From positions 124,001-188,000 of the forward strand of contig PAVO01000004.1 in assembly GCA_002713215.1 (NCBI GenBank): a stretch of DNA of 64,000 nucleotides, in the 5' to 3' direction. This document shows positions 1 to 64,000 of this stretch, piece by piece; position 1 is the stretch's first letter; every line of letters begins with the position of its first letter. The position numbers and the translations under genes were made by a program. A model generated the notes under the pieces. It was not told the DNA's origin. It was given only the letters and a program-made list of their open reading frames with translations, and searched no databases. The stretch is from Crocinitomicaceae bacterium. Lineage in GTDB: Bacteria > Bacteroidota > Bacteroidia > Flavobacteriales_G > Salibacteraceae.

Positions 1-93
1 GGCTAGGGCTTGTTCTAATGGGCTTCAGAAGACGAAAGGAAACATAGGGGAAGACGGCAACATATTCACTTCTTTTGTGTTACCGCTCTCTTT

Positions 94-972
94 TCAATAT
101 TGGAATTGTGATAGTAGCATTCTCCGCATGAATAAGGGGTATACCTTGTTGTGTGACGGGCAATCAAATAACGCGTAAATTTCGCGGTAAAGCTTGTTTA
201 AAGCGAACATGATTCGTTCGAATAGTTCTCTGTTAAGCGTGCGAGGTTCTTGTTTTCTCGCAGACTGATAAGCGCCCAGTTCGTGAACGGCAGACTCAAG
301 TGTGAAGCACTTTTCACTGTTGTCACGACAAATAGGTAATGTCGGTCTGATATACGTATCGTTAAACCTTTCAAATGCACTCTGACACACAACATCAAAG
401 ACGGCATCAAAGATAACGCAGTTACCTATCATTGATTCCTGATTTTCTCGAAAGAAATTCTCAACCAATCGTTCAGTTCTGAGTAACCCCAATTTGTCGA
501 CGGAAAACTCTAAAGACAACTTGTTTACGCGCTCACCAAAGAGTTCAGTTCTAAAGCCAGATAACGCACCGAAATCGATTTTCTCACCGAACACGCTCTG
601 AGTGACGCTACAAATAAAGTCCTCTTGAACCAGATGGGAAATACCAGTTAGAGAGCTGTTTTCGCAATCGAATTGAATGCCAAGCTCAATGTTTGTGCTT
701 TCACCGAAATTAATCTTAAGATCGGCACCACTGAAGTGAGTAAAAGACGAAATTTCAGCGTTACTTTCCTCTCTTGGTATTGCTTTGATTTTAGCCGGAT
801 CATTCGCAGCCATAAGGTTTGCGGTTACCGTGTTAACCATTGATGCACCAAAAATGCTTTTCATGGCGTATTGAATATCTGAACTCACAACATCCGTGTG
901 TGACAATTTGCTTGCCAGAAGATCGGCAAATGAATCTGTAGGGCATTCCATATTGTTGTTTGTTGTGTTCAT
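94..972 (-). CDS. unknown 292-residue protein
   Basis: I do not recognise this protein. It is soluble-looking, acidic, and has no signal peptide or membrane segment. It has an N-terminal Asn/Thr-rich stretch, a beta-rich middle (about residues 80-130) and an alpha-helical C-terminal third rich in Glu, Phe and Arg. The ATG at 972 is used; an internal ATG seven codons in (951) is possible because neither has a strong Shine-Dalgarno. A TTGACA / TTAAAT promoter with 17-bp spacing lies at 1046-1074, with the recurrent palindrome of this replicon just upstream, and that supports a real gene. It is divergent from the nuclease-like gene at 1241. Confidence 0.75.
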   Translation of the reverse strand: MNTTNNNMECPTDSFADLLASKLSHTDVVSSDIQYAMKSIFGASMVNTVTANLMAANDPAKIKAIPREESNAEISSFTHFSGADLKINFGESTNIELGIQFDCENSSLTGISHLVQEDFICSVTQSVFGEKIDFGALSGFRTELFGERVNKLSLEFSVDKLGLLRTERLVENFFRENQESMIGNCVIFDAVFDVVCQSAFERFNDTYIRPTLPICRDNSEKCFTLESAVHELGAYQSARKQEPRTLNRELFERIMFALNKLYREIYALFDCPSHNKVYPLFMRRMLLSQFQY

Positions 973-1045
973 ACTTCTAAGAACCTGTTTTTATAATTGG
1001 TCTGTTGACGTAGCGCGTTGTTTTTTCTTTACTGTCTGAATAATA

Positions 1046-1098
1046 ATTTAACATTTCGACACTTAAAATGTCAATATTTATTACAACATTTTTGTTGT
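1046..1098 (-). promoter_or_regulatory. promoter plus 16-bp palindrome before the 94-972 gene
   Basis: Reading the minus strand, a perfect -35 TTGACA (1069-1074) is followed after 17 bp by TTAAAT (1046-1051). A palindrome ACAACA-N4-TGTTGT sits at 1083-1098, about 9 bp upstream of the -35. Here the palindrome flanks the promoter and does not contribute the -35, unlike most other copies. Confidence 0.6.
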
Positions 1099-1240
1099 TT
1101 TATTATTGTATGACTTTTTGTTTAAGTGGTTGCCCAGTCCAATAAAAATGCGAGTTCATCATATTCATAATACAATAGGCGTTATTGCTACGGTTGTGTT
1201 ATCATAATTGTATATTCAAGGACGAGATGAGGTTGGCAGG

Positions 1241-2182
1241 ATGCCAAAACAGGACAAGATGCAGGAGACTGAAATCGCTGAGATTGCACGACGATTTTTC
1301 AGTCAAAAAGGGTACAAACTCTATCCGGAAGTGACAACAAATATTTTCCCTGGCAGGCCAGATTGGGTGGCAGTTAAAGAGACAATATGCGCGGTTGTCG
1401 AATGCAAATCATCCCTCTCATACGGCGTTATAGAACAGCTCGCTCGATGGCCTATCTATGTTGGGGCAATGCAGGAGAGTGAGTATGTCAGAAACAAAGA
1501 CAAATACGGTATACCCCACCTTTTAATTGCCTTTACCGGCGAAGGCGGGAGTTCTCGGATGGCCGATTTAAAGGAAGAAATCCTCAAACAATATCGTATA
1601 GGTTATTACGTGGTTAAAAGGGAACCCTGTGACTTCGAGTGGTACAAGAGAAGCTCGTACCGTCGGGGAATAAAAGAAGGGGACTTCCACTCCATGTGTG
1701 ACACGATCCATGAATGTTTCCTTGATGGTTTCAGGTACACCGTTACGGAACGGATGTCACCACGCATTCAACCTGGAAGCCGTCATACTGCACACAACAT
1801 TATAAGCCAGCTTAATGATGACATGATGATCGGGCAGGCAGGTGCCGCTGGTGGACAGGGTACTTACATGACCCCATTTAAACGAACCATGGTCAAAGTG
1901 CGTGACATCTTGGCAAAAGGTGGTGAATACCATATCTCAGAGATTATCACTCGCTTGAATAACGATTTTGGCGGCCACCACTACAGTTCAGATAGCAGCG
2001 CAACGAGCAGCCTGCCTGCGCTCATAGAGAAACTCGAAGTTGGGGTGAGAAGCGAAACTCCACCTTACAGATTCACGTTACACGAGAACGGAAATAAATT
2101 TTGCGCCCCAGTTAATGAAAAAGTGGGCAAGAAGAAACCGAAGGCTAAGGCCAAACCAAAGACAAAGAAGGAATCGAAATGA
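1241..2182 (+). CDS. PD-(D/E)XK nuclease-like protein with winged-helix-like middle and Lys-rich tail
   Basis: The N-terminal domain (about residues 8-110) carries the order E30, then RPD (D41), then VECK (E54, K56). This is the pattern of PD-(D/E)XK nucleases such as restriction endonucleases, Holliday-junction resolvases and VRR-NUC proteins. Residues about 215-290 look like a helix-turn-helix/winged-helix segment, and the last 20 residues are a Lys/Pro-rich basic tail suited to DNA contact. The reading frame is open from a TTG at 1208, but ATG 1241 has GAGG eight bases upstream and is preferred. The next gene starts inside its stop codon (4-bp overlap), so the two are translationally coupled. 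The catalytic pattern is seen; nuclease activity and substrate are inference. Confidence 0.6.
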   Translation: MPKQDKMQETEIAEIARRFFSQKGYKLYPEVTTNIFPGRPDWVAVKETICAVVECKSSLSYGVIEQLARWPIYVGAMQESEYVRNKDKYGIPHLLIAFTGEGGSSRMADLKEEILKQYRIGYYVVKREPCDFEWYKRSSYRRGIKEGDFHSMCDTIHECFLDGFRYTVTERMSPRIQPGSRHTAHNIISQLNDDMMIGQAGAAGGQGTYMTPFKRTMVKVRDILAKGGEYHISEIITRLNNDFGGHHYSSDSSATSSLPALIEKLEVGVRSETPPYRFTLHENGNKFCAPVNEKVGKKKPKAKAKPKTKKESK

Positions 2183-2607
2183 CCGATGTAACTAAGGAAA
2201 GTATTATTGCTGAGCTGGATGGCGTTGAGTATCCACTGTACTCAAATCATCCCGTGTTCAGCAAAGCGAAAGCCGCCGGATTGGTGGTAGTGTTTGGTAG
2301 TTCTGATGACATGATTATCGTTGCTGGCGCGGTGAACGATGATGATTATATTCATGGGACTGGAGAGCGCCTGCTGGGTGCCGAGGGATTTGTTCGCTCT
2401 TCCGATGATCTGGATACTGACGAAGATCTCGAAAAGTACCTGGCGTTGAAGAAATCTGCCAAAGCCATCACGGTAAATTGGGCGAGCGAAGAAGAGATGT
2501 CTTGGACATACGAGACGACGATCCCTCACGAGACCTTCTATATCATGGAAGATGGTGAGCGCTATTGTCGAGGTATGGTTTTCAGTATTGATGATTTGAA
2601 GGCCTAA
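2179..2607 (+). CDS. unknown 142-residue acidic protein coupled to the nuclease-like gene
   Basis: The ATG overlaps the stop of the upstream nuclease-like gene, so this is the second cistron of that operon. The protein is strongly acidic, has no membrane segment, and has a beta-rich pattern with repeated Asp clusters around residues 43-55 and 75-85. I do not recognise the family. A small acidic partner coupled to a basic nuclease-like protein could be an inhibitor or immunity-type protein, but nothing in the sequence proves that. A hairpin follows the stop at 2617-2637. Confidence 0.7.
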   Translation: MTDVTKESIIAELDGVEYPLYSNHPVFSKAKAAGLVVVFGSSDDMIIVAGAVNDDDYIHGTGERLLGAEGFVRSSDDLDTDEDLEKYLALKKSAKAITVNWASEEEMSWTYETTIPHETFYIMEDGERYCRGMVFSIDDLKA

Positions 2608-2616
2608 TAACGAAAA

Positions 2617-2637
2617 AACCCCAGCATGGCTGGGGTT
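2617..2637 (-). terminator. intrinsic terminator between convergent genes
   Basis: A 9-bp stem (AACCCCAGC / GCTGGGGTT, loop ATG) has six A residues on its left side. On the minus strand it is followed by a T6 run, so it best terminates the minus-strand gene 2780-3061. It may also stop the plus-strand operon ending at 2607. Confidence 0.75.
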
Positions 2638-2779
2638 GTTCCGTCTAAGCAGTGTGACGCAGACATATTTGGGGAAACACAAAGCGTCACACACTCAGAA
2701 AACTGTGCAGGAGTTGCATGCAATTCAGTGCAGCAACAACTATAAATTACTACATATATGTTGTTATGGCAAGTTATTT

Positions 2780-3061
2780 TTAGTCACTTTTGGAAATTTT
2801 TTCAAGTTCAAGCGGAAAAGTGACGACAGTGACGTCTGAAATGTTGTCGTCCCAATAGACAGTAGCCAGCTTTATTTGATCAAATGAGTCTGGGGATTTA
2901 GTCATAATGTGAAATTTACACAACCTGGGGTCGAACGGCTGGATAAGTCGAGTGGCCACTTCAATCGCATCTTCCAGCGAATCCCTCATGGCTTCAAATA
3001 AGGGGACGGCGCCTTCTACGCTCTCGTCTAGGGTAGCAACGTTAAATTTCAGGGTTTGCAT
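2780..3061 (-). CDS. unknown 93-residue protein
   Basis: A short soluble protein without recognisable domain. It starts at an ATG with AAGGAAG seven to eight bases upstream. The composition (mixed helix and strand, Asp/Leu-rich) is that of a real folded protein, and a TACAAT -10 at 3119-3124 lies upstream. The gene stands alone and ends before the terminator at 2617-2637. Function unknown. Confidence 0.65.
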   Translation of the reverse strand: MQTLKFNVATLDESVEGAVPLFEAMRDSLEDAIEVATRLIQPFDPRLCKFHIMTKSPDSFDQIKLATVYWDDNISDVTVVTFPLELEKISKSD

Positions 3062-3118
3062 ATAACTTCCTTGTTATTCGTCCACCCGAATCCTTCTGGG
3101 TGACGCTCAATGGGTGAT

Positions 3119-3154
3119 ATTGTATCACATAAAATACGATTTTTTATAAAATCG
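3119..3154 (-). promoter_or_regulatory. promoter with a distinct inverted repeat (CGATTTT-N4-AAAATCG)
   Basis: On the minus strand a TGTGATACAAT extended -10 (3119-3124) serves the 2780-3061 gene. A perfect 7-bp inverted repeat, CGATTTT / AAAATCG (3137-3154), covers where the -35 should be. It sits in a similar position to the common AACAACA palindrome but has a different sequence, so this gene probably answers to another regulator. Confidence 0.5.
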
Positions 3155-3258
3155 GAGCAAGAAATCACCCGAACTCCAAGTTTTTTGCGGCTTTCAGGGG
3201 CGAACGCTCAGTCTGTGCTAGTATCATAAATGTTGTTTTTTGTGTTACAGGGGTAGAA

Positions 3259-3708
3259 ATGGAGTTTTATTGGTTTAAGCGAGCGATGCTCCTTTCCTTC
3301 AGTGTTGAAGGCCGTGCTCGACGTAAGGAGTTGTTCACTTTTATTGGGTACGCCCTGGTTTTCAGTTTGATGTTTTCCGGTATCGGTTTTGGGCTGGTTG
3401 AACTGGGGATGGTAACACTAGGTTTTGCGATCCCTTGTTTATCACTGGTGTTTTTGCCGGCATTCTTGTCAGCACTCATTCGCCGCCTTCATGATGTAGG
3501 CCGAAATGGCGGATGGGTTAGTACCGTACTGTTCCCAGTTATATTGGTGTTGATTGTGACGGGGTTTCCAGATTTTGCAGCCCGTTCAGATAAAGCATTT
3601 ACCGTGCTTTTGCTCTGTAGTCTGATAGGGCCAATTTACGTATTGGTTTTCACCTTGACGGATTCAGGTGATGACAATATCTACGGGATAAACCCTAAAT
3701 CCGTATAA
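3259..3708 (+). CDS. DUF805 family inner-membrane protein
   Basis: The protein has the three hallmarks of DUF805: an N-terminal FSVEGRARRKE motif (compare the family's F-x-GRA-R-x-E), the central RRLHDVGRNG motif, and a C-terminal GDDNIYGINP element. Four hydrophobic segments are visible, at about residues 25-47, 51-72, 84-104 and 115-135, so it is an integral membrane protein. The family's biochemical role is not established. ATG 3259 follows a CAGGGG Shine-Dalgarno. Its 3' end overlaps the convergent HAD-like remnant at 3681 by 28 bp. A half palindrome (ATAAATGTTGTT, 3226-3237) lies between the likely -10 (TAGTAT) and the start. Confidence 0.85.
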   Translation: MEFYWFKRAMLLSFSVEGRARRKELFTFIGYALVFSLMFSGIGFGLVELGMVTLGFAIPCLSLVFLPAFLSALIRRLHDVGRNGGWVSTVLFPVILVLIVTGFPDFAARSDKAFTVLLLCSLIGPIYVLVFTLTDSGDDNIYGINPKSV

Positions 3709-3926
3709 AGGCTCAGTATGGTGGTCAGAATATCGTTTATTTCAATTTGGCTTTCTTCAAGTGTTTCGCATCTCCAAGCTGAACTGAGTACGATTTTAGC
3801 GCCAGTCTCGTCGGTGATTTCATTTAATCGCTCGATGAGGGATTTATACATGGAACCATCGCAAACAGCTAGGGTGCTCCCTGCGACGAAGCTGGGAGGG
3901 GAATAGCTGAGAGACAAGCTCTTGAC

Positions 3927-5220
3927 TTAATAGTGACACTGTATATTATCACAGTATGATTATACGCAAAGCCTACAAATTCAGATTAGATCCTACCGCC
4001 GATCAGGCGGCTAGGCTTGCTGTTCTTTGCGGTCACGCTCGATTTGTGTGGAACCAAGGGTTACGTCACTGCTTAGGACTACTTAACGCTGGCGAAAAGA
4101 TCCCAAGTGCTTTTGAGCTTAATAAACTGGTGACGCAATGGAAGAAAGAAGCAGATCTTTCTTGGCTCAAAGAGGCTTACACCGACAACCTACAGCAAAA
4201 ACTTAAAGATTTGCATGGCGCTTGGATGCGATGCTTTGACAAGTCGCTGGCAGCCGAAAAACCTAGATTTAAGAAGAAAGGCAAGGATCAAGATTCAATT
4301 CGTTTTGTTAACTTCAACAAATACTGTGAGTTAGATAGCAAACGAGTGAAGCTACCGAGCAAACTTGGTTGGTTGAAGTTCCGCAAGTCTCAAGAAGTGC
4401 AAGGCAACATCAAGAACTGTACTCTTAGCTTTAAGTCTGGTCATTGGTATATCTCGTTCCAAGTAGAGCAAGAGATTGACGAACCTAAGCATAGCTCTAG
4501 CTCTGCCGTTGGCATTGATATGGGCATTACAAAGTTTATAACACTGTCTGATGGCTCACATCTAAAGCCACTTAACGCATTTCGTAAGCATGAAAAACGT
4601 CTAGCTATCGCGCAGCGTAAGCTCTCCAAAAAGGTTAAATTCTCTGCCAATTGGCAGAAGCAGAAGACCAAAATTCAAAAGCTACACACTCTTATTGCGA
4701 ACTGCCGCAAGGACTACCTACACAAAGCCTCAAACAAAATCAGCAAGAACCACGCAATGATAGCGATTGAGGACTTACGTGTATCAAATATGTCTAAGTC
4801 AGCGAAAGGTAATGCAGAAGAACACGGCAAGAACGTGAAAGCTAAGTCAGGACTGAACAAATCAATACTCGATCAGGGTTGGTATGTGTTCAGAAGACAA
4901 CTTGAGTATAAGCAATTATGGAATGGCGGTTTAGTTGTCGCTGTTCCAGCTCAATACACAAGCCAAACTTGCCCTTGCTGTGGTCATGTGTCAAAAGACA
5001 ACCGCAAGACACAAGCGCACTTTGAGTGTGTTGAGTGCGGTTACACCAACAACGCAGATATTGTTGGTGCATTAAATATTTTAGAGCGGGGACACCGCTT
5101 GTTAGCCTGTGGAGAGTCGGCATTAGCCGCTTGATGAATCAGGAACTTGCGCCTAAAGCAATTTAGCGTGCACCCAAGTAATGGGAATCCCCCACCGAGT
5201 TAGGTGGGGGAGGATGTCAA
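3927..5220 (+). mobile_element. IS200/IS605-type element carrying only tnpB (IS1341-like)
   Basis: The element contains tnpB, no tnpA, and an imperfect left-end hairpin (GTGACACTG...TATCACAG, about 3933-3956). The right end has a strong hairpin, CCCCCACC / GGTGGGGG (5189-5210), and the terminal sequence GGATGTCAA typical of IS605 right ends. The left flank ends in TTGAC (3922-3926), comparable to the pentanucleotide target sites of this family, and no target duplication is expected. Boundaries are inferred from the split HAD gene and are good to about 10 bp. Without TnpA it can move only in trans. Confidence 0.75.
3956..5134 (+). CDS. tnpB: TnpB RNA-guided nuclease (IS605 OrfB)
   Basis: A 392-residue TnpB of normal length. 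It begins with the family motif IIRKAYKFRL. The split RuvC catalytic residues are all present: D188 (GIDMG), E272 (IEDL) and D368 (NADIVGA). A zinc finger with C339, C342, C358 and C361 lies between the last two. TnpB proteins cut DNA next to a transposon-adjacent motif using an RNA made from the element's right end, and they help keep the element in place after TnpA excision. With all catalytic residues intact it is probably active. ATG 3956 has no strong ribosome site. Confidence 0.93.
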   Translation: MIIRKAYKFRLDPTADQAARLAVLCGHARFVWNQGLRHCLGLLNAGEKIPSAFELNKLVTQWKKEADLSWLKEAYTDNLQQKLKDLHGAWMRCFDKSLAAEKPRFKKKGKDQDSIRFVNFNKYCELDSKRVKLPSKLGWLKFRKSQEVQGNIKNCTLSFKSGHWYISFQVEQEIDEPKHSSSSAVGIDMGITKFITLSDGSHLKPLNAFRKHEKRLAIAQRKLSKKVKFSANWQKQKTKIQKLHTLIANCRKDYLHKASNKISKNHAMIAIEDLRVSNMSKSAKGNAEEHGKNVKAKSGLNKSILDQGWYVFRRQLEYKQLWNGGLVVAVPAQYTSQTCPCCGHVSKDNRKTQAHFECVECGYTNNADIVGALNILERGHRLLACGESALAA

Positions 5221-5240
5221 CTATATCCAAGAATATAAGT
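5060..5240 (+). ncRNA. predicted right-end element RNA (reRNA / omega-RNA)
   Basis: In TnpB elements the guide RNA overlaps the 3' end of tnpB, runs through the right-end hairpin (here 5189-5210) and ends in a guide copied from the flanking DNA. The arrangement is all present: tnpB tail, structured right end to 5220, and then host sequence. The guide would be about 5221-5240, that is, the 5' end of the interrupted HAD gene, so the complex should recognise the empty donor site. The RNA start is not defined by sequence. Confidence 0.6.
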
Positions 5241-5309
5241 TTCATATCTTATTAAGGAGTTGAGGTGGTCGCGATGCCACCTCAAGTAACGATTTAGCAC
5301 CTGTTGATA

Positions 5310-6416
5310 TTAAAGTGCCAGTAAATGATTGTTTTTGTCTGTGTAAGGACGATTGTTCTTTACGTCCCATGCATAGCGCAGCTTCATCTCGTCTTCTCGC
5401 AAGACTTCAAGATCGCCACCAGCGTCAATGGCTGCATCAATCTCATCGTCTTCCGGATAGAAGTCGTCAACATCTTGAGTTTTGAACTTCTTTTCAATTT
5501 TGGCTGAGGTGTAGCCTTCACTACCGTACTCGAAGGTGCGGACAATGTATTGCATTGACTCGCCGTAGTTCTTGTCAGAAATTCGCCCTGTCATCGCCTG
5601 GAATGACAATGATGTGATGATCCCCGAGTAACGCTCGCCAAACATCTGAAGGATTTGAATAGCACCGGCTACGACATCATATTCAGATTCCAGAGTGCGC
5701 TTTTCATGGCGCTGCTCAATCATTTCAAGTAACGCTTTTCGAACGCCAGCAAATTCGAGAGTCGGCTCGTTAGATTTGGTTGATAGGCGGGGCTCACGTT
5801 TCCCGACAATTGCGGCCTTTTGAGCGTCGTTACTCAAGAACACATCAGCGAGCAGGACATCGCCTTTTACGGCAAGGTAAAGTTCTAGCATCTCCGCGTA
5901 TGCACAGAAAAGCTCTTCCTTGCCGTTAACATTGTCAGGTAAGTGGAAGCCGCCTTCAGGTTGCCAGTGTGGTAAATGAGGCACCATTTCCAGTGGTACT
6001 TCGACACAATCATTCATGCCATCACCATAGTTTTTGCCAATGATGAAATAGGCAAATTTTGATTCCATATTAAAGGACAAGCGGTAGTCGACGGTGATGT
6101 CGTCCTCTTCGGCGTTGTCGTCTAACGCGCGGCATTCGAAGTAGCGATCAATGTACTCATCGTTTCCGCTCCCCCAGTCTTGCAGAAAGTTAAAGCCGGA
6201 CAAAAGACTTTCTACTCGTGCTTCAAGGTTCGCGTTATCATCAGCAAACTTAGCTGCTGGCAGATGTTGATTTGATTGGCCAAGGAACGTGGCCAGTGCC
6301 TTTCTGACGAGGGCCATGCGCTTAAGGGGACGGCCTCCTTGGAACTCTTCCAATGCTGCCTGGGTATTATTTAAAAGCTGTTCTTGGCTCGCGCCTAAAA
6401 TAGTAACTTGAGACAT
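5310..6416 (-). CDS. unknown 368-residue protein with N-terminal LG-type helical motif
   Basis: I do not recognise the full protein. Residues about 20-55 form a short helical module (an AL-V-KALA-FLG core) resembling N-terminal segments in the proteins at 34250, 50753 and 52693 of this window. The remainder is acidic with a Glu/Asp-rich C-terminal third (about residues 300-345). No signal peptide or membrane segment is visible. It is transcribed alone, from a recurrent-palindrome promoter at 6636-6680 through an unusually long 5' leader of about 220 nt. A gene-independent hairpin (GAGGTGG / CCACCTC) lies about 25 bp past its stop. Confidence 0.7.
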   Translation of the reverse strand: MSQVTILGASQEQLLNNTQAALEEFQGGRPLKRMALVRKALATFLGQSNQHLPAAKFADDNANLEARVESLLSGFNFLQDWGSGNDEYIDRYFECRALDDNAEEDDITVDYRLSFNMESKFAYFIIGKNYGDGMNDCVEVPLEMVPHLPHWQPEGGFHLPDNVNGKEELFCAYAEMLELYLAVKGDVLLADVFLSNDAQKAAIVGKREPRLSTKSNEPTLEFAGVRKALLEMIEQRHEKRTLESEYDVVAGAIQILQMFGERYSGIITSLSFQAMTGRISDKNYGESMQYIVRTFEYGSEGYTSAKIEKKFKTQDVDDFYPEDDEIDAAIDAGGDLEVLREDEMKLRYAWDVKNNRPYTDKNNHLLAL

Positions 6417-6635
6417 CGTGTTTCTCCAGTGAGTCTGATTAGTCTGCGCATCTCATTACATTCCTGACTCACGTAGTTTTCACGTTGTCAAAGAAATTAG
6501 TATTAATTGCCCGTAGGCGGGTAATGTTCAGTATTCGCCAAACGCAAGTTAACTTGCGGGAGATGCAACCAAGGTACTGAAACCTTCGCTTACCGGGAAC
6601 ACCGTACCGCAGTAGATGGCCGGGTAAGTAAGATA
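6417..6635 (-). other. long structured 5' leader of the 5310-6416 gene
   Basis: About 220 nt separate the promoter from the start codon. On the minus strand the leader contains a perfect palindrome, GCAAGTTAACTTGC (6545-6558), and a CCCG / CGGG hairpin near 6508-6527, plus several GC-rich segments. No open reading frame of note occurs. This may be a cis-acting regulatory leader or hold a small RNA, and I cannot match it to a known riboswitch. Confidence 0.4.
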
Positions 6636-6680
6636 ATCTTATCAAGACAGGGCAGATTGGTCAACAACAAATATGTTGTT
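6636..6680 (-). promoter_or_regulatory. recurrent-palindrome promoter
   Basis: AACAACA-AATA-TGTTGTT at 6663-6680. On the minus strand TTGACC overlaps the outer arm (6660-6665) and TAAGAT (6636-6641) lies 17-18 bp away; TGATAA in the standard register is the alternative -10. Confidence 0.65.
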
Positions 6681-6689
6681 TTAATGTTT

Positions 6690-6824
6690 CTATTGAGGTT
6701 TGAGTGAGGTGTTTTCTTCTTCTGGGTGATTAGGTTTTAATAAGAGCGAAACCAATTCATCAACACGAGCTTGGCTTTCGAGTTGCTCAAAGATATAGTC
6801 GGCGTTTTGAAGAAATTCACCCAA
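6690..6824 (-). CDS. small 44-residue acidic protein
   Basis: A TTG start at 6824 is preceded by a good CAGGAGAG Shine-Dalgarno and gives a 44-codon frame with an amphipathic, Glu/Leu-rich helix pattern ending in a Pro/Glu-rich tail. It follows the secreted-protein gene 6882-7403 by 57 bp and would be co-transcribed. No family recognised. The frame is short, so the call rests on the ribosome site, spacing and composition. Confidence 0.45.
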   Translation of the reverse strand: MGEFLQNADYIFEQLESQARVDELVSLLLKPNHPEEENTSLKPQ

Positions 6825-6881
6825 GTTATCTCTCCTGAATTAAGTGTGCCCGACGTATCGCCGGGCTCATCTGGATATTTA

Positions 6882-7403
6882 TTACGCGGCAGAAGGAAGG
6901 TCGATAATTTCCTTGCGAATAACAAGGCATTTTTGTCCGACCGGTTGCAAGTAAACATACGCACCGCCATCATCAAAAAGACCCGTCTCCTTGTTGAGTT
7001 CACCTTTGTACTTGGCGTCCTTCTGCCCCATTGCATACTTCATACAGGTTTCATCCGACATGAATGTTTTGGTGTACTGAGAAGAGCAAGTTCCAGCCTT
7101 GTTATGCACCACGGACATATTCATGATCATAACCCCATCGCTGAAGTTACGCTCAATCTGCGCTGAGTAGATTTTATTTGTGGTTTCCGTTGTGCTCCAG
7201 ATCCCATGCGCACCGTAGTTTCCACTTGCGTCACCAATCAAAAAGTTGGACAGCTTCTCGACGGCTCCAAGACATGCGGTGAAACCACTGTCTTTTGCCT
7301 GTTGAACAGGTACTAAATCAGAAGTATTAGGTTCAGTAGCCATAGCACCAGTGCTGGCAACTAACGCGATAGCAGCAGATAGAGAGGTTAAAATCCGTTT
7401 CAT
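6882..7403 (-). CDS. secreted protein of unknown function
   Basis: The protein starts MKRILTSLSAAIALVASTGAMA, a classic signal peptide with Ala-x-Ala cleavage after about residue 22, so it is exported to the periplasm. The mature part is about 150 residues with four to five cysteines (pattern compatible with disulfides) and alternating strands. The frame is open to 7454, but ATG 7403 has AGGAAA upstream and begins the signal peptide, which decides the start. I do not recognise a domain. It probably heads a two-gene unit with the 44-residue ORF. Confidence 0.8.
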   Translation of the reverse strand: MKRILTSLSAAIALVASTGAMATEPNTSDLVPVQQAKDSGFTACLGAVEKLSNFLIGDASGNYGAHGIWSTTETTNKIYSAQIERNFSDGVMIMNMSVVHNKAGTCSSQYTKTFMSDETCMKYAMGQKDAKYKGELNKETGLFDDGGAYVYLQPVGQKCLVIRKEIIDLPSAA

Positions 7404-7522
7404 TATGATTTCCTTATGTTTATTCCTCGCCTTGATAGTAACAGGGAATTGCAAGTCGGCGCTGGGGTGGCGGTTTTTATTTACCCCAGCGTAAGGAAAC
7501 CCTTTAAAAAGAAATAGTTTGG

Positions 7523-8779
7523 CTAAGCAGCTAAATGAAAACGCAACTCTTCATCTTCCAGTTTTAGGAACTCAGGGTTGATTTGCAGACCGTTTTGTTC
7601 CTTGAAACGTTCCAGCGCAGAGCGCACATACTCCCAATTCATGTCGCATGTGATCCATTCCCGCCCAGCGAGCTCTGCTGCGTAACCGACAGTGGACCAC
7701 CCACCAAACGGGTCAACAACGCGTCCCCCTTCAGGACAAAAGTAGCGAATAAGCGTATCCGCCAACTTAACAGGAAATGTTGCACTATGTGGCGGAAGCC
7801 CCATCGCCTTAACTTGTCGGGCGAGCTTACGTTTGTTTCCACATGTCGTAGAGATGCGAAGTACATTACCCAGCACCGAGCCGCCGTTATCTTTAGCAAA
7901 ACTTCCCTTTTTAACGCGATGGGAACTGTCTGCTAAATGTCGTGTCCGAGATTCACCGCCTTGATTGATAAGTTTTTTCATGTTTTCAGAATAAGGCTGG
8001 AGTACACGTCGATTGTCCGCCAGGTTGAACTGTGGTTCCGTGTTAAACACTAAAATAGGTTCATACTTCGAGTTAAGGTGGGTACGCTGTTTGGATACAT
8101 ATTGTGTTGGCCCTGGCGCCGGGTTCATTTTGTCCCATATCATACGATCCATAAGGTGAAGTTCTAACTCGCGCGCAATGCGAATGGTTAGCTCTTCCAA
8201 ATAAAGGGAGCGTTCCCCAAATCGACGTTTAAGAACGGAATCGTTCGATAGATTCAGTACGAGGTTGGCACCTGGTACCATGCGTTTACGTAAAGGCTCA
8301 AGTACACTTATGATCATGTCGCTATACGCTTGTTCTTCATTGAATGTGCCGTATGAACGCTGAATACCAAGGTAGGGTGGGGACGTCAGCACAAGGTGCA
8401 CGTCGTCTGTGATCACTTTATCAAACACGTTGGCGCTATTACCCCATACTAATAGACCTAGCTCGGTGTTGGCTGCAACCAAATAGCGATCGGTATTGAT
8501 GCGAGCGAGATGATGCTTACCTTCTTTCGTCAATGCCCACTGTCCATGTCCGATACGCTCTATCATCCCCTTTGAACGAAGGCTTTGTTGTGCCCAGCGA
8601 GCAGAACGGGCGAAGGTGTTATATGGCTTTGGGTTCTTGGTGCCAATAACTTCCACACAGTCATCCAGCTTTACGCCTTTTTGTTTTGCCAGCGTTTTAT
8701 ATAACTGGTCATTCTTCATTGCGCCTGAGTTATCAGCATAGGCTTGCAAAATGGGCTCAAAGAGAGATTGTTGCTGCAT
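7523..8779 (-). CDS. beta-class DNA methyltransferase (TSPPY type) with N-terminal winged helix
   Basis: Residues about 1-100 look like a winged-helix DNA-binding domain. Then comes motif IV, T132-S133-P134-P135-Y136, followed by a target-recognition region. The C-terminal HSATFP and DPFGG (D356-G360) motifs bind S-adenosylmethionine. This motif order (IV before I) defines the beta class of N4-cytosine/N6-adenine DNA methyltransferases, and SPPY favours N4-cytosine. No endonuclease gene is adjacent, so it behaves as an orphan methyltransferase. It is transcribed divergently from the 8909 gene, and both promoters share one palindrome. Confidence 0.85.
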   Translation of the reverse strand: MQQQSLFEPILQAYADNSGAMKNDQLYKTLAKQKGVKLDDCVEVIGTKNPKPYNTFARSARWAQQSLRSKGMIERIGHGQWALTKEGKHHLARINTDRYLVAANTELGLLVWGNSANVFDKVITDDVHLVLTSPPYLGIQRSYGTFNEEQAYSDMIISVLEPLRKRMVPGANLVLNLSNDSVLKRRFGERSLYLEELTIRIARELELHLMDRMIWDKMNPAPGPTQYVSKQRTHLNSKYEPILVFNTEPQFNLADNRRVLQPYSENMKKLINQGGESRTRHLADSSHRVKKGSFAKDNGGSVLGNVLRISTTCGNKRKLARQVKAMGLPPHSATFPVKLADTLIRYFCPEGGRVVDPFGGWSTVGYAAELAGREWITCDMNWEYVRSALERFKEQNGLQINPEFLKLEDEELRFHLAA

Positions 8780-8810
8780 GAATTTATACCTTTGAAATCA
8801 GTGTATTAAA

Positions 8811-8876
8811 ATCATACCAAAACAACCCATAAAAAACAACATAAATGTTGTTTTATAAACCCTCACAAATGATACT
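8811..8876. promoter_or_regulatory. divergent recurrent-palindrome promoter pair
   Basis: AACAACA-TAAA-TGTTGTT at 8835-8852. Minus strand: TTGTTT from the left arm, 17 bp, TATGAT (8811-8816) for the methyltransferase. Plus strand: TTGTTT (8848-8853), 17 bp, GATACT (8871-8876) for the 8909 gene. Both -35 boxes lie within the palindrome, so one bound protein would block both directions. Confidence 0.85.
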
Positions 8877-8908
8877 ATCAATGTAACTATTTAGGTGACG
8901 GATTATTT

Positions 8909-10279
8909 ATGAAGTATGTCGGAAGTGCAGAGCAGAATGAGCTGTTAACGTCTCATCTGAAAAACTGGACCAAAAAAGGCGCTGATTTGGGGAGTATTCA
9001 GGGGAAGCTTGAATCTACGTTACGAGATGCATCAGTGGCTTTCTCTGGGAAGCTTGATGCTATTTTGAAAATGCCTGTTCCGGAGCATTACGGAAAGCAA
9101 CCTTTTGAATGTGCAAAGCCAAAGACAAAGAAATCGGAAATGAGAGCTCGGGCCAAGTTTTATGTCGATGAAGTTACGTTGAACGGTGGTGTGCTCATTA
9201 ACCTGGCCAACCCTATGGGTACGGTGATTGATTATGATTCGGTAACCCAAGCCCTCGTGAATAATGGTGGTGACATTGAAAGCATCCCTTTTGTCGCTAT
9301 ACCTCGCGATTCCCTATCGCAAGTGCGCTCTAGTGCACATGGCTATTCACCCATTGAAATGCGTCGAGCTAAATATTTTATCGATACGATGGGGGACTTG
9401 CCCAAAACAATTGTGAAAGAGCCTAAGATCCCCGTTTTAAAGAGTACGCTCACGCCAGAGGATGCGGCAAAGATATGCGTAGATCGCCCCTTTGTGTTAG
9501 CTACGGTAGAGAAAAGGTTGGCATCTCCAAATATTGGCGCCGGCGAAAGGTCTATGTTAGAGGCTTACAAGACTGTTTTGTCGAGCGAGAAGACAACTAA
9601 GCCCTTACACGGCTTTTCTTCTGGCATTGGAATTGAATCAAACTCTGCGGAGCCATCTGTCCAGAGTGCATTAGATGAAGCTTTTAAAAATCAGCGAATT
9701 GAAATCGCGACATTAGCCTCACCCGGATTATCTCTATCGGTATCGAAGATAAATAGAACAGTGTTTGAGAACGCGGTTACTTGGTACAAAAAACATGGCG
9801 GGGAAATGTTTGATAACAGTGAGGAAGTTCGAAACCGTCAGGTTAACGGGGAGAGATCCTTAAATATGTTTCTTGCAGAAAATAACGGGCATTTTGGTTA
9901 CAAGGCCAAATCAATGGTCGGCAGTGTCATCAACAATCCTGGCTCTCTTTCAAAGTCGGGCGCTTCTGCACTTTGCACGGGGTTTAACATGACAAACCAT
10001 CAGGGTAGAGCCGCTATTGAATACAGTACCGAGATTGTCAATGGTAAGCAGGATGGAGACCTGACAATGCGCTATTTCCCGACAATGGACATGTATCAAG
10101 CAGAAAGAACACTGGGTAATGGCAGAACGATAACATCAATGGCTAAAAGCACCCCGAAAGAAGCTTGGGTTGACGCTGAGAACGCGCTGGCCAATAAATT
10201 GGAAGAACCTTCTGTGCGTGTTTCACCAAAGGCAATGGCTGCGCAAGAACTGAACCCTAATTCGTCATTTAAAAGGTAA
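8909..10279 (+). CDS. unknown 456-residue protein
   Basis: A soluble, Lys/Ser-rich protein with no signal peptide or membrane segment. It starts at an ATG about 30 bp after a recurrent-palindrome -10 box. The N-terminal 70 residues are helical and charged, and residues about 320-430 are Gly/Asn-rich with alternating strands. I see no catalytic motif. Divergence from the beta-class DNA methyltransferase through a shared operator, and the small gene 7 bp downstream, suggest a co-regulated unit. A DNA-related role is only inference. Confidence 0.75.
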   Translation: MKYVGSAEQNELLTSHLKNWTKKGADLGSIQGKLESTLRDASVAFSGKLDAILKMPVPEHYGKQPFECAKPKTKKSEMRARAKFYVDEVTLNGGVLINLANPMGTVIDYDSVTQALVNNGGDIESIPFVAIPRDSLSQVRSSAHGYSPIEMRRAKYFIDTMGDLPKTIVKEPKIPVLKSTLTPEDAAKICVDRPFVLATVEKRLASPNIGAGERSMLEAYKTVLSSEKTTKPLHGFSSGIGIESNSAEPSVQSALDEAFKNQRIEIATLASPGLSLSVSKINRTVFENAVTWYKKHGGEMFDNSEEVRNRQVNGERSLNMFLAENNGHFGYKAKSMVGSVINNPGSLSKSGASALCTGFNMTNHQGRAAIEYSTEIVNGKQDGDLTMRYFPTMDMYQAERTLGNGRTITSMAKSTPKEAWVDAENALANKLEEPSVRVSPKAMAAQELNPNSSFKR

Positions 10280-10285
10280 TGAACA

Positions 10286-10576
10286 ATGATTGAAACTGGA
10301 ATGGTTGATAGTGACGGGAAAGCGATTTGCATTGGAAGCAAAGTTCGAATTCCGACAATGGATGAAGATAGCCCACATGGTCCATGGTGCGAATACACGA
10401 TTGAACAAAAGGGGATGATCCCCTTTGTTGTGTATCACCATTCTGCTGAAGGTCAGATCTTCCCCAAAGGGGGCGTATCGTGTCCTTTGACAAATTTCTA
10501 TGACGCGAAGGAGATAAGTCGCTCACCTGATTTAAGCGACTGTTTGCCCATGGACACGATAAACATTGTTAGTTAG
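10286..10576 (+). CDS. unknown 96-residue small beta-rich protein
   Basis: It starts 7 bp after the stop of the 8909 gene and is certainly in the same operon. The N-terminal part (SDGKAICIGSKVRI) resembles the opening strand pair of small SH3-like or YopX-like barrels found on phages and plasmids, but the match is too short to name it. It overlaps the convergent gene 10573-11058 by 4 bp at the stop codons. Confidence 0.65.
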   Translation: MIETGMVDSDGKAICIGSKVRIPTMDEDSPHGPWCEYTIEQKGMIPFVVYHHSAEGQIFPKGGVSCPLTNFYDAKEISRSPDLSDCLPMDTINIVS

Positions 10577-11058
10577 ACAGCGTTAACGCAACGGAGAAGC
10601 TCTTCAGCCGCTTCCAGAGGGGTAATGCAGCAGTTGAATGATTCTATCCAGAAATTGTCTGAGATTAACTCTGGGGTGACGTTTACCCCAAGAGCAATGG
10701 CGATCGATTTGGCAAAGTCAGCGAAGTGTTCTACATGCCCCAACTCCCGGTTATCTGCATTAACAAACGCGCAGGCATCAAGGTGGCCTGATTTACGATA
10801 GTTATCACGCAATTTATTATATGCGTTATCAAACGACTCTTGGGAATGGTCGCTAAGTGATACTATGTCGTCAATTTCCTCGGGTACGTAATCGCTGACG
10901 GCATTCCAGATCTCTTCGCCGTTCATATCTTCATTCACGCACTGTTCTACAACGGGCTTTACATCGTAGCTTTCTACGATAGGGCGCTTATTGCCGTCTT
11001 CGGAGTCGTGAATGTACCAGACAGACGTTAAGCGTTCTAATAACTCAATTAGCGACAT
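10573..11058 (-). CDS. unknown 161-residue protein
   Basis: An acidic, mostly helical protein with several Trp and Cys residues and no membrane segment. It lies 10 bp downstream of the ASCH gene and is the last of a three-gene unit (DUF4942 methyltransferase, ASCH, this gene). No domain recognised. Position suggests co-regulation with nucleic-acid modifying proteins. Confidence 0.7.
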   Translation of the reverse strand: MSLIELLERLTSVWYIHDSEDGNKRPIVESYDVKPVVEQCVNEDMNGEEIWNAVSDYVPEEIDDIVSLSDHSQESFDNAYNKLRDNYRKSGHLDACAFVNADNRELGHVEHFADFAKSIAIALGVNVTPELISDNFWIESFNCCITPLEAAEELLRCVNAV

Positions 11059-11068
11059 GCGACTTTCC

Positions 11069-11401
11069 TTACTGTTTTTGGTGCTGTTTTAAACCCAAAC
11101 GTTTTTGTTTGAGTTCATCAGGGATATTGTTTTCATCAAGCAGCTCGCCTAGCGAGATGATAAAGACATCTTCGACGGGTGCGCCATGTTCAGGTTTTCC
11201 TTGACCTTTGCGAACGCCTTTCATGTTGAGCGTCATTGCGGGGACATGGTGCCCATAACCGTTGCGAAACTCTACGCGTTCATATTCTTTGCTTAATCGC
11301 ACTTCCCAGAACGCCTTTATTTCGCGGTACTCTTCGGTTTTTATGCCAAGGTAAATCATCTCAAACCACTGTCGTTTGAGAGTTAGTTGTAAAGTTCTCA
11401 T
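11069..11401 (-). CDS. ASCH (PUA-like) domain protein
   Basis: The N-terminal 35 residues carry the ASCH signature: an L-x-L-K-x-x-W-F-x-M-I-x-x-G-x-K-T-E-E-Y-R-E pattern. ASCH domains have the PUA-like fold and are thought to bind RNA or modified nucleotides; some act as small nucleases or amidohydrolases. The 110-residue length is normal for stand-alone members. Its start overlaps the stop of the upstream DUF4942 methyltransferase gene by 4 bp (ATGA), so the two are translationally coupled. A second PUA-like protein is at 45005. Confidence 0.8.
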   Translation of the reverse strand: MRTLQLTLKRQWFEMIYLGIKTEEYREIKAFWEVRLSKEYERVEFRNGYGHHVPAMTLNMKGVRKGQGKPEHGAPVEDVFIISLGELLDENNIPDELKQKRLGLKQHQKQ

Positions 11402-13065
11402 GCGTTTCCTTTGCTCAAGCGAAGCATGATGACAGAGACATTCGTACCAGTGGCAACAAACGCGTTATCAATAACTTCGCTCCATTCGTGCTGTAGTCCA
11501 TCTACAAGCGTTGTGTCTTTTAAGCTCGCCGGCAGTATGGCCACCAGCTTGCCATTGTGTTTAAGTAGCTCTGCGGCAGCCTGAACATGTTCCTTTGCTT
11601 GGCTGTCTGTGTAAGGTGGGTTCATTACGATACGGTCATAACTTCCTGCGCTTTTCGCCCATTCAAGGAAATCTGCGTTATCAACCTTAAAGCCTTTGGC
11701 TTGTAATATTGCGCTTTGTACTTTTGAAATTTCAACGCATTGCGTATCAGCAGGCATATACTGGGCGATATGGCCTTGACCAGCCGATGGTTCAAGACAA
11801 TCCATTCCCGGTTCAATGTCACACCAAGATACCGCGCGTTTCGCTTCGTTTTCCTGTGTGTGGTAGAACTGGTGAGAGCGCTGCTCTGGGATTGAGCCCA
11901 TTAGTACCAATGTTTCGCGTAACGTCTCAAAGTCATAGTCAAATCGATACCCTGGCATTCCTGCCTCAGATTTTTCAGGTGCTCCACCACATGCCACCAT
12001 GATTTCATGAACCTCACTGAAGTATGCCGGGGGGGTTTTCACATGAGAGTCCTTAAACTCTAAGCAAAATAGTGTCTTGTCATACAACCTACGATCATGC
12101 ATCCACTCTGGAGCGCGAGGGTCGTGCATGGTTGGGTTTTCCATGTTGGCAATAGCGCGCAATGCTTCGCCACTGATCAGATTGTGCTGAAGAGGGCGTA
12201 CTTTAGCGGTGTACTTAGGGCGCTTTCTCGCTTTAGGCGGGATGGCCATCGGATATAAAATGGCTAGGATCTGATTCAATCTCCACGCCATGTCTGGGTT
12301 GAGTTCTAGGTGTACGGTGCCAACTTTGTACACTTTAAGACGAACAGCGCCACCGTCGATATCGACCCACTTACCGTAGTAGCGAGAAGCGAAGTCAATC
12401 TGTTTCTCGGTGTCCTTAAGCCCAACTCCCTTTCGACCCATTAAAAAGCCGACTACAGAGCGCAAATCTGATACATACCCAATGACGTCCGGGGTTGGCT
12501 CAGATTCGCCAGTCCCAAACTTACTTGGCATGATCATGCGCTTACTAAAACCCATTGGCTGATTGGTTACGTGATCGCCAGATAATGACTGGAATATCCC
12601 ATCAACCGTCTCGGCCAAAAAGCGTTCACGAAGACTCAATAATTCACGAAGGGTGGGGATGACCGCTTCAATGGTGAAATCCGGTGTATCACAGCTTTCA
12701 ATTAGATCATTCCACTCTTTACGCTTAGCTTGTGGCATAAAGTCATAAGCATCGGTCAAATTAAGCGCCTTTTGCCAGAATTGCGCTGTCAGATATTTGA
12801 GTGCAGGTTCCTGCTGCATAAGGTTTACTGTGCCAAACAAGGTGTTCAAATTAGCTTTGGCTAATGTGGAAAGGGCTTGATGCTTATCTTTAAGGAACGC
12901 TACCGTGTCTTTGATGTCGGTTGATTGTTCATCGAATTCGCCAAAAAGAGAAGCTAACACATTGGTGTTTACAGGTTTAAAAAAAGGTGTTTCCGACTGA
13001 AGCTCTGCCAGTGCGGTCGATTGCGTACCTTGATTAATAGTGGCTAGTGCCAATGCTGTTGTCAT
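11398..13065 (-). CDS. DUF4942-type protein with C-terminal N6-adenine-like methyltransferase domain
   Basis: The N-terminal two thirds (about residues 1-400) match the general look of DUF4942 proteins found on plasmids and phages. The C-terminal part is a class I SAM methyltransferase, with motif I LEPSAGQGHIA (about residue 425) and motif IV MNPPY (about residue 480), the NPPY being typical of N6-adenine or N5-glutamine methyltransferases. With DNA as the likely substrate it would be a second orphan modification enzyme here. It is transcribed from a perfect recurrent-palindrome promoter at 13095-13136 and coupled to the ASCH gene. Confidence 0.8.
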   Translation of the reverse strand: MTTALALATINQGTQSTALAELQSETPFFKPVNTNVLASLFGEFDEQSTDIKDTVAFLKDKHQALSTLAKANLNTLFGTVNLMQQEPALKYLTAQFWQKALNLTDAYDFMPQAKRKEWNDLIESCDTPDFTIEAVIPTLRELLSLRERFLAETVDGIFQSLSGDHVTNQPMGFSKRMIMPSKFGTGESEPTPDVIGYVSDLRSVVGFLMGRKGVGLKDTEKQIDFASRYYGKWVDIDGGAVRLKVYKVGTVHLELNPDMAWRLNQILAILYPMAIPPKARKRPKYTAKVRPLQHNLISGEALRAIANMENPTMHDPRAPEWMHDRRLYDKTLFCLEFKDSHVKTPPAYFSEVHEIMVACGGAPEKSEAGMPGYRFDYDFETLRETLVLMGSIPEQRSHQFYHTQENEAKRAVSWCDIEPGMDCLEPSAGQGHIAQYMPADTQCVEISKVQSAILQAKGFKVDNADFLEWAKSAGSYDRIVMNPPYTDSQAKEHVQAAAELLKHNGKLVAILPASLKDTTLVDGLQHEWSEVIDNAFVATGTNVSVIMLRLSKGNA

Positions 13066-13094
13066 GTTTTCTTCTCTTTATTTTTGATGTAGTT

Positions 13095-13136
13095 ATCTTA
13101 TCAAGAAACAAAACAAATAACAACATTTATGTTGTT
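13095..13136 (-). promoter_or_regulatory. recurrent-palindrome promoter
   Basis: AACAACA-TTTA-TGTTGTT at 13119-13136. Minus strand: TTGTTA, 17 bp ending TGA, TAAGAT (13095-13100). It drives the DUF4942 methyltransferase operon. Confidence 0.8.
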
Positions 13137-13234
13137 TTTGCGCCAGTGATTTATACGAGAATTATTTACCCAGAAGCAAGGCGGCATCAATGTTTTAGTA
13201 TAGTGTTAGGTCGTCAGAGATGGGTCATCACAAT

Positions 13235-13267
13235 AAAAAGCCCATAAACGAGAGCTATAGGCTTTTT
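13235..13267 (-). terminator. intrinsic terminator
   Basis: An 8-bp stem (AAAAAGCC / GGCTTTTT) with a 17-nt loop, giving a T5 run on either strand. It lies 25 bp after the stop of the minus-strand gene 13292-14050. The rest of 13137-13234 holds nothing I can identify. Confidence 0.65.
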
Positions 13268-13291
13268 GTCAACGTCTTTGTTTACCTTGGG

Positions 13292-14050
13292 TTAGATGTG
13301 TTTTTTCTCGGGCGTGTATTGACAGGTTAACGTTACAGGGATATTGACGTATTCTTCAATCAAGTCGTCGACATTTGTCTCGTAGCCACCTGGATAAATG
13401 ACGCCATGAGACGTGATTACCCATAATTTACCGTCATCACTTTCACTGACCGAATATCGCGAATAATAGTCAGCACTAATGGGGTGCCACTTGTCGTCTG
13501 GAAGAACCACTTTACCATTGGGGCAAATATCAGTGATGGGGGTTACTGCGACACCACTTGCATTTTTGAGGGTGTAAATCTCTTTTTCTACTGGCTGGCA
13601 CTGAATATCGACAGGAACTTTGATGCCTAACTCTTTGACCTTTTCTTGTGTCACATCTTGTCCAATGATTGTCGTAATCATTTCTTTCTGATTGTCGGGG
13701 TTTACTGCGTGAATGACATTAATGAAAAGTGCGTCAGGATCGTCATCGAATTCATCATCACTCAAAGATGAGTATGGATACAGTTCGCCGTCATAAAAGT
13801 AGAAACTGCTGCCGGAGTTGATGATAGAGCCTTCACGGCACGTTACATTGCCAATATCAGTGATATGTCCATGACCGACCCAACCGGTGGTATCGATATT
13901 GCCGATCGATTTCAAGTCATTATTAATGGTTGGTGTCACTACATAAATTAATCCGAAGATAAAGGCAATTACAAGGCAAATACAACAATAAAATACGCCT
14001 CTACAAAAGCCGAATGAACTCCTGCCTGCGTGTTTATTTTCGTTATCCAT
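13292..14050 (-). CDS. single-pass membrane-anchored protein of unknown function
   Basis: One strongly hydrophobic, Cys-containing segment at about residues 15-45 is followed by an extracytoplasmic domain with several cysteines and many beta-strand-like stretches, so the protein is likely anchored in the inner membrane facing the periplasm. The frame is open to 14113, but that would start inside the promoter. The -10 box is at 14082-14087, and ATG 14050 has AAGGAATG upstream, so 14050 is the start. No family recognised. It is followed by an intrinsic terminator and stands alone. Confidence 0.75.
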   Translation of the reverse strand: MDNENKHAGRSSFGFCRGVFYCCICLVIAFIFGLIYVVTPTINNDLKSIGNIDTTGWVGHGHITDIGNVTCREGSIINSGSSFYFYDGELYPYSSLSDDEFDDDPDALFINVIHAVNPDNQKEMITTIIGQDVTQEKVKELGIKVPVDIQCQPVEKEIYTLKNASGVAVTPITDICPNGKVVLPDDKWHPISADYYSRYSVSESDDGKLWVITSHGVIYPGGYETNVDDLIEEYVNIPVTLTCQYTPEKKHI

Positions 14051-14081
14051 AACATTCCTTATTAAAATCCATTTCCGGTTT

Positions 14082-14123
14082 ATAGTACCATTATAAAATA
14101 TCACCAACAACACTATTGTTGTT
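14082..14123 (-). promoter_or_regulatory. recurrent-palindrome promoter
   Basis: AACAACA-CTAT-TGTTGTT at 14106-14123. Minus strand: TTGTTG, 17 bp ending TGG, TACTAT (14082-14087). It fixes the start of the 13292-14050 gene. The same palindrome lies 80 bp before the plus-strand gene at 14205. Confidence 0.8.
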
Positions 14124-14204
14124 AAATGCTACTTATAGTCTGTCGACCAAGCGCAAATTAATTGAAATAGTGCAACGGAATTAATTAAGAAAGCGGAGAT
14201 ATTC

Positions 14205-14438
14205 ATGGAAATGCAATTGGCATTCGAGGCGGAAGTAAGCGTACACCAGCGCATTAATGTAGTTAATAAGCAATACAATGAGGAACGTGTCGTCAGAGAG
14301 CTCCAAGAAGGGGTATTGGTGACAACGACGTGGCATGATCAAAACTGTGAGCCGCCTCGTCTTGAAACGGCGTCAGGAGTCTTGGTCGGTTACATAGTCT
14401 CTCAGGAAATGGAAGGGGATTACTTCAATTTCCGTTAA
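14205..14438 (+). CDS. unknown 77-residue protein
   Basis: Small soluble protein with a GCGGAG ribosome site before its ATG and beta-strand-like C-terminal half. It overlaps the convergent SSB-like gene by 4 bp at the stop codons. It may be driven from the right arm of the 14106 palindrome, though no clear -10 is found at standard spacing. Function unknown. Confidence 0.6.
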   Translation: MEMQLAFEAEVSVHQRINVVNKQYNEERVVRELQEGVLVTTTWHDQNCEPPRLETASGVLVGYIVSQEMEGDYFNFR

Positions 14439-14836
14439 CTAAAACCTTGACTGATGAGTGAGCCATCGTGCTCACTATTTTCGGCACCTTGGCTTTTGGG
14501 GTTTACCATTTTATTGTATTGGTCTTTACGCAATGTTTGGTAATCATTGATATGGATGACCAGAGGATCTTGGCACACTTCGGGAAGTCCGGCCCCAAAA
14601 GAGCCTTCAACATACAGAAATTGCTTAGCTGACACGTAGGTATCAATTTTCTGGGCGATATCACCGGAGGCGCAGATCGTCAAAATGATCGAGGTTCCGG
14701 GCTCCAACGGGTCGGGAACGCGAAGTTTAATGCCAGCAACAGTGTCACCAGTTGTGGTGAATATGATGGTTGGGTCAGATTCTACTTGTCCAACGAGAAT
14801 GCTTTGATTGACCCCTGTGCGAGTTTTAGATTCCAT
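14435..14836 (-). CDS. SSB-like OB-fold protein
   Basis: The first 105 residues follow the plan of single-stranded DNA-binding proteins: an N-x-x-x-L-V-G-x-V-x-x-D-P opening strand, a TGDTVAGIKLRV strand (compare the TxxGxxVAxFxLA of SSB), then a helix and a YVSAKQFLYVEGSFG strand (compare the Y-x-x-K-G-x-x-V-x-V-E-G of SSB). The C-terminal 30 residues are polar, but the acidic DDDIPF-type tip of chromosomal SSB is missing, so interaction with standard SSB partners is doubtful. Likely role: binding ssDNA during replication or transfer of the replicon. Sequence similarity is weak. Confidence 0.55.
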   Translation of the reverse strand: MESKTRTGVNQSILVGQVESDPTIIFTTTGDTVAGIKLRVPDPLEPGTSIILTICASGDIAQKIDTYVSAKQFLYVEGSFGAGLPEVCQDPLVIHINDYQTLRKDQYNKMVNPKSQGAENSEHDGSLISQGFS

Positions 14837-14902
14837 TCTTTTCTCTTACTTCCATTTCACAAGGTAAAAACATTGTATCATGTAACATTGCAATGTGCAC
14901 TA

Positions 14903-15238
14903 TCAGTTCAGAAGCCCAAGAGAAAGCTCAATGGCCTCATCCCTTTGATGCACAAATTCAAGTCGTGCTTCAGCCTCATCAGCCTGCAATTTCATTTCCA
15001 ACAGGATCATGGTTTCACCAGCTAAGTTTCTCAATGTTGCCGATGTCTTTTTCGGGAAGCGATCGTCCTGGCGTATCATTGCTCGGCCTTCCATTGTGAA
15101 CAAACGTTCAATCAGCAGGCTCAGTGATGACAGGGAAATATCACGATTCAAGTCAGGTAAGTCAGACGGAAGTCGCGTTATCGCTTCATTAAAATACTCC
15201 AACAACGTTAGTTTGCTTGCTTCTAACGCCTTGTTCAT
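14903..15238 (-). CDS. unknown 111-residue helical protein
   Basis: An almost entirely alpha-helical, Leu/Glu/Arg-rich protein with a probable coiled-coil C-terminal half. ATG 15250 has no ribosome site, while ATG 15238 has GGAG seven bases upstream and is preferred. It lies 66 bp upstream of the SSB-like gene in the same direction. A TTGAAA-17-ATAATT promoter can be drawn around 15258-15290. Function unknown. Confidence 0.6.
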   Translation of the reverse strand: MNKALEASKLTLLEYFNEAITRLPSDLPDLNRDISLSSLSLLIERLFTMEGRAMIRQDDRFPKKTSATLRNLAGETMILLEMKLQADEAEARLEFVHQRDEAIELSLGLLN

Positions 15239-15427
15239 GGTTTGCTCCATAAGATAAATTATTTTGTTGTTTTTATCTGTTTCAATGTGTCAGTCTAAAG
15301 GCTAAAAAATCAAAAGCAATAGTCGCTGAGATGCCCTGTCTACTGGATCAGGGAGGCGTGTTTGTGAGGGGTTTAACCACACCATAGATACTTCAAAGCG
15401 TTCGTTGATTGAGTCTTTGTAAAAATA

Positions 15428-15547
15428 AACAAAACTGTTGTTTATAAAATTTTCATATTATTTTTCAGCGTGATGTTTTGATTGAAAACAGCGGTTTGAT
15501 TTTGGTATGATTGCTAAGCACAATCAGTGCCGTTGTCAGGATGACAA
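15428..15547 (+). promoter_or_regulatory. control region upstream of the HicB-like gene (within a 419-bp gene-free stretch)
   Basis: The stretch 15239-15657 has no gene. It holds a degenerate recurrent palindrome (AACAA-N5-TTGTT, 15428-15442). It also holds a promoter, TTGAAA (15482-15487)-18 bp-TATGAT (15506-15511) with extended TGG, and, just downstream, the inverted repeat TTGTCA-GGA-TGACAA (15533-15547), well placed to be an operator. The remaining 110 bp to the hicB-like ATG is an untranslated leader with nothing else I can identify. Confidence 0.5.
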
Positions 15548-15657
15548 TTGAAACGCGCAATGCGATAGGTAAATGGATTTACTGTTAATCAAGCATACAC
15601 ATCCAATCATTCCTATCCCATACGACTAATAACGAAAAATGAAATTGAGGATGAGCT

Positions 15658-15915
15658 ATGAATTTCCCTATAGCGATTGAATCTGGTGATGAAGCAACTG
15701 CATTCGGCGTGAGATTCCCAGATGTACCAGGATGCCACTCAGCCGGCGACACCTATGATGAAGCCATGGAAAATGCAATAGAGGCTCTTGAGAGTCATTT
15801 AGAGTTATTAGAGGAAGAAGGTGAAGATCTGCCTTTGCCGACTAGCATTGATGCCCATAAGGATGACCCAGATTATGCTGGATGTTCTTGGGAAATGATC
15901 TCAATCATTATTTAA
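15658..15915 (+). CDS. solitary HicB-like antitoxin domain protein
   Basis: The 85 residues match the HicB N-terminal fold: FPIAIESGDE, then FPDVPGCHSAGDTYDEAMENAIEALESHL, then DDPDYAG-W. This is the degenerate RNase H-like domain that binds HicA toxin. The usual C-terminal ribbon-helix-helix or HTH DNA-binding domain is absent, since the protein stops right after the last strand. No HicA gene lies in the 420 bp upstream or in the 100 bp downstream. It may be an orphan antitoxin able to neutralise a HicA encoded elsewhere, or a scaffold with a new role. GAGG precedes the ATG. Confidence 0.8.
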   Translation: MNFPIAIESGDEATAFGVRFPDVPGCHSAGDTYDEAMENAIEALESHLELLEEEGEDLPLPTSIDAHKDDPDYAGCSWEMISIII

Positions 15916-15938
15916 CGAAATGAAAGCGGGGGGATTGT

Positions 15939-15977
15939 AACAAGAACGTTGTTTTTGATATCATTCTTGCCGATTTA
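15939..15977 (+). promoter_or_regulatory. degenerate recurrent-palindrome promoter for the pilin operon
   Basis: AACAA-N5-TTGTT at 15939-15953. On the plus strand TTGTTT (15949-15954) lies exactly 17 bp from GATTTA (15972-15977), the same geometry as the full palindromes. Confidence 0.5.
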
Positions 15978-16018
15978 GCACAAATCACCACAATCAGAAA
16001 TTACACAAGGATCGTGTT

Positions 16019-16513
16019 ATGCGAAACGTAAAAGGATTTACGCTCATCGAGCTAGTCATAGTTATTGTCATTCTTGGCATCCTGTCAGCGATTGCCATGC
16101 CAAAGTTAATCGATATGTCCAAAGATGCGAAAATTGCCGCATTAGAAGGGACGAGTGCCTCTCTGCAAGAAGCCGCTAAAGGTGCCTATTTGAAATCGGT
16201 TGTCTCTGGCGACAACAAAGCCGCTACCACCAACCTGTTCGAAATCAACGGTAACTTTTTTGATTTAAAATACGGCTACCCGCTGGCAGCACCAGAGATT
16301 GGCTCAAGTGTTGTTGATCTGGTGGAGTTGTCAGATAAGCTGGAAGTATGCCCGGGTGACGGTACATCATGCGACAGTTCATCCGATAAAGTCGTGATCG
16401 GCTTTTTGGATAAAGAAAAAGGCGAGACTTTGGCTCAGTGCTTTGTTCGCTACACCGAGCCTAAAGACGGCGAGCTTCATCCGACTATTGAGATGGAGAC
16501 GTCAGGATGCTAA
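16019..16513 (+). CDS. type IV pilin (MSHA-like) prepilin
   Basis: The leader MRNVKG is followed by FTLIELVIVIVILGIL, a perfect prepilin peptidase site (G6/F7) with the conserved Glu at +5 and the hydrophobic helix of type IV pilins. A C-terminal pair of cysteines and the globular domain size (about 130 residues) resemble MshA-type pilins of Vibrio. The product would be processed by PilD and assembled or secreted at the inner membrane. AAGGA precedes the ATG. The next gene overlaps its stop by 7 bp, so the two are coupled. No assembly genes are nearby, so it would depend on machinery encoded elsewhere. Confidence 0.9.
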   Translation: MRNVKGFTLIELVIVIVILGILSAIAMPKLIDMSKDAKIAALEGTSASLQEAAKGAYLKSVVSGDNKAATTNLFEINGNFFDLKYGYPLAAPEIGSSVVDLVELSDKLEVCPGDGTSCDSSSDKVVIGFLDKEKGETLAQCFVRYTEPKDGELHPTIEMETSGC

Positions 16514-17085
16514 GTAATACGTCAGCAGAAAACTCGCAATCTCAAGATGATGTCAATGACCTTCAGGAACGTAATGAGCAGCTTCAGGAGCAAATCGAGT
16601 TACTAACCCGTCAACTACAAGCACAGCGTGAGTCGTACAACACATTAAAGTTTCATGCAGAGCAGGTGGTACACAATCAGAACGAAGCGCCTAGCGAATT
16701 GGCGGGAGCAATTAATAAATTGTCCTGTGTTGTTGGAATTCAGACGCAAGCAGGTAGTTTTGATGTCTCTGATGAAGAGGTTGCGCATGCTGATGAATTG
16801 CTGGTCGCGCAGGGCATGATCCCACTTTCTTCCTTACTGAAAGAGTCTCCAATCGAAAAATTCATGAGTCATGTAGGTGTTGACTCCATGGTTTATTTTG
16901 AGCGCTGGTTGGAAATGCGCTTTAAGGAAACAATGAAGTGCAAAGCGATGTTGTATGCCAGAACGGAAGGTAAACCTGAAACAGATGAAATGTATGAATG
17001 GTACCTTGCCCATGCAGCATCTTACCAAGAGGTAATGATCAACTTCCGCAATGCACGACAGCAAAATGGGCCTAAAGCGCATTAA
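16507..17085 (+). CDS. coiled-coil protein coupled to the pilin
   Basis: Residues about 10-60 form a Gln/Glu-rich coiled coil, followed by a helical domain with a Trp/Tyr-rich segment near residues 115-170. There is no signal peptide or membrane segment, so it is cytoplasmic. The ATG lies inside the 3' end of the pilin gene, implying coordinated translation, yet the protein resembles no pilus-assembly component I know. It ends 90 bp before a bidirectional terminator. Confidence 0.7.
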   Translation: MLSNTSAENSQSQDDVNDLQERNEQLQEQIELLTRQLQAQRESYNTLKFHAEQVVHNQNEAPSELAGAINKLSCVVGIQTQAGSFDVSDEEVAHADELLVAQGMIPLSSLLKESPIEKFMSHVGVDSMVYFERWLEMRFKETMKCKAMLYARTEGKPETDEMYEWYLAHAASYQEVMINFRNARQQNGPKAH

Positions 17086-17172
17086 GCATAATCTCGGTGG
17101 TGAACACCACAAATCAGGGTCTTCACAAAATCCTCAGCAAAAGCTCTGAAGGCCCTAATGCCGACATTAAAA

Positions 17173-17193
17173 ATCCCGACTTATAGTCGGGAT
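17173..17193. terminator. bidirectional intrinsic terminator
   Basis: Stem ATCCCGAC / GTCGGGAT, loop TTATA, with an A5 run on the left that becomes a T-run for minus-strand transcripts. It separates the convergent pilin operon and the 17213-17401 gene. Confidence 0.75.
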
Positions 17194-17212
17194 CTGTCTA
17201 ATGGCGAATTAT

Positions 17213-17401
17213 TTAGAACGCGTGTAACGACGTGAACTGAAACAGCGAAATGTTGGATTTAACTTGTTGACCACACTTCAGAACGGCAGTGCCACACTCA
17301 AGAACATTTTCGATTTTGCTTTGACAGCTAACCGCACCTTTCTCTACCAGTCGAGAAATAACCGTTTGCTTCCATGCTGCTCGCATTTTACTTGATGACA
17401 T
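17213..17401 (-). CDS. unknown 62-residue basic protein
   Basis: A small basic protein with three cysteines and no membrane segment. The ATG has an excellent GGAGG ribosome site, a recurrent-palindrome promoter lies 45 bp upstream, and a terminator follows, so this is a real stand-alone gene. The N-terminal half is helical and Arg/Lys-rich. Unusual tandem palindromes at 17504-17554 lie upstream of its promoter and may bind an activator. No function assigned. Confidence 0.65.
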   Translation of the reverse strand: MSSSKMRAAWKQTVISRLVEKGAVSCQSKIENVLECGTAVLKCGQQVKSNISLFQFTSLHAF

Positions 17402-17445
17402 AACGCCTCCAATTAAATAATTTCAATGTTTAATTAACTGTAATC

Positions 17446-17486
17446 ATTATATCAAAACCACAATAAAAAACAACATTTATGTTGTG
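17446..17486 (-). promoter_or_regulatory. recurrent-palindrome promoter
   Basis: AACAACA-TTTA-TGTTGTG at 17469-17486. Minus strand: TTGTTT, 16 bp ending TGA, TATAAT (17446-17451), a consensus -10. It drives the 62-residue gene. Confidence 0.75.
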
Positions 17487-17503
17487 TTTTACCACTATTA
17501 GAA

Positions 17504-17554
17504 ATACAACTTGGAAGTTGTATATTCGAAAAAAATACAATACGTAAGTTGTAT
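17504..17554. promoter_or_regulatory. tandem 20-bp palindromes (ATACAACTT-GG-AAGTTGTAT type)
   Basis: The first copy (17504-17523) has perfect 9-bp arms. The second (17535-17554) keeps the right arm perfectly and has three mismatches in the left. Their centres are 31 bp apart, three helical turns, so both lie on the same DNA face. They sit 18 bp upstream of the 17469 palindrome, where an activator of the 17213-17401 gene would bind. The motif does not recur elsewhere in the window as far as I can see. Confidence 0.6.
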
Positions 17555-17570
17555 TTAAGGGGGGAATATA

Positions 17571-17593
17571 AAACCCGGCGTTATCCGGGTTTT
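17571..17593. terminator. bidirectional intrinsic terminator
   Basis: Stem AAACCCGG / CCGGGTTT with a short CGTTAT loop, T4 on both strands. It lies 77 bp beyond the stop of the minus-strand PcfJ-like gene. Confidence 0.75.
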
Positions 17594-17669
17594 CGTTATT
17601 CGATAATTAGTTGCTACTGATGCGGTTGCTTGCTTCGGTGCACGAGGCAAGTGTTAGTCAGCCCGACTT

Positions 17670-19553
17670 TCAAGCGGCCATCAGGCTTGCTTGTGATGGG
17701 TTTGCTAGGCGTTCCATCCATTGCTTAGCGAGCTTCACATATTCCGCAGGTACTTCGCATCGACAAAAGCCTTCAGCCTGTAATAGAGAGCGCGTGACGG
17801 TATCAAACTGGAACGTATACCCATGTTTCAATGTGCCATCAATTTTCATCGCAAAGATAGTGTTGTGGCCATTTACGCACTTGTTAGCATAGAACCCGCC
17901 GCCCACACAGTGACGTTGTACGTTGCCGATAGTGTTAAGCTGCGCCGTGTTGTTTGGTAAATACAAGCGAACGTTAGATTTTTCCTTTTTCAATTCTTCG
18001 TTTATCTCTTCGGCAGTGGAGCTAAAGATCATTTGATAGAAGTTGGCAGGAAGAATGTCACGGCCATTGTCGCGTTTGCATTTGTTCATCAAGTAATCAT
18101 GAAACATTTCACAATAGCTATCAGCATTTTTGGCAACCCATCGATTGATTAGCTTAGTTTGTTTCTCAACCGCTTCTGGTTCGTCATGAGTGACCAGTTC
18201 GCTAATGAATAGGAACGTATCTCTGGCTGCCGGGGCACGTTTGGTTGTATGCGCGTTCTGCTCGATAAGTACCGACTTGATGCCATCCAGTCCAATGGTT
18301 TTTTCTGCGTCGATTAAAGTGTCAGCTGCGCATTCGAAGGCTGACGGGAATATGTCGTTTTCGTTGACCCATGTCATAAACAGCAGGTAGTTATGGCGGT
18401 CCATTTTGCGATCTTGGGTAAATAGGCCCTGGATAGCCGATAGGGCGCTCAAACCAAGATGCCTTGTGTTTAATTGAGTTTCTTGATTTTCAGCTTCGCA
18501 GGTCATGCCACGCAACAGGAAAGCCACCTCTTCCTTATGTGCTGAGTTGATACAAGTTTTCACAAATTGTTTTATTTTATGGATGCTGGCCAGTTCGGCA
18601 AGATTGTAGCCCATATCAAAGAGTGACTTCAGCGCATGTGCACTTTCCATTAGTGGCGGAAATGCATCTTTACCTGCAAACTTGCTAAGTAGCGACGTTA
18701 GGCATTGAACGGCATCATCAGGAGTGATCGCTGCACCTTCACCGGTAATGTTACCGTTCTCGTCATAAGTTAGTTCTGGATCTTGTATCCACTCCAGTGC
18801 TTCAATCAGTGAGAGTGAAGGGTGTTTCACAATAATGTCGCGAGAGTCACCCTGCTCAAAGATTAGGCGCAATGTGGCCTTCGGCGTTCTTGGGTGAAGC
18901 GCGATAGTCTTACGAAGCTCAGTGTTTTTAACTTTTTTTATTTCGGTTGAGTCGAAGTATCGACTGTGGCCATGGACCTTAACTTCTTTAGTTAACCAGC
19001 CATCTTCAATAAGTGCTAATTCACTTAGCAATTCAGCAGATGTGTTCGTGTTTTTAGCCACCAGCAGGTAGACTTCTTCAGCTTGGTTTGAAAGTTCTAA
19101 AGCCTGGCGAAGTGCCCAATCACTGGCGTTAGGGTGTTCGGCAATGGTTTTTGAAATCGCAATGTCGCATTTATCTTCATCGTCACGGAAAAGGTCGATT
19201 AGGTGATCCAATGTGTCCGTTCGAAGGTTTTTGTTGCTAATTAGTCCATCTGCTTTCAATGCAAAACTTGAACGGGCAAATACGTCAAGAATGTCTTGAT
19301 TTGTTTTCTGATCTTGGATGATTTCATTAAACACGTGGCCGTAGCTAATAAAGCGACCCAAATCTACTTCTGCAAACTTACGGAAGTAGTCGAGCAATGC
19401 CGGCGTCATGGTTTCCATGCGTGCGATAGATCGGATGAATTTTTGATCGTGATTGATTTGATGCTCGATAAACGATTCTAGTGTGAAGCTATCGCTAAGC
19501 GCCTGGGCTAGTTCGCCGTTTAGTGCGCTGTAATCTGATAAGTAGTTGCTCAT
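17670..19553 (-). CDS. PcfJ-like protein with N-terminal leucine-rich-variant repeats
   Basis: The C-terminal 120 residues carry the PcfJ signature: an N-x-x-x-H-C-V-G-G-x-x-Y-x-x-x-C segment, a strand with TIFAMKIDG, and a QAEGFCR-x-E element. Upstream, residues about 60-260 contain repeated 25-35-residue helical units with IAxHPxAS/TPxxxL cores (such as IAEHPNAS, IALHPRTP and IVKHPSLS), the pattern of LRV/HEAT-like solenoids. PcfJ-type proteins occur on many conjugative plasmids and phages, and their biochemical role is not settled. At 627 residues it is longer than minimal PcfJ because of the solenoid. It is divergent from the GDPD gene across a shared palindrome. Confidence 0.75.
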   Translation of the reverse strand: MSNYLSDYSALNGELAQALSDSFTLESFIEHQINHDQKFIRSIARMETMTPALLDYFRKFAEVDLGRFISYGHVFNEIIQDQKTNQDILDVFARSSFALKADGLISNKNLRTDTLDHLIDLFRDDEDKCDIAISKTIAEHPNASDWALRQALELSNQAEEVYLLVAKNTNTSAELLSELALIEDGWLTKEVKVHGHSRYFDSTEIKKVKNTELRKTIALHPRTPKATLRLIFEQGDSRDIIVKHPSLSLIEALEWIQDPELTYDENGNITGEGAAITPDDAVQCLTSLLSKFAGKDAFPPLMESAHALKSLFDMGYNLAELASIHKIKQFVKTCINSAHKEEVAFLLRGMTCEAENQETQLNTRHLGLSALSAIQGLFTQDRKMDRHNYLLFMTWVNENDIFPSAFECAADTLIDAEKTIGLDGIKSVLIEQNAHTTKRAPAARDTFLFISELVTHDEPEAVEKQTKLINRWVAKNADSYCEMFHDYLMNKCKRDNGRDILPANFYQMIFSSTAEEINEELKKEKSNVRLYLPNNTAQLNTIGNVQRHCVGGGFYANKCVNGHNTIFAMKIDGTLKHGYTFQFDTVTRSLLQAEGFCRCEVPAEYVKLAKQWMERLANPSQASLMAA

Positions 19554-19588
19554 TTTATTGTTTCCCCAAACAAATTAATTGAGCTGAC

Positions 19589-19654
19589 ACTATACCATAC
19601 GAGCAATAACAAAACAACATTTTTGTTGTGTAAAGTGAGGTTCCAACTGACAAT
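19589..19654. promoter_or_regulatory. divergent recurrent-palindrome promoter pair
   Basis: AACAACA-TTTT-TGTTGTG at 19613-19630. Minus strand: TTGTTT, 17 bp ending TGG, TATAGT (19589-19594). Plus strand: TTGTGT, 17 bp, GACAAT (19649-19654) for the GDPD gene. Confidence 0.8.
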
Positions 19655-19698
19655 AATCTGCTAATATAATGTAAAACCATCAAGGATGAGGTGTGGCT

Positions 19699-20367
19699 AT
19701 GTATGTAATCGGTCACCGTGGCGCGAGCGCCCACAAGGAAGAGAATACGTTGTCTGCGTTTGAAATGGCATTTGCAGATGGCGCACATATGATTGAAACC
19801 GATTTAAGAATGAGTGCTGACGGTCGGATTGTGCTTTGTCATGATGACAAATATCGGGGTCGCATTATCAATGAAAGTAACCTGGTCGACTTGAAAATGC
19901 TAGGTCCAATTGCTCAGATATCCGACGTGCTAAGGCTACATAACGGCAATATCCCTTTGAACTTAGAGATCAAAGAGCCGGAAGTGGTCGAGCCCCTTTA
20001 TCATACCCTCAACAAGTGTATGCAATATGGCTGGAAGCCTGAGCACTTTCTAGTATCATCGTTTGATCATCATTCACTGGCACGCTTTAAGCGTCTGATG
20101 CCAAATGTACGCATTGGTGCGCTGCTTGAAGGGATCCCACTTCGTTACAGTGAGTTTGCTTCAGAGCTTGGCGCTTACAGTGTTCACCTCAATTACAACT
20201 CAGTGAACCAAGAGTTTGTAGAGCATGCTCATGAAAATGGCATGAAGGTGTTGGTGTATACCGTGAATGACTTTTTTGTACTGGACAAGATGAGAGCGTT
20301 GGGTGTCGATGGGATATTCACCGACTACCCGGGCGAAGCGATAACCTACATTGAAAATGACGTGTGA
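19699..20367 (+). CDS. glycerophosphodiester phosphodiesterase
   Basis: The N-terminus has the GDPD catalytic signature: VIGHRGASAHKEENTLSAF (His-Arg and Glu-Asn), then a METD-like IETDLRMSADG metal site and a CHDD histidine. The C-terminal GVDGIFTDYPG closes the TIM barrel. At 222 residues it is a compact cytoplasmic UgpQ-type enzyme, hydrolysing glycerophosphodiesters to glycerol-3-phosphate plus alcohol; no signal peptide is present. A GTG at 19693 is in frame, but ATG 19699 has GAGG seven bases upstream. The gene is separated by only 4 bp from the convergent 20372 gene. Its presence on such an element suggests phospholipid-derived phosphate or carbon salvage. Confidence 0.9.
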   Translation: MYVIGHRGASAHKEENTLSAFEMAFADGAHMIETDLRMSADGRIVLCHDDKYRGRIINESNLVDLKMLGPIAQISDVLRLHNGNIPLNLEIKEPEVVEPLYHTLNKCMQYGWKPEHFLVSSFDHHSLARFKRLMPNVRIGALLEGIPLRYSEFASELGAYSVHLNYNSVNQEFVEHAHENGMKVLVYTVNDFFVLDKMRALGVDGIFTDYPGEAITYIENDV

Positions 20368-20371
20368 TTCG

Positions 20372-20662
20372 CTATTTATTCATTGTGTTAAGGGAAGATA
20401 GGACATCGATGCCGTTCTTCCTTTGCTCAATGAGCGATTTAATTTGCTCGTTACTCACACCTCTTGCTACTAACATAAGTAATGCAATTCGCTCTGTTGA
20501 ATAAAGTTTCATGTCGTCAGTCATGGAAAAAGAGTAGGCTGTTGTGGTAAACCCAGTCTCTTGTTTATCAATAACGAGCCTGACCGAATTAGTCTTATAT
20601 CCACCCAGTGTAATGTCTGCACTATCAATCTGAGCCTGGTGAGTGATTTTAATTTTTTCCAT
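20372..20662 (-). CDS. unknown 96-residue protein
   Basis: Short soluble protein with strands in the first half and a helical second half. It follows C5-methyltransferase-like gene 1 by 18 bp and is in its operon, with AAAGGTG before the ATG. It might be an accessory or regulatory partner of that methyltransferase, which is inference from position only. Confidence 0.65.
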   Translation of the reverse strand: MEKIKITHQAQIDSADITLGGYKTNSVRLVIDKQETGFTTTAYSFSMTDDMKLYSTERIALLMLVARGVSNEQIKSLIEQRKNGIDVLSSLNTMNK

Positions 20663-20680
20663 GGTGTCACCTTTGCCGCT

Positions 20681-22108
20681 TTACGCGGCTTGTAAAAATG
20701 AGAGTGGTAGTGCGCTCTGCGGTTTCAATCGAGCGAAGTATTGACCTAAGAAGTCACCAATGCTTTGCCAAACCTTTTCTGATACGCCGTTGCCAAGCAA
20801 GCGATGTACAGCAGACTTGCTTCCCCTTTTAGTGACCAACTGATGGCGGCCTTCCGCAATGTCGCTCATGAGTGCAGCAAGTGCCGCAGGTATTTTTCGG
20901 ATCCTTGCGTGCTCATGCGGCTCAATAAATCGCTGCAACATAGGATCGGTTGGGTGAGCGACAAACGGCGCACCGGCTTTAGCCGCATAGGATGCAGTTA
21001 TAGTGGCAATCTTTGTCGCATCTGGGGCATGAACAGTGTTGGCATAGTTCACGCTCTTATCTGCCGTTTTACGGTGTAAATGGTCAATGTATCGGAATTT
21101 ATCTGAATCCGCAGGGATGTCATCTAAATAATCACCGAATAAAGGGCGCTCAGGCGACGCAGGGGCTTTAAGTTGTGAAATGTCGAACTCGGGTAGACCT
21201 TCACTAACCAAGACCACACAGGCGCGTTTACGGCCTTCAATTTCACCAAAGTCATGTGCGTTGAAGTTTGCCGTTGATAAACGGTAACCTTTCATTTCAC
21301 GACGGATAAAATCCAGTGTTGTACTGTTAGCGAAAGCCGGTGCATTTTCAATGATCACAACCGCAGGGTTTGCCTGCTTTATGCAGGCCAGAAAGTCCAC
21401 AAACAAGGTGCCTACAATTGGATGATTGGTGTCTCTAAGATCAGGTTCGCATAGTGTACTTTGTGCAACACAAGGATAACCCACTTCCACTACGTGCATT
21501 TGCGGGATCAGGTCCAATGGAATTTGACCTAACTCATCGACAATGGCGGTGGCATCGGACGTTGCCTTGTCCCAAATTGGGTTAGCTTCAAGGTTACATG
21601 ACATGGCCAGTGGGCTTAGATCATTGGCAAACGCAATTTCTGTTTCGATACCACGCGCTTCTAGGCCTTTTTTCAGGTGATAGGTCAACATGCCAAGACC
21701 AGAGAAAAAGCTGCCAGTGCGCAAAGGTTTTCCTGCACACAGTGCTTCAATGATACTTTTCTCACGCTCAAGACGACGTTGATCTTGGCGACGTAGCGTC
21801 AAGATTATTTTACCCTTGCGGAATGTCGCGGTGATTGCATCAACGGCGCCGAGAGCTTCACCAGTCGCCTTGTTCTTTAATTCAAACAATTCGCCACGAC
21901 CCGTATCCATGATCTTGTGAGTACCATTTTCATCGGCTGTGATCACGATACGGTGCTTGCTGTATTTAATGCTAACGCGAGTGTTCGCTGGCAAGCTACT
22001 GTTGCGTAATGCTTCACGGTTCTGGATGTAAACGCGAGAAGCACCTGATTTAAGCACTTTAACGGCGTAGCTATGTACTCGGGTGATAAAGTTACGTTTC
22101 ATATTCAT
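20681..22108 (-). CDS. C5-cytosine methyltransferase-like protein 1 with extra N-terminal domain
   Basis: The catalytic domain shows the C5-MTase order: motif I TGSFFSGLG (residues 131-139), motif IV GYPCVAQS (C213), motif VI ENA (254-256), motif VIII EGRKR (291-295), and motif X LLGNGVS near the C-terminus. Motif IV departs from the usual PCQ-x-FS and motif VI is ENA, not ENV, yet the nucleophilic Cys is kept. About 125 residues precede motif I and form a beta-rich domain that is shared with the protein at 53832, so the two are paralogues. No endonuclease is nearby. The expected product is 5-methylcytosine or another C5 modification; the odd motifs leave the exact chemistry open. Confidence 0.75.
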   Translation of the reverse strand: MNMKRNFITRVHSYAVKVLKSGASRVYIQNREALRNSSLPANTRVSIKYSKHRIVITADENGTHKIMDTGRGELFELKNKATGEALGAVDAITATFRKGKIILTLRRQDQRRLEREKSIIEALCAGKPLRTGSFFSGLGMLTYHLKKGLEARGIETEIAFANDLSPLAMSCNLEANPIWDKATSDATAIVDELGQIPLDLIPQMHVVEVGYPCVAQSTLCEPDLRDTNHPIVGTLFVDFLACIKQANPAVVIIENAPAFANSTTLDFIRREMKGYRLSTANFNAHDFGEIEGRKRACVVLVSEGLPEFDISQLKAPASPERPLFGDYLDDIPADSDKFRYIDHLHRKTADKSVNYANTVHAPDATKIATITASYAAKAGAPFVAHPTDPMLQRFIEPHEHARIRKIPAALAALMSDIAEGRHQLVTKRGSKSAVHRLLGNGVSEKVWQSIGDFLGQYFARLKPQSALPLSFLQAA

Positions 22109-22125
22109 GACTCAGTTAGGCGACC

Positions 22126-22464
22126 TTACAGGTCGCACAGTGTGTTAACTTGGCGAGTGATCTGCGCATTCTTTTCTGGAGCGGGTGCAGATGATGAATT
22201 TTGTTTGTATTCGCGATCTAAGATGCGATGACCAGCCAGACAAGTTTGAGGAACAATCGCACGAAGCCCAGTAATGTGGTCGCGGACTGAATCACTTCCC
22301 ATTACCATACCTGCGTTGCCTGTGGCAGCATATACGCGCTCCATTCGGCTTTGCAGGATTTTGGTGCGGGCATCGGCAATAGCGCCCCCTAAGTTGTTAG
22401 GGTTGTTCATTGAGTAGGCCATCAATAGTGAACCGCCGGCAATAAGTGCTAACCAAAATTTCAT
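22126..22464 (-). CDS. unknown small protein with N-terminal membrane or signal segment
   Basis: The frame opens at 22524, but that lies within the promoter. ATG 22464 follows AAGGGGAAA and begins a hydrophobic stretch (FWLALIAGGSLLMAYS), so this is the start. The segment could be an uncleaved anchor or a signal peptide. The remaining 90 residues are polar with three cysteines. It is the first gene of the C5-methyltransferase-like 1 operon. No family recognised. Confidence 0.65.
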   Translation of the reverse strand: MKFWLALIAGGSLLMAYSMNNPNNLGGAIADARTKILQSRMERVYAATGNAGMVMGSDSVRDHITGLRAIVPQTCLAGHRILDREYKQNSSSAPAPEKNAQITRQVNTLCDL

Positions 22465-22504
22465 GTGTTTCCCCTTGCATGTCTGGTTGATTCGGTATGT
22501 AGTA

Positions 22505-22546
22505 ACTATACCAAACACCAACACAATTCACAACATTTATGTTGTT
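22505..22546 (-). promoter_or_regulatory. recurrent-palindrome promoter
   Basis: CACAACA-TTTA-TGTTGTT at 22529-22546. Minus strand: TTGTGA, 17 bp ending TGG, TATAGT (22505-22510). It drives the operon 22464 to 20372 that includes C5-MTase-like protein 1. Confidence 0.8.
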
Positions 22547-22556
22547 TATTTAAGGG

Positions 22557-23813
22557 TTATATAGCGTTTCTTGGTCGGCTTTCAGGTGCTGGTTCGGGCG
22601 TATCGAGTGCAGGTAAACGGGGCGGTTCAACTCGAATTTGGTCACGTGAAAAAGCCACGTAAGAGGTGCTGCCAGCGTCTTCAACGGCGTTCTTGTACAC
22701 AAGTCCGTCATACCCTTTGTTGATGAGTGCTTGTCGTGCAAAAGCATAACGTTCTTCGTCGTTATCGAGGGCGTAAAATGCGTCTCGTTGCTGTGGCGAT
22801 GGTACGGATGCTTTCAACATATCTTCTGCGGGCCACACGCCATGATCATCTATTTCCAAGGGGCGATGTAGCGTAATGTATGCCGTTTTGAACATTCCTG
22901 CCTTTACAGTCTCTTTTAATGCCTTGGCCATTTTCTTGGTTAACCCGTTTGCGATGGTCTCACCGTCGAGTTGAAGGCGGTAGGTTCCTTCCTTACGGGC
23001 GTTTTCTATTCGGTTTTGATAGTTGGCATTATCTGGCTTGTTGATGTATTCCTGACTGATGTCGGCAAGTTCATCGATGCTCATTTTGGATAAGGTTACC
23101 TCAAGATCTGGCTTAGGGTTGCTTAACTTCTTGAGCAGCAGCTGTAGAACGGGGTAGTGTGGCTCACCAGAAAGTTCGCCTGATTCTAACCTAGCGGCAA
23201 GAACATCGTTGTGGCTAGCGGTATTTTCTTCAATACGAATTTCCGGTGTGCCGTATATTTTCTCAAGCCTTTGGTTAGCTGCTTTGCGTGAACCAAAATG
23301 AAATCCAATGTCAGTCGATGCTTCATGTGCAAACTGAGCAAAATGTGACGTGGTGGCGTGAAAAACAGGGCCAATGATCGCAGAGCGTGGCGTTGGCTCT
23401 ATTGAAGGGGCTTTCAGTTCGTTTCGTTGTTCAGAAACGTCACTCCATGTAAGTACACTTTTCGATGGGGTAAGCAATACGATTTGTGCGGCATCATCGC
23501 CCCAACCAGACGCCCCCTTAAGAGGGTTTCTTCGGTCATTGTACACCATCGAGTCATAGCCAAGGTGACGCAATAACTCGCGCCGTTCTGGATTGCTGCG
23601 AAGGCTCTCTATCAGTGACTGGTTGTCAGTGAAGTAGGGGGATTCAATCGCTATACTCGCCTGGTAGGCATGTGTAGACGATTGGATATAACGGTACTGA
23701 GGGTTCGGCGTTACGTAGAGATAATCAGGTACACTTTTATTCGCGCTCTCCATAGAGGAAATTACGTTGTCAGTACCATGATAAAGCGGAATGCCGTCGT
23801 ACAGGTTACTCAT
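22557..23813 (-). CDS. tandem ADP-ribosyltransferase-like (ART) domain protein
   Basis: Two diverged copies of one domain are visible. Copy 1 (about residues 5-125) has LYHGT, a YVTPNPQYR strand, GYDSMVY and an AAQIVLLTPS end. Copy 2 (about 150-405) has VFHAT, HFGSRKAANQRL, GYDGLVYKN and TSYVAFSRDQI. The H-G/A-T start, the FG-S-x-x-A-A helix and the terminal YVAF-x-x-x-QI strand are the pattern of ART-like domains of phage polyvalent proteins. Copy 1 lacks an obvious catalytic Glu pair, so it may be degenerate. Substrate is unknown. It is the last gene of the operon from 25329. Confidence 0.6.
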   Translation of the reverse strand: MSNLYDGIPLYHGTDNVISSMESANKSVPDYLYVTPNPQYRYIQSSTHAYQASIAIESPYFTDNQSLIESLRSNPERRELLRHLGYDSMVYNDRRNPLKGASGWGDDAAQIVLLTPSKSVLTWSDVSEQRNELKAPSIEPTPRSAIIGPVFHATTSHFAQFAHEASTDIGFHFGSRKAANQRLEKIYGTPEIRIEENTASHNDVLAARLESGELSGEPHYPVLQLLLKKLSNPKPDLEVTLSKMSIDELADISQEYINKPDNANYQNRIENARKEGTYRLQLDGETIANGLTKKMAKALKETVKAGMFKTAYITLHRPLEIDDHGVWPAEDMLKASVPSPQQRDAFYALDNDEERYAFARQALINKGYDGLVYKNAVEDAGSTSYVAFSRDQIRVEPPRLPALDTPEPAPESRPRNAI

Positions 23814-23823
23814 TTGATTTCAA

Positions 23824-23892
23824 CTAGACTTCCCAATCAGGTGATTGTGTGATCCCGTCACCCCATCCAGTGGCATGTGTAATGGCATTCAT
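23824..23892 (-). CDS. possible 22-codon leader peptide ORF
   Basis: An ATG with AGGGA seven bases upstream opens a 22-codon frame ending 10 bp before the ART-like gene start. It contains two Trp codons and lies just after a strong inverted repeat. It may be a leader peptide, or chance; length alone gives little support. Confidence 0.25.
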   Translation of the reverse strand: MNAITHATGWGDGITQSPDWEV

Positions 23893-23914
23893 GATCAATT
23901 CCCTTTGAAAAGCT

Positions 23915-23938
23915 GCGTGATACCTGATGATATCACGC
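23915..23938 (-). terminator. hairpin between the SAM methyltransferase and ART-like genes
   Basis: Perfect 8-bp arms GCGTGATA / TATCACGC with an 8-nt loop. On the minus strand it is followed by AGCTTTTC, a weak U-tract. It may attenuate transcription into the ART-like gene, or be an operator for a separate promoter. Confidence 0.5.
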
Positions 23939-23975
23939 TTAAGCACAGTGAGATGTCGAGAACATTTCATCAACG

Positions 23976-24878
23976 CTAAATTGAAGGTCGAGAAAGAATC
24001 GCAATCTCCCAATAAACATCACTTCGCCCGAGCACATCAGTTTGACCTTCATTAGACGTGGCCAGCGATAAGTCATTCGCAGCAGCATAACCCTTCAACT
24101 CTTCCATGCTGACGGGGTGCTCCTGACGACCATCGTTAAATGAGCCATGGCGCAGGAAGACGACCATCTTGCCGCCTTTAGTTAAGTGAGTAGCTAAATC
24201 GTCAAATGCCTGTTTGCGCAGATCAGGACGAATATGCATCCACACAGCGCTTAGCAAAATGAGATCAAAAGGGTTGCCTGGTAAAGTTTGATTCATTGGG
24301 ATAGATTTCCCAATGACGCGGATTTCAGGGTATCTCGCGTTAATATGCTCTCGCATTTTATCTGCCGGTTCAATGGCCAGCACATCATGTCCAGCGTTCA
24401 TGAAAAATGCGCTATCACGACCAGCGCCAGCGCCGACATCAAGAATTCGAAGAGGCCGGTTAGCGAAGCCCGAGTCCACCAGCTTGCCCCACCAATGGCC
24501 ATGCACTGATTCGAATGTTACTGATTCATACTCACCAATGAGTTTCTGAGAATTTTCATTGTAGAATGCGACATTCACATCAAGTTCTTCACCACCATAC
24601 CAACTAGAACTCAGTAGTTCTTTAGTTTCTGCCGCGCAGTGCCCGGAGTTCTGCATCGGCTGTCCTGTTTCAACAGACTTGCTTAATCGGGTTCGAAAAT
24701 CAATTAAATGGCCAATTGTGCTATCAATATCATCGATCATTGATTTTGCATCGCCAGCGGCAAATTTTGCGCTATGCCAGCTTTCAAGAAGCACCTTCAA
24801 GGCTTCACCAGATGCCTGCCCGGATAATTCGTGATACTGATCTTCAATTTGCTCATCGATTCTTGTGAGAAATGACAT
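23976..24878 (-). CDS. class I SAM-dependent methyltransferase with helical N-terminal extension
   Basis: Residues about 130-290 form a Rossmann-type methyltransferase: motif I ILDVGAGAGRDS, an acidic strand-2 end (IEPADKM), and motif post-II LLSAVWMHIRPD, followed by a typical GG-K-MVVFLRHG strand. The first 120 residues are helical. It resembles small-molecule or protein methyltransferases (UbiE/Tam-like), not DNA methyltransferases, since no NPPY or PC motif is present. The frame is open to 24917, but ATG 24878 has AGGAGCGAG upstream. It follows the 24889 gene by 10 bp. Confidence 0.8.
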   Translation of the reverse strand: MSFLTRIDEQIEDQYHELSGQASGEALKVLLESWHSAKFAAGDAKSMIDDIDSTIGHLIDFRTRLSKSVETGQPMQNSGHCAAETKELLSSSWYGGEELDVNVAFYNENSQKLIGEYESVTFESVHGHWWGKLVDSGFANRPLRILDVGAGAGRDSAFFMNAGHDVLAIEPADKMREHINARYPEIRVIGKSIPMNQTLPGNPFDLILLSAVWMHIRPDLRKQAFDDLATHLTKGGKMVVFLRHGSFNDGRQEHPVSMEELKGYAAANDLSLATSNEGQTDVLGRSDVYWEIAILSRPSI

Positions 24879-24888
24879 AAACTCGCTC

Positions 24889-25329
24889 CTACGCTTCAAT
24901 CGGATTTTCGGTATCATTACCCATGATCAAAAAAACATCCCATCCCATGGCTGACAGTGGCAGGAACATTGAAGGGAAGAGGGCTTCTGCTTCGCTCTCT
25001 GTCATCGCTTCACGGGTAAATGAGGGTGACACTTGAACGGTCAGTGCTAAGCCTGGCGCCACGTTGCTAAGGGTGCCATTCATGTAACTGCCTAACTGCT
25101 CGTCACTGTCCGTGTTGGGTACGACCTTAATGTTGGATTCTTTCGCTTTTTGGACTAGGCGAACTGCATCCACGAGTTGAGCTTCGTAGTCATCTTCAAC
25201 GCTGACGACCACACGTCGTTTTGGGGTAGGTCCATCAACAATAACTGTGTTGAAAGGAACAAGGTTTCTTGCCAGTAACGCCACAATTGCAGACGCTGTG
25301 TCAGATGATAGGTTGTAAGATTTTGACAT
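24889..25329 (-). CDS. unknown 146-residue protein
   Basis: The frame is open to 25389, but the promoter -10 at 25358-25363 and a GTGGAG site place the start at ATG 25329. The protein is soluble, with strand-helix alternation and a Val-rich first half. It is the first gene of the operon leading to the SAM methyltransferase and the ART-like protein. No domain recognised. Confidence 0.65.
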   Translation of the reverse strand: MSKSYNLSSDTASAIVALLARNLVPFNTVIVDGPTPKRRVVVSVEDDYEAQLVDAVRLVQKAKESNIKVVPNTDSDEQLGSYMNGTLSNVAPGLALTVQVSPSFTREAMTESEAEALFPSMFLPLSAMGWDVFLIMGNDTENPIEA

Positions 25330-25357
25330 GGTGACTCCACTTGAAAAAAGTAGAGCC

Positions 25358-25399
25358 ATCATACCAAACGCCAACATTAAAAACAACACATTTGTTGTC
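25358..25399 (-). promoter_or_regulatory. recurrent-palindrome promoter
   Basis: AACAACA-CATT-TGTTGTC at 25382-25399. Minus strand: TTGTTT, 17 bp ending TGG, TATGAT (25358-25363). The palindrome overlaps the last codons of neither flanking gene; it sits directly before the stop of the 1158-residue gene at 25401. Confidence 0.8.
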
Positions 25400-25400
25400 T

Positions 25401-28400
25401 TCAGTAGCCAAATGCGCGGCTAAAAGTAAAGTTCCCAGTACAACTTCCTATCACTACATTAGCTGTGGATCTCGTTCTGTGAAATCTGACTGTTCGACCA
25501 TCTATGTCGAACCAATCAGAGCTAATGTCGCTCGAAACATAGGTGGTAAAAGAGCCGTCATAGTTAAGGTTGCTTGCAGCTACGTCAGGCAAGTAACACT
25601 TGCCGATTTTGCTATCATAACGAACAGTGTTGTAATGACTCCATTTAAGAGTTCCATTGACAGAATTAAATATTCTTTCTCCAGTTTCAGCATCTGTGCA
25701 TGAGCAGTCACCAATATAACTGACGTGACCTTTACTACCGCCAGCACTACCAGCTGGTGAAGAAATTCCAAGCGAAGCATCAGAAAGGGGTCCATCCTCC
25801 GGCATGTGGGCATAGAGATAAAAACGTCTGTTCTCATGACGGCCTGTCACTTTGAATTTGCGACCTGCTTCAGTTAATAAAACATTCCCATGATGATCAA
25901 GCAAGGATAATTCAATCTCATCTGGGTTAACAACTCTGCCAATCCTATCAGAAAATACTTTTGCGGAACTGCGCTTAATCTCAGAAGATGTAATTGGATA
26001 ACCTTTACCGGCATTAACACCACGGAAATAAAATACGCCCCTTTTTTCGTAGGTTACATATGGGCGATAACCAAGTTTAACTACCTGATAATTCTTTGAA
26101 CCAACAGGCTGAATTTGTATCCCGACACTAACACTAGAAATATACCTTTCAGCATGAGGTCCAAAACCTTTTCCAAAACTTGAATAGATATCAATTGTAG
26201 TGCTATGGCTACCAACTTTTGCTGTTTCCATCATTTCTGGCTTGCCTGTTACAACGATTACTCTTGATTCGCCGGGTCCCAAATCAAGAGTTGAATCTGA
26301 AATATGGATAAGCTTTGAAGTTCTCAACTTATCTGCAAAACGAAGGCTTACCTTGGCCTTAAATTTACTGTCGTTTTTGATTGTGAGTTGCGCAGATGTA
26401 GGCAGCTCAGTTGAGCCTTTCACATACGAAATGCTGTTTTGCAATTCGGTTACATTGAGTGATGGATTTAAGCATTCGCTAGCACTCATCTCTTGATTCT
26501 CACTAGCTGTAATTTGGGTAACCTTGGTATATGGAGAAGGCGCAGTTAATTTTATATTGTGGTTATCACCACCCAAAACCAGTGCCCCTTCAGCAAAGAG
26601 TTCTCCACCAAACTCAATCACAATATCATCGTACTGACCGCAAGCTCTCCATGAATCAAGATCTTTTATGTTCATCTGCTTTATTTTTCCAGTCGCAGAA
26701 AGCCCTATTCTTGCAGAAAGGTATGCTACAGGGTCAACTCCGACTCCAGCAGTTAACCCAAGTGATAAATACCCGGTTCCAGAGACTGATGCCACATCAG
26801 TTATAAATTTATTCTTTCTGGAGCTGAAAATTGGTGGAGTAATATTTATTGGCCCGATTGTGAAAGTTTCAATAAAAATTGTAAAATCTGAATCAAGAGT
26901 GAAATTATCTAAACTCATTTCAGCACGAACAAATGGTGAGGCGTCGACAAGTTTTTTTGGGATGACAATCTCTCCGCCACCCGTCCCGTTTAGGATTAAT
27001 TTCCCCCCAACATCTAACTTATGGATTTTGTAACTAACCACCCCGTACTGGACATTTTTTACCTCCTCATGGGTTAGTATAGGGTCGCACACTCTAGCCG
27101 AAACAGAGCCATCCAAACTTGACTTCCCTGATGCTTTTGTTTTTGTATACCTCTTGTCAGCGCAAAGTGATGGTGTTGCTAATCTTAAATTTGAAAGCGT
27201 TTCCGAAGGATATATGCTCTTGATTTTTACAAATTCTAAATCTGTCGATTCGCTTCTTTCATTTGTAACAAACCCACGAGCGATATAGCCATCATCGTTT
27301 GGTTGAAGTTCGCCAATATCAATGACATACCCTCCCTGGTAAGGCTCATCCTCTCCCATTAGTTGAATCCAAAGATCTAGGTTAGTTTTGTTCTCAGTGT
27401 GCTCATCATAGTGCTGACCTTTTGGGTTCTCGTAAGTCCATACTATATCAGCATAGTAATAGGAAATGTCTGATTTTTCCGTCTCTTCAGTAGGTATGTT
27501 CTTGCTTGTGACGGAAAACCATTTTTCATTATCAAAAGTATAGTATGTTGTAGACAAGTCTGTAGCTACAGACAATTGCTTTAAGTAAGCGTTCGCTGTA
27601 GTTATTTCTGTATTTCCAGCAAATGACAAACGTTCATTAGTTATAGATAAAAAATCTTCAAGGTACTCTTTCCTTATTAGGGTGCTGTTCACTGATTTGC
27701 TTTTTTTTGAAAATACAGCTGTAATGTTGCCGCCGCTATCATTTATTGGCGTGCATGATTTGTTGTGTGTTTCCATGCATCCATTCCAGTGCTGGAATGA
27801 ACTGTAGCTGTTATCTTCATAGTTGATGATAGGGGGATTTTCTTTATCAAAAACGTACTCTTTAGAACGGTATAACCCCTGTCCGTTTGATACATCAATT
27901 AAATCAACATCATTGCCATCAATTTTTATTGAGCCTTCACCAATAGTGGTGAAGGTTGTCCTAAATGTTCTTTTTTCTTCAGCGCGCCCCCATCCGTTTA
28001 GTGTTGAGAAATAACCTGAAAATGCATCACGTTGTTCTTTATTGCTCATGTTTGACATTGCATCCCACATGCTTTCATTAAATTCATTAAATGAAGGTGC
28101 AATAAACTCGCTTGCAGAGTTTATGTAATCATTACCCACCGCAACACCTGCTTGTCTAAAGTAAATTGCTTTTTCATGAGGTATGTTAGTTTCAAACCCA
28201 AATGAAATAAGTTTGCTGTTGTTGAGATGGTAATAATCAATAAATTCCTCATGAATCAAATGGTGCTTATCTTCAGAAATAGACATATAGGCAGCCGTTG
28301 TGAAGATGGATGTTGTAATACTTCCTGCATAAAGATCAATTGATTGCACATAAGCCATCATCTTGTTGCTTGGGTCACGAGGTTTGCCCATAGCTAGCCC

Positions 28401-28877
28401 ACCAACCATATCAATTAAGACATACTCAGGAAGATCAGCAATGTTGCCAGTGTATTCAAACTGCCATGAACCATCATTTTTAGTTTTGGTCGTGTAAATC
28501 ACTTCATCCGTTTCGACATCGATGACATTTACTGTGCCACCCATTAGGATGGGGAGGTACGTGAAGTGCTTAGGTGATTCACCTGGAGCGAATTCCAGAA
28601 CAATATCTTGTTCGGCATCGATTCTCCATACTGACATCTTACCGGAGTTGTCATAAACGGTAAGAGAGTAATCCTGGTCATGCGGCACACCCAAGTAGCT
28701 TAAATGCTCTTGAGAACGCCATGACATATCTATGGCTTCATCAATGTAAGTGACACTTTCATCGGTGGAGGTGATTTTTAAAATTGGATCCTGCATCAAA
28801 GGGATCTTAATCGTGGTTTCAGCGAAAGCTGAAAAAGAGAGTATTGCTATCAAAAACAATACGAGTCGGCAACTCAT
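25401..28877 (-). CDS. large secreted protein, 1158 residues, function unknown
   Basis: A clear signal peptide (about residues 1-19, ending SAFA) precedes a long, beta-rich, Ser/Thr/Asn/Tyr-rich protein without membrane segments, so it is exported to the periplasm or beyond. The C-terminal 300 residues contain Ig-like stretches, several cysteines and a GSAGG patch. I see no protease, adhesin-repeat or C-terminal sorting motif. The gene is visibly more A/T-rich than its neighbours, which suggests a separate origin. It has its own promoter at 28937 and lies beside a secreted subtilase and a lipoprotein, so it may be a surface factor or a protease substrate. Confidence 0.75.
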   Translation of the reverse strand: MSCRLVLFLIAILSFSAFAETTIKIPLMQDPILKITSTDESVTYIDEAIDMSWRSQEHLSYLGVPHDQDYSLTVYDNSGKMSVWRIDAEQDIVLEFAPGESPKHFTYLPILMGGTVNVIDVETDEVIYTTKTKNDGSWQFEYTGNIADLPEYVLIDMVGGLAMGKPRDPSNKMMAYVQSIDLYAGSITTSIFTTAAYMSISEDKHHLIHEEFIDYYHLNNSKLISFGFETNIPHEKAIYFRQAGVAVGNDYINSASEFIAPSFNEFNESMWDAMSNMSNKEQRDAFSGYFSTLNGWGRAEEKRTFRTTFTTIGEGSIKIDGNDVDLIDVSNGQGLYRSKEYVFDKENPPIINYEDNSYSSFQHWNGCMETHNKSCTPINDSGGNITAVFSKKSKSVNSTLIRKEYLEDFLSITNERLSFAGNTEITTANAYLKQLSVATDLSTTYYTFDNEKWFSVTSKNIPTEETEKSDISYYYADIVWTYENPKGQHYDEHTENKTNLDLWIQLMGEDEPYQGGYVIDIGELQPNDDGYIARGFVTNERSESTDLEFVKIKSIYPSETLSNLRLATPSLCADKRYTKTKASGKSSLDGSVSARVCDPILTHEEVKNVQYGVVSYKIHKLDVGGKLILNGTGGGEIVIPKKLVDASPFVRAEMSLDNFTLDSDFTIFIETFTIGPINITPPIFSSRKNKFITDVASVSGTGYLSLGLTAGVGVDPVAYLSARIGLSATGKIKQMNIKDLDSWRACGQYDDIVIEFGGELFAEGALVLGGDNHNIKLTAPSPYTKVTQITASENQEMSASECLNPSLNVTELQNSISYVKGSTELPTSAQLTIKNDSKFKAKVSLRFADKLRTSKLIHISDSTLDLGPGESRVIVVTGKPEMMETAKVGSHSTTIDIYSSFGKGFGPHAERYISSVSVGIQIQPVGSKNYQVVKLGYRPYVTYEKRGVFYFRGVNAGKGYPITSSEIKRSSAKVFSDRIGRVVNPDEIELSLLDHHGNVLLTEAGRKFKVTGRHENRRFYLYAHMPEDGPLSDASLGISSPAGSAGGSKGHVSYIGDCSCTDAETGERIFNSVNGTLKWSHYNTVRYDSKIGKCYLPDVAASNLNYDGSFTTYVSSDISSDWFDIDGRTVRFHRTRSTANVVIGSCTGNFTFSRAFGY

Positions 28878-28936
28878 GCACTCTTCCTTATTTTAATTGG
28901 AAAACAAGCCGGAAATCAGGCCTTTTGTGTACATAA

Positions 28937-28978
28937 ATAGTATCATTGCGACAATTCAATAACAACATATAAGTTGTT
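28937..28978 (-). promoter_or_regulatory. recurrent-palindrome promoter
   Basis: AACAACA-TATA-AGTTGTT at 28961-28978 (one mismatch). Minus strand: TTGTTA, 17 bp ending TGA, TACTAT (28937-28942). It drives the 1158-residue secreted protein. Confidence 0.8.
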
Positions 28979-28990
28979 ATTTAGTAATGA

Positions 28991-29018
28991 AAAAGAACGC
29001 TATAAAGCGTCCTTTTTT
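28991..29018 (-). terminator. intrinsic terminator after the subtilase
   Basis: Hairpin around ACGCT-ATAA-AGCGT with A/T flanks giving a U-run on either strand; it lies about 20 bp beyond the subtilase stop codon. Confidence 0.65.
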
Positions 29019-29035
29019 TACCGTGCGGTCATGCC

Positions 29036-30796
29036 TTAGTTAGAACATGATGCGCCCGTTGTAGCATCCACAGATACCGTGATGATGTCGCTGCACTTGC
29101 CATCGATACAGGTTTTAACACCGTAGTCGTAGCCAGTAAGATCAGTACCAGACAGTTCCATTAGCTGACTAGGCTTAGACGTTGCGTTGATAAAGGTCTC
29201 AACACCACTACCGCCCTCTACCAATTCGCCACCCGTTGCAACACGGAACATTGTGTAAGTCACATTGGCCTTTTCTTCAGCAAATGCATTCATGTTCACT
29301 TCGTACAGGTCACAGGTCGTTACGGCATTGCCTAATTGACGCTGAACCACTGCTGCAACACATGAACCACCATCTGCTAGTGCGTGGCGAATGTAAGTTA
29401 GTTCACCCGCTTTGTAGGCGATAGAGGCTTCAAGGAAGCGTTTTGCGTTTAGTGTACCTACACCGCACTGCGTTGGATCCGTCAGGCACGTTGAGCCGTC
29501 ACGATAGGCATTGGTTGTTGAAAGCAACAGGAAGTTGATTTCGTTAACATCCAAGTCTTCCACCTGAGATAGTACGTTTGCAACAGAGGCGGTTACCAGT
29601 GGGGCGGCAAAAGATGTGCCTTCCCAGATACCAACGGTCGCCTCATCTTCAGTCGCACGGGCGGTATAACCAGCCACTTCCTTGCCGTGGGCAGATAGCG
29701 CTAGCGTGTCACCGTAGTTTGAGAACTCGGCACGGTCACCGGCCCAATCATTGGCGCCAACAGTGATGACATTGTCACAACCTGAAGGAATGTAGTCTTT
29801 GGTGTCCATGTTTTTGTTACCCGAAGCAATAATCACCGGGATGCCACGTTCAACCGCGTAGTTGATTGAGTCTTGTACATAGGCTGTACAACCACCGTCA
29901 ACTTGTGCGCCTAAACTCATGTTGATCACATCGACAGGTTCAGAGATGTCAGCTGCACCTTCGAGAGTATCACCCGCCATCCAGCGAACGGCATCGGCAA
30001 AGCGAAGATCACCTGTGCCACAATACAGAGCGCGACCTGGCACAATTTCCACATCGACACCGGCACCAGCAATACCAACACCATTATCGGTGTAAGCTGC
30101 AATAACACTGGCAACACCGTTACCGTGAGAGCCACAGTTAAGATCGTTCAGTTCAGCATCGGTTACATAAGGGTCGTTGTCGATATCGCCCCAGTAAACG
30201 TCAATGCCTTCGTCTGCCCAATTGATGTCGTGGTGCTTAGTGAAGTCACCGTCAATTACGCCGACACGAACGGTCTTCTTGCTGGCAGCTTCTTCGAACA
30301 TTGCCCATACACCAGTGATGTCGTGGCCAGTGTAGAATTCGCCATAAGGATTACTACCAAGCGCCAGCGGTGCAAAGTAGTCTTTCTGCTCACGCCATTC
30401 AGGATCGTTTGGCGCATCGGTCAGGCCGTTTTCACCCACATTGTAACCATAGGTTAAGCGCAATGGTTTATCGGTGGTTACCGTAATGTTGGCGTCAACA
30501 TCTGAGAAGCTTTCGCTTTGAGACAGGGTGCGGATAGCTGCATCAAGGCTGTTTGCTTCAACCGTAATAAAGCTGTATTCGCCCGAGTCGCTAATGCTGT
30601 GATTGGCATTTAAGACCGAAAGTTGCGCATTATCCAGCGCGTTGTTCATGGCACGTTTTACATCAACGCTACTGGTTGAACTTGATTTAACGATGCCTTG
30701 GTGTTTTACCACCAAATCGAATGTTTCTGCGCTTACGGCCGATGACAGGGCTAACGTCAGGGTTGCAGTGATCAGTGCGATTTTATTCATTTTCAT
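29036..30796 (-). CDS. secreted subtilisin-like (S8) serine protease
   Basis: Signal peptide at residues 1-23 (ending VSA). A propeptide-like region (about 24-120) is followed by the S8 catalytic domain with D182 (VIDGDF), H224 (SHGNGVAS), the oxyanion Asn in ASGNKN (about 327) and S395 (GTSFAAP). The C-terminal 150 residues carry paired cysteines and may be a binding domain. It would be exported and auto-processed. It is the last gene of the operon 32274 to 29036, after an acidic cytoplasmic protein and a lipoprotein. All catalytic residues are intact. Confidence 0.93.
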   Translation of the reverse strand: MKMNKIALITATLTLALSSAVSAETFDLVVKHQGIVKSSSTSSVDVKRAMNNALDNAQLSVLNANHSISDSGEYSFITVEANSLDAAIRTLSQSESFSDVDANITVTTDKPLRLTYGYNVGENGLTDAPNDPEWREQKDYFAPLALGSNPYGEFYTGHDITGVWAMFEEAASKKTVRVGVIDGDFTKHHDINWADEGIDVYWGDIDNDPYVTDAELNDLNCGSHGNGVASVIAAYTDNGVGIAGAGVDVEIVPGRALYCGTGDLRFADAVRWMAGDTLEGAADISEPVDVINMSLGAQVDGGCTAYVQDSINYAVERGIPVIIASGNKNMDTKDYIPSGCDNVITVGANDWAGDRAEFSNYGDTLALSAHGKEVAGYTARATEDEATVGIWEGTSFAAPLVTASVANVLSQVEDLDVNEINFLLLSTTNAYRDGSTCLTDPTQCGVGTLNAKRFLEASIAYKAGELTYIRHALADGGSCVAAVVQRQLGNAVTTCDLYEVNMNAFAEEKANVTYTMFRVATGGELVEGGSGVETFINATSKPSQLMELSGTDLTGYDYGVKTCIDGKCSDIITVSVDATTGASCSN

Positions 30797-30823
30797 CAGT
30801 ATGATTCTCCGTTAACCGTTCAA

Positions 30824-31792
30824 TTACTGAAAGCAAGGGGTTGAGGCTGCATCTTCAACGATGCTGTAGTTGTCAGCGAACACCCATGTTTCGCCTTCCC
30901 ATTGACCGTAGTCACTGTTACCAATGAAACCAGACACTGCTTCACTAGAAACTGTCACCTTATAACTCGGCAGCGCTGGCGTATTACCTGATGCTTCCGA
31001 AATTTCGTTAATGACCGCGAGTAAGCTGGCTGCTGGCTCATTGACCTGCGCGATGACATCGTCAATGCTTGATTGCAATGCTGTTTCGTCTTTTGAGCCG
31101 TTTTGGTAAGCCGTAATACTGTCGCTTAGGGCATCTTTTGATAGTGCGCCATTACCTGAATACAGTGTGTTTTTCAGTGCACTAACGGCATCCGAAAGTT
31201 TGTTTGTATGCGTAGTTTTTGTTGCACCGTCAATATCGCCGCCGATAAACTGTAGTGCGACATAAGATTCGCCCACCAGCTCGATATCATTGGTGAATGA
31301 TTGGGCTTCTACGGTCGTGATCAGCGCTTGCGCTTGTGCAATAACCGCTTCGGCAGAGGTGTTTTCGATAGCGACACTTACGCTGTACTCCAGCGTATCG
31401 TCTTTATCTTGCACCTGGATCGTAAAGTCGCCGGTTGATGCCTGGGTGATATCGCCCACAGTGTAAGTGATAGATACAGTGTCACCACTGACGGAATAGT
31501 CAACACTACCCACAGATGGTTGGCTTGATACCGTAACGTCCAGTGCCTGATCTTTATCTTTTGTCGTGATCACAAACTCGGCAGAGCCATTTTCAGCGAT
31601 AGAAGCCGAAGATTGATCAATGCTACCGGTCATTGCTGTAGGGGTTGTTGTGCCACCGTTACCATTGCCGTTACCCGTTGAAGGGGTGCCGTTTTCTGTA
31701 ACAGTGTCAGAGCCTCCGCCGCCACCACAAGCAGATAAACCAAGTGCAACCAAGGCGATAGTAGCGAATTTCAGAGAACGATTTGTTTTCAT
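30824..31792 (-). CDS. lipoprotein with Ig/cadherin-like repeat region
   Basis: The N-terminus is a lipoprotein signal ending LSAC, with the lipidated Cys followed by a run of Gly (CGGGGGS). There is no Asp at +2, which favours the outer membrane. A Thr/Gly/Asn-rich linker (about residues 28-55) leads to a beta-rich domain with IAENGSAEFVI and DYSVSGDTVSITY strands, resembling cadherin-like or Ig-like surface modules. The C-terminal half is helical and Ala/Ser-rich. It is co-transcribed with the subtilase 27 bp downstream, so it could be an anchor, substrate or inhibitor for it. Confidence 0.8.
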   Translation of the reverse strand: MKTNRSLKFATIALVALGLSACGGGGGSDTVTENGTPSTGNGNGNGGTTTPTAMTGSIDQSSASIAENGSAEFVITTKDKDQALDVTVSSQPSVGSVDYSVSGDTVSITYTVGDITQASTGDFTIQVQDKDDTLEYSVSVAIENTSAEAVIAQAQALITTVEAQSFTNDIELVGESYVALQFIGGDIDGATKTTHTNKLSDAVSALKNTLYSGNGALSKDALSDSITAYQNGSKDETALQSSIDDVIAQVNEPAASLLAVINEISEASGNTPALPSYKVTVSSEAVSGFIGNSDYGQWEGETWVFADNYSIVEDAASTPCFQ

Positions 31793-31827
31793 CTCATTGT
31801 CCTTGTTATAGGCAGTAAATACTGCAA

Positions 31828-32274
31828 TTAATCTTCAAATTCAGTGTTAGTCAGTTCTTCGATAGATTTTGAGCAGGTCACCGTTCGTTCGTGTTCTTCG
31901 GTGATCTCTTCTACAGAACTTGACCAATCAATGCGTTCAAGTAACCCGTTGTCACTCAGGTTGTCGAACGCCGCTTTCAAGTCACCATCCGAGTCTTGGA
32001 CAGCTTCCTGTAAATCTTCTGTTTTCACGACATAGTCGACATCTTCTTCAACTACGCCATCGCAACGGCGATTCAATGTCACGACACTTTCATCACTGGC
32101 GATCGGACGAAACGATTTAATTTCCGTACGAAGGTAATCAACCGCGATTTCGCCTTCTTTTGCACCGGCTTCATCCACGACCGGTAAGTGCTTCTTAAGC
32201 AACGTTTCAACTTGCTCAGCTGTTACACCTGCCGGAACGGTAATCGAACCGGAAAATTCAATGCGTTGTGCCAT
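31828..32274 (-). CDS. unknown acidic 148-residue protein
   Basis: First gene of the lipoprotein-subtilase operon. It has no signal peptide, and is very acidic (Glu/Asp throughout) with a first half of alternating strands and two Cys. The ATG has GGGGAG somewhat far upstream. It may be a cytoplasmic partner or regulator of the secreted pair. Family not recognised. Confidence 0.65.
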   Translation of the reverse strand: MAQRIEFSGSITVPAGVTAEQVETLLKKHLPVVDEAGAKEGEIAVDYLRTEIKSFRPIASDESVVTLNRRCDGVVEEDVDYVVKTEDLQEAVQDSDGDLKAAFDNLSDNGLLERIDWSSSVEEITEEHERTVTCSKSIEELTNTEFED

Positions 32275-32308
32275 TTGTGTTTTGTCTCCCCGTTATCAAG
32301 ATGATAAT

Positions 32309-32374
32309 AGTATCCCAAAACAACACAACAAAATCAACAAAAATGTTGTTTTAATTTTAGATATTTTCTTTATA
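32309..32374. promoter_or_regulatory. divergent recurrent-palindrome promoter pair
   Basis: ATCAACA-AAAA-TGTTGTT at 32333-32350. Minus strand: TTGATT, 17 bp ending TGG, GATACT (32309-32314) for the lipoprotein-subtilase operon. Plus strand: TTGTTT, 17 bp, TTTATA (32369-32374), pointing into a 250-bp stretch with no ORF. Confidence 0.75.
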
Positions 32375-32380
32375 GATTAA

Positions 32381-32621
32381 GGATGTATAACAATTTTGCT
32401 GTTTGATAAATAAGCAGCGACGATCTAGCTCAAGGGATCCGTGGGATACAGCGAGGGTAGGGTGATTGTGCGTACAACTTTATCGTATGCGCATTGATAC
32501 CAAAAAGAGGTGGGTGGGGCGAATAAAATAAGATGAAATGTGGTTTAAAAACATAAAAACCAAAGCCAAAGGTCGCAAATGTTTAGTTAAAACAGAATCT
32601 TGAGCCTTTAACTTTGTTTTT
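32381..32621 (+). ncRNA. candidate small RNA of about 240 nt
   Basis: The region 32351-32628 has no gene. A plus-strand promoter of the standard architecture (TTGTTT-17-TTTATA) starts it. A hairpin with stem CAAAG-CC-AAAGG (32561-32572) pairing CCTTT-AA-CTTTG (32605-32616), followed by T5, ends it. No reading frame longer than seven codons follows the promoter in a good context. Both ends fit an independent transcript, but the terminator also serves the convergent gene at 32629, so the RNA is only a candidate. Confidence 0.4.
32561..32621. terminator. bidirectional terminator hairpin
   Basis: Two 5-bp stems separated by a 2x2 internal loop, with T5 on the plus strand and GTTTTTA on the minus strand. 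It lies directly after the stop of the minus-strand operon 35188 to 32629. Confidence 0.55.
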
Positions 32622-32628
32622 AAATTAG

Positions 32629-33045
32629 TTATTCATGTTCAGACGTTAACTGGAGGTTTTTAGCCAGCTCGACCAAGTCAGTGTTGTGAATTAGCGTGTA
32701 AGCATCAGCGAGGTAAGACCAAACATCACGAACATACCCTTTAATAAATTGACCATCTTGACCGCCTTTTTTATGGCTGTATGCAAACGTGCTTTCGTCA
32801 AAGAGTGAACGGATAACATGCTGATAGAAGTCATGACGTAAATTGTCGTTGGTTAATTCGCGTCGCTCAGGTTCAAGATGGTGTTTCATATCCGAGACGA
32901 CCAACATGATCATAGAGTTAATATCACCAATGGTAAATTCAGGTGACTTATACTCATGCTCTGGCGGATCTTCGTCAGGTCGGGTAGATTTGCTCTTAAT
33001 AACGGGGGCGTATAGCACCCCGTCAATCAATACCTGGTGAGGCAT
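32629..33045 (-). CDS. unknown 138-residue protein
   Basis: Soluble, mostly helical after residue 35. Its ATG overlaps the stop of the 33045 gene (TAATG), so the two are coupled. It is the last gene of a four-gene operon starting at 35188. No domain recognised. Confidence 0.7.
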   Translation of the reverse strand: MPHQVLIDGVLYAPVIKSKSTRPDEDPPEHEYKSPEFTIGDINSMIMLVVSDMKHHLEPERRELTNDNLRHDFYQHVIRSLFDESTFAYSHKKGGQDGQFIKGYVRDVWSYLADAYTLIHNTDLVELAKNLQLTSEHE

Positions 33046-33416
33046 TACTTGGCAACCTCATTCGGAAAGGCAATTGTACCGTCTGGCGTGTTGAGAACGG
33101 TTGATGTTCCTTTTGGGTAAGCAAAAAGCGCACGAAGCCCGTCTTCGGTGTCATAGATGGCCAATAAGAATGCGCCTTCAATGTCGCATTTTGGCTCCCA
33201 GTCTGGGATCCCGCATTCACCATCGCCAAAACGTTCGTTTTGCTCTTCTGTACCCGAGCTTTCAAGGCTGTCGATATGCCAGCCAAGATTACGCTCTTCA
33301 AACCACTTGTCGATATCTTTCGACTTGGCACTCTCATCCCATTGAGGGATTCGCGGATCTGTCCAGTATCCGTGTTCGTCACGTTCGACGTTGCCGGGTG
33401 TGAATTCAATTGTCAT
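33045..33416 (-). CDS. unknown 123-residue acidic protein
   Basis: Third gene of the 35188 operon. Its ATG has a strong GGAGG site and its stop is shared with the next start (TAATG). The protein is rich in Trp, Glu and Asp, with short strands, and has no membrane segment. I do not recognise it. Confidence 0.7.
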   Translation of the reverse strand: MTIEFTPGNVERDEHGYWTDPRIPQWDESAKSKDIDKWFEERNLGWHIDSLESSGTEEQNERFGDGECGIPDWEPKCDIEGAFLLAIYDTEDGLRALFAYPKGTSTVLNTPDGTIAFPNEVAK

Positions 33417-33434
33417 ATAACCTCCGGTGTTATG

Positions 33435-34238
33435 TTAGGCAGCGCGCTGCTGTTTAAAAGGGGCGCGTTTCCATTCCCCTTGGATTGCCGATACAGGATC
33501 AAAACGGTTTTCATCGTCCATGCGAGCTAAATACGTTAGTCCCTCATCAGGGTCGATTTCTGCACCGTCATTTTCCCAGTTGATCATGAATTGAATGCCA
33601 TCATCGTTTTTCCATTGATAGTCACTCTCATCGAAACGGATGATGCCGTAATCGTCAGTTTGAAACTCAAGGCGATCTTGAATGAATCGCTCGATGGCCT
33701 GCTTAATGGTTTCGTAGGATAGCCCAGCGTCCCAGTCTACTTTTTTCTTCAGGTTGCCCCAGATAACTTCGCGCTGGTCGTCATTTAAAATGTCGTTGTG
33801 CGCCAATCCGTAAAAGTCATTAGGTGTAAAGCTCACAGACCATTTGTTTTTCTTGTCGATAATAGCCGTGGTAATGCCAATCATGGCAAACGAAAGATCG
33901 GTAAACACATTCTCAGCGTTCAGTGTACGAGTAGCTTCTTCGTCGTCACCAAAAACAAGCTGCCATTCAATCAGCTCTTCGCCGGCCGCGTTCCATGTTT
34001 GCTGAACATTCCAGCCAATTAGCATGTCGTGAGAGCGTTGTTCATTCTGGTTGTTGATATCAGAACCATAGCGCCACGTTACGGTAGCAACGAAATAGTC
34101 CGAGTGGTTAGTGTCGAATTCATAAGGTTTAAATGACACCTCAAAGTGGTAATCATAATCAGCAAAGATGCGAGCGAACAGATCCATGCCTTCTTTTTGC
34201 TTTGCGGTAGCCCAATCAGGTGCAGTAAAGTTTTCCAT
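33435..34238 (-). CDS. unknown 267-residue acidic protein
   Basis: Second gene of the 35188 operon, with AAGGGGAAA before the ATG. It is Trp/Asp/Phe-rich, soluble and beta-strand-rich in the first half (YHFEVSFKPYEF, YFVATVTWRYG). It has no recognisable motif. Adjacent genes of similar acidity suggest a multi-protein complex, which is inference. Confidence 0.65.
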   Translation of the reverse strand: MENFTAPDWATAKQKEGMDLFARIFADYDYHFEVSFKPYEFDTNHSDYFVATVTWRYGSDINNQNEQRSHDMLIGWNVQQTWNAAGEELIEWQLVFGDDEEATRTLNAENVFTDLSFAMIGITTAIIDKKNKWSVSFTPNDFYGLAHNDILNDDQREVIWGNLKKKVDWDAGLSYETIKQAIERFIQDRLEFQTDDYGIIRFDESDYQWKNDDGIQFMINWENDGAEIDPDEGLTYLARMDDENRFDPVSAIQGEWKRAPFKQQRAA

Positions 34239-34249
34239 CGTGTTTCCCC

Positions 34250-35188
34250 TTATAGTTCGATGAATGGTACATAGCCATCAAATAAGCAAACTTGGCTTTG
34301 ATGACGTGTAAATTCGGGTGTTGGTTTAACGCCAATAGCGTTGATGATGCGGTCAATTTCCATGGTTTGAATAGCGCGAAGGATATTAACCATGCCATTT
34401 TCAATGTTATACATACTTGGGTTTTCCGTGACCCTTGCCCAGTCTGCTGCAACCGTTGTGAATCGCTTATCTTCAGATGACTGAAGTTGTGCCAGTGCAT
34501 CTTCACGTAAATACTCTGCTTTGTATGGGATCGTTGAATCAGCTTCCATCCCCTGGAGGCGAACTTGTGATCCCCAGCCGTAGTTCATTGAAGGTGCTAA
34601 TGCACATTCACTGTATTCACCGACATCATCATTAAAGCTTTTGATGGTTTGGGTAATGCGAATTTGCTCTTCATCGTGGTCGAACTCTACGGTCGTCCAA
34701 ATGCCGACATGCATCAATGGTGCATCTTCTGCGCTTTCATCTAGGCAGTGAGGGCAAACTTCTGGTACGTCGCTATCAGCAGCACCGAGAGACCATGTAG
34801 CACCACAGTCAGTGCATCGCCACGCATCAGATTGTTCTTCTACGTTTGCGGTCGGTTCTGACGCCTTACGCTCAGGTCGTGTGAAAATCGGATAAAAGAA
34901 ATCAAGGTACGTGTTATCGTAGATGTGATCTTCAGCACGATTGCACAGTGCTTCTAGCGCCTTATATGCGGCATCAACAGCCGCCTCATTGTTTTCGTCA
35001 CTAAGCGCTTTAAAAACATTGGCATTCTTAACGCCAGTAATGGTTGCACAATACGCGTTGAGTTTAGACTCGCCTAAGCCGGTGCCGAAGAAATTAGTAT
35101 GTGATTTGCCCATAAGGTTAGCAAAAGCGTTGGCACCATCAGGCTGCTGGCTGATCAGTTTACGTAATTGTGATTGAAATTTATGCAT
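34250..35188 (-). CDS. unknown 312-residue protein with zinc ribbon
   Basis: The middle of the protein (about residues 130-165) holds a zinc-ribbon: a WRCTDCGATWS knuckle and a VCPHCLDE knuckle (two CxxC pairs). The N-terminus carries the same short helical LG-type module seen in the proteins at 5310, 50753 and 52693. The rest is mixed helix and strand. A zinc-binding protein that contacts nucleic acid or other proteins is plausible, but no function is known. It is first in a four-gene operon behind a long leader. Confidence 0.7.
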   Translation of the reverse strand: MHKFQSQLRKLISQQPDGANAFANLMGKSHTNFFGTGLGESKLNAYCATITGVKNANVFKALSDENNEAAVDAAYKALEALCNRAEDHIYDNTYLDFFYPIFTRPERKASEPTANVEEQSDAWRCTDCGATWSLGAADSDVPEVCPHCLDESAEDAPLMHVGIWTTVEFDHDEEQIRITQTIKSFNDDVGEYSECALAPSMNYGWGSQVRLQGMEADSTIPYKAEYLREDALAQLQSSEDKRFTTVAADWARVTENPSMYNIENGMVNILRAIQTMEIDRIINAIGVKPTPEFTRHQSQVCLFDGYVPFIEL

Positions 35189-35387
35189 GGATTAATCCTC
35201 ATTAACCGCGTTATCAGAGTTCACCCGTTGTCCATTGCGGCCATTGTGATTAATGCTGCATGGATTCGTTTTTTGTAACGTAAAATCGTTGTGACGTATT
35301 GCCGTACCAGACACCTGGTGGGTGAGGCATTCCGCGCCGTCGTGCGCTTGGCGACATAAAGGCCGTATCACCTAAACATCGAGAATA
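35189..35387 (-). other. long 5' leader of the 35188 operon
   Basis: About 190 nt separate the -10 box at 35388 from the zinc-ribbon gene. On the minus strand the leader contains GCGCACGACGGCGCGG and CACCCACCAGGTGTCTGG segments able to pair locally. No ORF of note is present. With the leaders at 6417 and 37790 it makes three operons with unusually long untranslated starts. Confidence 0.4.
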
Positions 35388-35429
35388 AGTATACCAACAC
35401 GAGGAAAGAATAACAACATATTTGTTGTT
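35388..35429 (-). promoter_or_regulatory. recurrent-palindrome promoter
   Basis: AACAACA-TATT-TGTTGTT at 35412-35429. Minus strand: TTGTTA, 17 bp ending TGG, TATACT (35388-35393). Confidence 0.85.
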
Positions 35430-35454
35430 TTAATGGATTTTTATATGCGCGTCT

Positions 35455-35754
35455 TTATTGCCAATGCGTCAAAAGGGTGAGGGATGTGAGTAGCGAGAGT
35501 GGGGCGCTGAGTGCCGTCCACTTGAGTGCAGTGGCGTAGTTTCGTTCACCAGTGTACTTGTATGCTTTCATGCTGCCGAGCAAAACAAATACGGGATAAA
35601 GCCATGTTGACCATGCCGTCGACCATATGAGCGGATTGCTGGTAGATGTAGGGCTATCAAACAGAAATATGCTTGCGAACAAAAACAATGGCCATGGAAA
35701 AAGGGAAAGCAGTAATGCTGCATTGATGATAATTGTGAAGAGGCGTAGAAGCAT
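35455..35754 (-). CDS. small inner-membrane protein with three to four membrane segments
   Basis: About 99 residues with hydrophobic segments at roughly 3-33, 43-60 and 75-95, and short charged loops. A GTG at 35760 is in frame, but ATG 35754 with AAGGAA eight bases upstream is better. It follows the 35779 gene by 24 bp and is in its operon. Function unknown. Confidence 0.65.
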   Translation of the reverse strand: MLLRLFTIIINAALLLSLFPWPLFLFASIFLFDSPTSTSNPLIWSTAWSTWLYPVFVLLGSMKAYKYTGERNYATALKWTALSAPLSLLTSLTLLTHWQ

Positions 35755-35778
35755 AGCCACTTTCCTTTTATGTTGGAA

Positions 35779-36384
35779 CTACAATCCCAAGCGTTCCATA
35801 GCAATTTCCCGGGCGCGCTTTTCAACCTCTGGCATAAGCTCTGCGGGGAAGAGTTCTCGCATAGCCTGCTCTTTGTCGTAGCTGGTTGGTTTAACGTGTT
35901 GCAAATCCATTTTAAGCTTGTCGGTGAAATAATATTGTTTACCAAGATGTTCTAGCGGATCGAAGCCTTCAGTGCCGGTTTCAGGATGGTAGATGCGACC
36001 GCAATGCTCTTCGTATTCGTCAGTGTAGCGTTCGTACTCTTTAACAGCAGACTCGGACTTATTCATCTGTTCAACGAGATAGACCTCATCTTCCTCTTCT
36101 AAATCTTCGAACGGGATAGCGTCATCATTATCCCAAAACACCCACTCGAAACGAATGAAACCGTGTTCAAGCAGTGATTCCATAATGTGGGTTACATCAT
36201 CTAGCTGGGAGTGTCGACGTAACGAATGAGGGATGAGTAGCGAACCTTCGATATCTCGTGTGTTAATGCGTTCTTTGAATAATTCGAAAACGGTATTGAA
36301 ATCGTCGTCGTTAAGTGGGGTTGCGCCAGTTTTTAGCACTGAGATTTGTTGTTGAAGTTCCATTTCCATACTCGTGTTTTCCAT
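35779..36384 (-). CDS. unknown 201-residue protein
   Basis: Soluble, highly acidic and mostly helical, with no recognised motif. ATG 36384 gives a leader of only about 15 nt behind the -10 at 36399; an internal ATG at 36369 is the alternative, and neither has a strong ribosome site. The operon also contains the small membrane protein downstream. Confidence 0.65.
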   Translation of the reverse strand: MENTSMEMELQQQISVLKTGATPLNDDDFNTVFELFKERINTRDIEGSLLIPHSLRRHSQLDDVTHIMESLLEHGFIRFEWVFWDNDDAIPFEDLEEEDEVYLVEQMNKSESAVKEYERYTDEYEEHCGRIYHPETGTEGFDPLEHLGKQYYFTDKLKMDLQHVKPTSYDKEQAMRELFPAELMPEVEKRAREIAMERLGL

Positions 36385-36398
36385 AACGTAGATAACTG

Positions 36399-36436
36399 AT
36401 TATATACGATTGCCCCACAACAACAAATATGTTGTG
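36399..36436 (-). promoter_or_regulatory. recurrent-palindrome promoter
   Basis: AACAACA-AATA-TGTTGTG at 36419-36436. Minus strand: TTGTTG (taken 3 bp inside the usual register), 16 bp, consensus TATAAT (36399-36404). The opposite arm faces the plus-strand gene at 36505 but no clear -10 is seen there. Confidence 0.65.
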
Positions 36437-36504
36437 TCAAAAATGTATAAATCGGTTACCATAGAAAGGCGCAAGGACGCGTAGTTTGACAAGAAAGGAC
36501 AAGG

Positions 36505-36870
36505 ATGGTTTTGCTTTATTCGACGATCGCCATCGCGGTTGCTTTAGTGCATGTGATCAACGTCATTTACGTGAAGATGCACTTTGAGGGTAATGCCTGG
36601 GTGTTGGCGGCGAAATTGTCGTTAGTGGCATTGCCTATTAACTACTTGCTCAATATTGGTTTTGCCTATTACTACAATCAAGGTAGCAAACTTGATATTC
36701 CATACGGGCAATTGTTGTTTATATCAATGGGACTGTCAGTGATCACGGGATTAATCGTTAATCAGGTGATACCGGGTAATCCTAAATCAACTCGGCTGGA
36801 GTGGATCTCCGTTGGGATTATTTTATGCGGATTGGCATTGAACGTTGTTGCCAAACACATAAAGAATTAA
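36505..36870 (+). CDS. four-helix small membrane protein
   Basis: About 121 residues with four hydrophobic segments (roughly 3-24, 31-50, 65-84 and 97-117). The size and topology are like small multidrug-resistance or EamA-half transporters, but the conserved Glu of SMR helix 1 is not present, so transport by that mechanism is unlikely. AAGGACAAGG precedes the ATG. It abuts the 36901 gene. Confidence 0.7.
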   Translation: MVLLYSTIAIAVALVHVINVIYVKMHFEGNAWVLAAKLSLVALPINYLLNIGFAYYYNQGSKLDIPYGQLLFISMGLSVITGLIVNQVIPGNPKSTRLEWISVGIILCGLALNVVAKHIKN

Positions 36871-36900
36871 ATGAATTCTGTTAACGCAAAGGAATGCATA

Positions 36901-37701
36901 ATGAATAAAGGGATCAATTCAATTCGCGAAGGTATCACGGCTGTCGTTGCTTATTCGTCGGCTATCGTTGCGCTCGTTATATTCTTCACTCAATTGAGCT
37001 TTGGCTTAATACTGGGCGACTTGAATGATACCGGGATGGTAAAGAGGGAAAACTTCAATGTGCTATGGGAGGCTATTGACAACAAGGGTGGTGTCGCTGC
37101 CGTTTGTCAAGAGATCGAACTGAGCGAAGCATCGTGCGAGGCGATTTCGAAATTCAAGGCACTGGAGAACGATCCCGTTGCATTGTCTCGTATTGATGCT
37201 GCCAGCGAGTCTGGCGGTGTATATTTTGCCTATCATGCCATTGAGATAATGAAAGCCAAAAATGTGGTCAACACGGAATACCTTGCTCCCGCCGTACATT
37301 CCCTATCTGGTGTTCCGAGTGATTATGACGCAGAGTCGGTAAAAAGGGTGGCTGACGCTGTCGTTGTCGAGGTTGAAGAGGCAATTTACCAGATAATTTT
37401 AAATGTATCGCTCATGGCTATCCTCATAACTTTCTTAGTGTCGCTGTTACTGGGCTGGATGGTTTCGACACCGTCACTAGTCGATAACATAGAGCAACCA
37501 CCGAAGAAAAAATGGTTTCAGTATTTGCAAGAGTGCAGTCCACAAGTTGCAGCATCATCGCCTCATCGAGCAGTGCAATTATTGACAGGAATGATGCAAA
37601 AGCCAGTCATCAAAAGAGCCTTTACCGTGGGCATTTCATCGGCAGTGACAATGTCACTTGCACCCTTGATCTTATTGCTATTAGCCTACACTTCCATGTA
37701 A
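36901..37701 (+). CDS. unknown membrane protein with a periplasmic loop
   Basis: A frame is open from 36871, directly after the previous stop, but ATG 36901 has GGAATG upstream and starts the natural N-terminus (MNKGINSI). Hydrophobic segments lie at about residues 13-38, 170-195 and 240-265. Between the first two is a domain of about 130 residues, probably periplasmic. No family recognised. It forms an operon with the four-helix protein. Confidence 0.65.
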   Translation: MNKGINSIREGITAVVAYSSAIVALVIFFTQLSFGLILGDLNDTGMVKRENFNVLWEAIDNKGGVAAVCQEIELSEASCEAISKFKALENDPVALSRIDAASESGGVYFAYHAIEIMKAKNVVNTEYLAPAVHSLSGVPSDYDAESVKRVADAVVVEVEEAIYQIILNVSLMAILITFLVSLLLGWMVSTPSLVDNIEQPPKKKWFQYLQECSPQVAASSPHRAVQLLTGMMQKPVIKRAFTVGISSAVTMSLAPLILLLLAYTSM

Positions 37702-37739
37702 CGCATCATTCTTAGGGTGGCATCAACGCCGCCCTACAG

Positions 37740-37997
37740 AACAACATTTATGATGTTTTTGTGTTGACTTTAAAACAACTTTTTTGTTACTATTTAGTTG
37801 TTGCGCAGGACGTATCTACTCCATCAGTCGTAATGTGTGTCACCGCACACGCCGCTCGCCACCCAATAGGGTATTGCATTGCAATCGGCCACTCTGGTGA
37901 ACAACATTCTTAATGACACAAGCCTAACTTCGTTTGTCGTCTGAGATGTTAATTGGCGAGGTTCTCTATACGACAGTACACACGGAGCGAAAGCACT
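37740..37997 (+). promoter_or_regulatory. promoter with two palindromes and a 200-nt leader
   Basis: AACAACA-TTTA-TGATGTT (37740-37757, one mismatch) lies just before TTGACT (37764-37769), 17 bp, TTACTA (37787-37792). A second degenerate palindrome fills the spacer. The transcript would have a leader of about 200 nt containing GTGTGTCACCGCACAC and TATTGCATTGCAATCGG segments that can fold. Geometry differs from the other copies because the -35 is outside the palindrome. Confidence 0.5.
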
Positions 37998-38663
37998 ATG
38001 TCAGCATTAAATGAACGCCAACTGGCCACCAAAATTCACCAAGCCTGCAAAGAAAAAGGCCTAAAACAGTCCGTCATCTTGAATGTCCTCACGAAACACA
38101 AGGGCTATCGCAGTATACAAGCTGCCGACACACCCGCTGTGACGGATGATGGCGTTGACAACAAAGTGGATGTGAGCAAAGAAAAGCTGGCGCTTATGAT
38201 CCACATGCGCACAGACATTTATCGTCACTACCCACAGTACGATCTGTTACCTATCACATTGAGTGAGGTGTTAGATGAACCCGAGGTGGATGCCGGGGAT
38301 AGTTTATTTTCCTTCTTCTTCAATAAAGCATACAGCGACATTTTAGACGTTATACCAGCGCTAGAACGTGCTCAATACCTTTTTGAAAACATCGAAATCC
38401 TAATTGACGCGACAGAAGGCGGTGTTGATTCGAGTGCAAAAGGCTTCATCGCTAACTCTCCTTTGGCAAATAGTAAAGATGCTGAGTTGGTGGATTTTAT
38501 TGTACGAGAGCTGCATGAATGCAGTGAGGGAGAAGATGATAAGCAAGGCTCTCAATGTCAAGCCATGGAGAACGCATATCACGACATTGAATCCCTGCTG
38601 GATGCGCTTAGAACTCCATTTTATGAAATGCAAATTAATCAACTGAAAGAGATGATGTCATGA
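37998..38663 (+). CDS. unknown 221-residue protein
   Basis: ATG 37998 (MSALNERQLA) has GGAGCGAAAG upstream and is preferred to an in-frame start at 37953. The N-terminal 45 residues look like a small helical DNA-binding-type module (LATKIHQACKEKGLKQSVILNVL), the rest is helical and acidic. It overlaps the next gene by 4 bp. It heads the 37998-41023 gene series. Confidence 0.65.
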   Translation: MSALNERQLATKIHQACKEKGLKQSVILNVLTKHKGYRSIQAADTPAVTDDGVDNKVDVSKEKLALMIHMRTDIYRHYPQYDLLPITLSEVLDEPEVDAGDSLFSFFFNKAYSDILDVIPALERAQYLFENIEILIDATEGGVDSSAKGFIANSPLANSKDAELVDFIVRELHECSEGEDDKQGSQCQAMENAYHDIESLLDALRTPFYEMQINQLKEMMS

Positions 38664-39133
38664 CAGTTTTACCCTTTGAACTAGAGGCCATACGACCGGC
38701 TGAAAAAGGTCGTGCTGATTTCTTTAGCTGGGGGCTGTATGACTGGTTAGTTAAGCGTCCCGACCACTTTCGTATTTTTCGTGGTACGTGGAATAACGGT
38801 AATGGTCACGATCCAGAAAACCCAGTGATGTATATCGGCAAGCGTGATATTGACGGTGAAATATTCGGCGCATTACTGCGTCGTGTATGTTCGACTGGTC
38901 GCAATCCAGAATCTCACTGGTACTCCGCTCAACACCATGTCGATGAATGGGAAGATATCACTGAGGAATTCTATCAGCGTTACATGGAGATTGGCGTTTG
39001 CGCCATCCATAAAGATCTGGTGCATAAATGGCTTGAAAGTGACGACGGTAAAACGCGCACTTGCCAATACTGCAAAAAACAGGAAACCAAGCACGTAAAA
39101 ATCGTGCAAGTTGAACAGGTAGAGTGGGTGTAA
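38660..39133 (+). CDS. unknown 157-residue protein with C-terminal CxxC
   Basis: Translationally coupled to the previous gene by an ATGA overlap. It is Trp/Tyr/His-rich with a C-terminal TCQYCKK knuckle (one CxxC) and upstream His/Cys residues (VCAIHKDLVH), so it may bind a metal. No family recognised. Confidence 0.65.
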   Translation: MTVLPFELEAIRPAEKGRADFFSWGLYDWLVKRPDHFRIFRGTWNNGNGHDPENPVMYIGKRDIDGEIFGALLRRVCSTGRNPESHWYSAQHHVDEWEDITEEFYQRYMEIGVCAIHKDLVHKWLESDDGKTRTCQYCKKQETKHVKIVQVEQVEWV

Positions 39134-39153
39134 TGCCCACGTAGGAGAATGCT

Positions 39154-39510
39154 ATGCGCTTGGGTTTGGATTTTGACGAAACCGTCACCCTTGATCCCGA
39201 ATTATTCGGGCAATTAATTTCGTTGTTTACAGCTCGCGGCCACGAGGTCATCATAGTTACCATCAGGCAAGTGTCAAACAACCTAAATGCGGATGTATTA
39301 GCCTTCGCGGAAGAACATCAGGTTGAAGCTATTTTTACAGGCGGCAAGCAAAAAGCGCCGTTTTGTGACAATTTAGGCAAGCATGTTGATGTATGGATGG
39401 ATGATTACCCAGCCGCGATTCCGTCAGTAAATAAATTAGCGGGCATGGCGTTTAGTTGTGTGAAGATGAAAGATCTTAACATTGAGCCAGACGACGAAGA
39501 AGAACGATAA
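39154..39510 (+). CDS. small HAD-like phosphatase
   Basis: The 118-residue protein opens with the HAD nucleophile motif, LDFDET (D6, D8), then VIIVTIR (motif II), a Lys in GGKQKAPFC (motif III) and VWMDDYP (motif IV). All four HAD motifs are therefore in order and in a very compact frame without a cap domain. Such small HADs often act on nucleotide or nucleic-acid 5'/3' phosphates. TAGGAG precedes the ATG. It differs from the HAD-like gene broken by the TnpB element at 3681. Confidence 0.8.
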   Translation: MRLGLDFDETVTLDPELFGQLISLFTARGHEVIIVTIRQVSNNLNADVLAFAEEHQVEAIFTGGKQKAPFCDNLGKHVDVWMDDYPAAIPSVNKLAGMAFSCVKMKDLNIEPDDEEER

Positions 39511-39537
39511 GACTCGGTGGAGTCATAGGAGTAACAA

Positions 39538-40071
39538 TTGGTAGACGAAGTTGATAAGATTATTTCAGAGGCGCACGGGAAGGCAAATGGGTGGAACATT
39601 GACCACTTCAATTCCGGCACGCCTTTTAACAAACACTTTTTCTATGTGGTGGATCCACACCTGGGTATGATACAGATGTTTTCTGTCCACAAAGAAACCG
39701 TACCAGCGTCTACGCCTTTGGCAACTGGCGATTGTGTCAGCGCCGTGGCTCACTTGATGAAAAAAGCCAGTAAGAAGCCACTAAAACCAAATATGGTTAA
39801 CGGTTTGGCTGGTGCTTCACTGCATTACCTCATCCAGACGCAAACGTACAGAATGTGGAAGCAACAAACGGCGCCAGATGACCGATTCCACGCGTTATTG
39901 CTGATTTATCGTCAGGGGGCCGTAGAGAGCCTCATGCGACCAGCGATGCTTAACCCCAAAGGGGCGATTGCTTCGACTGAGGAATTGAAGGGTCTGGTTG
40001 AACATATTATGGGAACCGATCGAGTAAACCATCCCGATTGGTTCAATTTCATGAAGATGAAACTTAAATAA
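39538..40071 (+). CDS. unknown 177-residue protein (TTG start)
   Basis: A TTG start with AGGAGTAAC upstream. The protein is soluble, with a strand-rich N-terminal half (HFFYVVDPHLGMIQMF) and a helical C-terminal half. No motif recognised. It follows the HAD gene by 27 bp in the same operon and is followed by a GC-rich hairpin at 40081. Confidence 0.65.
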   Translation: MVDEVDKIISEAHGKANGWNIDHFNSGTPFNKHFFYVVDPHLGMIQMFSVHKETVPASTPLATGDCVSAVAHLMKKASKKPLKPNMVNGLAGASLHYLIQTQTYRMWKQQTAPDDRFHALLLIYRQGAVESLMRPAMLNPKGAIASTEELKGLVEHIMGTDRVNHPDWFNFMKMKLK

Positions 40072-40080
40072 TTCACTATC

Positions 40081-40099
40081 AGGCCCCGGGAAGGGGCCT
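40081..40099 (+). terminator. GC-rich hairpin between 40071 and 40108 genes
   Basis: Stem AGGCCCC / GGGGCCT with a 5-nt loop and no U-run. The AAGGGG ribosome site of the 40108 gene lies inside the right arm, so the hairpin could hide it and modulate translation; it may also act as a weak terminator. Confidence 0.4.
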
Positions 40100-40107
40100 T
40101 GGATATC

Positions 40108-40497
40108 ATGTCATCAAAAAGCCTTTATAAACATATTGAACATGCTCGGAGCTTGTTCTTGCTGTTAATCAAAGCCTCTAAGCTAAATGGAACACGTGGC
40201 GCGTGTTTGTACAGCTGCGTGTTCTTAAAGCAATACCTCGATAAGTTTACAGATGTTACTGATGCCACCATAAAAGGCGGTTCTGGCCATTGTGGTGTGC
40301 TGGTGGACGGAGAATGGCGTGGCCACTATTGGTGCGAAGGTGACGTCAATGGTGAACCCTGGGTGTTTGATATCACCATCGATCAGTTTGTCTCTTCTCC
40401 GTTTATTTGTGAACCCAAAGATACGCTGTTACTTCAGTACGCTTCAGGCCCTCAAGATGTTATCGATCAGCATGTGCTTGAAATGGGGTTTCGTTAA
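40108..40497 (+). CDS. transglutaminase-like (papain-fold) protein
   Basis: About 129 residues with a catalytic-triad-like pattern: a Cys in a RGACLYSC helix start, a His in GHYWCEG and an Asp in VFDITIDQF, in the Cys-His-Asp order and spacing of compact transglutaminase-like enzymes (including lasso-peptide leader peptidases, McjB-type). No signal peptide. ATG 40108 is preferred to the in-frame TTG at 40099. No precursor peptide or cyclase gene is nearby, so the substrate is unknown. Confidence 0.5.
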   Translation: MSSKSLYKHIEHARSLFLLLIKASKLNGTRGACLYSCVFLKQYLDKFTDVTDATIKGGSGHCGVLVDGEWRGHYWCEGDVNGEPWVFDITIDQFVSSPFICEPKDTLLLQYASGPQDVIDQHVLEMGFR

Positions 40498-40582
40498 CTA
40501 AACGTCTCGCAAGACAATATCAACCCTAGCGGAAAATCCGCCCGACTTGCCATAAACTGTTACGATAACGGTTTGCCAATTA

Positions 40583-41023
40583 ATGGAAAGTATTGTGTTT
40601 ATAGGGATATTCTTTATTGCTCTGAGCATCGCAGCTTTTGCGTACGGGCTTTATTTCATCAATATTGGAAAGCAATCGGAACGGTGGCCGACGGTAGAAG
40701 CCAAAGTGCTTCGTTGCGGCGTATCAAGAGACAGAGAGCCTCACGGCGGCCAACGTCATTCCTTCTACATGTTCTACGAATATGAGATTAATGGTCGGCG
40801 CTATGAAAGTGGGCAATTCACATTCAAACCGATTTCACTTCATGAGCTGGAGGAATATGAAGAGAAGTATCGCGATGTGGAAACGGTTATGGCGCATTAC
40901 CATCCGGATTTCCCGGAGCGTGCGGTTGTTGAAACTGGGGTGGCGAAACGAAACTACGTTGTATTACTTGCGAGTGCATTTATTTTTGCCATCGGCGTGG
41001 CAAGTCTGATCGGGTTGTTTTAA
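40583..41023 (+). CDS. DUF3592 family membrane protein
   Basis: Membrane segments at about residues 3-27 and 125-145 flank a beta-rich domain with the DUF3592 features: WPTVEAKVLRC, FYMFYEYEINGRRYES, and VMAHYHPDFPERAVVE. The family is widespread in membranes of proteobacteria and has no established function. The domain between the two helices is probably periplasmic. It is followed by a terminator at 41031. Confidence 0.85.
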   Translation: MESIVFIGIFFIALSIAAFAYGLYFINIGKQSERWPTVEAKVLRCGVSRDREPHGGQRHSFYMFYEYEINGRRYESGQFTFKPISLHELEEYEEKYRDVETVMAHYHPDFPERAVVETGVAKRNYVVLLASAFIFAIGVASLIGLF

Positions 41024-41030
41024 AATGATG

Positions 41031-41048
41031 GGGCGCAATAATGCGCCC
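41031..41048. terminator. bidirectional hairpin between convergent genes
   Basis: Stem GGGCGCA / TGCGCCC with a 4-nt loop, preceded by TTTTAAAATG. It lies between DUF3592 (plus) and the porin-like gene (minus). Confidence 0.6.
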
Positions 41049-41059
41049 TGTTACCTTGC

Positions 41060-41605
41060 TTAGAAGCGATAGCTTACACTGCCGGTCACCACGTCGTAGT
41101 CACCAATTTTCTCAGCGGAAAGATCGATTGAATAATTGTCATTGACATCAAAGCCGAGGCCCATGGTGATGCCAGATTCCGTTGATGTATCATCGTCACC
41201 AAGAATATCCACACCATTTTGCGTGCCGTCCAGCCAGATTTGCGTCACGGTTGGTTTCAGGAAAACATGGAAGTATTCACAAGGGTAGTAAGTAAGGCGT
41301 AGGCCGAACTGTGCCATGCCGTCGATGTTAAGCTTTACACCAGATTCTTCAAACTTACCTGCGCCAGAACCAATTGCGATCACTGGGCCAAAAGAAAAGT
41401 TTCCGCCGGTATTACGCATTTGATAGGCATGGCTCACTGTTGCCGCAGACAGATCAATGTCATCCAGTTCACTGTCGGCCAGGTAATGGTAATTTACCGC
41501 CATATGATGGCTGGTATTTGCTTGACCTGGGTAATCAGATGCTGCTGAAGAGATGGCAGATGTGCACAAGAGTGCAGTTGCTAATGCAAGTCGTGTTGCT
41601 TTCAT
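41060..41605 (-). CDS. outer-membrane beta-barrel protein
   Basis: Signal peptide at residues 1-22 (ending ISSAA) is followed by alternating beta-strands with aromatic residues and a C-terminal SVSYRF ending, the BAM-recognised C-terminal Phe signal of outer-membrane barrels. The mature length of about 160 residues suggests an eight-stranded OmpA/OmpW-like barrel. AAGGACGG precedes the ATG. Its promoter carries a private inverted repeat (41637-41656), not the recurrent palindrome. Confidence 0.85.
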   Translation of the reverse strand: MKATRLALATALLCTSAISSAASDYPGQANTSHHMAVNYHYLADSELDDIDLSAATVSHAYQMRNTGGNFSFGPVIAIGSGAGKFEESGVKLNIDGMAQFGLRLTYYPCEYFHVFLKPTVTQIWLDGTQNGVDILGDDDTSTESGITMGLGFDVNDNYSIDLSAEKIGDYDVVTGSVSYRF

Positions 41606-41636
41606 AGGATCCGTCCTTAACGTTGTCTTCCTTGAA

Positions 41637-41656
41637 AACGAACTATGTTGTTCGTT
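41637..41656 (-). promoter_or_regulatory. private operator (AACGAAC-N6-GTTCGTT)
   Basis: Perfect 7-bp arms lie between the start codon of the barrel protein and a TATATAA -10 candidate, covering the expected transcription start, a repressor position. The sequence differs from all other operators in the window. Confidence 0.5.
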
Positions 41657-41713
41657 ATATAGGCTAATTTAACACAATATCGTGATCTCAGACCTTGAGA
41701 ACACGCAATTCTT

Positions 41714-42562
41714 TTAACGCATAATGCGCGGTCGATGCTCCTGCATCTGTTGTGGTGTTGGTCGTCCCCAGTCGATGTTACGGACGGTGGCTTGTTCTGG
41801 ATGGAATATTTTGTATTCAGCTTCCAGTGCAGACTCGCCATTGCCACCGTGCACGCAACCGTCGTACCCCATTTCCTTAAACCAGCCGACATACTTGTCA
41901 TTGTCGAGGATCGGGTAACCATCCAAATACAGGGATTCGATGGCGCCTGGGATCTTCTCCATGGCATCCAGCGCTTCATCTACGCCAAGATGGTCTAAAT
42001 CATACTCTTCAACCTGAACATCCCAGTTGTCGGTATTGGTCAGGTGGTCAGAGTTTTCCCGCAGAATTTCCATGGTTCGTTCGCGTCCAACCACATTGAT
42101 GAGGTGCAGCGCATCGATGAATGGATCTTCGGGGTCGTTCACTACGGGTTTTTTAATAATGAGTTCAGCCTCGATGACCCGGGGAGATACCGGCGTGTCG
42201 TTGTCATTTGAGTTAGCTGCATACGCCATAGCTACCGCCTTTGAACCAAAGCTAATGCTGGCGCGACGGGTATGCAGTGCATTGTTTGGTTGTGCTTCCC
42301 CGAGTTCTCCGCGATATGCAATGACGCGAATATGCTCAGCACTTTCAATGAGCGGTTGCATCTGGTTAGCCAGCTCTCTATCCGACGGCACGGCGTCATG
42401 TGCCCCTCGAAGGATATTTTTTAACGTGTCATCATCGATGTTTTCGGGAAAATGCGGACGGGCCAGTTCATGCGTCTTATTTACCCATTGCTCCGGTGAA
42501 AGCATGTCAGAATAGGCGTCATGCCATTGGGTTAAATGGGTGTGAAAAGTTTGTGGGTGCAT
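41714..42562 (-). CDS. second ADP-ribosyltransferase-like protein
   Basis: The 282-residue protein has a helical N-terminal third and a C-terminal domain with the ART order. An R in VIAYRGEL (about residue 80) comes first, then a SISFGSKAVAMAYA strand-helix (the STS-like position). Last come GYDGCVH and EAEYKIFHPEQ, containing the ExE-type Glu. This fits an arginine-type ADP-ribosyltransferase fold, with similarity in layout to the tandem protein at 22557. The target is unknown. It stands alone with AAAGGAT before the ATG. Confidence 0.5.
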   Translation of the reverse strand: MHPQTFHTHLTQWHDAYSDMLSPEQWVNKTHELARPHFPENIDDDTLKNILRGAHDAVPSDRELANQMQPLIESAEHIRVIAYRGELGEAQPNNALHTRRASISFGSKAVAMAYAANSNDNDTPVSPRVIEAELIIKKPVVNDPEDPFIDALHLINVVGRERTMEILRENSDHLTNTDNWDVQVEEYDLDHLGVDEALDAMEKIPGAIESLYLDGYPILDNDKYVGWFKEMGYDGCVHGGNGESALEAEYKIFHPEQATVRNIDWGRPTPQQMQEHRPRIMR

Positions 42563-42627
42563 ATCCTTTGCTTCCGTGTAATCCGTTACAAACCATTGAT
42601 GTTATCAGATGCTAACGACCTCGACGT

Positions 42628-43128
42628 TTAGTCATGGTCGCCGCCTTCCGGCGTTAACTCATATTCCCCATCCAGATAGTCATCAAGTCGCCCAGCGGCT
42701 TTGAACTTCGCCTTTAGCGCAAATTCGTCATCCACAGAAAACCGATTGGCCCATATCTCATCGTCGGGGTCGAACCAAGGCTTGCTCATGGCTTCGCACG
42801 CGAGCTGATTCATAAAGCTGCCGTATTCGCTATTAAATTCAACAAGATTGATTAACTCATCAGATAACCTATCTAGTAAGAAGGCGTGGATGGGGTCTAC
42901 CATGATGCGGCAAAACTCTCTCTGGCCGTGCTCTTTGAAAGCGTCATTGATAAAGCTAACGCTTTCTTCAGGTAGCGCTTCGATGATGAGGGCGGTGTAC
43001 TTGAAGTAGATCTCATACTGCTTTCTGACGTTGTAAACACCCTCAAGATCATCTTTGAGTTGTTTGCCAAATCGTTTCGTCTGCTCAGTGATCTGACTTA
43101 GGACAATGTCTTCACTTAGTCCATTCAT
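42628..43128 (-). CDS. unknown 166-residue protein with shared PWxDP...GRLDDYxDG tail
   Basis: Helical, soluble protein. Its C-terminal 45 residues contain a pattern PWFDP-E-W-NRF-DEF-L-KF-AGRLDDYLDG, almost the same as the tail of the membrane protein encoded just upstream (43128-43769). The start codon overlaps the upstream stop (TAATG). The shared tail suggests both proteins dock to the same partner or that the pair arose by duplication of a tail module. Function unknown. Confidence 0.7.
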   Translation of the reverse strand: MNGLSEDIVLSQITEQTKRFGKQLKDDLEGVYNVRKQYEIYFKYTALIIEALPEESVSFINDAFKEHGQREFCRIMVDPIHAFLLDRLSDELINLVEFNSEYGSFMNQLACEAMSKPWFDPDDEIWANRFSVDDEFALKAKFKAAGRLDDYLDGEYELTPEGGDHD

Positions 43129-43769
43129 TATGCCATCTTCCCATCAATGTAATCGTCAAGACGCCCCGCATCGTTAAATTTCTGGCGCAGTTCGAACTCT
43201 TCGTCTTCAGGCAGTCGGTTGCACCACATTTCGTTTAAAGGGTCGTACCATGGTTCTTCGGCAGACTCTGCTTGTAGCTGTTGCGTGTAGCAATTGTAGA
43301 GGGTGCGGTCGTACACTGGTTGCTCAATGATTTCTTTGAAAAACCGCCTCGCAGATAAAGTTGCGCTAAAAATGGCAGCCATTAAAAATGCAGCAAAGAA
43401 GTAGCCAACCAAAATGAATACTGCACTCACCCCAGAGGCATCCGAGGGTAGGGATGATGCACCGTAAAGAAGCGACCCCTGTAAAATAAGTAAACGTTTT
43501 TGGCCGTCAGTGTTATTTTTATGAAAAATGCCAAATGACAACATAATCACTGAACACACAAGGATAAAGTTACCCATCACGATGTTTGATGCGGGCACAG
43601 GGGCGAAGTAAATCAACAGAGCAAATCCGATCGCTGAATACATCAAGCTACGCGCGCACACGCCACTAAGGGCTGTCGCATGTTGTTTAACAATCAGATC
43701 AAATGATCGCTTATCATTACTGTTTGCTAGCAGCAAAAAGATAACTTCAGAGAATTTTTTTTGAGTCAT
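43128..43769 (-). CDS. four-segment membrane protein with PWxDP...GRLDDYxDG tail
   Basis: Four hydrophobic segments (about residues 40-60, 65-83, 95-115 and 120-140) are followed by a cytoplasmic tail that contains the PWYDP-E-W-NRL-DEEF-L-KF-AGRLDDYIDG pattern found again in the next protein. The membrane part resembles no family I know. Coupled translation with the soluble protein bearing the same tail suggests the two work together, for example as a membrane-bound and a soluble form binding one partner. Confidence 0.7.
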   Translation of the reverse strand: MTQKKFSEVIFLLLANSNDKRSFDLIVKQHATALSGVCARSLMYSAIGFALLIYFAPVPASNIVMGNFILVCSVIMLSFGIFHKNNTDGQKRLLILQGSLLYGASSLPSDASGVSAVFILVGYFFAAFLMAAIFSATLSARRFFKEIIEQPVYDRTLYNCYTQQLQAESAEEPWYDPLNEMWCNRLPEDEEFELRQKFNDAGRLDDYIDGKMA

Positions 43770-43781
43770 GGTAAGTCCATT

Positions 43782-43801
43782 TTGGGGCGGTTATGCCCCA
43801 A
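43782..43801 (-). terminator. intrinsic hairpin
   Basis: Stem TTGGGGC / GCCCCAA between the stop of the 43808 gene and the start of the 43769 gene; on the minus strand it is followed by AATGG, so it is a weak terminator. Confidence 0.5.
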
Positions 43802-43807
43802 GCGTGA

Positions 43808-44260
43808 TTAATTACAACGAATGGCACTAAAATGAGAGGCGTAATACCAGCGAGCGCCTTGCTCTTTAATGTAATAGCGCTCCATGATGCCACCTGGCTC
43901 ATGACTCGTTTTTAATACGGTAACTTCGTCACCGCGATTGATTGTTTTGATGAACTTAGCTTTGCACTCGCCAGCCTTATGTTTAGTAGTGAGTTCCACG
44001 CGTTTATCCGGCGTTTGCCCATCGATAACGCCATAGGTATCGCCATAGAGTGCGCTTGATAGTGCGTCATCACGCTGGCGTTCACTGCGACTATAAGAGG
44101 CTGAGCTACCCGCAGCGACTGCACCAGCACCCGCAGAGGCACTTGAGGCAGAGGCCGCAGCACCGGTTGCACCGGAGGCGACAGACACGCTAACGGCCGT
44201 TGCTGTTGTTGCGAATAACCCAAGAGATAATACGGATAGGGTAAGTAATTTTTTCATCAT
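43808..44260 (-). CDS. secreted protein with Ala/Ser-rich linker and SH3-like end
   Basis: Signal peptide at about residues 1-22 (ATATA), then an Ala/Ser/Gly-rich low-complexity linker (about 23-55), then a small domain of about 85 residues with two Cys, ending in a WYYASHFSAIRC strand. The GDEVTVLKT and GARWYYA strands are like bacterial SH3 (SH3b) modules. Exported, probably periplasmic. It has its own recurrent-palindrome promoter. Confidence 0.7.
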   Translation of the reverse strand: MMKKLLTLSVLSLGLFATTATAVSVSVASGATGAAASASSASAGAGAVAAGSSASYSRSERQRDDALSSALYGDTYGVIDGQTPDKRVELTTKHKAGECKAKFIKTINRGDEVTVLKTSHEPGGIMERYYIKEQGARWYYASHFSAIRCN

Positions 44261-44310
44261 TAGGGTTCCTTTTTAATGGTGAACATTCATCGTTAACGTT
44301 CAATAGGTAT

Positions 44311-44352
44311 AAGTTACCATAACAAAGAAACCAAAACAACATTTATGTTGTT
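44311..44352 (-). promoter_or_regulatory. recurrent-palindrome promoter
   Basis: AACAACA-TTTA-TGTTGTT at 44335-44352. Minus strand: TTGTTT, 17 bp ending TGG, TAACTT (44311-44316). Confidence 0.8.
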
Positions 44353-44358
44353 TTTCTG

Positions 44359-44622
44359 TTATGCGGATACGCTAATGTTCCCGCCGATACGATTGGTGCC
44401 AACTGACACTTTGCCATTTCGAGAATAGGCTGTGACGCTTTGTTCTTCGGCATTTTTGGTGACGGCTTCCGTCTTTTCCTGGCTTTTGGCACTGTCGGTG
44501 ATCTGCTTGATGGTTTCGACTTCGACACCGGGCAGTTCAATGTTCCCTTGTCGAGCGCTACCTAAACGTTCAATGAAATTGGCAAAATTCTGCGCCATAG
44601 ATACAGGTTCATTGATATCCAC
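44359..44622 (-). CDS. unknown 87-residue protein (GTG start)
   Basis: A GTG start with GGAGAATG upstream. The protein is polar, with a helical first half and a Ser/Gly-rich end (GTNRIGGNISVSA). Last gene of the smpB operon, 14 bp after the XRE gene. No domain recognised. Confidence 0.6.
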   Translation of the reverse strand: MDINEPVSMAQNFANFIERLGSARQGNIELPGVEVETIKQITDSAKSQEKTEAVTKNAEEQSVTAYSRNGKVSVGTNRIGGNISVSA

Positions 44623-44636
44623 GTTTCATTCTCCGG

Positions 44637-44942
44637 TTATTCGTCATCGCTCTCTAGCAGTGATTTAGCGATATTTGCTAAGCAGCGCGCTTCCAGTTGA
44701 AACATGACATCGATATCAAGGTCATAGTGCTTGCTTAGTTTTGCTGCCATCTCTGGAGTGAGTCGTGCACCGTCTGCAAGGCGGCTAATACTCGATGGGT
44801 TGACACCAACTGTTTTGGCAACGCTCGTTTGCGTCATACCAGCCAATTCAATGGCTGCACCAATGTAAAATCCAGCGCCAGCAGGAGTGGTGCCGCTTTC
44901 AACGGCATTACGAAAGAAGTGTGCTAAGGTTTTATCGGTCAC
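44637..44942 (-). CDS. XRE-family helix-turn-helix regulator
   Basis: About 101 residues with a Cro/C1-type HTH (GMTQTSVAKTVGVNPSSISRL, about residues 33-53). The C-terminal helix is acidic. The start is GTG with AGGACACAGG upstream. It resembles HigA-like antitoxins and phage repressors, but no HigB toxin is adjacent. It is in the smpB-DUF3850 operon, whose own promoter has the recurrent palindrome, so autoregulation through that palindrome is possible. It is the only classical HTH repressor candidate in the window, which makes it the best guess for the palindrome-binding protein, though unproven. Confidence 0.85.
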   Translation of the reverse strand: MTDKTLAHFFRNAVESGTTPAGAGFYIGAAIELAGMTQTSVAKTVGVNPSSISRLADGARLTPEMAAKLSKHYDLDIDVMFQLEARCLANIAKSLLESDDE

Positions 44943-45004
44943 GTCCTGTGTCCTTTATCAAATCCATTTGTAAGTAAGCCCTTCTTAGGAGGGCAGTTTG
45001 TACG

Positions 45005-45301
45005 TTACTGTTTGTGAGAGACAGTCATGATCACCCAATCTTCAGACAGACCACGATGTTCAACACCGAAAGGTGCTTCTTGGCCTTCAAAGATGTACTC
45101 CACCTCACACTCAAGCTCTCGTCCCGTGTATACCAGAGGTGCGCCGTCACGCATCTCCTGACCGGTATGCTGCGTTTCTTTCAATGTCAGCGAATCCCCA
45201 ACCTGAAAGTTGCGGTCGTTCTTACGAATTTCCCATGGCCGCTTGCCTGAAAAGCTCGCTTCGAACAGCTTTGGATCGGTTTTTAGAATGTGGTGTGTCA
45301 T
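45005..45301 (-). CDS. DUF3850 (ASCH/PUA-like) RNA-binding protein
   Basis: 98 residues with the DUF3850 pattern: HILKTDPKLFEASFSGKRPWEIRKNDRNFQVGDSL, then LKETQH, a YTGRELECEVEYI strand and WVIMTV at the end. The fold is PUA-like, found mostly on phages and plasmids and thought to bind RNA. It lies 28 bp downstream of smpB in the same operon, which fits a role around translation or RNA quality control. Confidence 0.85.
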   Translation of the reverse strand: MTHHILKTDPKLFEASFSGKRPWEIRKNDRNFQVGDSLTLKETQHTGQEMRDGAPLVYTGRELECEVEYIFEGQEAPFGVEHRGLSEDWVIMTVSHKQ

Positions 45302-45329
45302 GACTGCGTTCCTTACAAATCAAGTTCTG

Positions 45330-45803
45330 TTAGATGGCTTTTTTCAGCAATCGGGCTTGCTCTCGTGACCAATCGCGATCTTTTGCGTCGTTACGCTTGT
45401 CGTGCGCTTTTTTACCTTTAGCCAAATGGAAAGCAAGTTTGACGTAATTCTTCACCCAATAAAGGCTAACGGGGATCAGTGAATACCCCTTGCGTTCGAC
45501 AGCGCCTACCAAGGTGTCGATCTCACGTTTGTTCAGTAGCAACTTGCGAGGGCGGGTTGGTTCGTGTGTGTTGTGCGTTGATGCTTGAAGTAACGGAGAA
45601 ATGTTCACGTTGTGAATATGCACTTCGCCATTACGTACTTGAATGAACCCATCCGTGATGTTCACACGGCCTTGTCGAAGGCTTTTTACTTCCCATCCTT
45701 CCAACACCAAACCAGCCTCGAACTTGTCTTCAAGATGGTATTCATGGCGAGCCTGGCGGTTCAGCGCAATGGTGTTGTCTTTTGGTTTTACTTTTTTAGT
45801 CAT
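45330..45803 (-). CDS. smpB: SmpB, tmRNA-binding protein for trans-translation
   Basis: A full-length SmpB of 157 residues. It has the opening NRQARHEYHLEDKFEAGLVLEGWEVKSLR, the core FIQVRNGEVHIHNVNISPL, and the basic tail with KAHDKRNDAKDRDW that helps position tmRNA in the ribosome. SmpB with tmRNA rescues stalled ribosomes. A copy on an accessory replicon is unusual since the chromosome already has one. It heads an operon with a PUA-like protein, an XRE regulator and a small protein, behind a recurrent-palindrome promoter. No tmRNA gene was seen in the window. Confidence 0.95.
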   Translation of the reverse strand: MTKKVKPKDNTIALNRQARHEYHLEDKFEAGLVLEGWEVKSLRQGRVNITDGFIQVRNGEVHIHNVNISPLLQASTHNTHEPTRPRKLLLNKREIDTLVGAVERKGYSLIPVSLYWVKNYVKLAFHLAKGKKAHDKRNDAKDRDWSREQARLLKKAI

Positions 45804-45836
45804 TTCGCTTACTCGATTAATTCGTTAATGGCAGGT

Positions 45837-45878
45837 ATTGTATCAAACCAACCCCCCAAAAACAACATATATGTTGTT
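45837..45878 (-). promoter_or_regulatory. recurrent-palindrome promoter
   Basis: AACAACA-TATA-TGTTGTT at 45861-45878. Minus strand: TTGTTT, 17 bp ending TGA, TACAAT (45837-45842). It drives the smpB operon. Confidence 0.85.
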
Positions 45879-45881
45879 TTA

Positions 45882-46187
45882 TTATTGGTAATCAGGGGCC
45901 ATTTTAGCCCGGTTCAACAAGGCAATGAGTTTTTTGTTCTCGGGATCTACTAAGGTAAATGCTTCGTCAATGAGCATGAGTTTGGTCTTTTCCCCTTCGA
46001 TCACTTCATAATAGTCAGGGTTGCTTCGAATAAACTCACCAGAGACTTCCACGACGGACGACTGCACAGGTCCATGCACCCGCACCTCATCAGGCATAGT
46101 GATAAAGTAGTCACCTTTAGCGTTTTTCTTTAGCACTGTGCCAGCAGCAATGTACTGAAGCTGTTTAAGAAGTCGTATTGTCTTCAT
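45882..46187 (-). CDS. unknown 101-residue protein
   Basis: Last gene of the operon 48804 to 45882. Its ATG lies inside the 3' end of the 46165 gene (23-bp overlap) with AAGGAACC upstream, so it is coupled. The protein is beta-rich after residue 10 and soluble. No family recognised. It ends just before the smpB promoter. Confidence 0.65.
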   Translation of the reverse strand: MKTIRLLKQLQYIAAGTVLKKNAKGDYFITMPDEVRVHGPVQSSVVEVSGEFIRSNPDYYEVIEGEKTKLMLIDEAFTLVDPENKKLIALLNRAKMAPDYQ

Positions 46188-46590
46188 TTTTCTGGTTCCT
46201 TAAAATCTTGATGAGAGTCATGACCAACGCTCGGGCAGGGTCATCATCATCGGACATGTACTTTGTGCCATGGATAGTCATTCGCCCACCTTCTCCGGGG
46301 GCAATGTGTTGTGCACGATACCGCTTCTCGGAGCGCTCCCATGCCAGCGGAGAAACAAATGCTCCGTGCTCTATGGCAAGTTCCATTAGCTGCTCCCAGT
46401 TATCCGTGTAATCTGGGTGACATGCTTCCAGTCTGCGCAAAGGGTCAATTGCATAAAGTGCGCTGCCAATTTGTGCAGATGTGTGGTCTTCAGGGATAGG
46501 GGTGAATTCCCCGGTTAACTCGGCAAGCGCCTGGTTAAGCTCTTGGTCGGTTTTGTCTTCAAATTCATCAACGGCAAGTTTTCGGCTCAT
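46165..46590 (-). CDS. unknown 141-residue protein
   Basis: Soluble, acidic. A central segment with WEQLMELAIEHGAF and WERSEKRYRA is Trp-rich and helical. Strong AAGGAGC ribosome site. Its start overlaps the previous gene by 4 bp and it overlaps the next by 23 bp, a tightly packed operon. No domain recognised. Confidence 0.65.
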   Translation of the reverse strand: MSRKLAVDEFEDKTDQELNQALAELTGEFTPIPEDHTSAQIGSALYAIDPLRRLEACHPDYTDNWEQLMELAIEHGAFVSPLAWERSEKRYRAQHIAPGEGGRMTIHGTKYMSDDDDPARALVMTLIKILRNQKNEDNTTS

Positions 46591-47693
46591 TGGGCAAGCT
46601 CCTTTTGCAAAGAATTAATTTCCTTTCTCATTTCACTAACAGTGAGCGTTCGGTCATTCAGCTCGTAATGAAAGACATACCCATGATCATCGGATTTTGT
46701 TCGAGTCAGGACGTTGTCCGTAAAGGCATCACGTGGTAGTACCGCTCCTTCACGGTCTTTTCGCTTAATTACCATTTTCGGGCTGTAGTTATGTTTGTTG
46801 CTATAACGTCCGTAGCTATCCCTGTCTCCCGTATAACACAACAAATTAAGGATCGTTTTTACAGGGTGTACATATTTCTCAGTTAACGTATTAATAAGTG
46901 TGTGCGCTACCAAGACATAGTTGTTGATGTCTTCAAGAAATCCGCGCTCATAGCTCGAAAGCGCAATCAGCGGTTCGCCATTACGGAATTTTAATTCGAA
47001 TCGGTAAAGGGGATACTGTGTTGTTGCTGCGTGTTCCTGAATGCGCTGCATCGACATGTTCGCCGCATCGAGCCTGCTTTCAAACTGAGCAAACTTATCG
47101 GCATTGATATGCTTTTTCGCTTCCATTAAGAGTGTTTCAACACTATCAATACCATTGTCTTTGAGCATCGCATTAACTGCTTTGCGAACGCGTAAGCATT
47201 CTTGCTTGATGTCCACCGTGATATTGCCAGCAAGCACCGACGGTAAACTGTCAAATTCACTAAATGCTGTATCCAAGTAGGTGTCGTTTATACGCTCTTC
47301 AATACTGGCTTCGCGATAAAGGCGCTCAACAAGGACACGAAAACTTTCAGGCTTTTCCTGAACGTCATTTTGAACCAGTTCCACATCCAGTGTATTTATC
47401 ACATCAATAGGCAAGAAAAATCGCCCGTCAGGTAACCCAGAGGCATTTTCTTTACCAATGCGGAAGGTGACACTGTCAAACTCTGCGCCGGGCCCCTGGC
47501 GAACGTATACGCGCTCTACCTTAAGCTGGGTGTTCTTTCGTAACGTGATCTCAATGTCATCACCTTCTTTCAACTGCTTACTGTCAGCCAGTTTTCGCGC
47601 AAATCGCTTGTTTTGACCGGCGAATCGCACACTGGTGGTGATGTCGTGGGTTAGACGAAGTTGATCGCCCACCACGGGAATAAAGATTTTCAT
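46587..47693 (-). CDS. unknown 368-residue protein
   Basis: The frame starts MNMKIFIP; ATG 47693 (second Met) has AGGG seven bases upstream and is preferred to 47699. Residues 1-110 are beta-rich and the rest helical with a charged coiled-coil-like C-terminus (about 340-368). No signal peptide or motif. It is the middle gene of the 48804-45882 operon and overlaps the following gene by 4 bp. Confidence 0.65.
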   Translation of the reverse strand: MKIFIPVVGDQLRLTHDITTSVRFAGQNKRFARKLADSKQLKEGDDIEITLRKNTQLKVERVYVRQGPGAEFDSVTFRIGKENASGLPDGRFFLPIDVINTLDVELVQNDVQEKPESFRVLVERLYREASIEERINDTYLDTAFSEFDSLPSVLAGNITVDIKQECLRVRKAVNAMLKDNGIDSVETLLMEAKKHINADKFAQFESRLDAANMSMQRIQEHAATTQYPLYRFELKFRNGEPLIALSSYERGFLEDINNYVLVAHTLINTLTEKYVHPVKTILNLLCYTGDRDSYGRYSNKHNYSPKMVIKRKDREGAVLPRDAFTDNVLTRTKSDDHGYVFHYELNDRTLTVSEMRKEINSLQKELAQ

Positions 47694-47720
47694 ATTCATC
47701 CCTGAATCAAATTTGTGTCG

Positions 47721-48113
47721 TTATCGACTATAAGGTTGAAGGGGAGTCATCACCTCTTGGACCACTCCTTTAAACGTTGCAATAGCATCGGACTTGCCTT
47801 GTGCATAACCAATGCCGTTTGATAATCGAAGTGCCAGCTCGATGTCACCTTTATCTAACGCACGTAAAATCTCATTTCTTGCAAGTTCATAATCCTTCCA
47901 ATCATTGAAAAGTCGGCTTTTTACGTCATTCAGTGCACTCTCTTTATCGTCATAGGAAAAGAGTCCAAGATCACCATTAATCGACATGTACCAATCACTG
48001 CTTAGTATGACCGTATTAACCGAATCGATATCCTCGATTTCAAAGAAGGCGGCTGCCGGTCCAAACTCAATAAAGGGGTAGTCCGGGTGCTTTTCGCGAA
48101 GTTCAGGTTTCAT
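47721..48113 (-). CDS. unknown 130-residue protein
   Basis: Soluble and acidic, with a strand-rich N-terminal half and a helical C-terminal half. AGGTGAAAC precedes its ATG and it lies 7 bp after the 48121 gene. No family recognised. Confidence 0.65.
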   Translation of the reverse strand: MKPELREKHPDYPFIEFGPAAAFFEIEDIDSVNTVILSSDWYMSINGDLGLFSYDDKESALNDVKSRLFNDWKDYELARNEILRALDKGDIELALRLSNGIGYAQGKSDAIATFKGVVQEVMTPLQPYSR

Positions 48114-48120
48114 GTTTCAC

Positions 48121-48804
48121 CTATGCAATACGTGCGTACTTGCCGACAATGAATGGGATCTCGCGCTGCAACATCACAGGCATGGCATTGTTGTTTTCAA
48201 TCACGAGTACATCGAATGGTTTTCTCTTGCTATCGATGTCGGTATACATGGCCGAGAAGATAGGTGCCAGTTTTGCCGTGCTATCATCTTCGTAGCGGTC
48301 TTTGTGGATGCTCCATATTTCGGAAAATTGCATGGTGATATATTGAAGACTTTCCATGTATACTGGAAGCTCAGCGGTTGTTTTTGATGGCGCATTGATT
48401 GCGTCAAACGTCTTCTCAAATCTGCGTGCTTGCCCATCAGGGAAAGCAAAGTCGATGATATCTTGTGCTCCTAATTGAGTCAGACCAATTTTATCGAGGG
48501 TCTCTTTGAGGTTTAGCGACGTATCGTCACCACGAGCGGCCTCTGCGATATCAATAAACTCTTCGACAAAGTTCAGAGCCACTTTTTCCCAGTGTTCAAC
48601 TGGTCCAATTGAGCCAGTAATTTGATAACGAAGAAATGTGCGCACTTCATCAAAGTCGATCAGGTCGAAAAAGGAGAATGAGACGTGTTTTTGAGTTGGC
48701 TTTAGTGGGGTGACGCCAGTGTTATAAATTAAAACAGTCTGTTTGCCACATGCCTTAAGATAAGCCTCAATATCATCACGAGGCAAGATGAGAATAGGGG
48801 TCAT
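48121..48804 (-). CDS. unknown 227-residue protein
   Basis: Soluble, helix-rich, Asp/Glu-rich, with an initial strand-helix pattern (ILILPRDDIEAYLKACGKQTVLIY). AAGGACG precedes the ATG. First of the block 48804-45882, 53 bp after the 48858 gene with an inverted repeat (ATCTGAG / CTCAGAT, 48828-48847) between them. No family recognised. Confidence 0.65.
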   Translation of the reverse strand: MTPILILPRDDIEAYLKACGKQTVLIYNTGVTPLKPTQKHVSFSFFDLIDFDEVRTFLRYQITGSIGPVEHWEKVALNFVEEFIDIAEAARGDDTSLNLKETLDKIGLTQLGAQDIIDFAFPDGQARRFEKTFDAINAPSKTTAELPVYMESLQYITMQFSEIWSIHKDRYEDDSTAKLAPIFSAMYTDIDSKRKPFDVLVIENNNAMPVMLQREIPFIVGKYARIA

Positions 48805-48857
48805 TATAATACGTCCTTGTATGTTTTATCTGAGAACTCCGCTCAGATTATTAATCT

Positions 48858-49166
48858 TTACTGTGAATTAGTTTCACTCTCACGTTGTTCGAGGATCCAG
48901 TCAACGAATGCGCGTTGTTCTGCTGGGCGACTGATATCAAACATCATTTCTTCAGAGTTGGCCCAACGGTCAAACTCTTTGTGCACACAGCTAATACGGA
49001 TGCACGAATCAATGATCATCATGTTTCGGCCAAAGAATTGCCAGCTGTAAAGGTCGTCCAATGTCTTGTCGAGTAAGCCATCAAGATCAAGCCAAATTAG
49101 CAGGTCTTTTGGCGTTAGTTTTGCCGTTCGACAAAAATCATAATCAACAGGTTGTTTGTGGGACAT
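48858..49166 (-). CDS. unknown 102-residue protein
   Basis: The frame is open to 49187, but ATG 49166 begins after a short leader behind the -10 at 49203 and has AGGATAGTAAGG upstream. The protein is soluble, Trp/Asp/Cys-containing and helical. It is the first gene after the recurrent-palindrome promoter and may lead the whole run to 45882. Function unknown. Confidence 0.65.
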   Translation of the reverse strand: MSHKQPVDYDFCRTAKLTPKDLLIWLDLDGLLDKTLDDLYSWQFFGRNMMIIDSCIRISCVHKEFDRWANSEEMMFDISRPAEQRAFVDWILEQRESETNSQ

Positions 49167-49202
49167 CCTTACTATCCTACTGCACATAATAATCGATTAC
49201 TG

Positions 49203-49244
49203 AGTGTACCAAGTCGACATAAAAATAACAACTTTTATGTTGTT
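49203..49244 (-). promoter_or_regulatory. recurrent-palindrome promoter
   Basis: AACAACT-TTTA-TGTTGTT at 49227-49244 (one mismatch). Minus strand: TTGTTA, 17 bp ending TGG, TACACT (49203-49208). Confidence 0.8.
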
Positions 49245-49274
49245 TGCCATTAATAGGTAACTAAAGATTAAAGG

Positions 49275-49297
49275 GAAGCCCCGAAAGACGGGGCTTC
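49275..49297 (-). terminator. intrinsic terminator after the SDF symporter
   Basis: Stem GAAGCCCC / GGGGCTTC, followed on the minus strand by CCTTTAATCTTT. It lies 10 bp after the symporter stop. Confidence 0.75.
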
Positions 49298-49306
49298 GTG
49301 GAAATA

Positions 49307-50659
49307 TTAGGCGTGTGCCTGACGCGTATTTGCTATCTTAGCGTCTGCTTCAGCCTCTTTTGCCTGCAATACATCCAAAGGCGTATTGAACACATCTTCG
49401 TCGAGCATGTTGTTTCGTTTTGCCACAGCAACTGTAACGGCGGTGTCACCTGTTAGATTGACGGCGGTTCTGATCATGTCCAGTATCGGGTCGACAGCAA
49501 GCAGTAACGCGATCCCCTCAATGGGTAATCCAACCTGGTGGAATACCATTGAAAGCATAACTATTCCCGCCCCACGTACCCCTGCGGTGCCGATCGAAGC
49601 CATCGTGGCTGTCACTACGACAGTTAGTAAGGCAGCCATTGTTAAGTCGATACCATAGATAGAGGCAACAAAAATGGTCGCCGCGCCTTGCATACATGCC
49701 GTACCATCCATATTGATGGTTGCTCCCAATGGGATAGTGAATGATGCACTTGATGGCTTGACGCCCATGCGCTTCTCAGCGGTCTCCATGGTTACGGGAA
49801 TAGTTGCACTTGATGATCCGGTTGAAAAGCCAAAGAGCCAGATTTCACGCATCTTGGAGAAGAAAATAACCGGGTTTAGTCCGCCAACAAACTTAACAAT
49901 GGCACCATAGGTGATAAAGCAGTGTAAAAGCAACATGGTTAGCAGAACGGCAACATAACCAATCAGTGGAAGCAGTGTTTGTACACCATTCTTAATGAAT
50001 GTGTTGGCCATTAAGCAGAAAATGCCAAATGGTGCAAACTTCATGATCATGACTGTGAGGCGAAGAATGATGTCATTAAACTTGTTTGCTGCATCTGATA
50101 CCGCCAGACGGGTTTCTTCACTGACCTGGACGGCAGCGATACCAAACATGACGACAAAGAAGATGACGCCCAGCATATTATTTTCCACCAGCGCTACAAT
50201 GATGTTTTCCGGAATGACGTTAGCAAACATGGCAGCGAGACCACCCGTTTCCTTAACAGCGACAGCGCCGGATTCAGGTAACTGCATTACCTGACCAAAG
50301 CCAATAAGAGAATCAAATAACAATGAAAGACCCAATGCACCAGCCAAGGCAATTATCGTTGTCATGAGGTAGAGCCCAATTGTGCCAAGCGCAAGGTTTT
50401 TCATTTTACCCAGATCTGACATGCCAACAATGCCCGTTAGCAACCCGCCAATAACAAGGGGGATAATGAGCATTTTGAGGCCGTTCATAAATAGGGAGCC
50501 GCCGAGGGCGAAAATGTTGGTGGATAACCAAAGGATTATGTCATTTTGTGCCAGCGAGGTGCTGCCAACAGGGATGAAAATAAACGCGGCTAGAAGCACA
50601 GCGGTTACAATTTGAAGTGATAAATCTGCCTTGATTTTTTGAATCATACGCACATCCAT
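49307..50659 (-). CDS. SDF-family dicarboxylate/amino-acid:cation symporter
   Basis: A 450-residue polytopic protein with the family landmarks in order: the serine-rich STGSSSATIP hairpin (HP1), the GATINMDGT motif in helix 7, and DMIRTAVNLTGDT in helix 8. These form the substrate and Na+ sites of glutamate and dicarboxylate symporters (GltP, GltT, DctA). The Arg in DMIRT favours acidic amino acids or dicarboxylates. It sits in the inner membrane. ATG 50659 has a poor ribosome site; the in-frame ATG 50647 (GGAT upstream) is an alternative. It is flanked by terminators and has its own palindromic promoter. Confidence 0.93.
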   Translation of the reverse strand: MDVRMIQKIKADLSLQIVTAVLLAAFIFIPVGSTSLAQNDIILWLSTNIFALGGSLFMNGLKMLIIPLVIGGLLTGIVGMSDLGKMKNLALGTIGLYLMTTIIALAGALGLSLLFDSLIGFGQVMQLPESGAVAVKETGGLAAMFANVIPENIIVALVENNMLGVIFFVVMFGIAAVQVSEETRLAVSDAANKFNDIILRLTVMIMKFAPFGIFCLMANTFIKNGVQTLLPLIGYVAVLLTMLLLHCFITYGAIVKFVGGLNPVIFFSKMREIWLFGFSTGSSSATIPVTMETAEKRMGVKPSSASFTIPLGATINMDGTACMQGAATIFVASIYGIDLTMAALLTVVVTATMASIGTAGVRGAGIVMLSMVFHQVGLPIEGIALLLAVDPILDMIRTAVNLTGDTAVTVAVAKRNNMLDEDVFNTPLDVLQAKEAEADAKIANTRQAHA

Positions 50660-50679
50660 GTGTTGTAAAATGGATGACT

Positions 50680-50703
50680 ATTGTATCACAACACTTCTGT
50701 TGT
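50680..50703 (-). promoter_or_regulatory. palindrome between -35 and -10 of the symporter promoter
   Basis: ACAACA-CTTC-TGTTGT (50688-50703) lies 2 bp upstream of TACAAT (50680-50685) on the minus strand. The palindrome therefore fills the spacer, and no good -35 is visible. This different geometry predicts tighter repression. Confidence 0.55.
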
Positions 50704-50730
50704 AGGTATTTTTACCGATTTTAAGGGCAA

Positions 50731-50750
50731 AGTGGGCACAAAAGCCCACT
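50731..50750 (-). terminator. hairpin after the 50753-51412 gene
   Basis: Stem AGTGGGC / GCCCACT with a 6-nt loop, followed on the minus strand by TTTGCCCTT; directly adjacent to the stop codon. Confidence 0.6.
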
Positions 50751-50752
50751 CG

Positions 50753-51412
50753 TTAGCAGTCCACTTCGTCAAGGAATATTTCGAGTTGGTTGGCCACCCA
50801 ATCCCAGTAGCCAAGTTGGGTGTCGCCGGCACCAGCTTCTTGCTGGTAACTATCACGCTCAAGCCCAAGGTAAGGGTATTGGCTCCATGAATGATTGTCC
50901 GGGACGCGTGCGTCATATTTGGCTTTTAGCTGAGCAGCGGTTAGGTAAAAGTCTTCCTTGAAATCTGGTTGATACTCCACCAGCTTTTTCGGTTGGTACT
51001 TTTCGTCACCCAAATACTCAGACTTCACCCTTACTTCATCAAAGCTATTGATGAATAAGTCTCGCTGAACCTCTGTATAGAACGTCAGGCCTTCCATGTC
51101 ATCATCAAGTAAACCAAGGCGGAAGTCCTTGAACGACGCTAACATCCAAAGGTTATCTAAGGTCTTGGCGATCGCTTGGTGTGAAGGGTCATCAGGATTA
51201 AAACCTGTAGACTCGATAGAGCGCGTCTTAGCAGCATTACTTTCTTCGATGTCGTTCCAGTAAGCTTCAAGTGAACGGGCGCCTAGTGATTTTGCCACTA
51301 GATGTGCCAGTTGCTGACGCGTTGGCTCAGGGTTTTCTTTTAACTGCTGATCTAAGTTGTAGATGAATGTTTTGAAATGTTTTTCATCTGATAAATCGCG
51401 TAATTCTGACAT
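50753..51412 (-). CDS. unknown protein with N-terminal LG-type helical module
   Basis: The frame opens at 51475, but ATG 51412 has GGAGAAACT upstream and is preferred. Residues about 20-60 carry a helical R-x-x-LAHLVAKSLGARSLEAYW module resembling segments in the proteins at 5310, 34250 and 52693. The rest is acidic and mixed. It may be coupled to the 51466 frame, because the 51475 ATG overlaps that frame's stop. Function unknown. Confidence 0.65.
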   Translation of the reverse strand: MSELRDLSDEKHFKTFIYNLDQQLKENPEPTRQQLAHLVAKSLGARSLEAYWNDIEESNAAKTRSIESTGFNPDDPSHQAIAKTLDNLWMLASFKDFRLGLLDDDMEGLTFYTEVQRDLFINSFDEVRVKSEYLGDEKYQPKKLVEYQPDFKEDFYLTAAQLKAKYDARVPDNHSWSQYPYLGLERDSYQQEAGAGDTQLGYWDWVANQLEIFLDEVDC

Positions 51413-51465
51413 AGCCAGTTTCTCCGTGTATGCATTGTATTTGTAAGGGGAGTGGAATTGCTTAC

Positions 51466-51744
51466 TCAATGCCATCGGTTAAACGTAGCTTTGAATAGGT
51501 GTTTATTGGGTTTTTCGCCGTAACGCTTTTGCGCCCACTCCGACAGGTGCCCACCAAGAACTTTATAATACCACCAAGATTGAAATAAATCAACGGAAAG
51601 TTGCAGTGTAAAATATGTGGACGGTTTTCCCAGAGTCCATGTTTTTGCGTTAACAAAAATAAACACACTGTTAATCTTTGCGAGCAAAGAATGTGCAAAT
51701 AAAGCGTTCGGACGTGAAATCTCCCCTTTTGACATCGTTGGCAT
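51466..51744 (-). CDS. possible 92-residue protein
   Basis: A frame of 92 codons with a protein-like composition (aromatic-rich, LFQSWWYYKVLGGHLSEWAQKRYG). It lacks a clear ribosome site, and a second overlapping minus-strand frame of 103 codons covers the same DNA, so the choice is uncertain. Its stop overlaps the first possible start of the 50753 gene. Confidence 0.35.
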   Translation of the reverse strand: MPTMSKGEISRPNALFAHSLLAKINSVFIFVNAKTWTLGKPSTYFTLQLSVDLFQSWWYYKVLGGHLSEWAQKRYGEKPNKHLFKATFNRWH

Positions 51745-51788
51745 AGCACTTGTATTGCTACATACATAATCAAGGAGGATTTGGTGAT

Positions 51789-52523
51789 ATGAATATTTTG
51801 ACTAAAGGATTGGTGATGCTGACGCTTGCAATGGGTGTCATGGGTACAGCATCCGCCGAATTTATTCGCACTGACTGGAAATCAGAAGGCGACGCTCAAG
51901 TGGTCACTGATAAAGACACGGGTATTGAGTGGATGAAGCTCAACCAAACTCGCAACTGGTCAGTGGATGAGGTCGCCGCAGAAATGGGGGAAGGTGGTAA
52001 ATTCGAAGGGTTTCGATTTGCGACTCAAGCAGAGGTGTTTGAACTCATGGATAAATGGTTTCCATCCTCAAATATTACTGAAGATGAGCCTTTTTATCAG
52101 AAAACCACTTATCGAAACACCTACACTAGCTCCAGTGTAAATACGACGGGTTTCTTCAACTGGTTCGGATACCGTCAATCTTACTATCAAAGCGGGACAG
52201 ATTGGACTCGACTATCCTACGGTTTTACAAATGACGTAGAATCTGGGGAGATCACGATGTCTGGGGCGTACCACCGAAACTACTGGCAAGTAAACGGCAC
52301 CAACCGCCGCGTTTACTCTGACTGGAGTACATTTGAATCAACCACTAAAAGCATTAACTATGGCGTATGGATAGTTTCTGATGGCGGGGCGACCTATTCA
52401 TCCTTGAATGATCCGACACTGAACATTAACAACCCTAACGCACCAATTAATGCCAGTGCACCATTGGCGATCGGGGCTATTGGGCTTATGCTGGTGGGTA
52501 TGAGACGCAGAAAGACAACGTAG
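51789..52523 (+). CDS. secreted protein with PEP-CTERM-like C-terminal sorting signal
   Basis: Signal peptide at residues 1-24 (ending TASA), a Thr/Tyr/Trp-rich middle domain of about 190 residues, and a C-terminal tripartite end. That end is a short polar segment, a hydrophobic helix (PLAIGAIGLMLVGM) and a basic RRRKTT tail. This is the layout of CTERM-sorted surface proteins (PEP-CTERM/GlyGly-CTERM families), though the exact PEP motif is not present. AAGGAGG precedes ATG 51789, so the longer frame from 51750 is not used. A strong terminator follows. Confidence 0.7.
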   Translation: MNILTKGLVMLTLAMGVMGTASAEFIRTDWKSEGDAQVVTDKDTGIEWMKLNQTRNWSVDEVAAEMGEGGKFEGFRFATQAEVFELMDKWFPSSNITEDEPFYQKTTYRNTYTSSSVNTTGFFNWFGYRQSYYQSGTDWTRLSYGFTNDVESGEITMSGAYHRNYWQVNGTNRRVYSDWSTFESTTKSINYGVWIVSDGGATYSSLNDPTLNINNPNAPINASAPLAIGAIGLMLVGMRRRKTT

Positions 52524-52550
52524 GCTAACCCCCTTTTAAATTAACAAAAT

Positions 52551-52575
52551 AACCCTGGCCATGCCGGGGTTTTTT
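52551..52575 (+). terminator. intrinsic terminator
   Basis: Stem AACCCTGGC / GCCGGGGTT with a 3-nt loop followed by T6; it lies 28 bp after the CTERM-type gene. Confidence 0.85.
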
Positions 52576-52692
52576 AATGCAAATAGAAAAAATTGATTGA
52601 ACTACATTTTTGTGATTGTTGTTTCGTTAAAATTGTTGGGGTAGGATGATTAAAACAATAGAATTCGCCAACTGGTGGCGGTAGGGAATATT

Positions 52693-53757
52693 ATGATCAC
52701 CCCGAAATTGCTTCGACTTTCTATCGATGCATTAGCAAACTCACTAAAAATAGATAAAAAAGTGGCACAGTTTCATTTTGCCAAATCAGTAGGTAATCAA
52801 CCGTGGGCCGGTGTACAAAGCGGTGTTGAGCGGGGAAATCATACTCTTTGCCAACTGAACAATTCTGACGTCCGTGAGACAATGCTAACTCAAATGGCCT
52901 ATTACTTTGCTGAAGAGTTCAATATTCCAATTGGGATATCCATGGAACTCATCACATCAATAGAACCCTTTTCTGGCGGAAAGCCCAAGTCATACAGAAT
53001 AGATAAAGACGTTATGAATGACGGGGAGGGGAAGATTAACATGTCTGCGTTATTCGAGGGCATGGGTGGTGATGAGGGGATGTTTGAAGCTATGAAGCAA
53101 ATGTTCTCCGGTAGCCCTGAATTAATGGAATTGCTAGAAGAATGTGGTGATGCAGAGACGTTCCAGAACAGAATGAGAATAAGTATGCCTTTAGACCCGT
53201 CTAGGTATTACAACGCGCTGGCGGCTCTCACCGATTGGGATCTGAACGACGAACAATATGACGAAGAATACGAGCCGTTCTCGCCATCCTTCCATATTGA
53301 CATTGAAAGCATGGGGAAAACTGTCCCGGTCTATCTTTTTTCACATGTCGCTACACCTGGTGACTCAATGGACAAATTAAACGATGACGTTATGGAAGAT
53401 GTGTCCAACAGTGTCAATTCAGCTATAGTGCTCTTTAAGCATCCCCAAACAAAAACAATGGGCGACAAAGACTTTTGCACAATCGGTATGCAGATGCATG
53501 ATGGAAAGTGGTCCCACTTACTATTGTGTGAAGCCACACTTGAAGAACAGCACAACGACCTGAGAATAGAGGGGAATTTTGACTTGGAATCTCCCGTTCC
53601 GGCTGAAAAATATAGCGTCACCGAGAAATATGATCATCCATCTGATTTTCTTTACTTCGTATTCATGGTGTCCGAAGGTGAAGGAGGTTCACTTGAGTTG
53701 CCACATAAACCATCTGTGATCACGAGCGCTGGTGGTTGGCGCCAATTTATACTTTGA
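52693..53757 (+). CDS. unknown 354-residue protein with N-terminal LG-type module
   Basis: An in-frame GTG at 52675 exists, but ATG 52693 with GTAGGGA upstream is preferred. The first 45 residues include a LANSLKIDKKVAQFHFAKSVGNQPW segment of the type seen in the 5310, 34250 and 50753 proteins. The middle is Met/Glu/Gly-rich and the C-terminal part beta-rich. No catalytic motif seen. It stands alone between two terminators. Confidence 0.65.
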   Translation: MITPKLLRLSIDALANSLKIDKKVAQFHFAKSVGNQPWAGVQSGVERGNHTLCQLNNSDVRETMLTQMAYYFAEEFNIPIGISMELITSIEPFSGGKPKSYRIDKDVMNDGEGKINMSALFEGMGGDEGMFEAMKQMFSGSPELMELLEECGDAETFQNRMRISMPLDPSRYYNALAALTDWDLNDEQYDEEYEPFSPSFHIDIESMGKTVPVYLFSHVATPGDSMDKLNDDVMEDVSNSVNSAIVLFKHPQTKTMGDKDFCTIGMQMHDGKWSHLLLCEATLEEQHNDLRIEGNFDLESPVPAEKYSVTEKYDHPSDFLYFVFMVSEGEGGSLELPHKPSVITSAGGWRQFIL

Positions 53758-53767
53758 TGTACAAATA

Positions 53768-53791
53768 AAAAGCCAGTATTTACTGGCTTTT
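53768..53791. terminator. bidirectional intrinsic terminator
   Basis: Stem AAAAGCCAGTA / TACTGGCTTTT with a 2-nt spacer, between the convergent 52693 gene and C5-MTase-like protein 2. Confidence 0.8.
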
Positions 53792-53831
53792 ACTCTAACT
53801 TTTTTGGAAATCGTTGTAGAGCGCGCTCTTC

Positions 53832-55280
53832 CTATACTGCGATAGCCAATTGAACACTTTGGAACGATTTACGCTTCCGTTTTTCTTGATACCAAAGTTT
53901 TAATGATGCACCGATACAGAAGAACACCGCCTCGCTTACTCCGCCAACAATCCCGTTACCAAGCATTTGGCCTTGATGTTTCTTGGCAGCAACCCCGTCG
54001 ACTAAATCTTCAGGCATCTGTTTGATGCGAGCAATTTCCAAATCTGTGAAAAATCGAAAGCGGGTAGGATCTTCAGGGTGAGTTGGGTAAGGATCTTCCG
54101 CTCTACCTCTGTAGTGTCCGGCAGTGATTGTTTTTACTTTGGTATCTTCGTTGTGCGCCAAATTGTTGCGACGGCCCTTACGCTCAAACGCTGTTTTGAG
54201 ACCATTGCCGATGCTGTAGTCTTTGTCTGTGAAGCGAGATTCATCTTCACGGATATCGCCAACAGTTAATTCGCACGCTTTCTTAAGCGCTGTAAGGCCA
54301 GCAAAGCTCATAGGGATACCTTTGGTGACAAATATCGCGAAAAGTCTCTTACGGCTCTCTAGGGCTCCATATTCATGTGAATCAATGCCTTTGTAGGTCT
54401 CAATATCTTGAGACTCGGGATCTGCTAAATAGAAGTCATAACCTTGAGCCTTGAAAATGCGCGAGATAATGTCAAATCCAATGGTCTGAGCATATGGCAC
54501 AACATTTTCGATAACTATTACAGGTACGCTCCAGCGATTTCCAGCCATTACATTCAAGAACGAGGCGAAAAGATGTCCGTAATCTGGGCAGCGCTCAGGT
54601 TCGTCACGATGAGCAATGTTAAGCTTGCTACTGTTTTTGCATACGATGCCCGCGCTTAGAATGTCTACACCATTAAGCTCTTCGCCAGTTAAGTGGTGCA
54701 TGTCCATAGCGTAAGTTTTAGTGACGCCTTTGACGTATGCTGGGTTATTTGCGACCAGAGTATTAATGGAAAGGGGGTCAATGTCGTTTGTGAACACCAG
54801 CTTTGACGCAATACCCGCTTTGTTTAGCCCTGATTCCGCGCCGATGTCCCCCATGCCTACGCCAGAGAACAGCGACCCAGTTCTAAATGCTTCGCCGCTA
54901 CGAAAACGGGATAGTAGCTGCTTAGCTCTGTCACGAGCTCTGCGCTCAATAGGCAAGACGCAGATAGTTAGCTTACCGGGAGAATAAATAGCCAACATCA
55001 TTTCCTGATCTTCAGCACTCTCAGCAACCTTTTGATTTTTAAGATCGAGGCGGCTACCAATGACATTGCCTTTACGGTAACGATATACTTTTTCAGAAAT
55101 AACACGATCGCCGTTATCATCAACGAGCACTGTGATTTGATTTGGTTCATAATCAACGCTGAAGCGCTGTCCTGGCACTAGGCCTATCTCCGCCAGTTTG
55201 CTGACGTTTTCAATATTGATGCGAGCAGCGGAGCCCAATCGCTCATTACGCTGCACAGCAACGGATTCTTGGTGTTGCAT
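53832..55280 (-). CDS. C5-cytosine methyltransferase-like protein 2 with extra N-terminal domain
   Basis: Motif I TGSLFSGVG (134-142), motif IV AGIVCKNSS with C214, motif VI ENV (258-260), motif VIII ESRKR (298-302) and a C-terminal GQMLGNGI (motif X) follow the C5-MTase plan. Motif IV lacks the Pro normally before the nucleophilic Cys (VC where PC is usual). The first 130 residues align with the N-terminal domain of the 20681 protein (RINIENVSKL versus RVYIQNREAL; both continue with a VLVDDNG- or VITADENG-type strand). Both are the same unusual family. It is divergent from the hns-like gene with which it shares a promoter region. No partner endonuclease is seen. Confidence 0.7.
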   Translation of the reverse strand: MQHQESVAVQRNERLGSAARINIENVSKLAEIGLVPGQRFSVDYEPNQITVLVDDNGDRVISEKVYRYRKGNVIGSRLDLKNQKVAESAEDQEMMLAIYSPGKLTICVLPIERRARDRAKQLLSRFRSGEAFRTGSLFSGVGMGDIGAESGLNKAGIASKLVFTNDIDPLSINTLVANNPAYVKGVTKTYAMDMHHLTGEELNGVDILSAGIVCKNSSKLNIAHRDEPERCPDYGHLFASFLNVMAGNRWSVPVIVIENVVPYAQTIGFDIISRIFKAQGYDFYLADPESQDIETYKGIDSHEYGALESRKRLFAIFVTKGIPMSFAGLTALKKACELTVGDIREDESRFTDKDYSIGNGLKTAFERKGRRNNLAHNEDTKVKTITAGHYRGRAEDPYPTHPEDPTRFRFFTDLEIARIKQMPEDLVDGVAAKKHQGQMLGNGIVGGVSEAVFFCIGASLKLWYQEKRKRKSFQSVQLAIAV

Positions 55281-55313
55281 AGAGCACCTTGTTTGTTACT
55301 AAATAATAGAGTC

Positions 55314-55355
55314 ATTGTGCCACGTCAGACTCAAAAACACAACATTTATGTTGTT
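55314..55355 (-). promoter_or_regulatory. recurrent-palindrome promoter
   Basis: CACAACA-TTTA-TGTTGTT at 55338-55355. Minus strand: TTGTGT, 17 bp ending TGG, CACAAT (55314-55319). It drives C5-MTase-like protein 2. Confidence 0.8.
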
Positions 55356-55382
55356 TTAATGGATAGCATAAATTCCATTTAA

Positions 55383-55424
55383 AACAATAAATATGTTGCA
55401 TACATTCATTAGTGTATTTAATTT
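55383..55424 (+). promoter_or_regulatory. degenerate recurrent-palindrome promoter of the hns-like gene
   Basis: AACAATA-AATA-TGTTGCA (55383-55400, two mismatches). Plus strand: TTGCAT (55396-55401), 17 bp, TAATTT (55419-55424). The hns-like gene thus has its own weaker copy, 45 bp from the one serving the methyltransferase. Confidence 0.6.
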
Positions 55425-55491
55425 AATGTGTGATTTTTAAATACCCCACCTAAATGGTACATTGGGGCTTGGAGTTACACTGGAGAGTTAT

Positions 55492-55905
55492 ATGGAAGAT
55501 TTTACGTCGATATTACTAAATCAAATGCGGTTTCGTTCAGCAGTAAAAGAGCTAACAATTGATGAATTGGAATCTGTATCTGAAAAGCTGAAAAACATCA
55601 TAGATAAACGAATTGAAAAAGAGAAAGCAGAACAGGCACGCCTCGAAGCTAAGCAAAAAGAGATAGATGGCATATTGTCAACAATGGAAAAGTCGGGCGT
55701 TACCATAGATGATCTGAGAGAAGGTGTTCAGCCTAAAAAAGAGAAAAAAGCGAAAACCCCCAAAAACAAAGTCCCTCCCAAGTACAAATTGGTTGATGAC
55801 GATGGAGAAGAGCATCTTTGGACAGGGCGGGGAAGTATGCCGTTGGTATTTAAACATGCAATCAACGAACAAGGAAAAGAACTCGCCACCTTCGAAATCA
55901 AGTAA
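55492..55905 (+). CDS. H-NS family nucleoid-associated protein
   Basis: About 137 residues. The N-terminal 70 form the helical/coiled-coil dimerisation region (SAVKELTIDELESVSEKLKNI). A Lys/Pro-rich linker (about 85-105) follows, and then the H-NS DNA-binding domain: YKLVDDDGEEHLWTGRGSMP, where WTGRG corresponds to the AT-hook-like QGR loop of H-NS. ATG 55492 with GGAGAGT upstream is chosen over 55462. Plasmid-borne H-NS proteins silence AT-rich acquired genes and reduce the cost of carriage. It has its own palindromic promoter and a terminator. Confidence 0.88.
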   Translation: MEDFTSILLNQMRFRSAVKELTIDELESVSEKLKNIIDKRIEKEKAEQARLEAKQKEIDGILSTMEKSGVTIDDLREGVQPKKEKKAKTPKNKVPPKYKLVDDDGEEHLWTGRGSMPLVFKHAINEQGKELATFEIK

Positions 55906-55907
55906 AA

Positions 55908-55928
55908 AAGCCCGCATCTGCGGGCCTT
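55908..55928. terminator. bidirectional intrinsic terminator
   Basis: Stem GCCCGCA / TGCGGGC (loop TC) flanked by A6 on the left and CTT on the right, between the convergent hns-like and thioredoxin genes. Confidence 0.8.
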
Positions 55929-55937
55929 GTATTTAAC

Positions 55938-56372
55938 TCAACTGATAGATTGAACAGTCTGAACTAGCCATTGCTTTATCTGATGAATGTTCTTTAGTCC
56001 ACTGTCGCGCGCCACTTCCTTACCACCGTAAAAGAATATGATAGCAGGAACACCTCGAATACCGAGTTCAGCCGCAGACTCAGGCGCTTTCTCGATATCC
56101 AGAGTGGTGAACAGCAGGGTATCGGTTTCCGCAGCAACCTGGTCGAATGCGGGTTTCATCATCTTGCATGGGCCGCACCATTGAGCCTCTACCTTAACGA
56201 CTACAGGTAAGTCACTTTGTGTAATGAAGGCTTCGATGTTGTCGTCGTTTAGCTCAGCTGGTTTAAAGGTGTGTAAGGCCTCTTCACAGGCTCCGCATTT
56301 GATTAGTACCGCGCGAACACCATCTGGTACAGATTGTACTTTGCAGCATTTCGGGCAAACGTATTGAGTCAT
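55938..56372 (-). CDS. trxC: thioredoxin 2-like protein (TrxC type)
   Basis: The N-terminus has a zinc-binding pair of CxxC motifs (CPKCCKVQS and KCGACE), typical of thioredoxin 2. The thioredoxin domain follows, with active site WCGPC (about residue 66) and the cis-Pro motif GVPAI. It would act as a cytoplasmic dithiol reductant. Located downstream of nrdB after a hairpin, it is likely the reductant for the ribonucleotide reductase encoded upstream. AAAGGAC precedes the ATG. Confidence 0.88.
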   Translation of the reverse strand: MTQYVCPKCCKVQSVPDGVRAVLIKCGACEEALHTFKPAELNDDNIEAFITQSDLPVVVKVEAQWCGPCKMMKPAFDQVAAETDTLLFTTLDIEKAPESAAELGIRGVPAIIFFYGGKEVARDSGLKNIHQIKQWLVQTVQSIS

Positions 56373-56393
56373 TTTAGTCCTTTAAAAAATAAA

Positions 56394-56417
56394 ATGGCCC
56401 GGCAATGCCTGGGCCAT
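56394..56417 (-). terminator. hairpin between nrdB and trxC
   Basis: Stem ATGGCCC-GGCA / TGCC-TGGGCCAT, followed on the minus strand by TTTTATTTTTT, a good terminator that would lower trxC transcription relative to nrdB. Confidence 0.7.
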
Positions 56418-56436
56418 GAGTTCATTTCACGAATAA

Positions 56437-57567
56437 TTACAGATCGAAATCCGCAAGATCGTCGTCGTTCACTTCCGTGTCGATTTGACCAACAAGATAT
56501 GCGCGAATTTCAGCTTCTTGAGGTGCGACTTGAACGTTATCACTAATCAGGTGAGAGTTAATCCAAGGTAATGGATTTGTATAACGTGCATATGGGCTAA
56601 CCAATCCAATTGCTTCCATACGGATAGTCGCAATGTACTCGACATATTGGCAAAGGATCTCTTTGTTCAAACCAATCATTGAACCATCTTTAAACAGGTA
56701 TTCAGCCCAGCCCTTTTCTTGCTCAACAGCCTGAACGAAGATAGCTGTGGCTTCTGCTTCGCATTCGCGAGCAATCTCGGCCATTTCAGGATCGTCTTGA
56801 CCAGTGCGCCACGCATTCAGGATGAATTGTGTACCAACAAGGTGAAGGTTCTCGTCACGAGCGATGAGCTCAATAATTTTCGAGTTTCCTTCCATCAATT
56901 CTCGCTCAGCAAACGCAAAAGAACATGCAAAACTTACGTAGAAGCGAACTGCTTCCAATGCGTTTACTGAGTTAACACATAGGTATAGGCTCTTCTTCAA
57001 TGAGCGCATGCTCACTTCCCAAGTTTTGCCACCAATGTTGTAAGTGCCTTCGCCTTGAGTGTGCCAAAGCTGGATTTTGAAGATCAGGTCGTCATAGTAG
57101 TGAGCAACGTCTTTTGCACGTTTCTGAATGTGCTCATTAACAACGATGTCTTCGAAGATCTCACTCGGGTCAGCAAACAGATTACGCAAGATATGCGTAT
57201 ATGAGCGCGAGTGCACTGTTTCCGAGAAAGACCACGTCTCAATCCACGTCTCAAGTTCTGGAAGCGAGGTGATTGGTAGTAGCGCCATATTAGGGCTACG
57301 GCCCTGGATAGAATCCAGTAAGGTTTGGTATTTCAAGTTAGAGATAAAGATATGCTGCTCTGCTGGCGTTAGCTTGGCAAAGTCCGCGCGGTCTTTAGAT
57401 ACATCTACTTCTTCCGGACGCCAGAAGAATGAAATTTGTTTTTCGATCAGCTTTTCAAATACCGCAAATTTTTGCTGGTCATATCGAGCTACGTTTACGC
57501 CGTTGCCAAAAAACATTGGTTCTTTAAGCGCATCATTTGGGATTTGATTGAAAGTTGAATAACTCAC
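56437..57567 (-). CDS. nrdB: class Ia ribonucleotide reductase, beta subunit (NrdB)
   Basis: 376 residues, normal NrdB length. The di-iron carboxylate ligands and the radical Tyr appear in [12 protein letters not shown] (Glu, His and Tyr122-equivalent) and later in ERELMEG and RDENLHL. The C-terminus ends DDLADFDL, the tail that docks to NrdA. GTG start with GAGGTAAAAC upstream. It follows nrdA by 94 bp and is transcribed with it, giving a complete aerobic RNR on this replicon. Confidence 0.97.
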
Positions 57568-57661
57568 AGTTTTACCTCAGTTAGTCCGTTAACTTAAACG
57601 GTTATTCCGTTAAATGACGAGGTTTCCCTCGCCACTTGATTAATTACAAAGGGAGTAAGAC

Positions 57662-60001
57662 CTAAATCTTACAAGCTCCACCTTCACAGCCTTCGTCCTC
57701 TTTTTCGACGACGACGTCACGAGATTCTGCATTTGCAGCTTGACTAGCTATGTCGTCAACTGAACTGTTGGCGTGATCACGTGTGTTGTGGTAGTAAAGC
57801 GTCTTAACACCATGTACGTATGCAAATAACATATCGCGGAACAGCTGCTTCATAGGCACTTTGCCATTCGGGAACTTCATCGGGTCGTAGTCAGTGTTGG
57901 CACTGATTGATTGGTCGACGAATTTCTGCATGATTGCAACCAATGATAGGTAACCAGTGTTGTCTGGAATATCCCATAGCAACTCATAGTTATCTTTCAA
58001 GCGGTGGTATTCAGGAACAACCTGTTTCAACACGCCGTCTTTACTTGCCTTAACACTGATGAATCCGCGAGGCGGCTCAATACCGTTTGTTGCGTTAGAG
58101 ATCTGAGAGCTGGTCTCTGATGGCATTAATGCAGTCAACGTAGAGTTACGTAGGCCATGCTCTTTGATTTCAGCGCGTAACGATTCCCAGTCAAGCAACA
58201 ATGGAGTGTTACATAGGTCGTCTACCTTCTTCGCATACGTGTCGATTGGCAATAAGCCTTGAGCGTATGTTGTGTCACCGAATGCAGAACATGCACCTTG
58301 CTCTTTTGCAAGCTGGTTTGATGCTTTTAGCAAGTAGAACTGGATAGCTTCAAACGTCTGGTGAGTCAGTTCGTTTGCTGAGCCGTCAGAATACTTAAGT
58401 CCGTTTTTCGCTAAGTAGTAAGCGTAGTTAATTACACCAGCACCAATTGGACGGCGTGATAACGTAGACTTTTTAGCAGCAGGAACAGGGTAGTCTTGAT
58501 AGCTTAATAGGAAATCCAGACCACGAACTAACAGGTCAGCTAGCTCTTCCAGTTCATCCAAGCTTTCGATTGCGCCTAAGTTGAATGCAGACAGAGTGCA
58601 TAGGCTGATTTCACCGTTCTCATCGTGAGAGTGTTCTAAAGGTTTAGTAGGGAGGGTGATTTCCATACATAGGTTAGACTGGCGAATTGGCGCTACTTCA
58701 GGGTTGAATGCGCTGTGTGTGTTACAGTGGTCAACGTTCTGCAAGTAAATACGGCCAGTACCTGAACGTTCTTGCATGAAAGTGCCAAATAAGTCTACAG
58801 CCTTAACTGTGCGCTTACGAATAGACTCGTCGGCTTCGTACTTAACGTATAGCTTTTCGAATTTATCTTGGTCCGCAAAAAACGCATCGTACAAACCTGG
58901 AACATCATTCGGGCTGAATAGAGTGATATTTCCGCTTTTTTGAAGGCGCTGGTACATCAAACGGTTGAACTGCACGCCATAGTCTAAGTGGCGAACACGG
59001 TTTTCATCTACGCCACGGTTATTCTTGAGAACCAGTAGTTCAGGTGATTCAATGTGCCAGATCGGGTAAAACAACGTCGCAGCACCACCGCGAATACCGC
59101 CTTGCGAGCAGCTCTTAACCGCAGTTTGGAAGTGTTTAAAGAACGGGATGCATCCAGTATGGAACGCTTCACCATTACGGATAGGGCTACCAAGTCCGCG
59201 AATTACCCCTGCGTTAATGCCGATACCGGCACGTTGAGATACGTATTTAACAATTGATGACGATGACGCATTGATTGAATCCAAGCTATCATCGGTGTCA
59301 ATAACAACACACGAGCTGAACTGGCGGGTAGGGGTACGAACACCACCCATGATTGGCGTTGGGAATGAAATTTTCTTCTTCGATGTGGCGTCATACATGC
59401 GACGGATGTAATCCATTCGAATATCTTTCGGGTAGCCACTGAACATGGTTGCTGCAATCAGGACATATAGAACCTGAGGTGTTTCGAAGATGGTGCCTTT
59501 AACACGGTCCTGAACCAGATATTTACCTTCAAACTGCTTCATTGCAGCATATTGGTAGGTTAAGTCACGATCTTGTTCAACGAAACTATCCATTAAATCG
59601 AATTCTGCTTCTGTGAAATCAGTCAGGAATGCTTTGTCGTATTTACCAGCTTCGACCATTTTGACAACGTGGTCATAAAGGCGAGGGACTTCGTAATCAC
59701 CGTATGCTTTCTTACGAATGTGATAAAGAGACAAGATCCCGGCATAGATGTCGTAATCCGGCGTTTCCGGAGAAATAAGATCAGCCGCTGACTTAATTAA
59801 CGTTTCATGGATGGCTTCAGTTGTCATCCCATTTACGAACTGTAACTGAGCGCTGAGCTCGACTTGAGAAACTGAAATGTCCAGAGGACGGTCATAGACC
59901 TTTTCTGCGGCTTCCTTGGCCCACATTAACACCTTATGGATTTTCTCGATTTGCAAAGGCTCTTGTACGCCCTTGCGCTTAGTGATCATAGTTTGGCTCA
60001 T
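57662..60001 (-). CDS. nrdA: class Ia ribonucleotide reductase, alpha subunit (NrdA)
   Basis: 779 residues, full length. An N-terminal ATP-cone (TKRKGVQEPLQIEKIHKVL) is followed by the catalytic alpha/beta barrel with Cys in SSCVV, SNLCMEI (thiyl radical Cys) and SLCTLSAF. The radical-transfer Tyr pair is in TLYYHNT, and the C-terminal CEGGACKI provides the redox-active Cys pair. It reduces ribonucleoside diphosphates to make dNTPs. The sequence is E. coli/Vibrio NrdA-like but diverged, with an extra YDRPLD insertion near residue 40. The promoter carries an NrdR-box pair. Likely purpose: dNTP supply for the replicon. Confidence 0.97.
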   Translation of the reverse strand: MSQTMITKRKGVQEPLQIEKIHKVLMWAKEAAEKVYDRPLDISVSQVELSAQLQFVNGMTTEAIHETLIKSAADLISPETPDYDIYAGILSLYHIRKKAYGDYEVPRLYDHVVKMVEAGKYDKAFLTDFTEAEFDLMDSFVEQDRDLTYQYAAMKQFEGKYLVQDRVKGTIFETPQVLYVLIAATMFSGYPKDIRMDYIRRMYDATSKKKISFPTPIMGGVRTPTRQFSSCVVIDTDDSLDSINASSSSIVKYVSQRAGIGINAGVIRGLGSPIRNGEAFHTGCIPFFKHFQTAVKSCSQGGIRGGAATLFYPIWHIESPELLVLKNNRGVDENRVRHLDYGVQFNRLMYQRLQKSGNITLFSPNDVPGLYDAFFADQDKFEKLYVKYEADESIRKRTVKAVDLFGTFMQERSGTGRIYLQNVDHCNTHSAFNPEVAPIRQSNLCMEITLPTKPLEHSHDENGEISLCTLSAFNLGAIESLDELEELADLLVRGLDFLLSYQDYPVPAAKKSTLSRRPIGAGVINYAYYLAKNGLKYSDGSANELTHQTFEAIQFYLLKASNQLAKEQGACSAFGDTTYAQGLLPIDTYAKKVDDLCNTPLLLDWESLRAEIKEHGLRNSTLTALMPSETSSQISNATNGIEPPRGFISVKASKDGVLKQVVPEYHRLKDNYELLWDIPDNTGYLSLVAIMQKFVDQSISANTDYDPMKFPNGKVPMKQLFRDMLFAYVHGVKTLYYHNTRDHANSSVDDIASQAANAESRDVVVEKEDEGCEGGACKI

Positions 60002-60013
60002 AACTACTCCTAG

Positions 60014-60061
60014 CCTATATATTGTTTAGCCTAATCCGTTAAACCACAATATATTGTGGTG
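60014..60061 (-). promoter_or_regulatory. NrdR-box pair upstream of nrdA
   Basis: Two 16-bp boxes match the NrdR consensus ACACWATATATWGTGT: a strong one, ACCACAATATATTGTGGT (centred 60051.5), and a weaker one, CCTATATATTGTTT (centred 60019.5). Their centres are 32 bp apart, the three-turn spacing typical of NrdR-box pairs. A TAAGAT -10 candidate lies just upstream (60069-60074), so binding would cover the transcription start. NrdR is a host-encoded repressor, so the replicon obeys host dNTP sensing. Confidence 0.8.
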
Positions 60062-60175
60062 TTACTAAGATCTTATCACAAAAAAACAAGCTGGATTGCT
60101 TGCTCGATTTTTATTAATAACATCTTTTTTGTTGTTTGCGTTTGGTGTGCATGTACAACGATAATTTGTAGGTTA

Positions 60176-60217
60176 ATTGTATCAACAAGAAACAACACTA
60201 ACAACATTTATGTTTAT
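60176..60217 (-). promoter_or_regulatory. recurrent-palindrome promoter, distal promoter of nrdA
   Basis: AACAACA-TTTA-TGTTTAT at 60200-60217 (two mismatches). Minus strand: TTGTTA, 17 bp ending TGA, TACAAT (60176-60181). It would give nrdA a leader of about 170 nt running through the NrdR boxes. A degenerate copy lies at about 60116-60136. Confidence 0.65.
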
Positions 60218-60258
60218 TTTTACGCTAAGAATCGGCAGCCTAACGTAAAAATCGTACG

Positions 60259-60537
60259 TTAAACTGCTTCGTATAAGTCTGCTAGAATCTTGCTTGCATC
60301 CGAAGCTAGATTGCACTCGTCAATGAGCTCGCCATCCGGACTGCTAATGCGATATTTATCTGTTGGTTGCTCATGATGGGATGGTATGTACCCCTTTAAC
60401 AAGCAAGCCGGATGCAATGAAAGCATCGATATTGCAACAAATGGGGTGAATTTTTCTTGAGGTGAGCGCTCAAGGGAGACTAGCTTGCTTTCAAGCGAAT
60501 CTATAATTCGTTCGTCAAGATTTGACTGATTGGGCAT
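60259..60537 (-). CDS. unknown 92-residue protein
   Basis: Soluble, with a helical N-terminal half and a small Cys/Pro-rich centre. AAGGAAAC precedes the ATG, and a TTGTGATACAAT extended -10 lies about 70 bp upstream. It is between the nrd operon and the RNase H-domain gene. Function unknown. Confidence 0.65.
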   Translation of the reverse strand: MPNQSNLDERIIDSLESKLVSLERSPQEKFTPFVAISMLSLHPACLLKGYIPSHHEQPTDKYRISSPDGELIDECNLASDASKILADLYEAV

Positions 60538-60673
60538 TATCGTTTCCTTACGATCTACGCGGCATCCTGCCTAAGCAATTTGTATTTAATACAAAAACGA
60601 TTGTATCACAAACCACGATGGTGAGTGCAAGGAAAAGATTTATAGCGCTCTTCGGTATGATGAGCCGATGGTT

Positions 60674-62461
60674 TCAGCGATTTCTTCCCCTGGTCGAGCA
60701 GGGTGGTCTTTTTTTTTTGGAAGTGTCCGGCGCTTGGCGCAGTTGCGCCGGGATGAAGCGTTCCAATTTGTTCGCCTGCTTAACACAGAACTGAGCTAAG
60801 GTTTCCGGCTCTTGGAAGTTGCCTTCTCTCGAATTCATTAGGCTGCGTTTCATTTGCTCCCTGAACGCAGAGACATCAGGGAATCCACTCTTGACGATTT
60901 CATCAACAAGGCGATCACATAGTTGACCTTTCTCTAAGATAGGTCCGCATTCAAGCAGGGCGCCAATAACACGAACTCGTGCAATTTGGTCTTTTGTTTT
61001 AGCAAGTTCTTCGCTTAAGTTAATAGCGTTACTTCTGTTGCTTTTTGACCATCGATCTAAGGCATTCGCCACTTTTTGTGTATTTTTCTTGGCGAGTTTT
61101 GGTTCATCGAAGGTCATAGCCAATGTTTTTGACTTTCTTTCAATGGCCGTAATAAGGGAGCCTGGCTCTTTATGTGGGTAAAGAGTGATGAATCGAATCA
61201 TTTTCTCTTTTTTGTCAGGTTCATCTGGGTACCCAAAGTCGACAAGAACATCAGTTAACCTTTCAGCAAGTGCTTGTGGGTCATCGTTCTTCTGGTGTCT
61301 ACGAATAACTTCCATTAGAGACGTATGCTGTCGCGCTCTGAGTCGAGATGGTTTCTCGTCATCAATAAGATTTGTATAGCGAAGTGCTGGTTCAAATCCG
61401 AATCTATGTGAAATCATCACGTAATCTGACAGTTTGTCGAGCCATTGAGATCTTGATACTGGTGACATTGGAGCTTGTTCTGGTGGCTCCATTTTTGTTA
61501 GATCGAAAATTCTCTCACTAGCCGAGTGCTGCCTACCAGTCTTTGTGGGTTCATTTGAAAGTGGCCCATAAATAAGTTCGCTAGCAATAGAAAAGTTAGA
61601 AATGGTTGTGAAACCGTCGGGAGAATTCAGTCTTTCATATTCCACATTACGTTCTTGCTCGGTATGTTGAGCGTAGACATGATGACGTAGTAGCGTTCTA
61701 TCGAAGCTGTGAGGTAATTGACCTGGTGGAATGTATAGCCACTCTTCAGGGTTTAGTCCCTTATTAGTCAATTTCTTGATGATAGCGTCAATAAAAGGGT
61801 GCTCTTCAGGGTTTTCAAACGGTGTGTCAATCGCAACACGGCACTTCTTCCCTTTTTCTACGATGGCATTGGCGATATTTTTCATCACATCTTCAGATGT
61901 CTGCTCTGTGTAAGCAGGGACAAGAAATGCGCACCAGTCACTCTTTTTAGTGTTTGGTGTGAATATATGCTGCATAGCAGTGATTCTGGCTTTAACTGCA
62001 CGTTTATCCTGTCTGTTGTGCTCACTTTCTATTGGGTTCGCCAAATGATTGGGAACATGAGCGGAAACATGTTTTAGTGACGGGATAACAGGGAGATTTT
62101 TCATCTCAGACACGAGTCGTTGCATAAATGGCGTATAATTCTCGTTCTCTGATGATTTTTCACAAAGAAAACTATTATACGCTCTTATTGTCGCATCTGA
62201 ATCAGTATAGATATTGATTCGGCTTGGTGCAGCAGAGTCAGCAGGAAGTTTGCGGAGATGCTCTTTGAGTTTCATGATGCCATAAAAGACAGCAACCATC
62301 TCCCCCTTGTTCGAATCATCGAACGAGGCATCACAGCCGCTATAATCTAGCACTACATCTTTGTTTCCGACTTCCCCTCTAAGGGTTACGCTGCCTGCGT
62401 ATCCTGTAAGTAGGAGACTTACATCAAATGATGAGTCGCAAACAATGTCAACTCGCTTCAT
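60674..62461 (-). CDS. large protein with N-terminal RNase H domain
   Basis: The first 155 residues match the RNase H fold: D9 in IVCDSSFD, E54 in NKGEMVAVFYGI, D87 in IYTDSDA, and D152 in HNRQDKRA, giving the four carboxylates D-E-D-D in the right order and spacing. The remaining 440 residues are helical and basic, unlike any RNase HI. They probably bind partners or nucleic acid. Possible roles are RNA-primer removal or R-loop resolution during replication, or a reduced retroelement-type function. GGTGAAAA precedes the ATG. It has a separate operator at 62549. Confidence 0.7.
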   Translation of the reverse strand: MKRVDIVCDSSFDVSLLLTGYAGSVTLRGEVGNKDVVLDYSGCDASFDDSNKGEMVAVFYGIMKLKEHLRKLPADSAAPSRINIYTDSDATIRAYNSFLCEKSSENENYTPFMQRLVSEMKNLPVIPSLKHVSAHVPNHLANPIESEHNRQDKRAVKARITAMQHIFTPNTKKSDWCAFLVPAYTEQTSEDVMKNIANAIVEKGKKCRVAIDTPFENPEEHPFIDAIIKKLTNKGLNPEEWLYIPPGQLPHSFDRTLLRHHVYAQHTEQERNVEYERLNSPDGFTTISNFSIASELIYGPLSNEPTKTGRQHSASERIFDLTKMEPPEQAPMSPVSRSQWLDKLSDYVMISHRFGFEPALRYTNLIDDEKPSRLRARQHTSLMEVIRRHQKNDDPQALAERLTDVLVDFGYPDEPDKKEKMIRFITLYPHKEPGSLITAIERKSKTLAMTFDEPKLAKKNTQKVANALDRWSKSNRSNAINLSEELAKTKDQIARVRVIGALLECGPILEKGQLCDRLVDEIVKSGFPDVSAFREQMKRSLMNSREGNFQEPETLAQFCVKQANKLERFIPAQLRQAPDTSKKKRPPCSTRGRNR

Positions 62462-62526
62462 ATTTTCACCAAACTTCTAACTCATGATCACTTAACCAAT
62501 TCCATTTTCAGATCATTCCAATATGA

Positions 62527-62566
62527 ATATATTACATTTATCCCTGTATTGACAAATAATTGTCAA
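62527..62566 (-). promoter_or_regulatory. promoter and inverted repeat (TTGACA-N6-TGTCAA) of the RNase H-domain gene
   Basis: TTGACA-AATAAT-TGTCAA at 62549-62566, an 18-bp palindrome with a half-site similar to the -35 consensus. On the minus strand TTGTCA lies 16-18 bp from TATATT-like -10 candidates (62526-62533). The stretch 62567-62699 holds nothing else I can identify. Confidence 0.45.
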
Positions 62567-62699
62567 TGACCATAAATGGATTTAGGCTGCAAAAGGCGTG
62601 CCTATTTTATAATTAGGTTCGCCTTATATGGTATACGACCCCGTGTAATTTAATCGTAAAAGAACTACGGGGAGTTGTACGTTGCGCTTACGTTTATTG

Positions 62700-62888
62700 C
62701 TAAACTGTTACCGATTTTCGTTTTACGTCGCAAAGTGGGAATATGTTGCATTCTGCCAAATAAACCGGTTCAGGTTGTTCTGAGCTTACTTCAAGTTGTT
62801 CTGAAGTCGCTTCAGGTTGCTCGTTGGTGACCTCTGGTTCTGCAATAGTCACCGAAAAAAACATAATTACGCTTGCCAATAAAGACAT
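62700..62888 (-). CDS. small secreted or anchored protein with EQPE-type repeats
   Basis: The frame is open from 62903; ATG 62888 has GGAG upstream and starts the natural hydrophobic segment (SLLASVIMFFSVTIA). After it come three imperfect repeats of a nine- to ten-residue unit rich in EVTNEQPEATSEQ-like residues, then a Cys-containing C-terminus (AECNIFPLCDVK). It looks like a small exported or membrane-tethered protein. Function unknown. Confidence 0.5.
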   Translation of the reverse strand: MSLLASVIMFFSVTIAEPEVTNEQPEATSEQLEVSSEQPEPVYLAECNIFPLCDVKRKSVTV

Positions 62889-63016
62889 AGTAGTCCACTC
62901 CATGTTAGATGCGGGGAAATCCCTTTCATGCCCTTTCGGGCCCCGGCTCTAAACTAGGCTTGGACTACTTTTTAGGATAGTTAAATACTATAAAAGAAGG
63001 TTGGTTTTTCTAAAAA

Positions 63017-64000
63017 TCAAGGCGATAGCTCGGATATGTGACTATCATCTAAGGTTTTTACAATAAACAGTAAGCGTCCATTATTTAACTCAATTTGAGT
63101 CACATTATCCTTGGTGCTGGATAACTTTCGAACTTCCTTCGTGTGAAATGGCTGTGAATAGACCACACCATCGTATACATAATATAGAACATCATTGTAT
63201 ACAGACCATTCTTTCCGATCGGAAAAACTAACGTCATCAACCAGGGGCTCATTGAACACATTGCCGTTGTTAATGTTAATAGCAAAGATGTTTTTAACCC
63301 CATCACGAGTTACATAATATTTGGATGATTTACAATCAGAATTAATGGCCGTCACCCCAGCTGCTAAAGTGACAACTGACTCATTGCTCAAATCAAACTT
63401 AGCCAAGTGCCATGTTCCATTGATCTTTACAGACATATAGATGATGTCATCGCTGTCACAAGACCATATTGGATTCTTAACAATAGAGCTCATTGCATGA
63501 GCCTTATAAATAGGCATATCCTGACTTAACTTCCTTGTGTAGAGGGTTCCATCAGCTAAAAGGAGTAGGGCGTCTCCGCTAGGTGCCACGTCTATATCGG
63601 TGATCAGTTCTTGGTTTTTGAAATCTGATACTTGGAAAACCCCATTTTCTGTTAAGTGCCATACTTGATTTTCTCCAGAGCGGTCTGAAATGAAAATGTA
63701 GTTATCAGTATCTGGTATCCCTGAAGTATCACTCTCATTAAAGGGGGAACTATGTACCGTCTTCATGTTGAACTCGGTCCCTATGTCCCATTCCGCAAGG
63801 TTTCCGGTGTAAAAACCTCCTAGAGAAACAAGGAAAGAGTCGTTGCCGATGTGAGTGATACTGCGTCCTTTCTGTGGGAGTTGATAAACATCATAGGACT
63901 GTTCGGAATCAACATTGATCCCTTTGACTATCTGTTTATCTATAAAGAAGACGTTCTCGCTCTCTTGGTCCCACGTTACATTTACAATGGCTTTATTGAA
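63017..64000 (-). CDS. C-terminal part of a beta-propeller (TolB/WD40-like) protein, partial
   Basis: The frame stays open to the window edge, so the 5' end is missing; at least 328 residues are visible. It is built of repeated four-stranded units with W-x-x-D and NYIFISDRSGENQVWHLT, DALLLLADGTLYTR and NPIWSCDSDDIIYMS patterns, typical of TolB-like and CadC/DPP-IV-type propellers. In Vibrio such propellers often form the periplasmic sensor of membrane-bound winged-helix regulators, so the missing N-terminus may hold an HTH. The ATG at 63766 is internal to the frame and not the start. Confidence 0.75.
   Translation of the reverse strand, partial: FNKAIVNVTWDQESENVFFIDKQIVKGINVDSEQSYDVYQLPQKGRSITHIGNDSFLVSLGGFYTGNLAEWDIGTEFNMKTVHSSPFNESDTSGIPDTDNYIFISDRSGENQVWHLTENGVFQVSDFKNQELITDIDVAPSGDALLLLADGTLYTRKLSQDMPIYKAHAMSSIVKNPIWSCDSDDIIYMSVKINGTWHLAKFDLSNESVVTLAAGVTAINSDCKSSKYYVTRDGVKNIFAININNGNVFNEPLVDDVSFSDRKEWSVYNDVLYYVYDGVVYSQPFHTKEVRKLSSTKDNVTQIELNNGRLLFIVKTLDDSHISELSP

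What the first reader, a model, noticed from the sequence alone, without database searches (positions are those of the whole stretch)
3681..5245. TnpB-only element inserted in a HAD gene, with a guide matching the broken gene
MKLIFLDI (5222-5245) and the IVLSSAWR fragment (3681-3926) flank the element in the same frame family. TnpB keeps D188, E272, D368 and its zinc finger. The reRNA guide (about 5221-5240) would match the empty donor gene, so TnpB would cut any uninterrupted copy next to a TTGAC-like adjacent motif. This gives a direct, testable prediction of target and motif.
Basis: partly seen in the sequence, partly recalled or inferred. Interest (0 to 1): 0.6.

Follow-up and report, generated by a model that had tools for sequence, protein, structure and literature searches.

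The report
TnpB-only insertion element in HAD remnant

Summary
The element is real but runs from 3860 to 5220 (1361 bp), not from about 3926. Ten related copies share one junction rule: CCAT (CCAC in two Vibrio copies), left-end hairpin, tnpB, right end TGTCAA, then flank. Joining flanks by that rule restores reading frames at other insertions.

In the window the join gives MKLIFLDIDGSMYKSLIERLNEITDETGAKIVLSSAWR..., a phage-type HAD_SAK_2 remnant. The flanks did belong to one gene, but it lacks a segment after DxDG and its C-terminal half. TnpB keeps D188, E272, D368 and its zinc finger, has mostly synonymous changes, and has a covarying right-end RNA. tnpA is missing, as in a 1361-bp Neiella copy. 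No identical empty site was found.

By-product: in this copy, a V. casei copy and the Neiella copy, the target gene lacks an in-frame stretch that appears to run from one CCAT-compatible site to another beside the left end. That hints at TnpA-made deletions, but rests on three reconstructed cases.

The parts
3856..3859 (+). CCAT, target/transposon-adjacent motif kept at the left junction
   Evidence: CCAT or CCAC directly left of the left end in ten related copies, and CCAT in an eleventh
3860..3955 (+). left end of the IS: hairpin 3866-3909, then the short remnant left by loss of tnpA
   Evidence: Alignment with Vibrio and Neiella left ends; two outer stem pairs kept by paired changes; DNA fold
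3922..3926 (+).
3956..5134 (+). tnpB, 392 aa, RuvC D188/E272/D368 and CPCC/CVEC zinc finger
   Evidence: Pfam OrfB_IS605 and Cas12f1-like_TNB; ISDra2 TnpB 8bf8/8h1j E about 1e-46; residues
5081..5220 (+). right end / reRNA scaffold (5' limit approximate), overlapping the 3' end of tnpB; terminal hairpin 5188-5211; ends TGTCAA
   Evidence: RNA fold z -4.5; 15 of 43 predicted pairs with two-sided changes over nine copies
5221..5240 (+). guide segment CTATATCCAAGAATATAAGT (right flank read into the reRNA)
   Evidence: first base after TGTCAA in the junction comparison; about 16-nt flank-derived guide known for ISDra2 (PMC8612924)
5221..5245 (-). start of the interrupted HAD gene, MKLIFLDI plus first base of the next codon
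   Evidence: homologues start with x-K/R-x-IFLDIDG
3681..3859 (-). downstream remnant of the HAD gene (GSMYKSLIERLNEITDETGAKIVLSSAWR...LGFIP stop); C-terminal half absent
   Evidence: PF18143 HAD_SAK_2 E 8.7e-7 for the joined protein; alignment; no C-terminal half in any minus frame downstream

Best explanation
A TnpB-only derivative of an IS200/IS605-type insertion sequence (left end, tnpB, right end; 3860-5220) sits in a phage-type HAD gene on a 197-kb contig. Shown by sequence: the ends, the CCAY adjacent motif, absence of tnpA, an intact-looking nuclease and a conserved right-end RNA. Inferred from established TnpB biology: the transcript's right end plus about 16-20 nt of flank guides TnpB to cut any copy of the replicon with CCAT next to CTATATCCAAGAATATAAG, so element-free copies are removed or refilled by recombination. 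Inferred and less sure: the element first inserted after the CCAT that lies opposite the GAT-GGN codons of the HAD DxDG motif, and its left end was later joined to a second CCAT further into the gene, deleting the DNA between. Without a close TnpA in the genome this copy is probably immobile and persists through TnpB.
For: Same junction rule in ten copies and an eleventh. Frames restored by CCAT or CCAC plus RE TGTCAA in the L013, L014, L118 and L009 genes. DxDG formed by the joined window flanks. RuvC residues and zinc finger intact. 123 synonymous against 45 non-synonymous codon differences to the Neiella copy. RNA fold and covariation. Neiella copy of identical length without tnpA. TnpA fragments in the genome are about 51% identical to the V. 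casei TnpA and lie next to a different left end. TnpB gives IS-bearing plasmids an advantage over IS-free copies in experiments (PMC11870625).
Against: No empty site identical in DNA was found. The HAD gene is incomplete, so its pre-insertion sequence is reconstructed from distant homologues. Cleavage activity, transcription and replicon copy number are untested. The CCAT motif is inferred from insertion sites, not from a cleavage assay.
Confidence: 0.85

Rival explanations
1. One reading: the element's left end is near 3926 with TTGAC as adjacent motif, and the flanks are one gene interrupted without loss.
For: TTGAC is present at 3922-3926 and the minus-strand ORF 3681-3917 is open over the hairpin.
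Against: That ORF segment is the left-end hairpin shared with six other copies. All copies have CCAY at the left end. Joining at TTGAC would give MKLIFLDIVKSLSLSY..., without the DxDG motif that the homologues have.
Confidence: 0.03
2. The HAD gene had already lost its internal segment and C-terminus before insertion; the element then inserted cleanly at the single CCAT of the decayed gene.
For: The C-terminal half is missing too, and the joined frame is open and contains DxDG.
Against: Two other copies show the same kind of gap beside the left end with CCAT at the junction (V. casei galR, Neiella dam), which points to the element as the cause.
Confidence: 0.4
3. The element is a dead relic: TnpB no longer acts, and the guide match is only the trivial copy of its own flank.
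For: No tnpA in the element; no second copy in the genome.
Against: Full-length ORF, catalytic residues and RNA structure kept, mostly synonymous changes.
Confidence: 0.2
4. The guide has been kept because it targets phage HAD genes, giving the replicon a weak anti-phage activity.
For: A viral contig of the same length as Shewanella phage 1/4 carries CCAT followed by 18 contiguous guide bases at the start of its HAD gene. KVP40-like Vibrio phages and Lak phages match 25 of 28 bases over motif plus guide, although KVP40 has CCGT.
Against: The match follows from conservation of the start of this protein family; one guide in one genome; no sign of selection on it.
Confidence: 0.04

Closest known systems
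IS200/IS605-family elements of Vibrio plasmids (NZ_AP018682, NZ_AP018688, NZ_AP018683, NZ_CP046807, NZ_CP014093)
   Same: Left-end hairpin, right end, CCAY junction; TnpB 89-92% identical in the four measured
   Different: They carry a divergent tnpA between left end and tnpB; the window copy does not
TnpB-only copy in Neiella litorisoli (NZ_JACXAF010000009.1, L011)
   Same: Same length (1361 bp), same tnpA-less layout, 83% DNA identity, CCAT junction
   Different: Inserted in a DNA adenine methylase gene, so it has a different guide
ISDra2 TnpB (PDB 8bf8, 8h1j)
   Same: Domain layout, RuvC residues, zinc finger, RNA made of right end plus flank (PMC8612924)
   Different: Adjacent motif TTGAT there, CCAY here; ISDra2 has tnpA
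TnpB gene drive of IS elements in plasmids (PMC11870625)
   Same: The proposed action on element-free replicon copies
   Different: That study used elements with an active TnpA; here it is missing, and no activity was measured

Membership tests
TnpB RNA-guided nucleases of IS200/IS605 elements | RuvC D-E-D and zinc finger | tested here: met
   D188, E272, D368; CPCC/CVEC; alignment to 8bf8 and 8h1j
TnpB RNA-guided nucleases of IS200/IS605 elements | structured right-end RNA overlapping the tnpB 3' end, followed by flank as guide | tested here: met
   fold z -4.5, covariation, fixed TGTCAA end in nine aligned copies; transcription itself not tested
TnpB RNA-guided nucleases of IS200/IS605 elements | constant adjacent motif at the left end of independent insertions | tested here: met
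   CCAT/CCAC in ten copies plus one more
TnpB RNA-guided nucleases of IS200/IS605 elements | RNA-guided DNA cleavage | not testable with these tools
   needs an interference or in vitro assay
autonomous IS605-type element | Y1 transposase TnpA in the element | tested here: not met
   only 96 bp lie between the left boundary and tnpB
TldR (nuclease-dead TnpB-like repressors) | loss of RuvC catalytic residues | tested here: not met
   all three residues present
HAD_SAK_2 (PF18143) for the interrupted gene | FLDIDG motif and LNxIxxxTGAxIVxSSxWR segment | tested here: met
   joined protein E 8.7e-7, alignment with about 20 phage homologues
HAD_SAK_2 (PF18143) for the interrupted gene | full-length domain including the C-terminal RGxEI...DDD part | tested here: not met
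   joined gene ends after 67 aa; no remainder downstream

The most novel reading that the evidence does not exclude
Elements of this group make left-end-adjacent deletions that run exactly from one CCAY motif to another: TnpA joins the left end to a second adjacent motif nearby, so an insertion also removes DNA of its target while keeping a correct-looking motif and a guide that still matches the intact gene. Seen as in-frame gaps in the window HAD gene, V. casei galR (15 codons) and Neiella dam (about 120 codons).
Probability: 0.3. Interest if true: 0.5.

Novelty: new member of a known kind. Interest (0 to 1): 0.35.

Why it matters
It corrects a testable prediction: the motif is CCAT, so cleavage assays built on TTGAC would fail for the wrong reason. 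It points to a small TnpB with a CCAY motif, which could widen the set of targetable sites if active; a full-text search of open papers for TnpB, TAM and CCAT gave only three papers with unrelated titles (not read). The apparent CCAT-to-CCAT deletions, if confirmed, would show a way in which IS605-type elements damage their targets beyond simple insertion, and would mislead anyone inferring an empty site from one copy.

Tried and rejected
TTGAC as motif: rejected by the copy comparison. CCATC as a five-base motif: rejected because an added C breaks the frames that CCAT restores in L006, L012 and L013 and the minus-strand frame of L014. Search for an empty site in plasmids, phages, viral contigs, related genomes and the same genome: no identical uninterrupted gene. 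More close copies in E. coli genomes, viral contigs and 395 genomes of the class: none; 394 genomes of the order of Neiella gave one more. Of the 53 viral stretches with CCAT plus 13 guide bases, all but two (L054, L062) are not HAD genes but other proteins or frames that share the DNA. Whether the second CCAT existed in the native dam gene of Neiella could not be settled: homologues have Pro-Phe there but CCG, CCC or CCT codons. L007, L008, L010 and L012 could not be judged clean or deleted.

Full report
What is there. The window carries a 392-aa TnpB ORF at 3956-5134. It matches OrfB_IS605, Cas12f1-like_TNB and the HTH domain of Pfam and ISDra2 TnpB in the PDB (8bf8, 8h1j; E about 1e-46). 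D188, E272 and D368 align with the RuvC residues of ISDra2, and the zinc finger is complete. Only D191 of ISDra2 was checked in a paper (PMC8612924); the other two positions are from my own knowledge.

The ends. Five Vibrio plasmid copies have a left-end hairpin, a divergent tnpA, tnpB and a right end. Two outer stem pairs are kept by paired changes. Left of the hairpin all copies have CCAT or CCAC, and right of the right end all have TGTCAA and then unrelated flank. So the element is 3860-5220, the adjacent motif is CCAT at 3856-3859, and the guide starts at 5221. TTGAC (3922-3926) is inside.

Test of that rule. Joining flanks at CCAT (or CCAC) and TGTCAA restores continuous genes at other insertions: a beta-CASP nuclease in Marinobacter (L013), a DGQHR-domain gene in Marinobacterium (L014), a universal-stress gene in another genome (L118), and a small Vibrio gene (L009, read by eye). 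Adding a fifth base (CCATC) breaks the frame in L006, L012 and L013. That the restored genes are whole families without a gap is from my knowledge of the families for L013, L014, L118 and L009; I did not search each one.

The interrupted gene. The joined window flanks give a 67-aa protein with FLDIDG and LNEITDETGAKIVLSSAWR. Pfam calls it HAD_SAK_2 (E 8.7e-7), and its relatives are phage proteins. Compared with about 20 of them, the join lacks the VLN... segment after DxDG (16 residues from DG to TGA, against 24-45 in 18 homologues) and the C-terminal half. The nearest homologue, L020, aligns GWMNKSLVENLNKITDETGAKIVISSAWRC with the left flank, and its TATGG gives CCAT at the same place. So the flanks belonged to one gene, but what is left is a remnant.

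A possible pattern. In V. casei (L006) the joined galR spans 141 residues where the listed best homologues span 156. The gap lies between an A-M-V site (GCG ATG GTA in L092) and a T-M-G site (ACA ATG GGA in L094), both reading CCAT on the other strand; the other two homologues have Ile at the second site. In Neiella (L011) the joined dam lacks about 120 codons; its right flank follows a conserved Pro-Phe, which allows CCAT by codon choice, although none of six homologues uses it. In the window the right flank follows the DxDG codons, which read CCAT in 8 of 19 homologues. Each gap is in frame and ends at the left end of the element. This suggests that the left end was rejoined to a second CCAT. 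Three cases reconstructed from homologues are not proof; slippage between short repeats, or loss before insertion, are alternatives. Searches of open papers for such deletions by IS605-type elements showed nothing explicit in titles or abstracts; I did not read those papers.

RNA and selection. The right end folds well (z -4.5) and shows two-sided changes at 15 of 43 predicted pairs over nine copies. Between window and Neiella tnpB, 123 differing codons are synonymous and 45 not, so the nuclease has been under selection at least until recently.

Mobility. No tnpA lies in the element. In the genome, Y1 transposase hits are weak; two are contig-end fragments about 51% identical to the V. casei TnpA and lie next to a different left end. 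The Neiella copy shows that the tnpA-less form has moved, or that the same loss happened twice; the shared sequence just before tnpB favours one lineage.

Target. No exact copy of CCAT plus the guide exists elsewhere in the genome; outside the element's own right junction the best has two mismatches in 18. Of viral contigs, one of the same length as Shewanella phage 1/4 carries CCAT plus 18 contiguous guide bases. A role against phages is not supported beyond this coincidence of a conserved protein start.

Verdict. A new member of a known kind, with corrected ends and motif, and one side observation worth a survey.

Noticed in passing
L006:2456-4265 (galR), L011:2902-4266 (dam), window 3856-5245: In three copies the interrupted gene lacks an in-frame stretch beside the left end, apparently from one CCAT-compatible site to another.
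   Followed up: partly
L054 (IMGVR_UViG_2706795801_000001, same length as Shewanella phage 1/4): A HAD gene start carries CCAT plus 18 contiguous bases of the window guide (19 of 20).
   Followed up: partly
L002 (G000:C4:86915-89951), outside the window: A second TnpB-type element on the same contig, with a right end of the same TGTCAA type next to a dihydrofolate-reductase-like gene; no tnpA seen in the stretch read.
   Followed up: no
L095 and L097 (G000:C30, G000:C7): Two contigs end inside an IS200-type tnpA next to a different left end (TTTTATCAATTAAACC...), so the genome holds another, repeated IS200-type element.
   Followed up: partly
L011:2821-4179: In Neiella the start of dam, the left end and tnpB form one open frame of 452 codons, so tnpB could be translated as a fusion with the broken gene.
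   Followed up: no
window 7523-8779, 11398-13065, 20681-22108, 53832-55280, 57662-60001: The contig carries several DNA methylases (N6_N4 with an Mrr_N domain, DUF4942-MTS, two C5 methylases) and a ribonucleotide reductase large chain.
   Followed up: no
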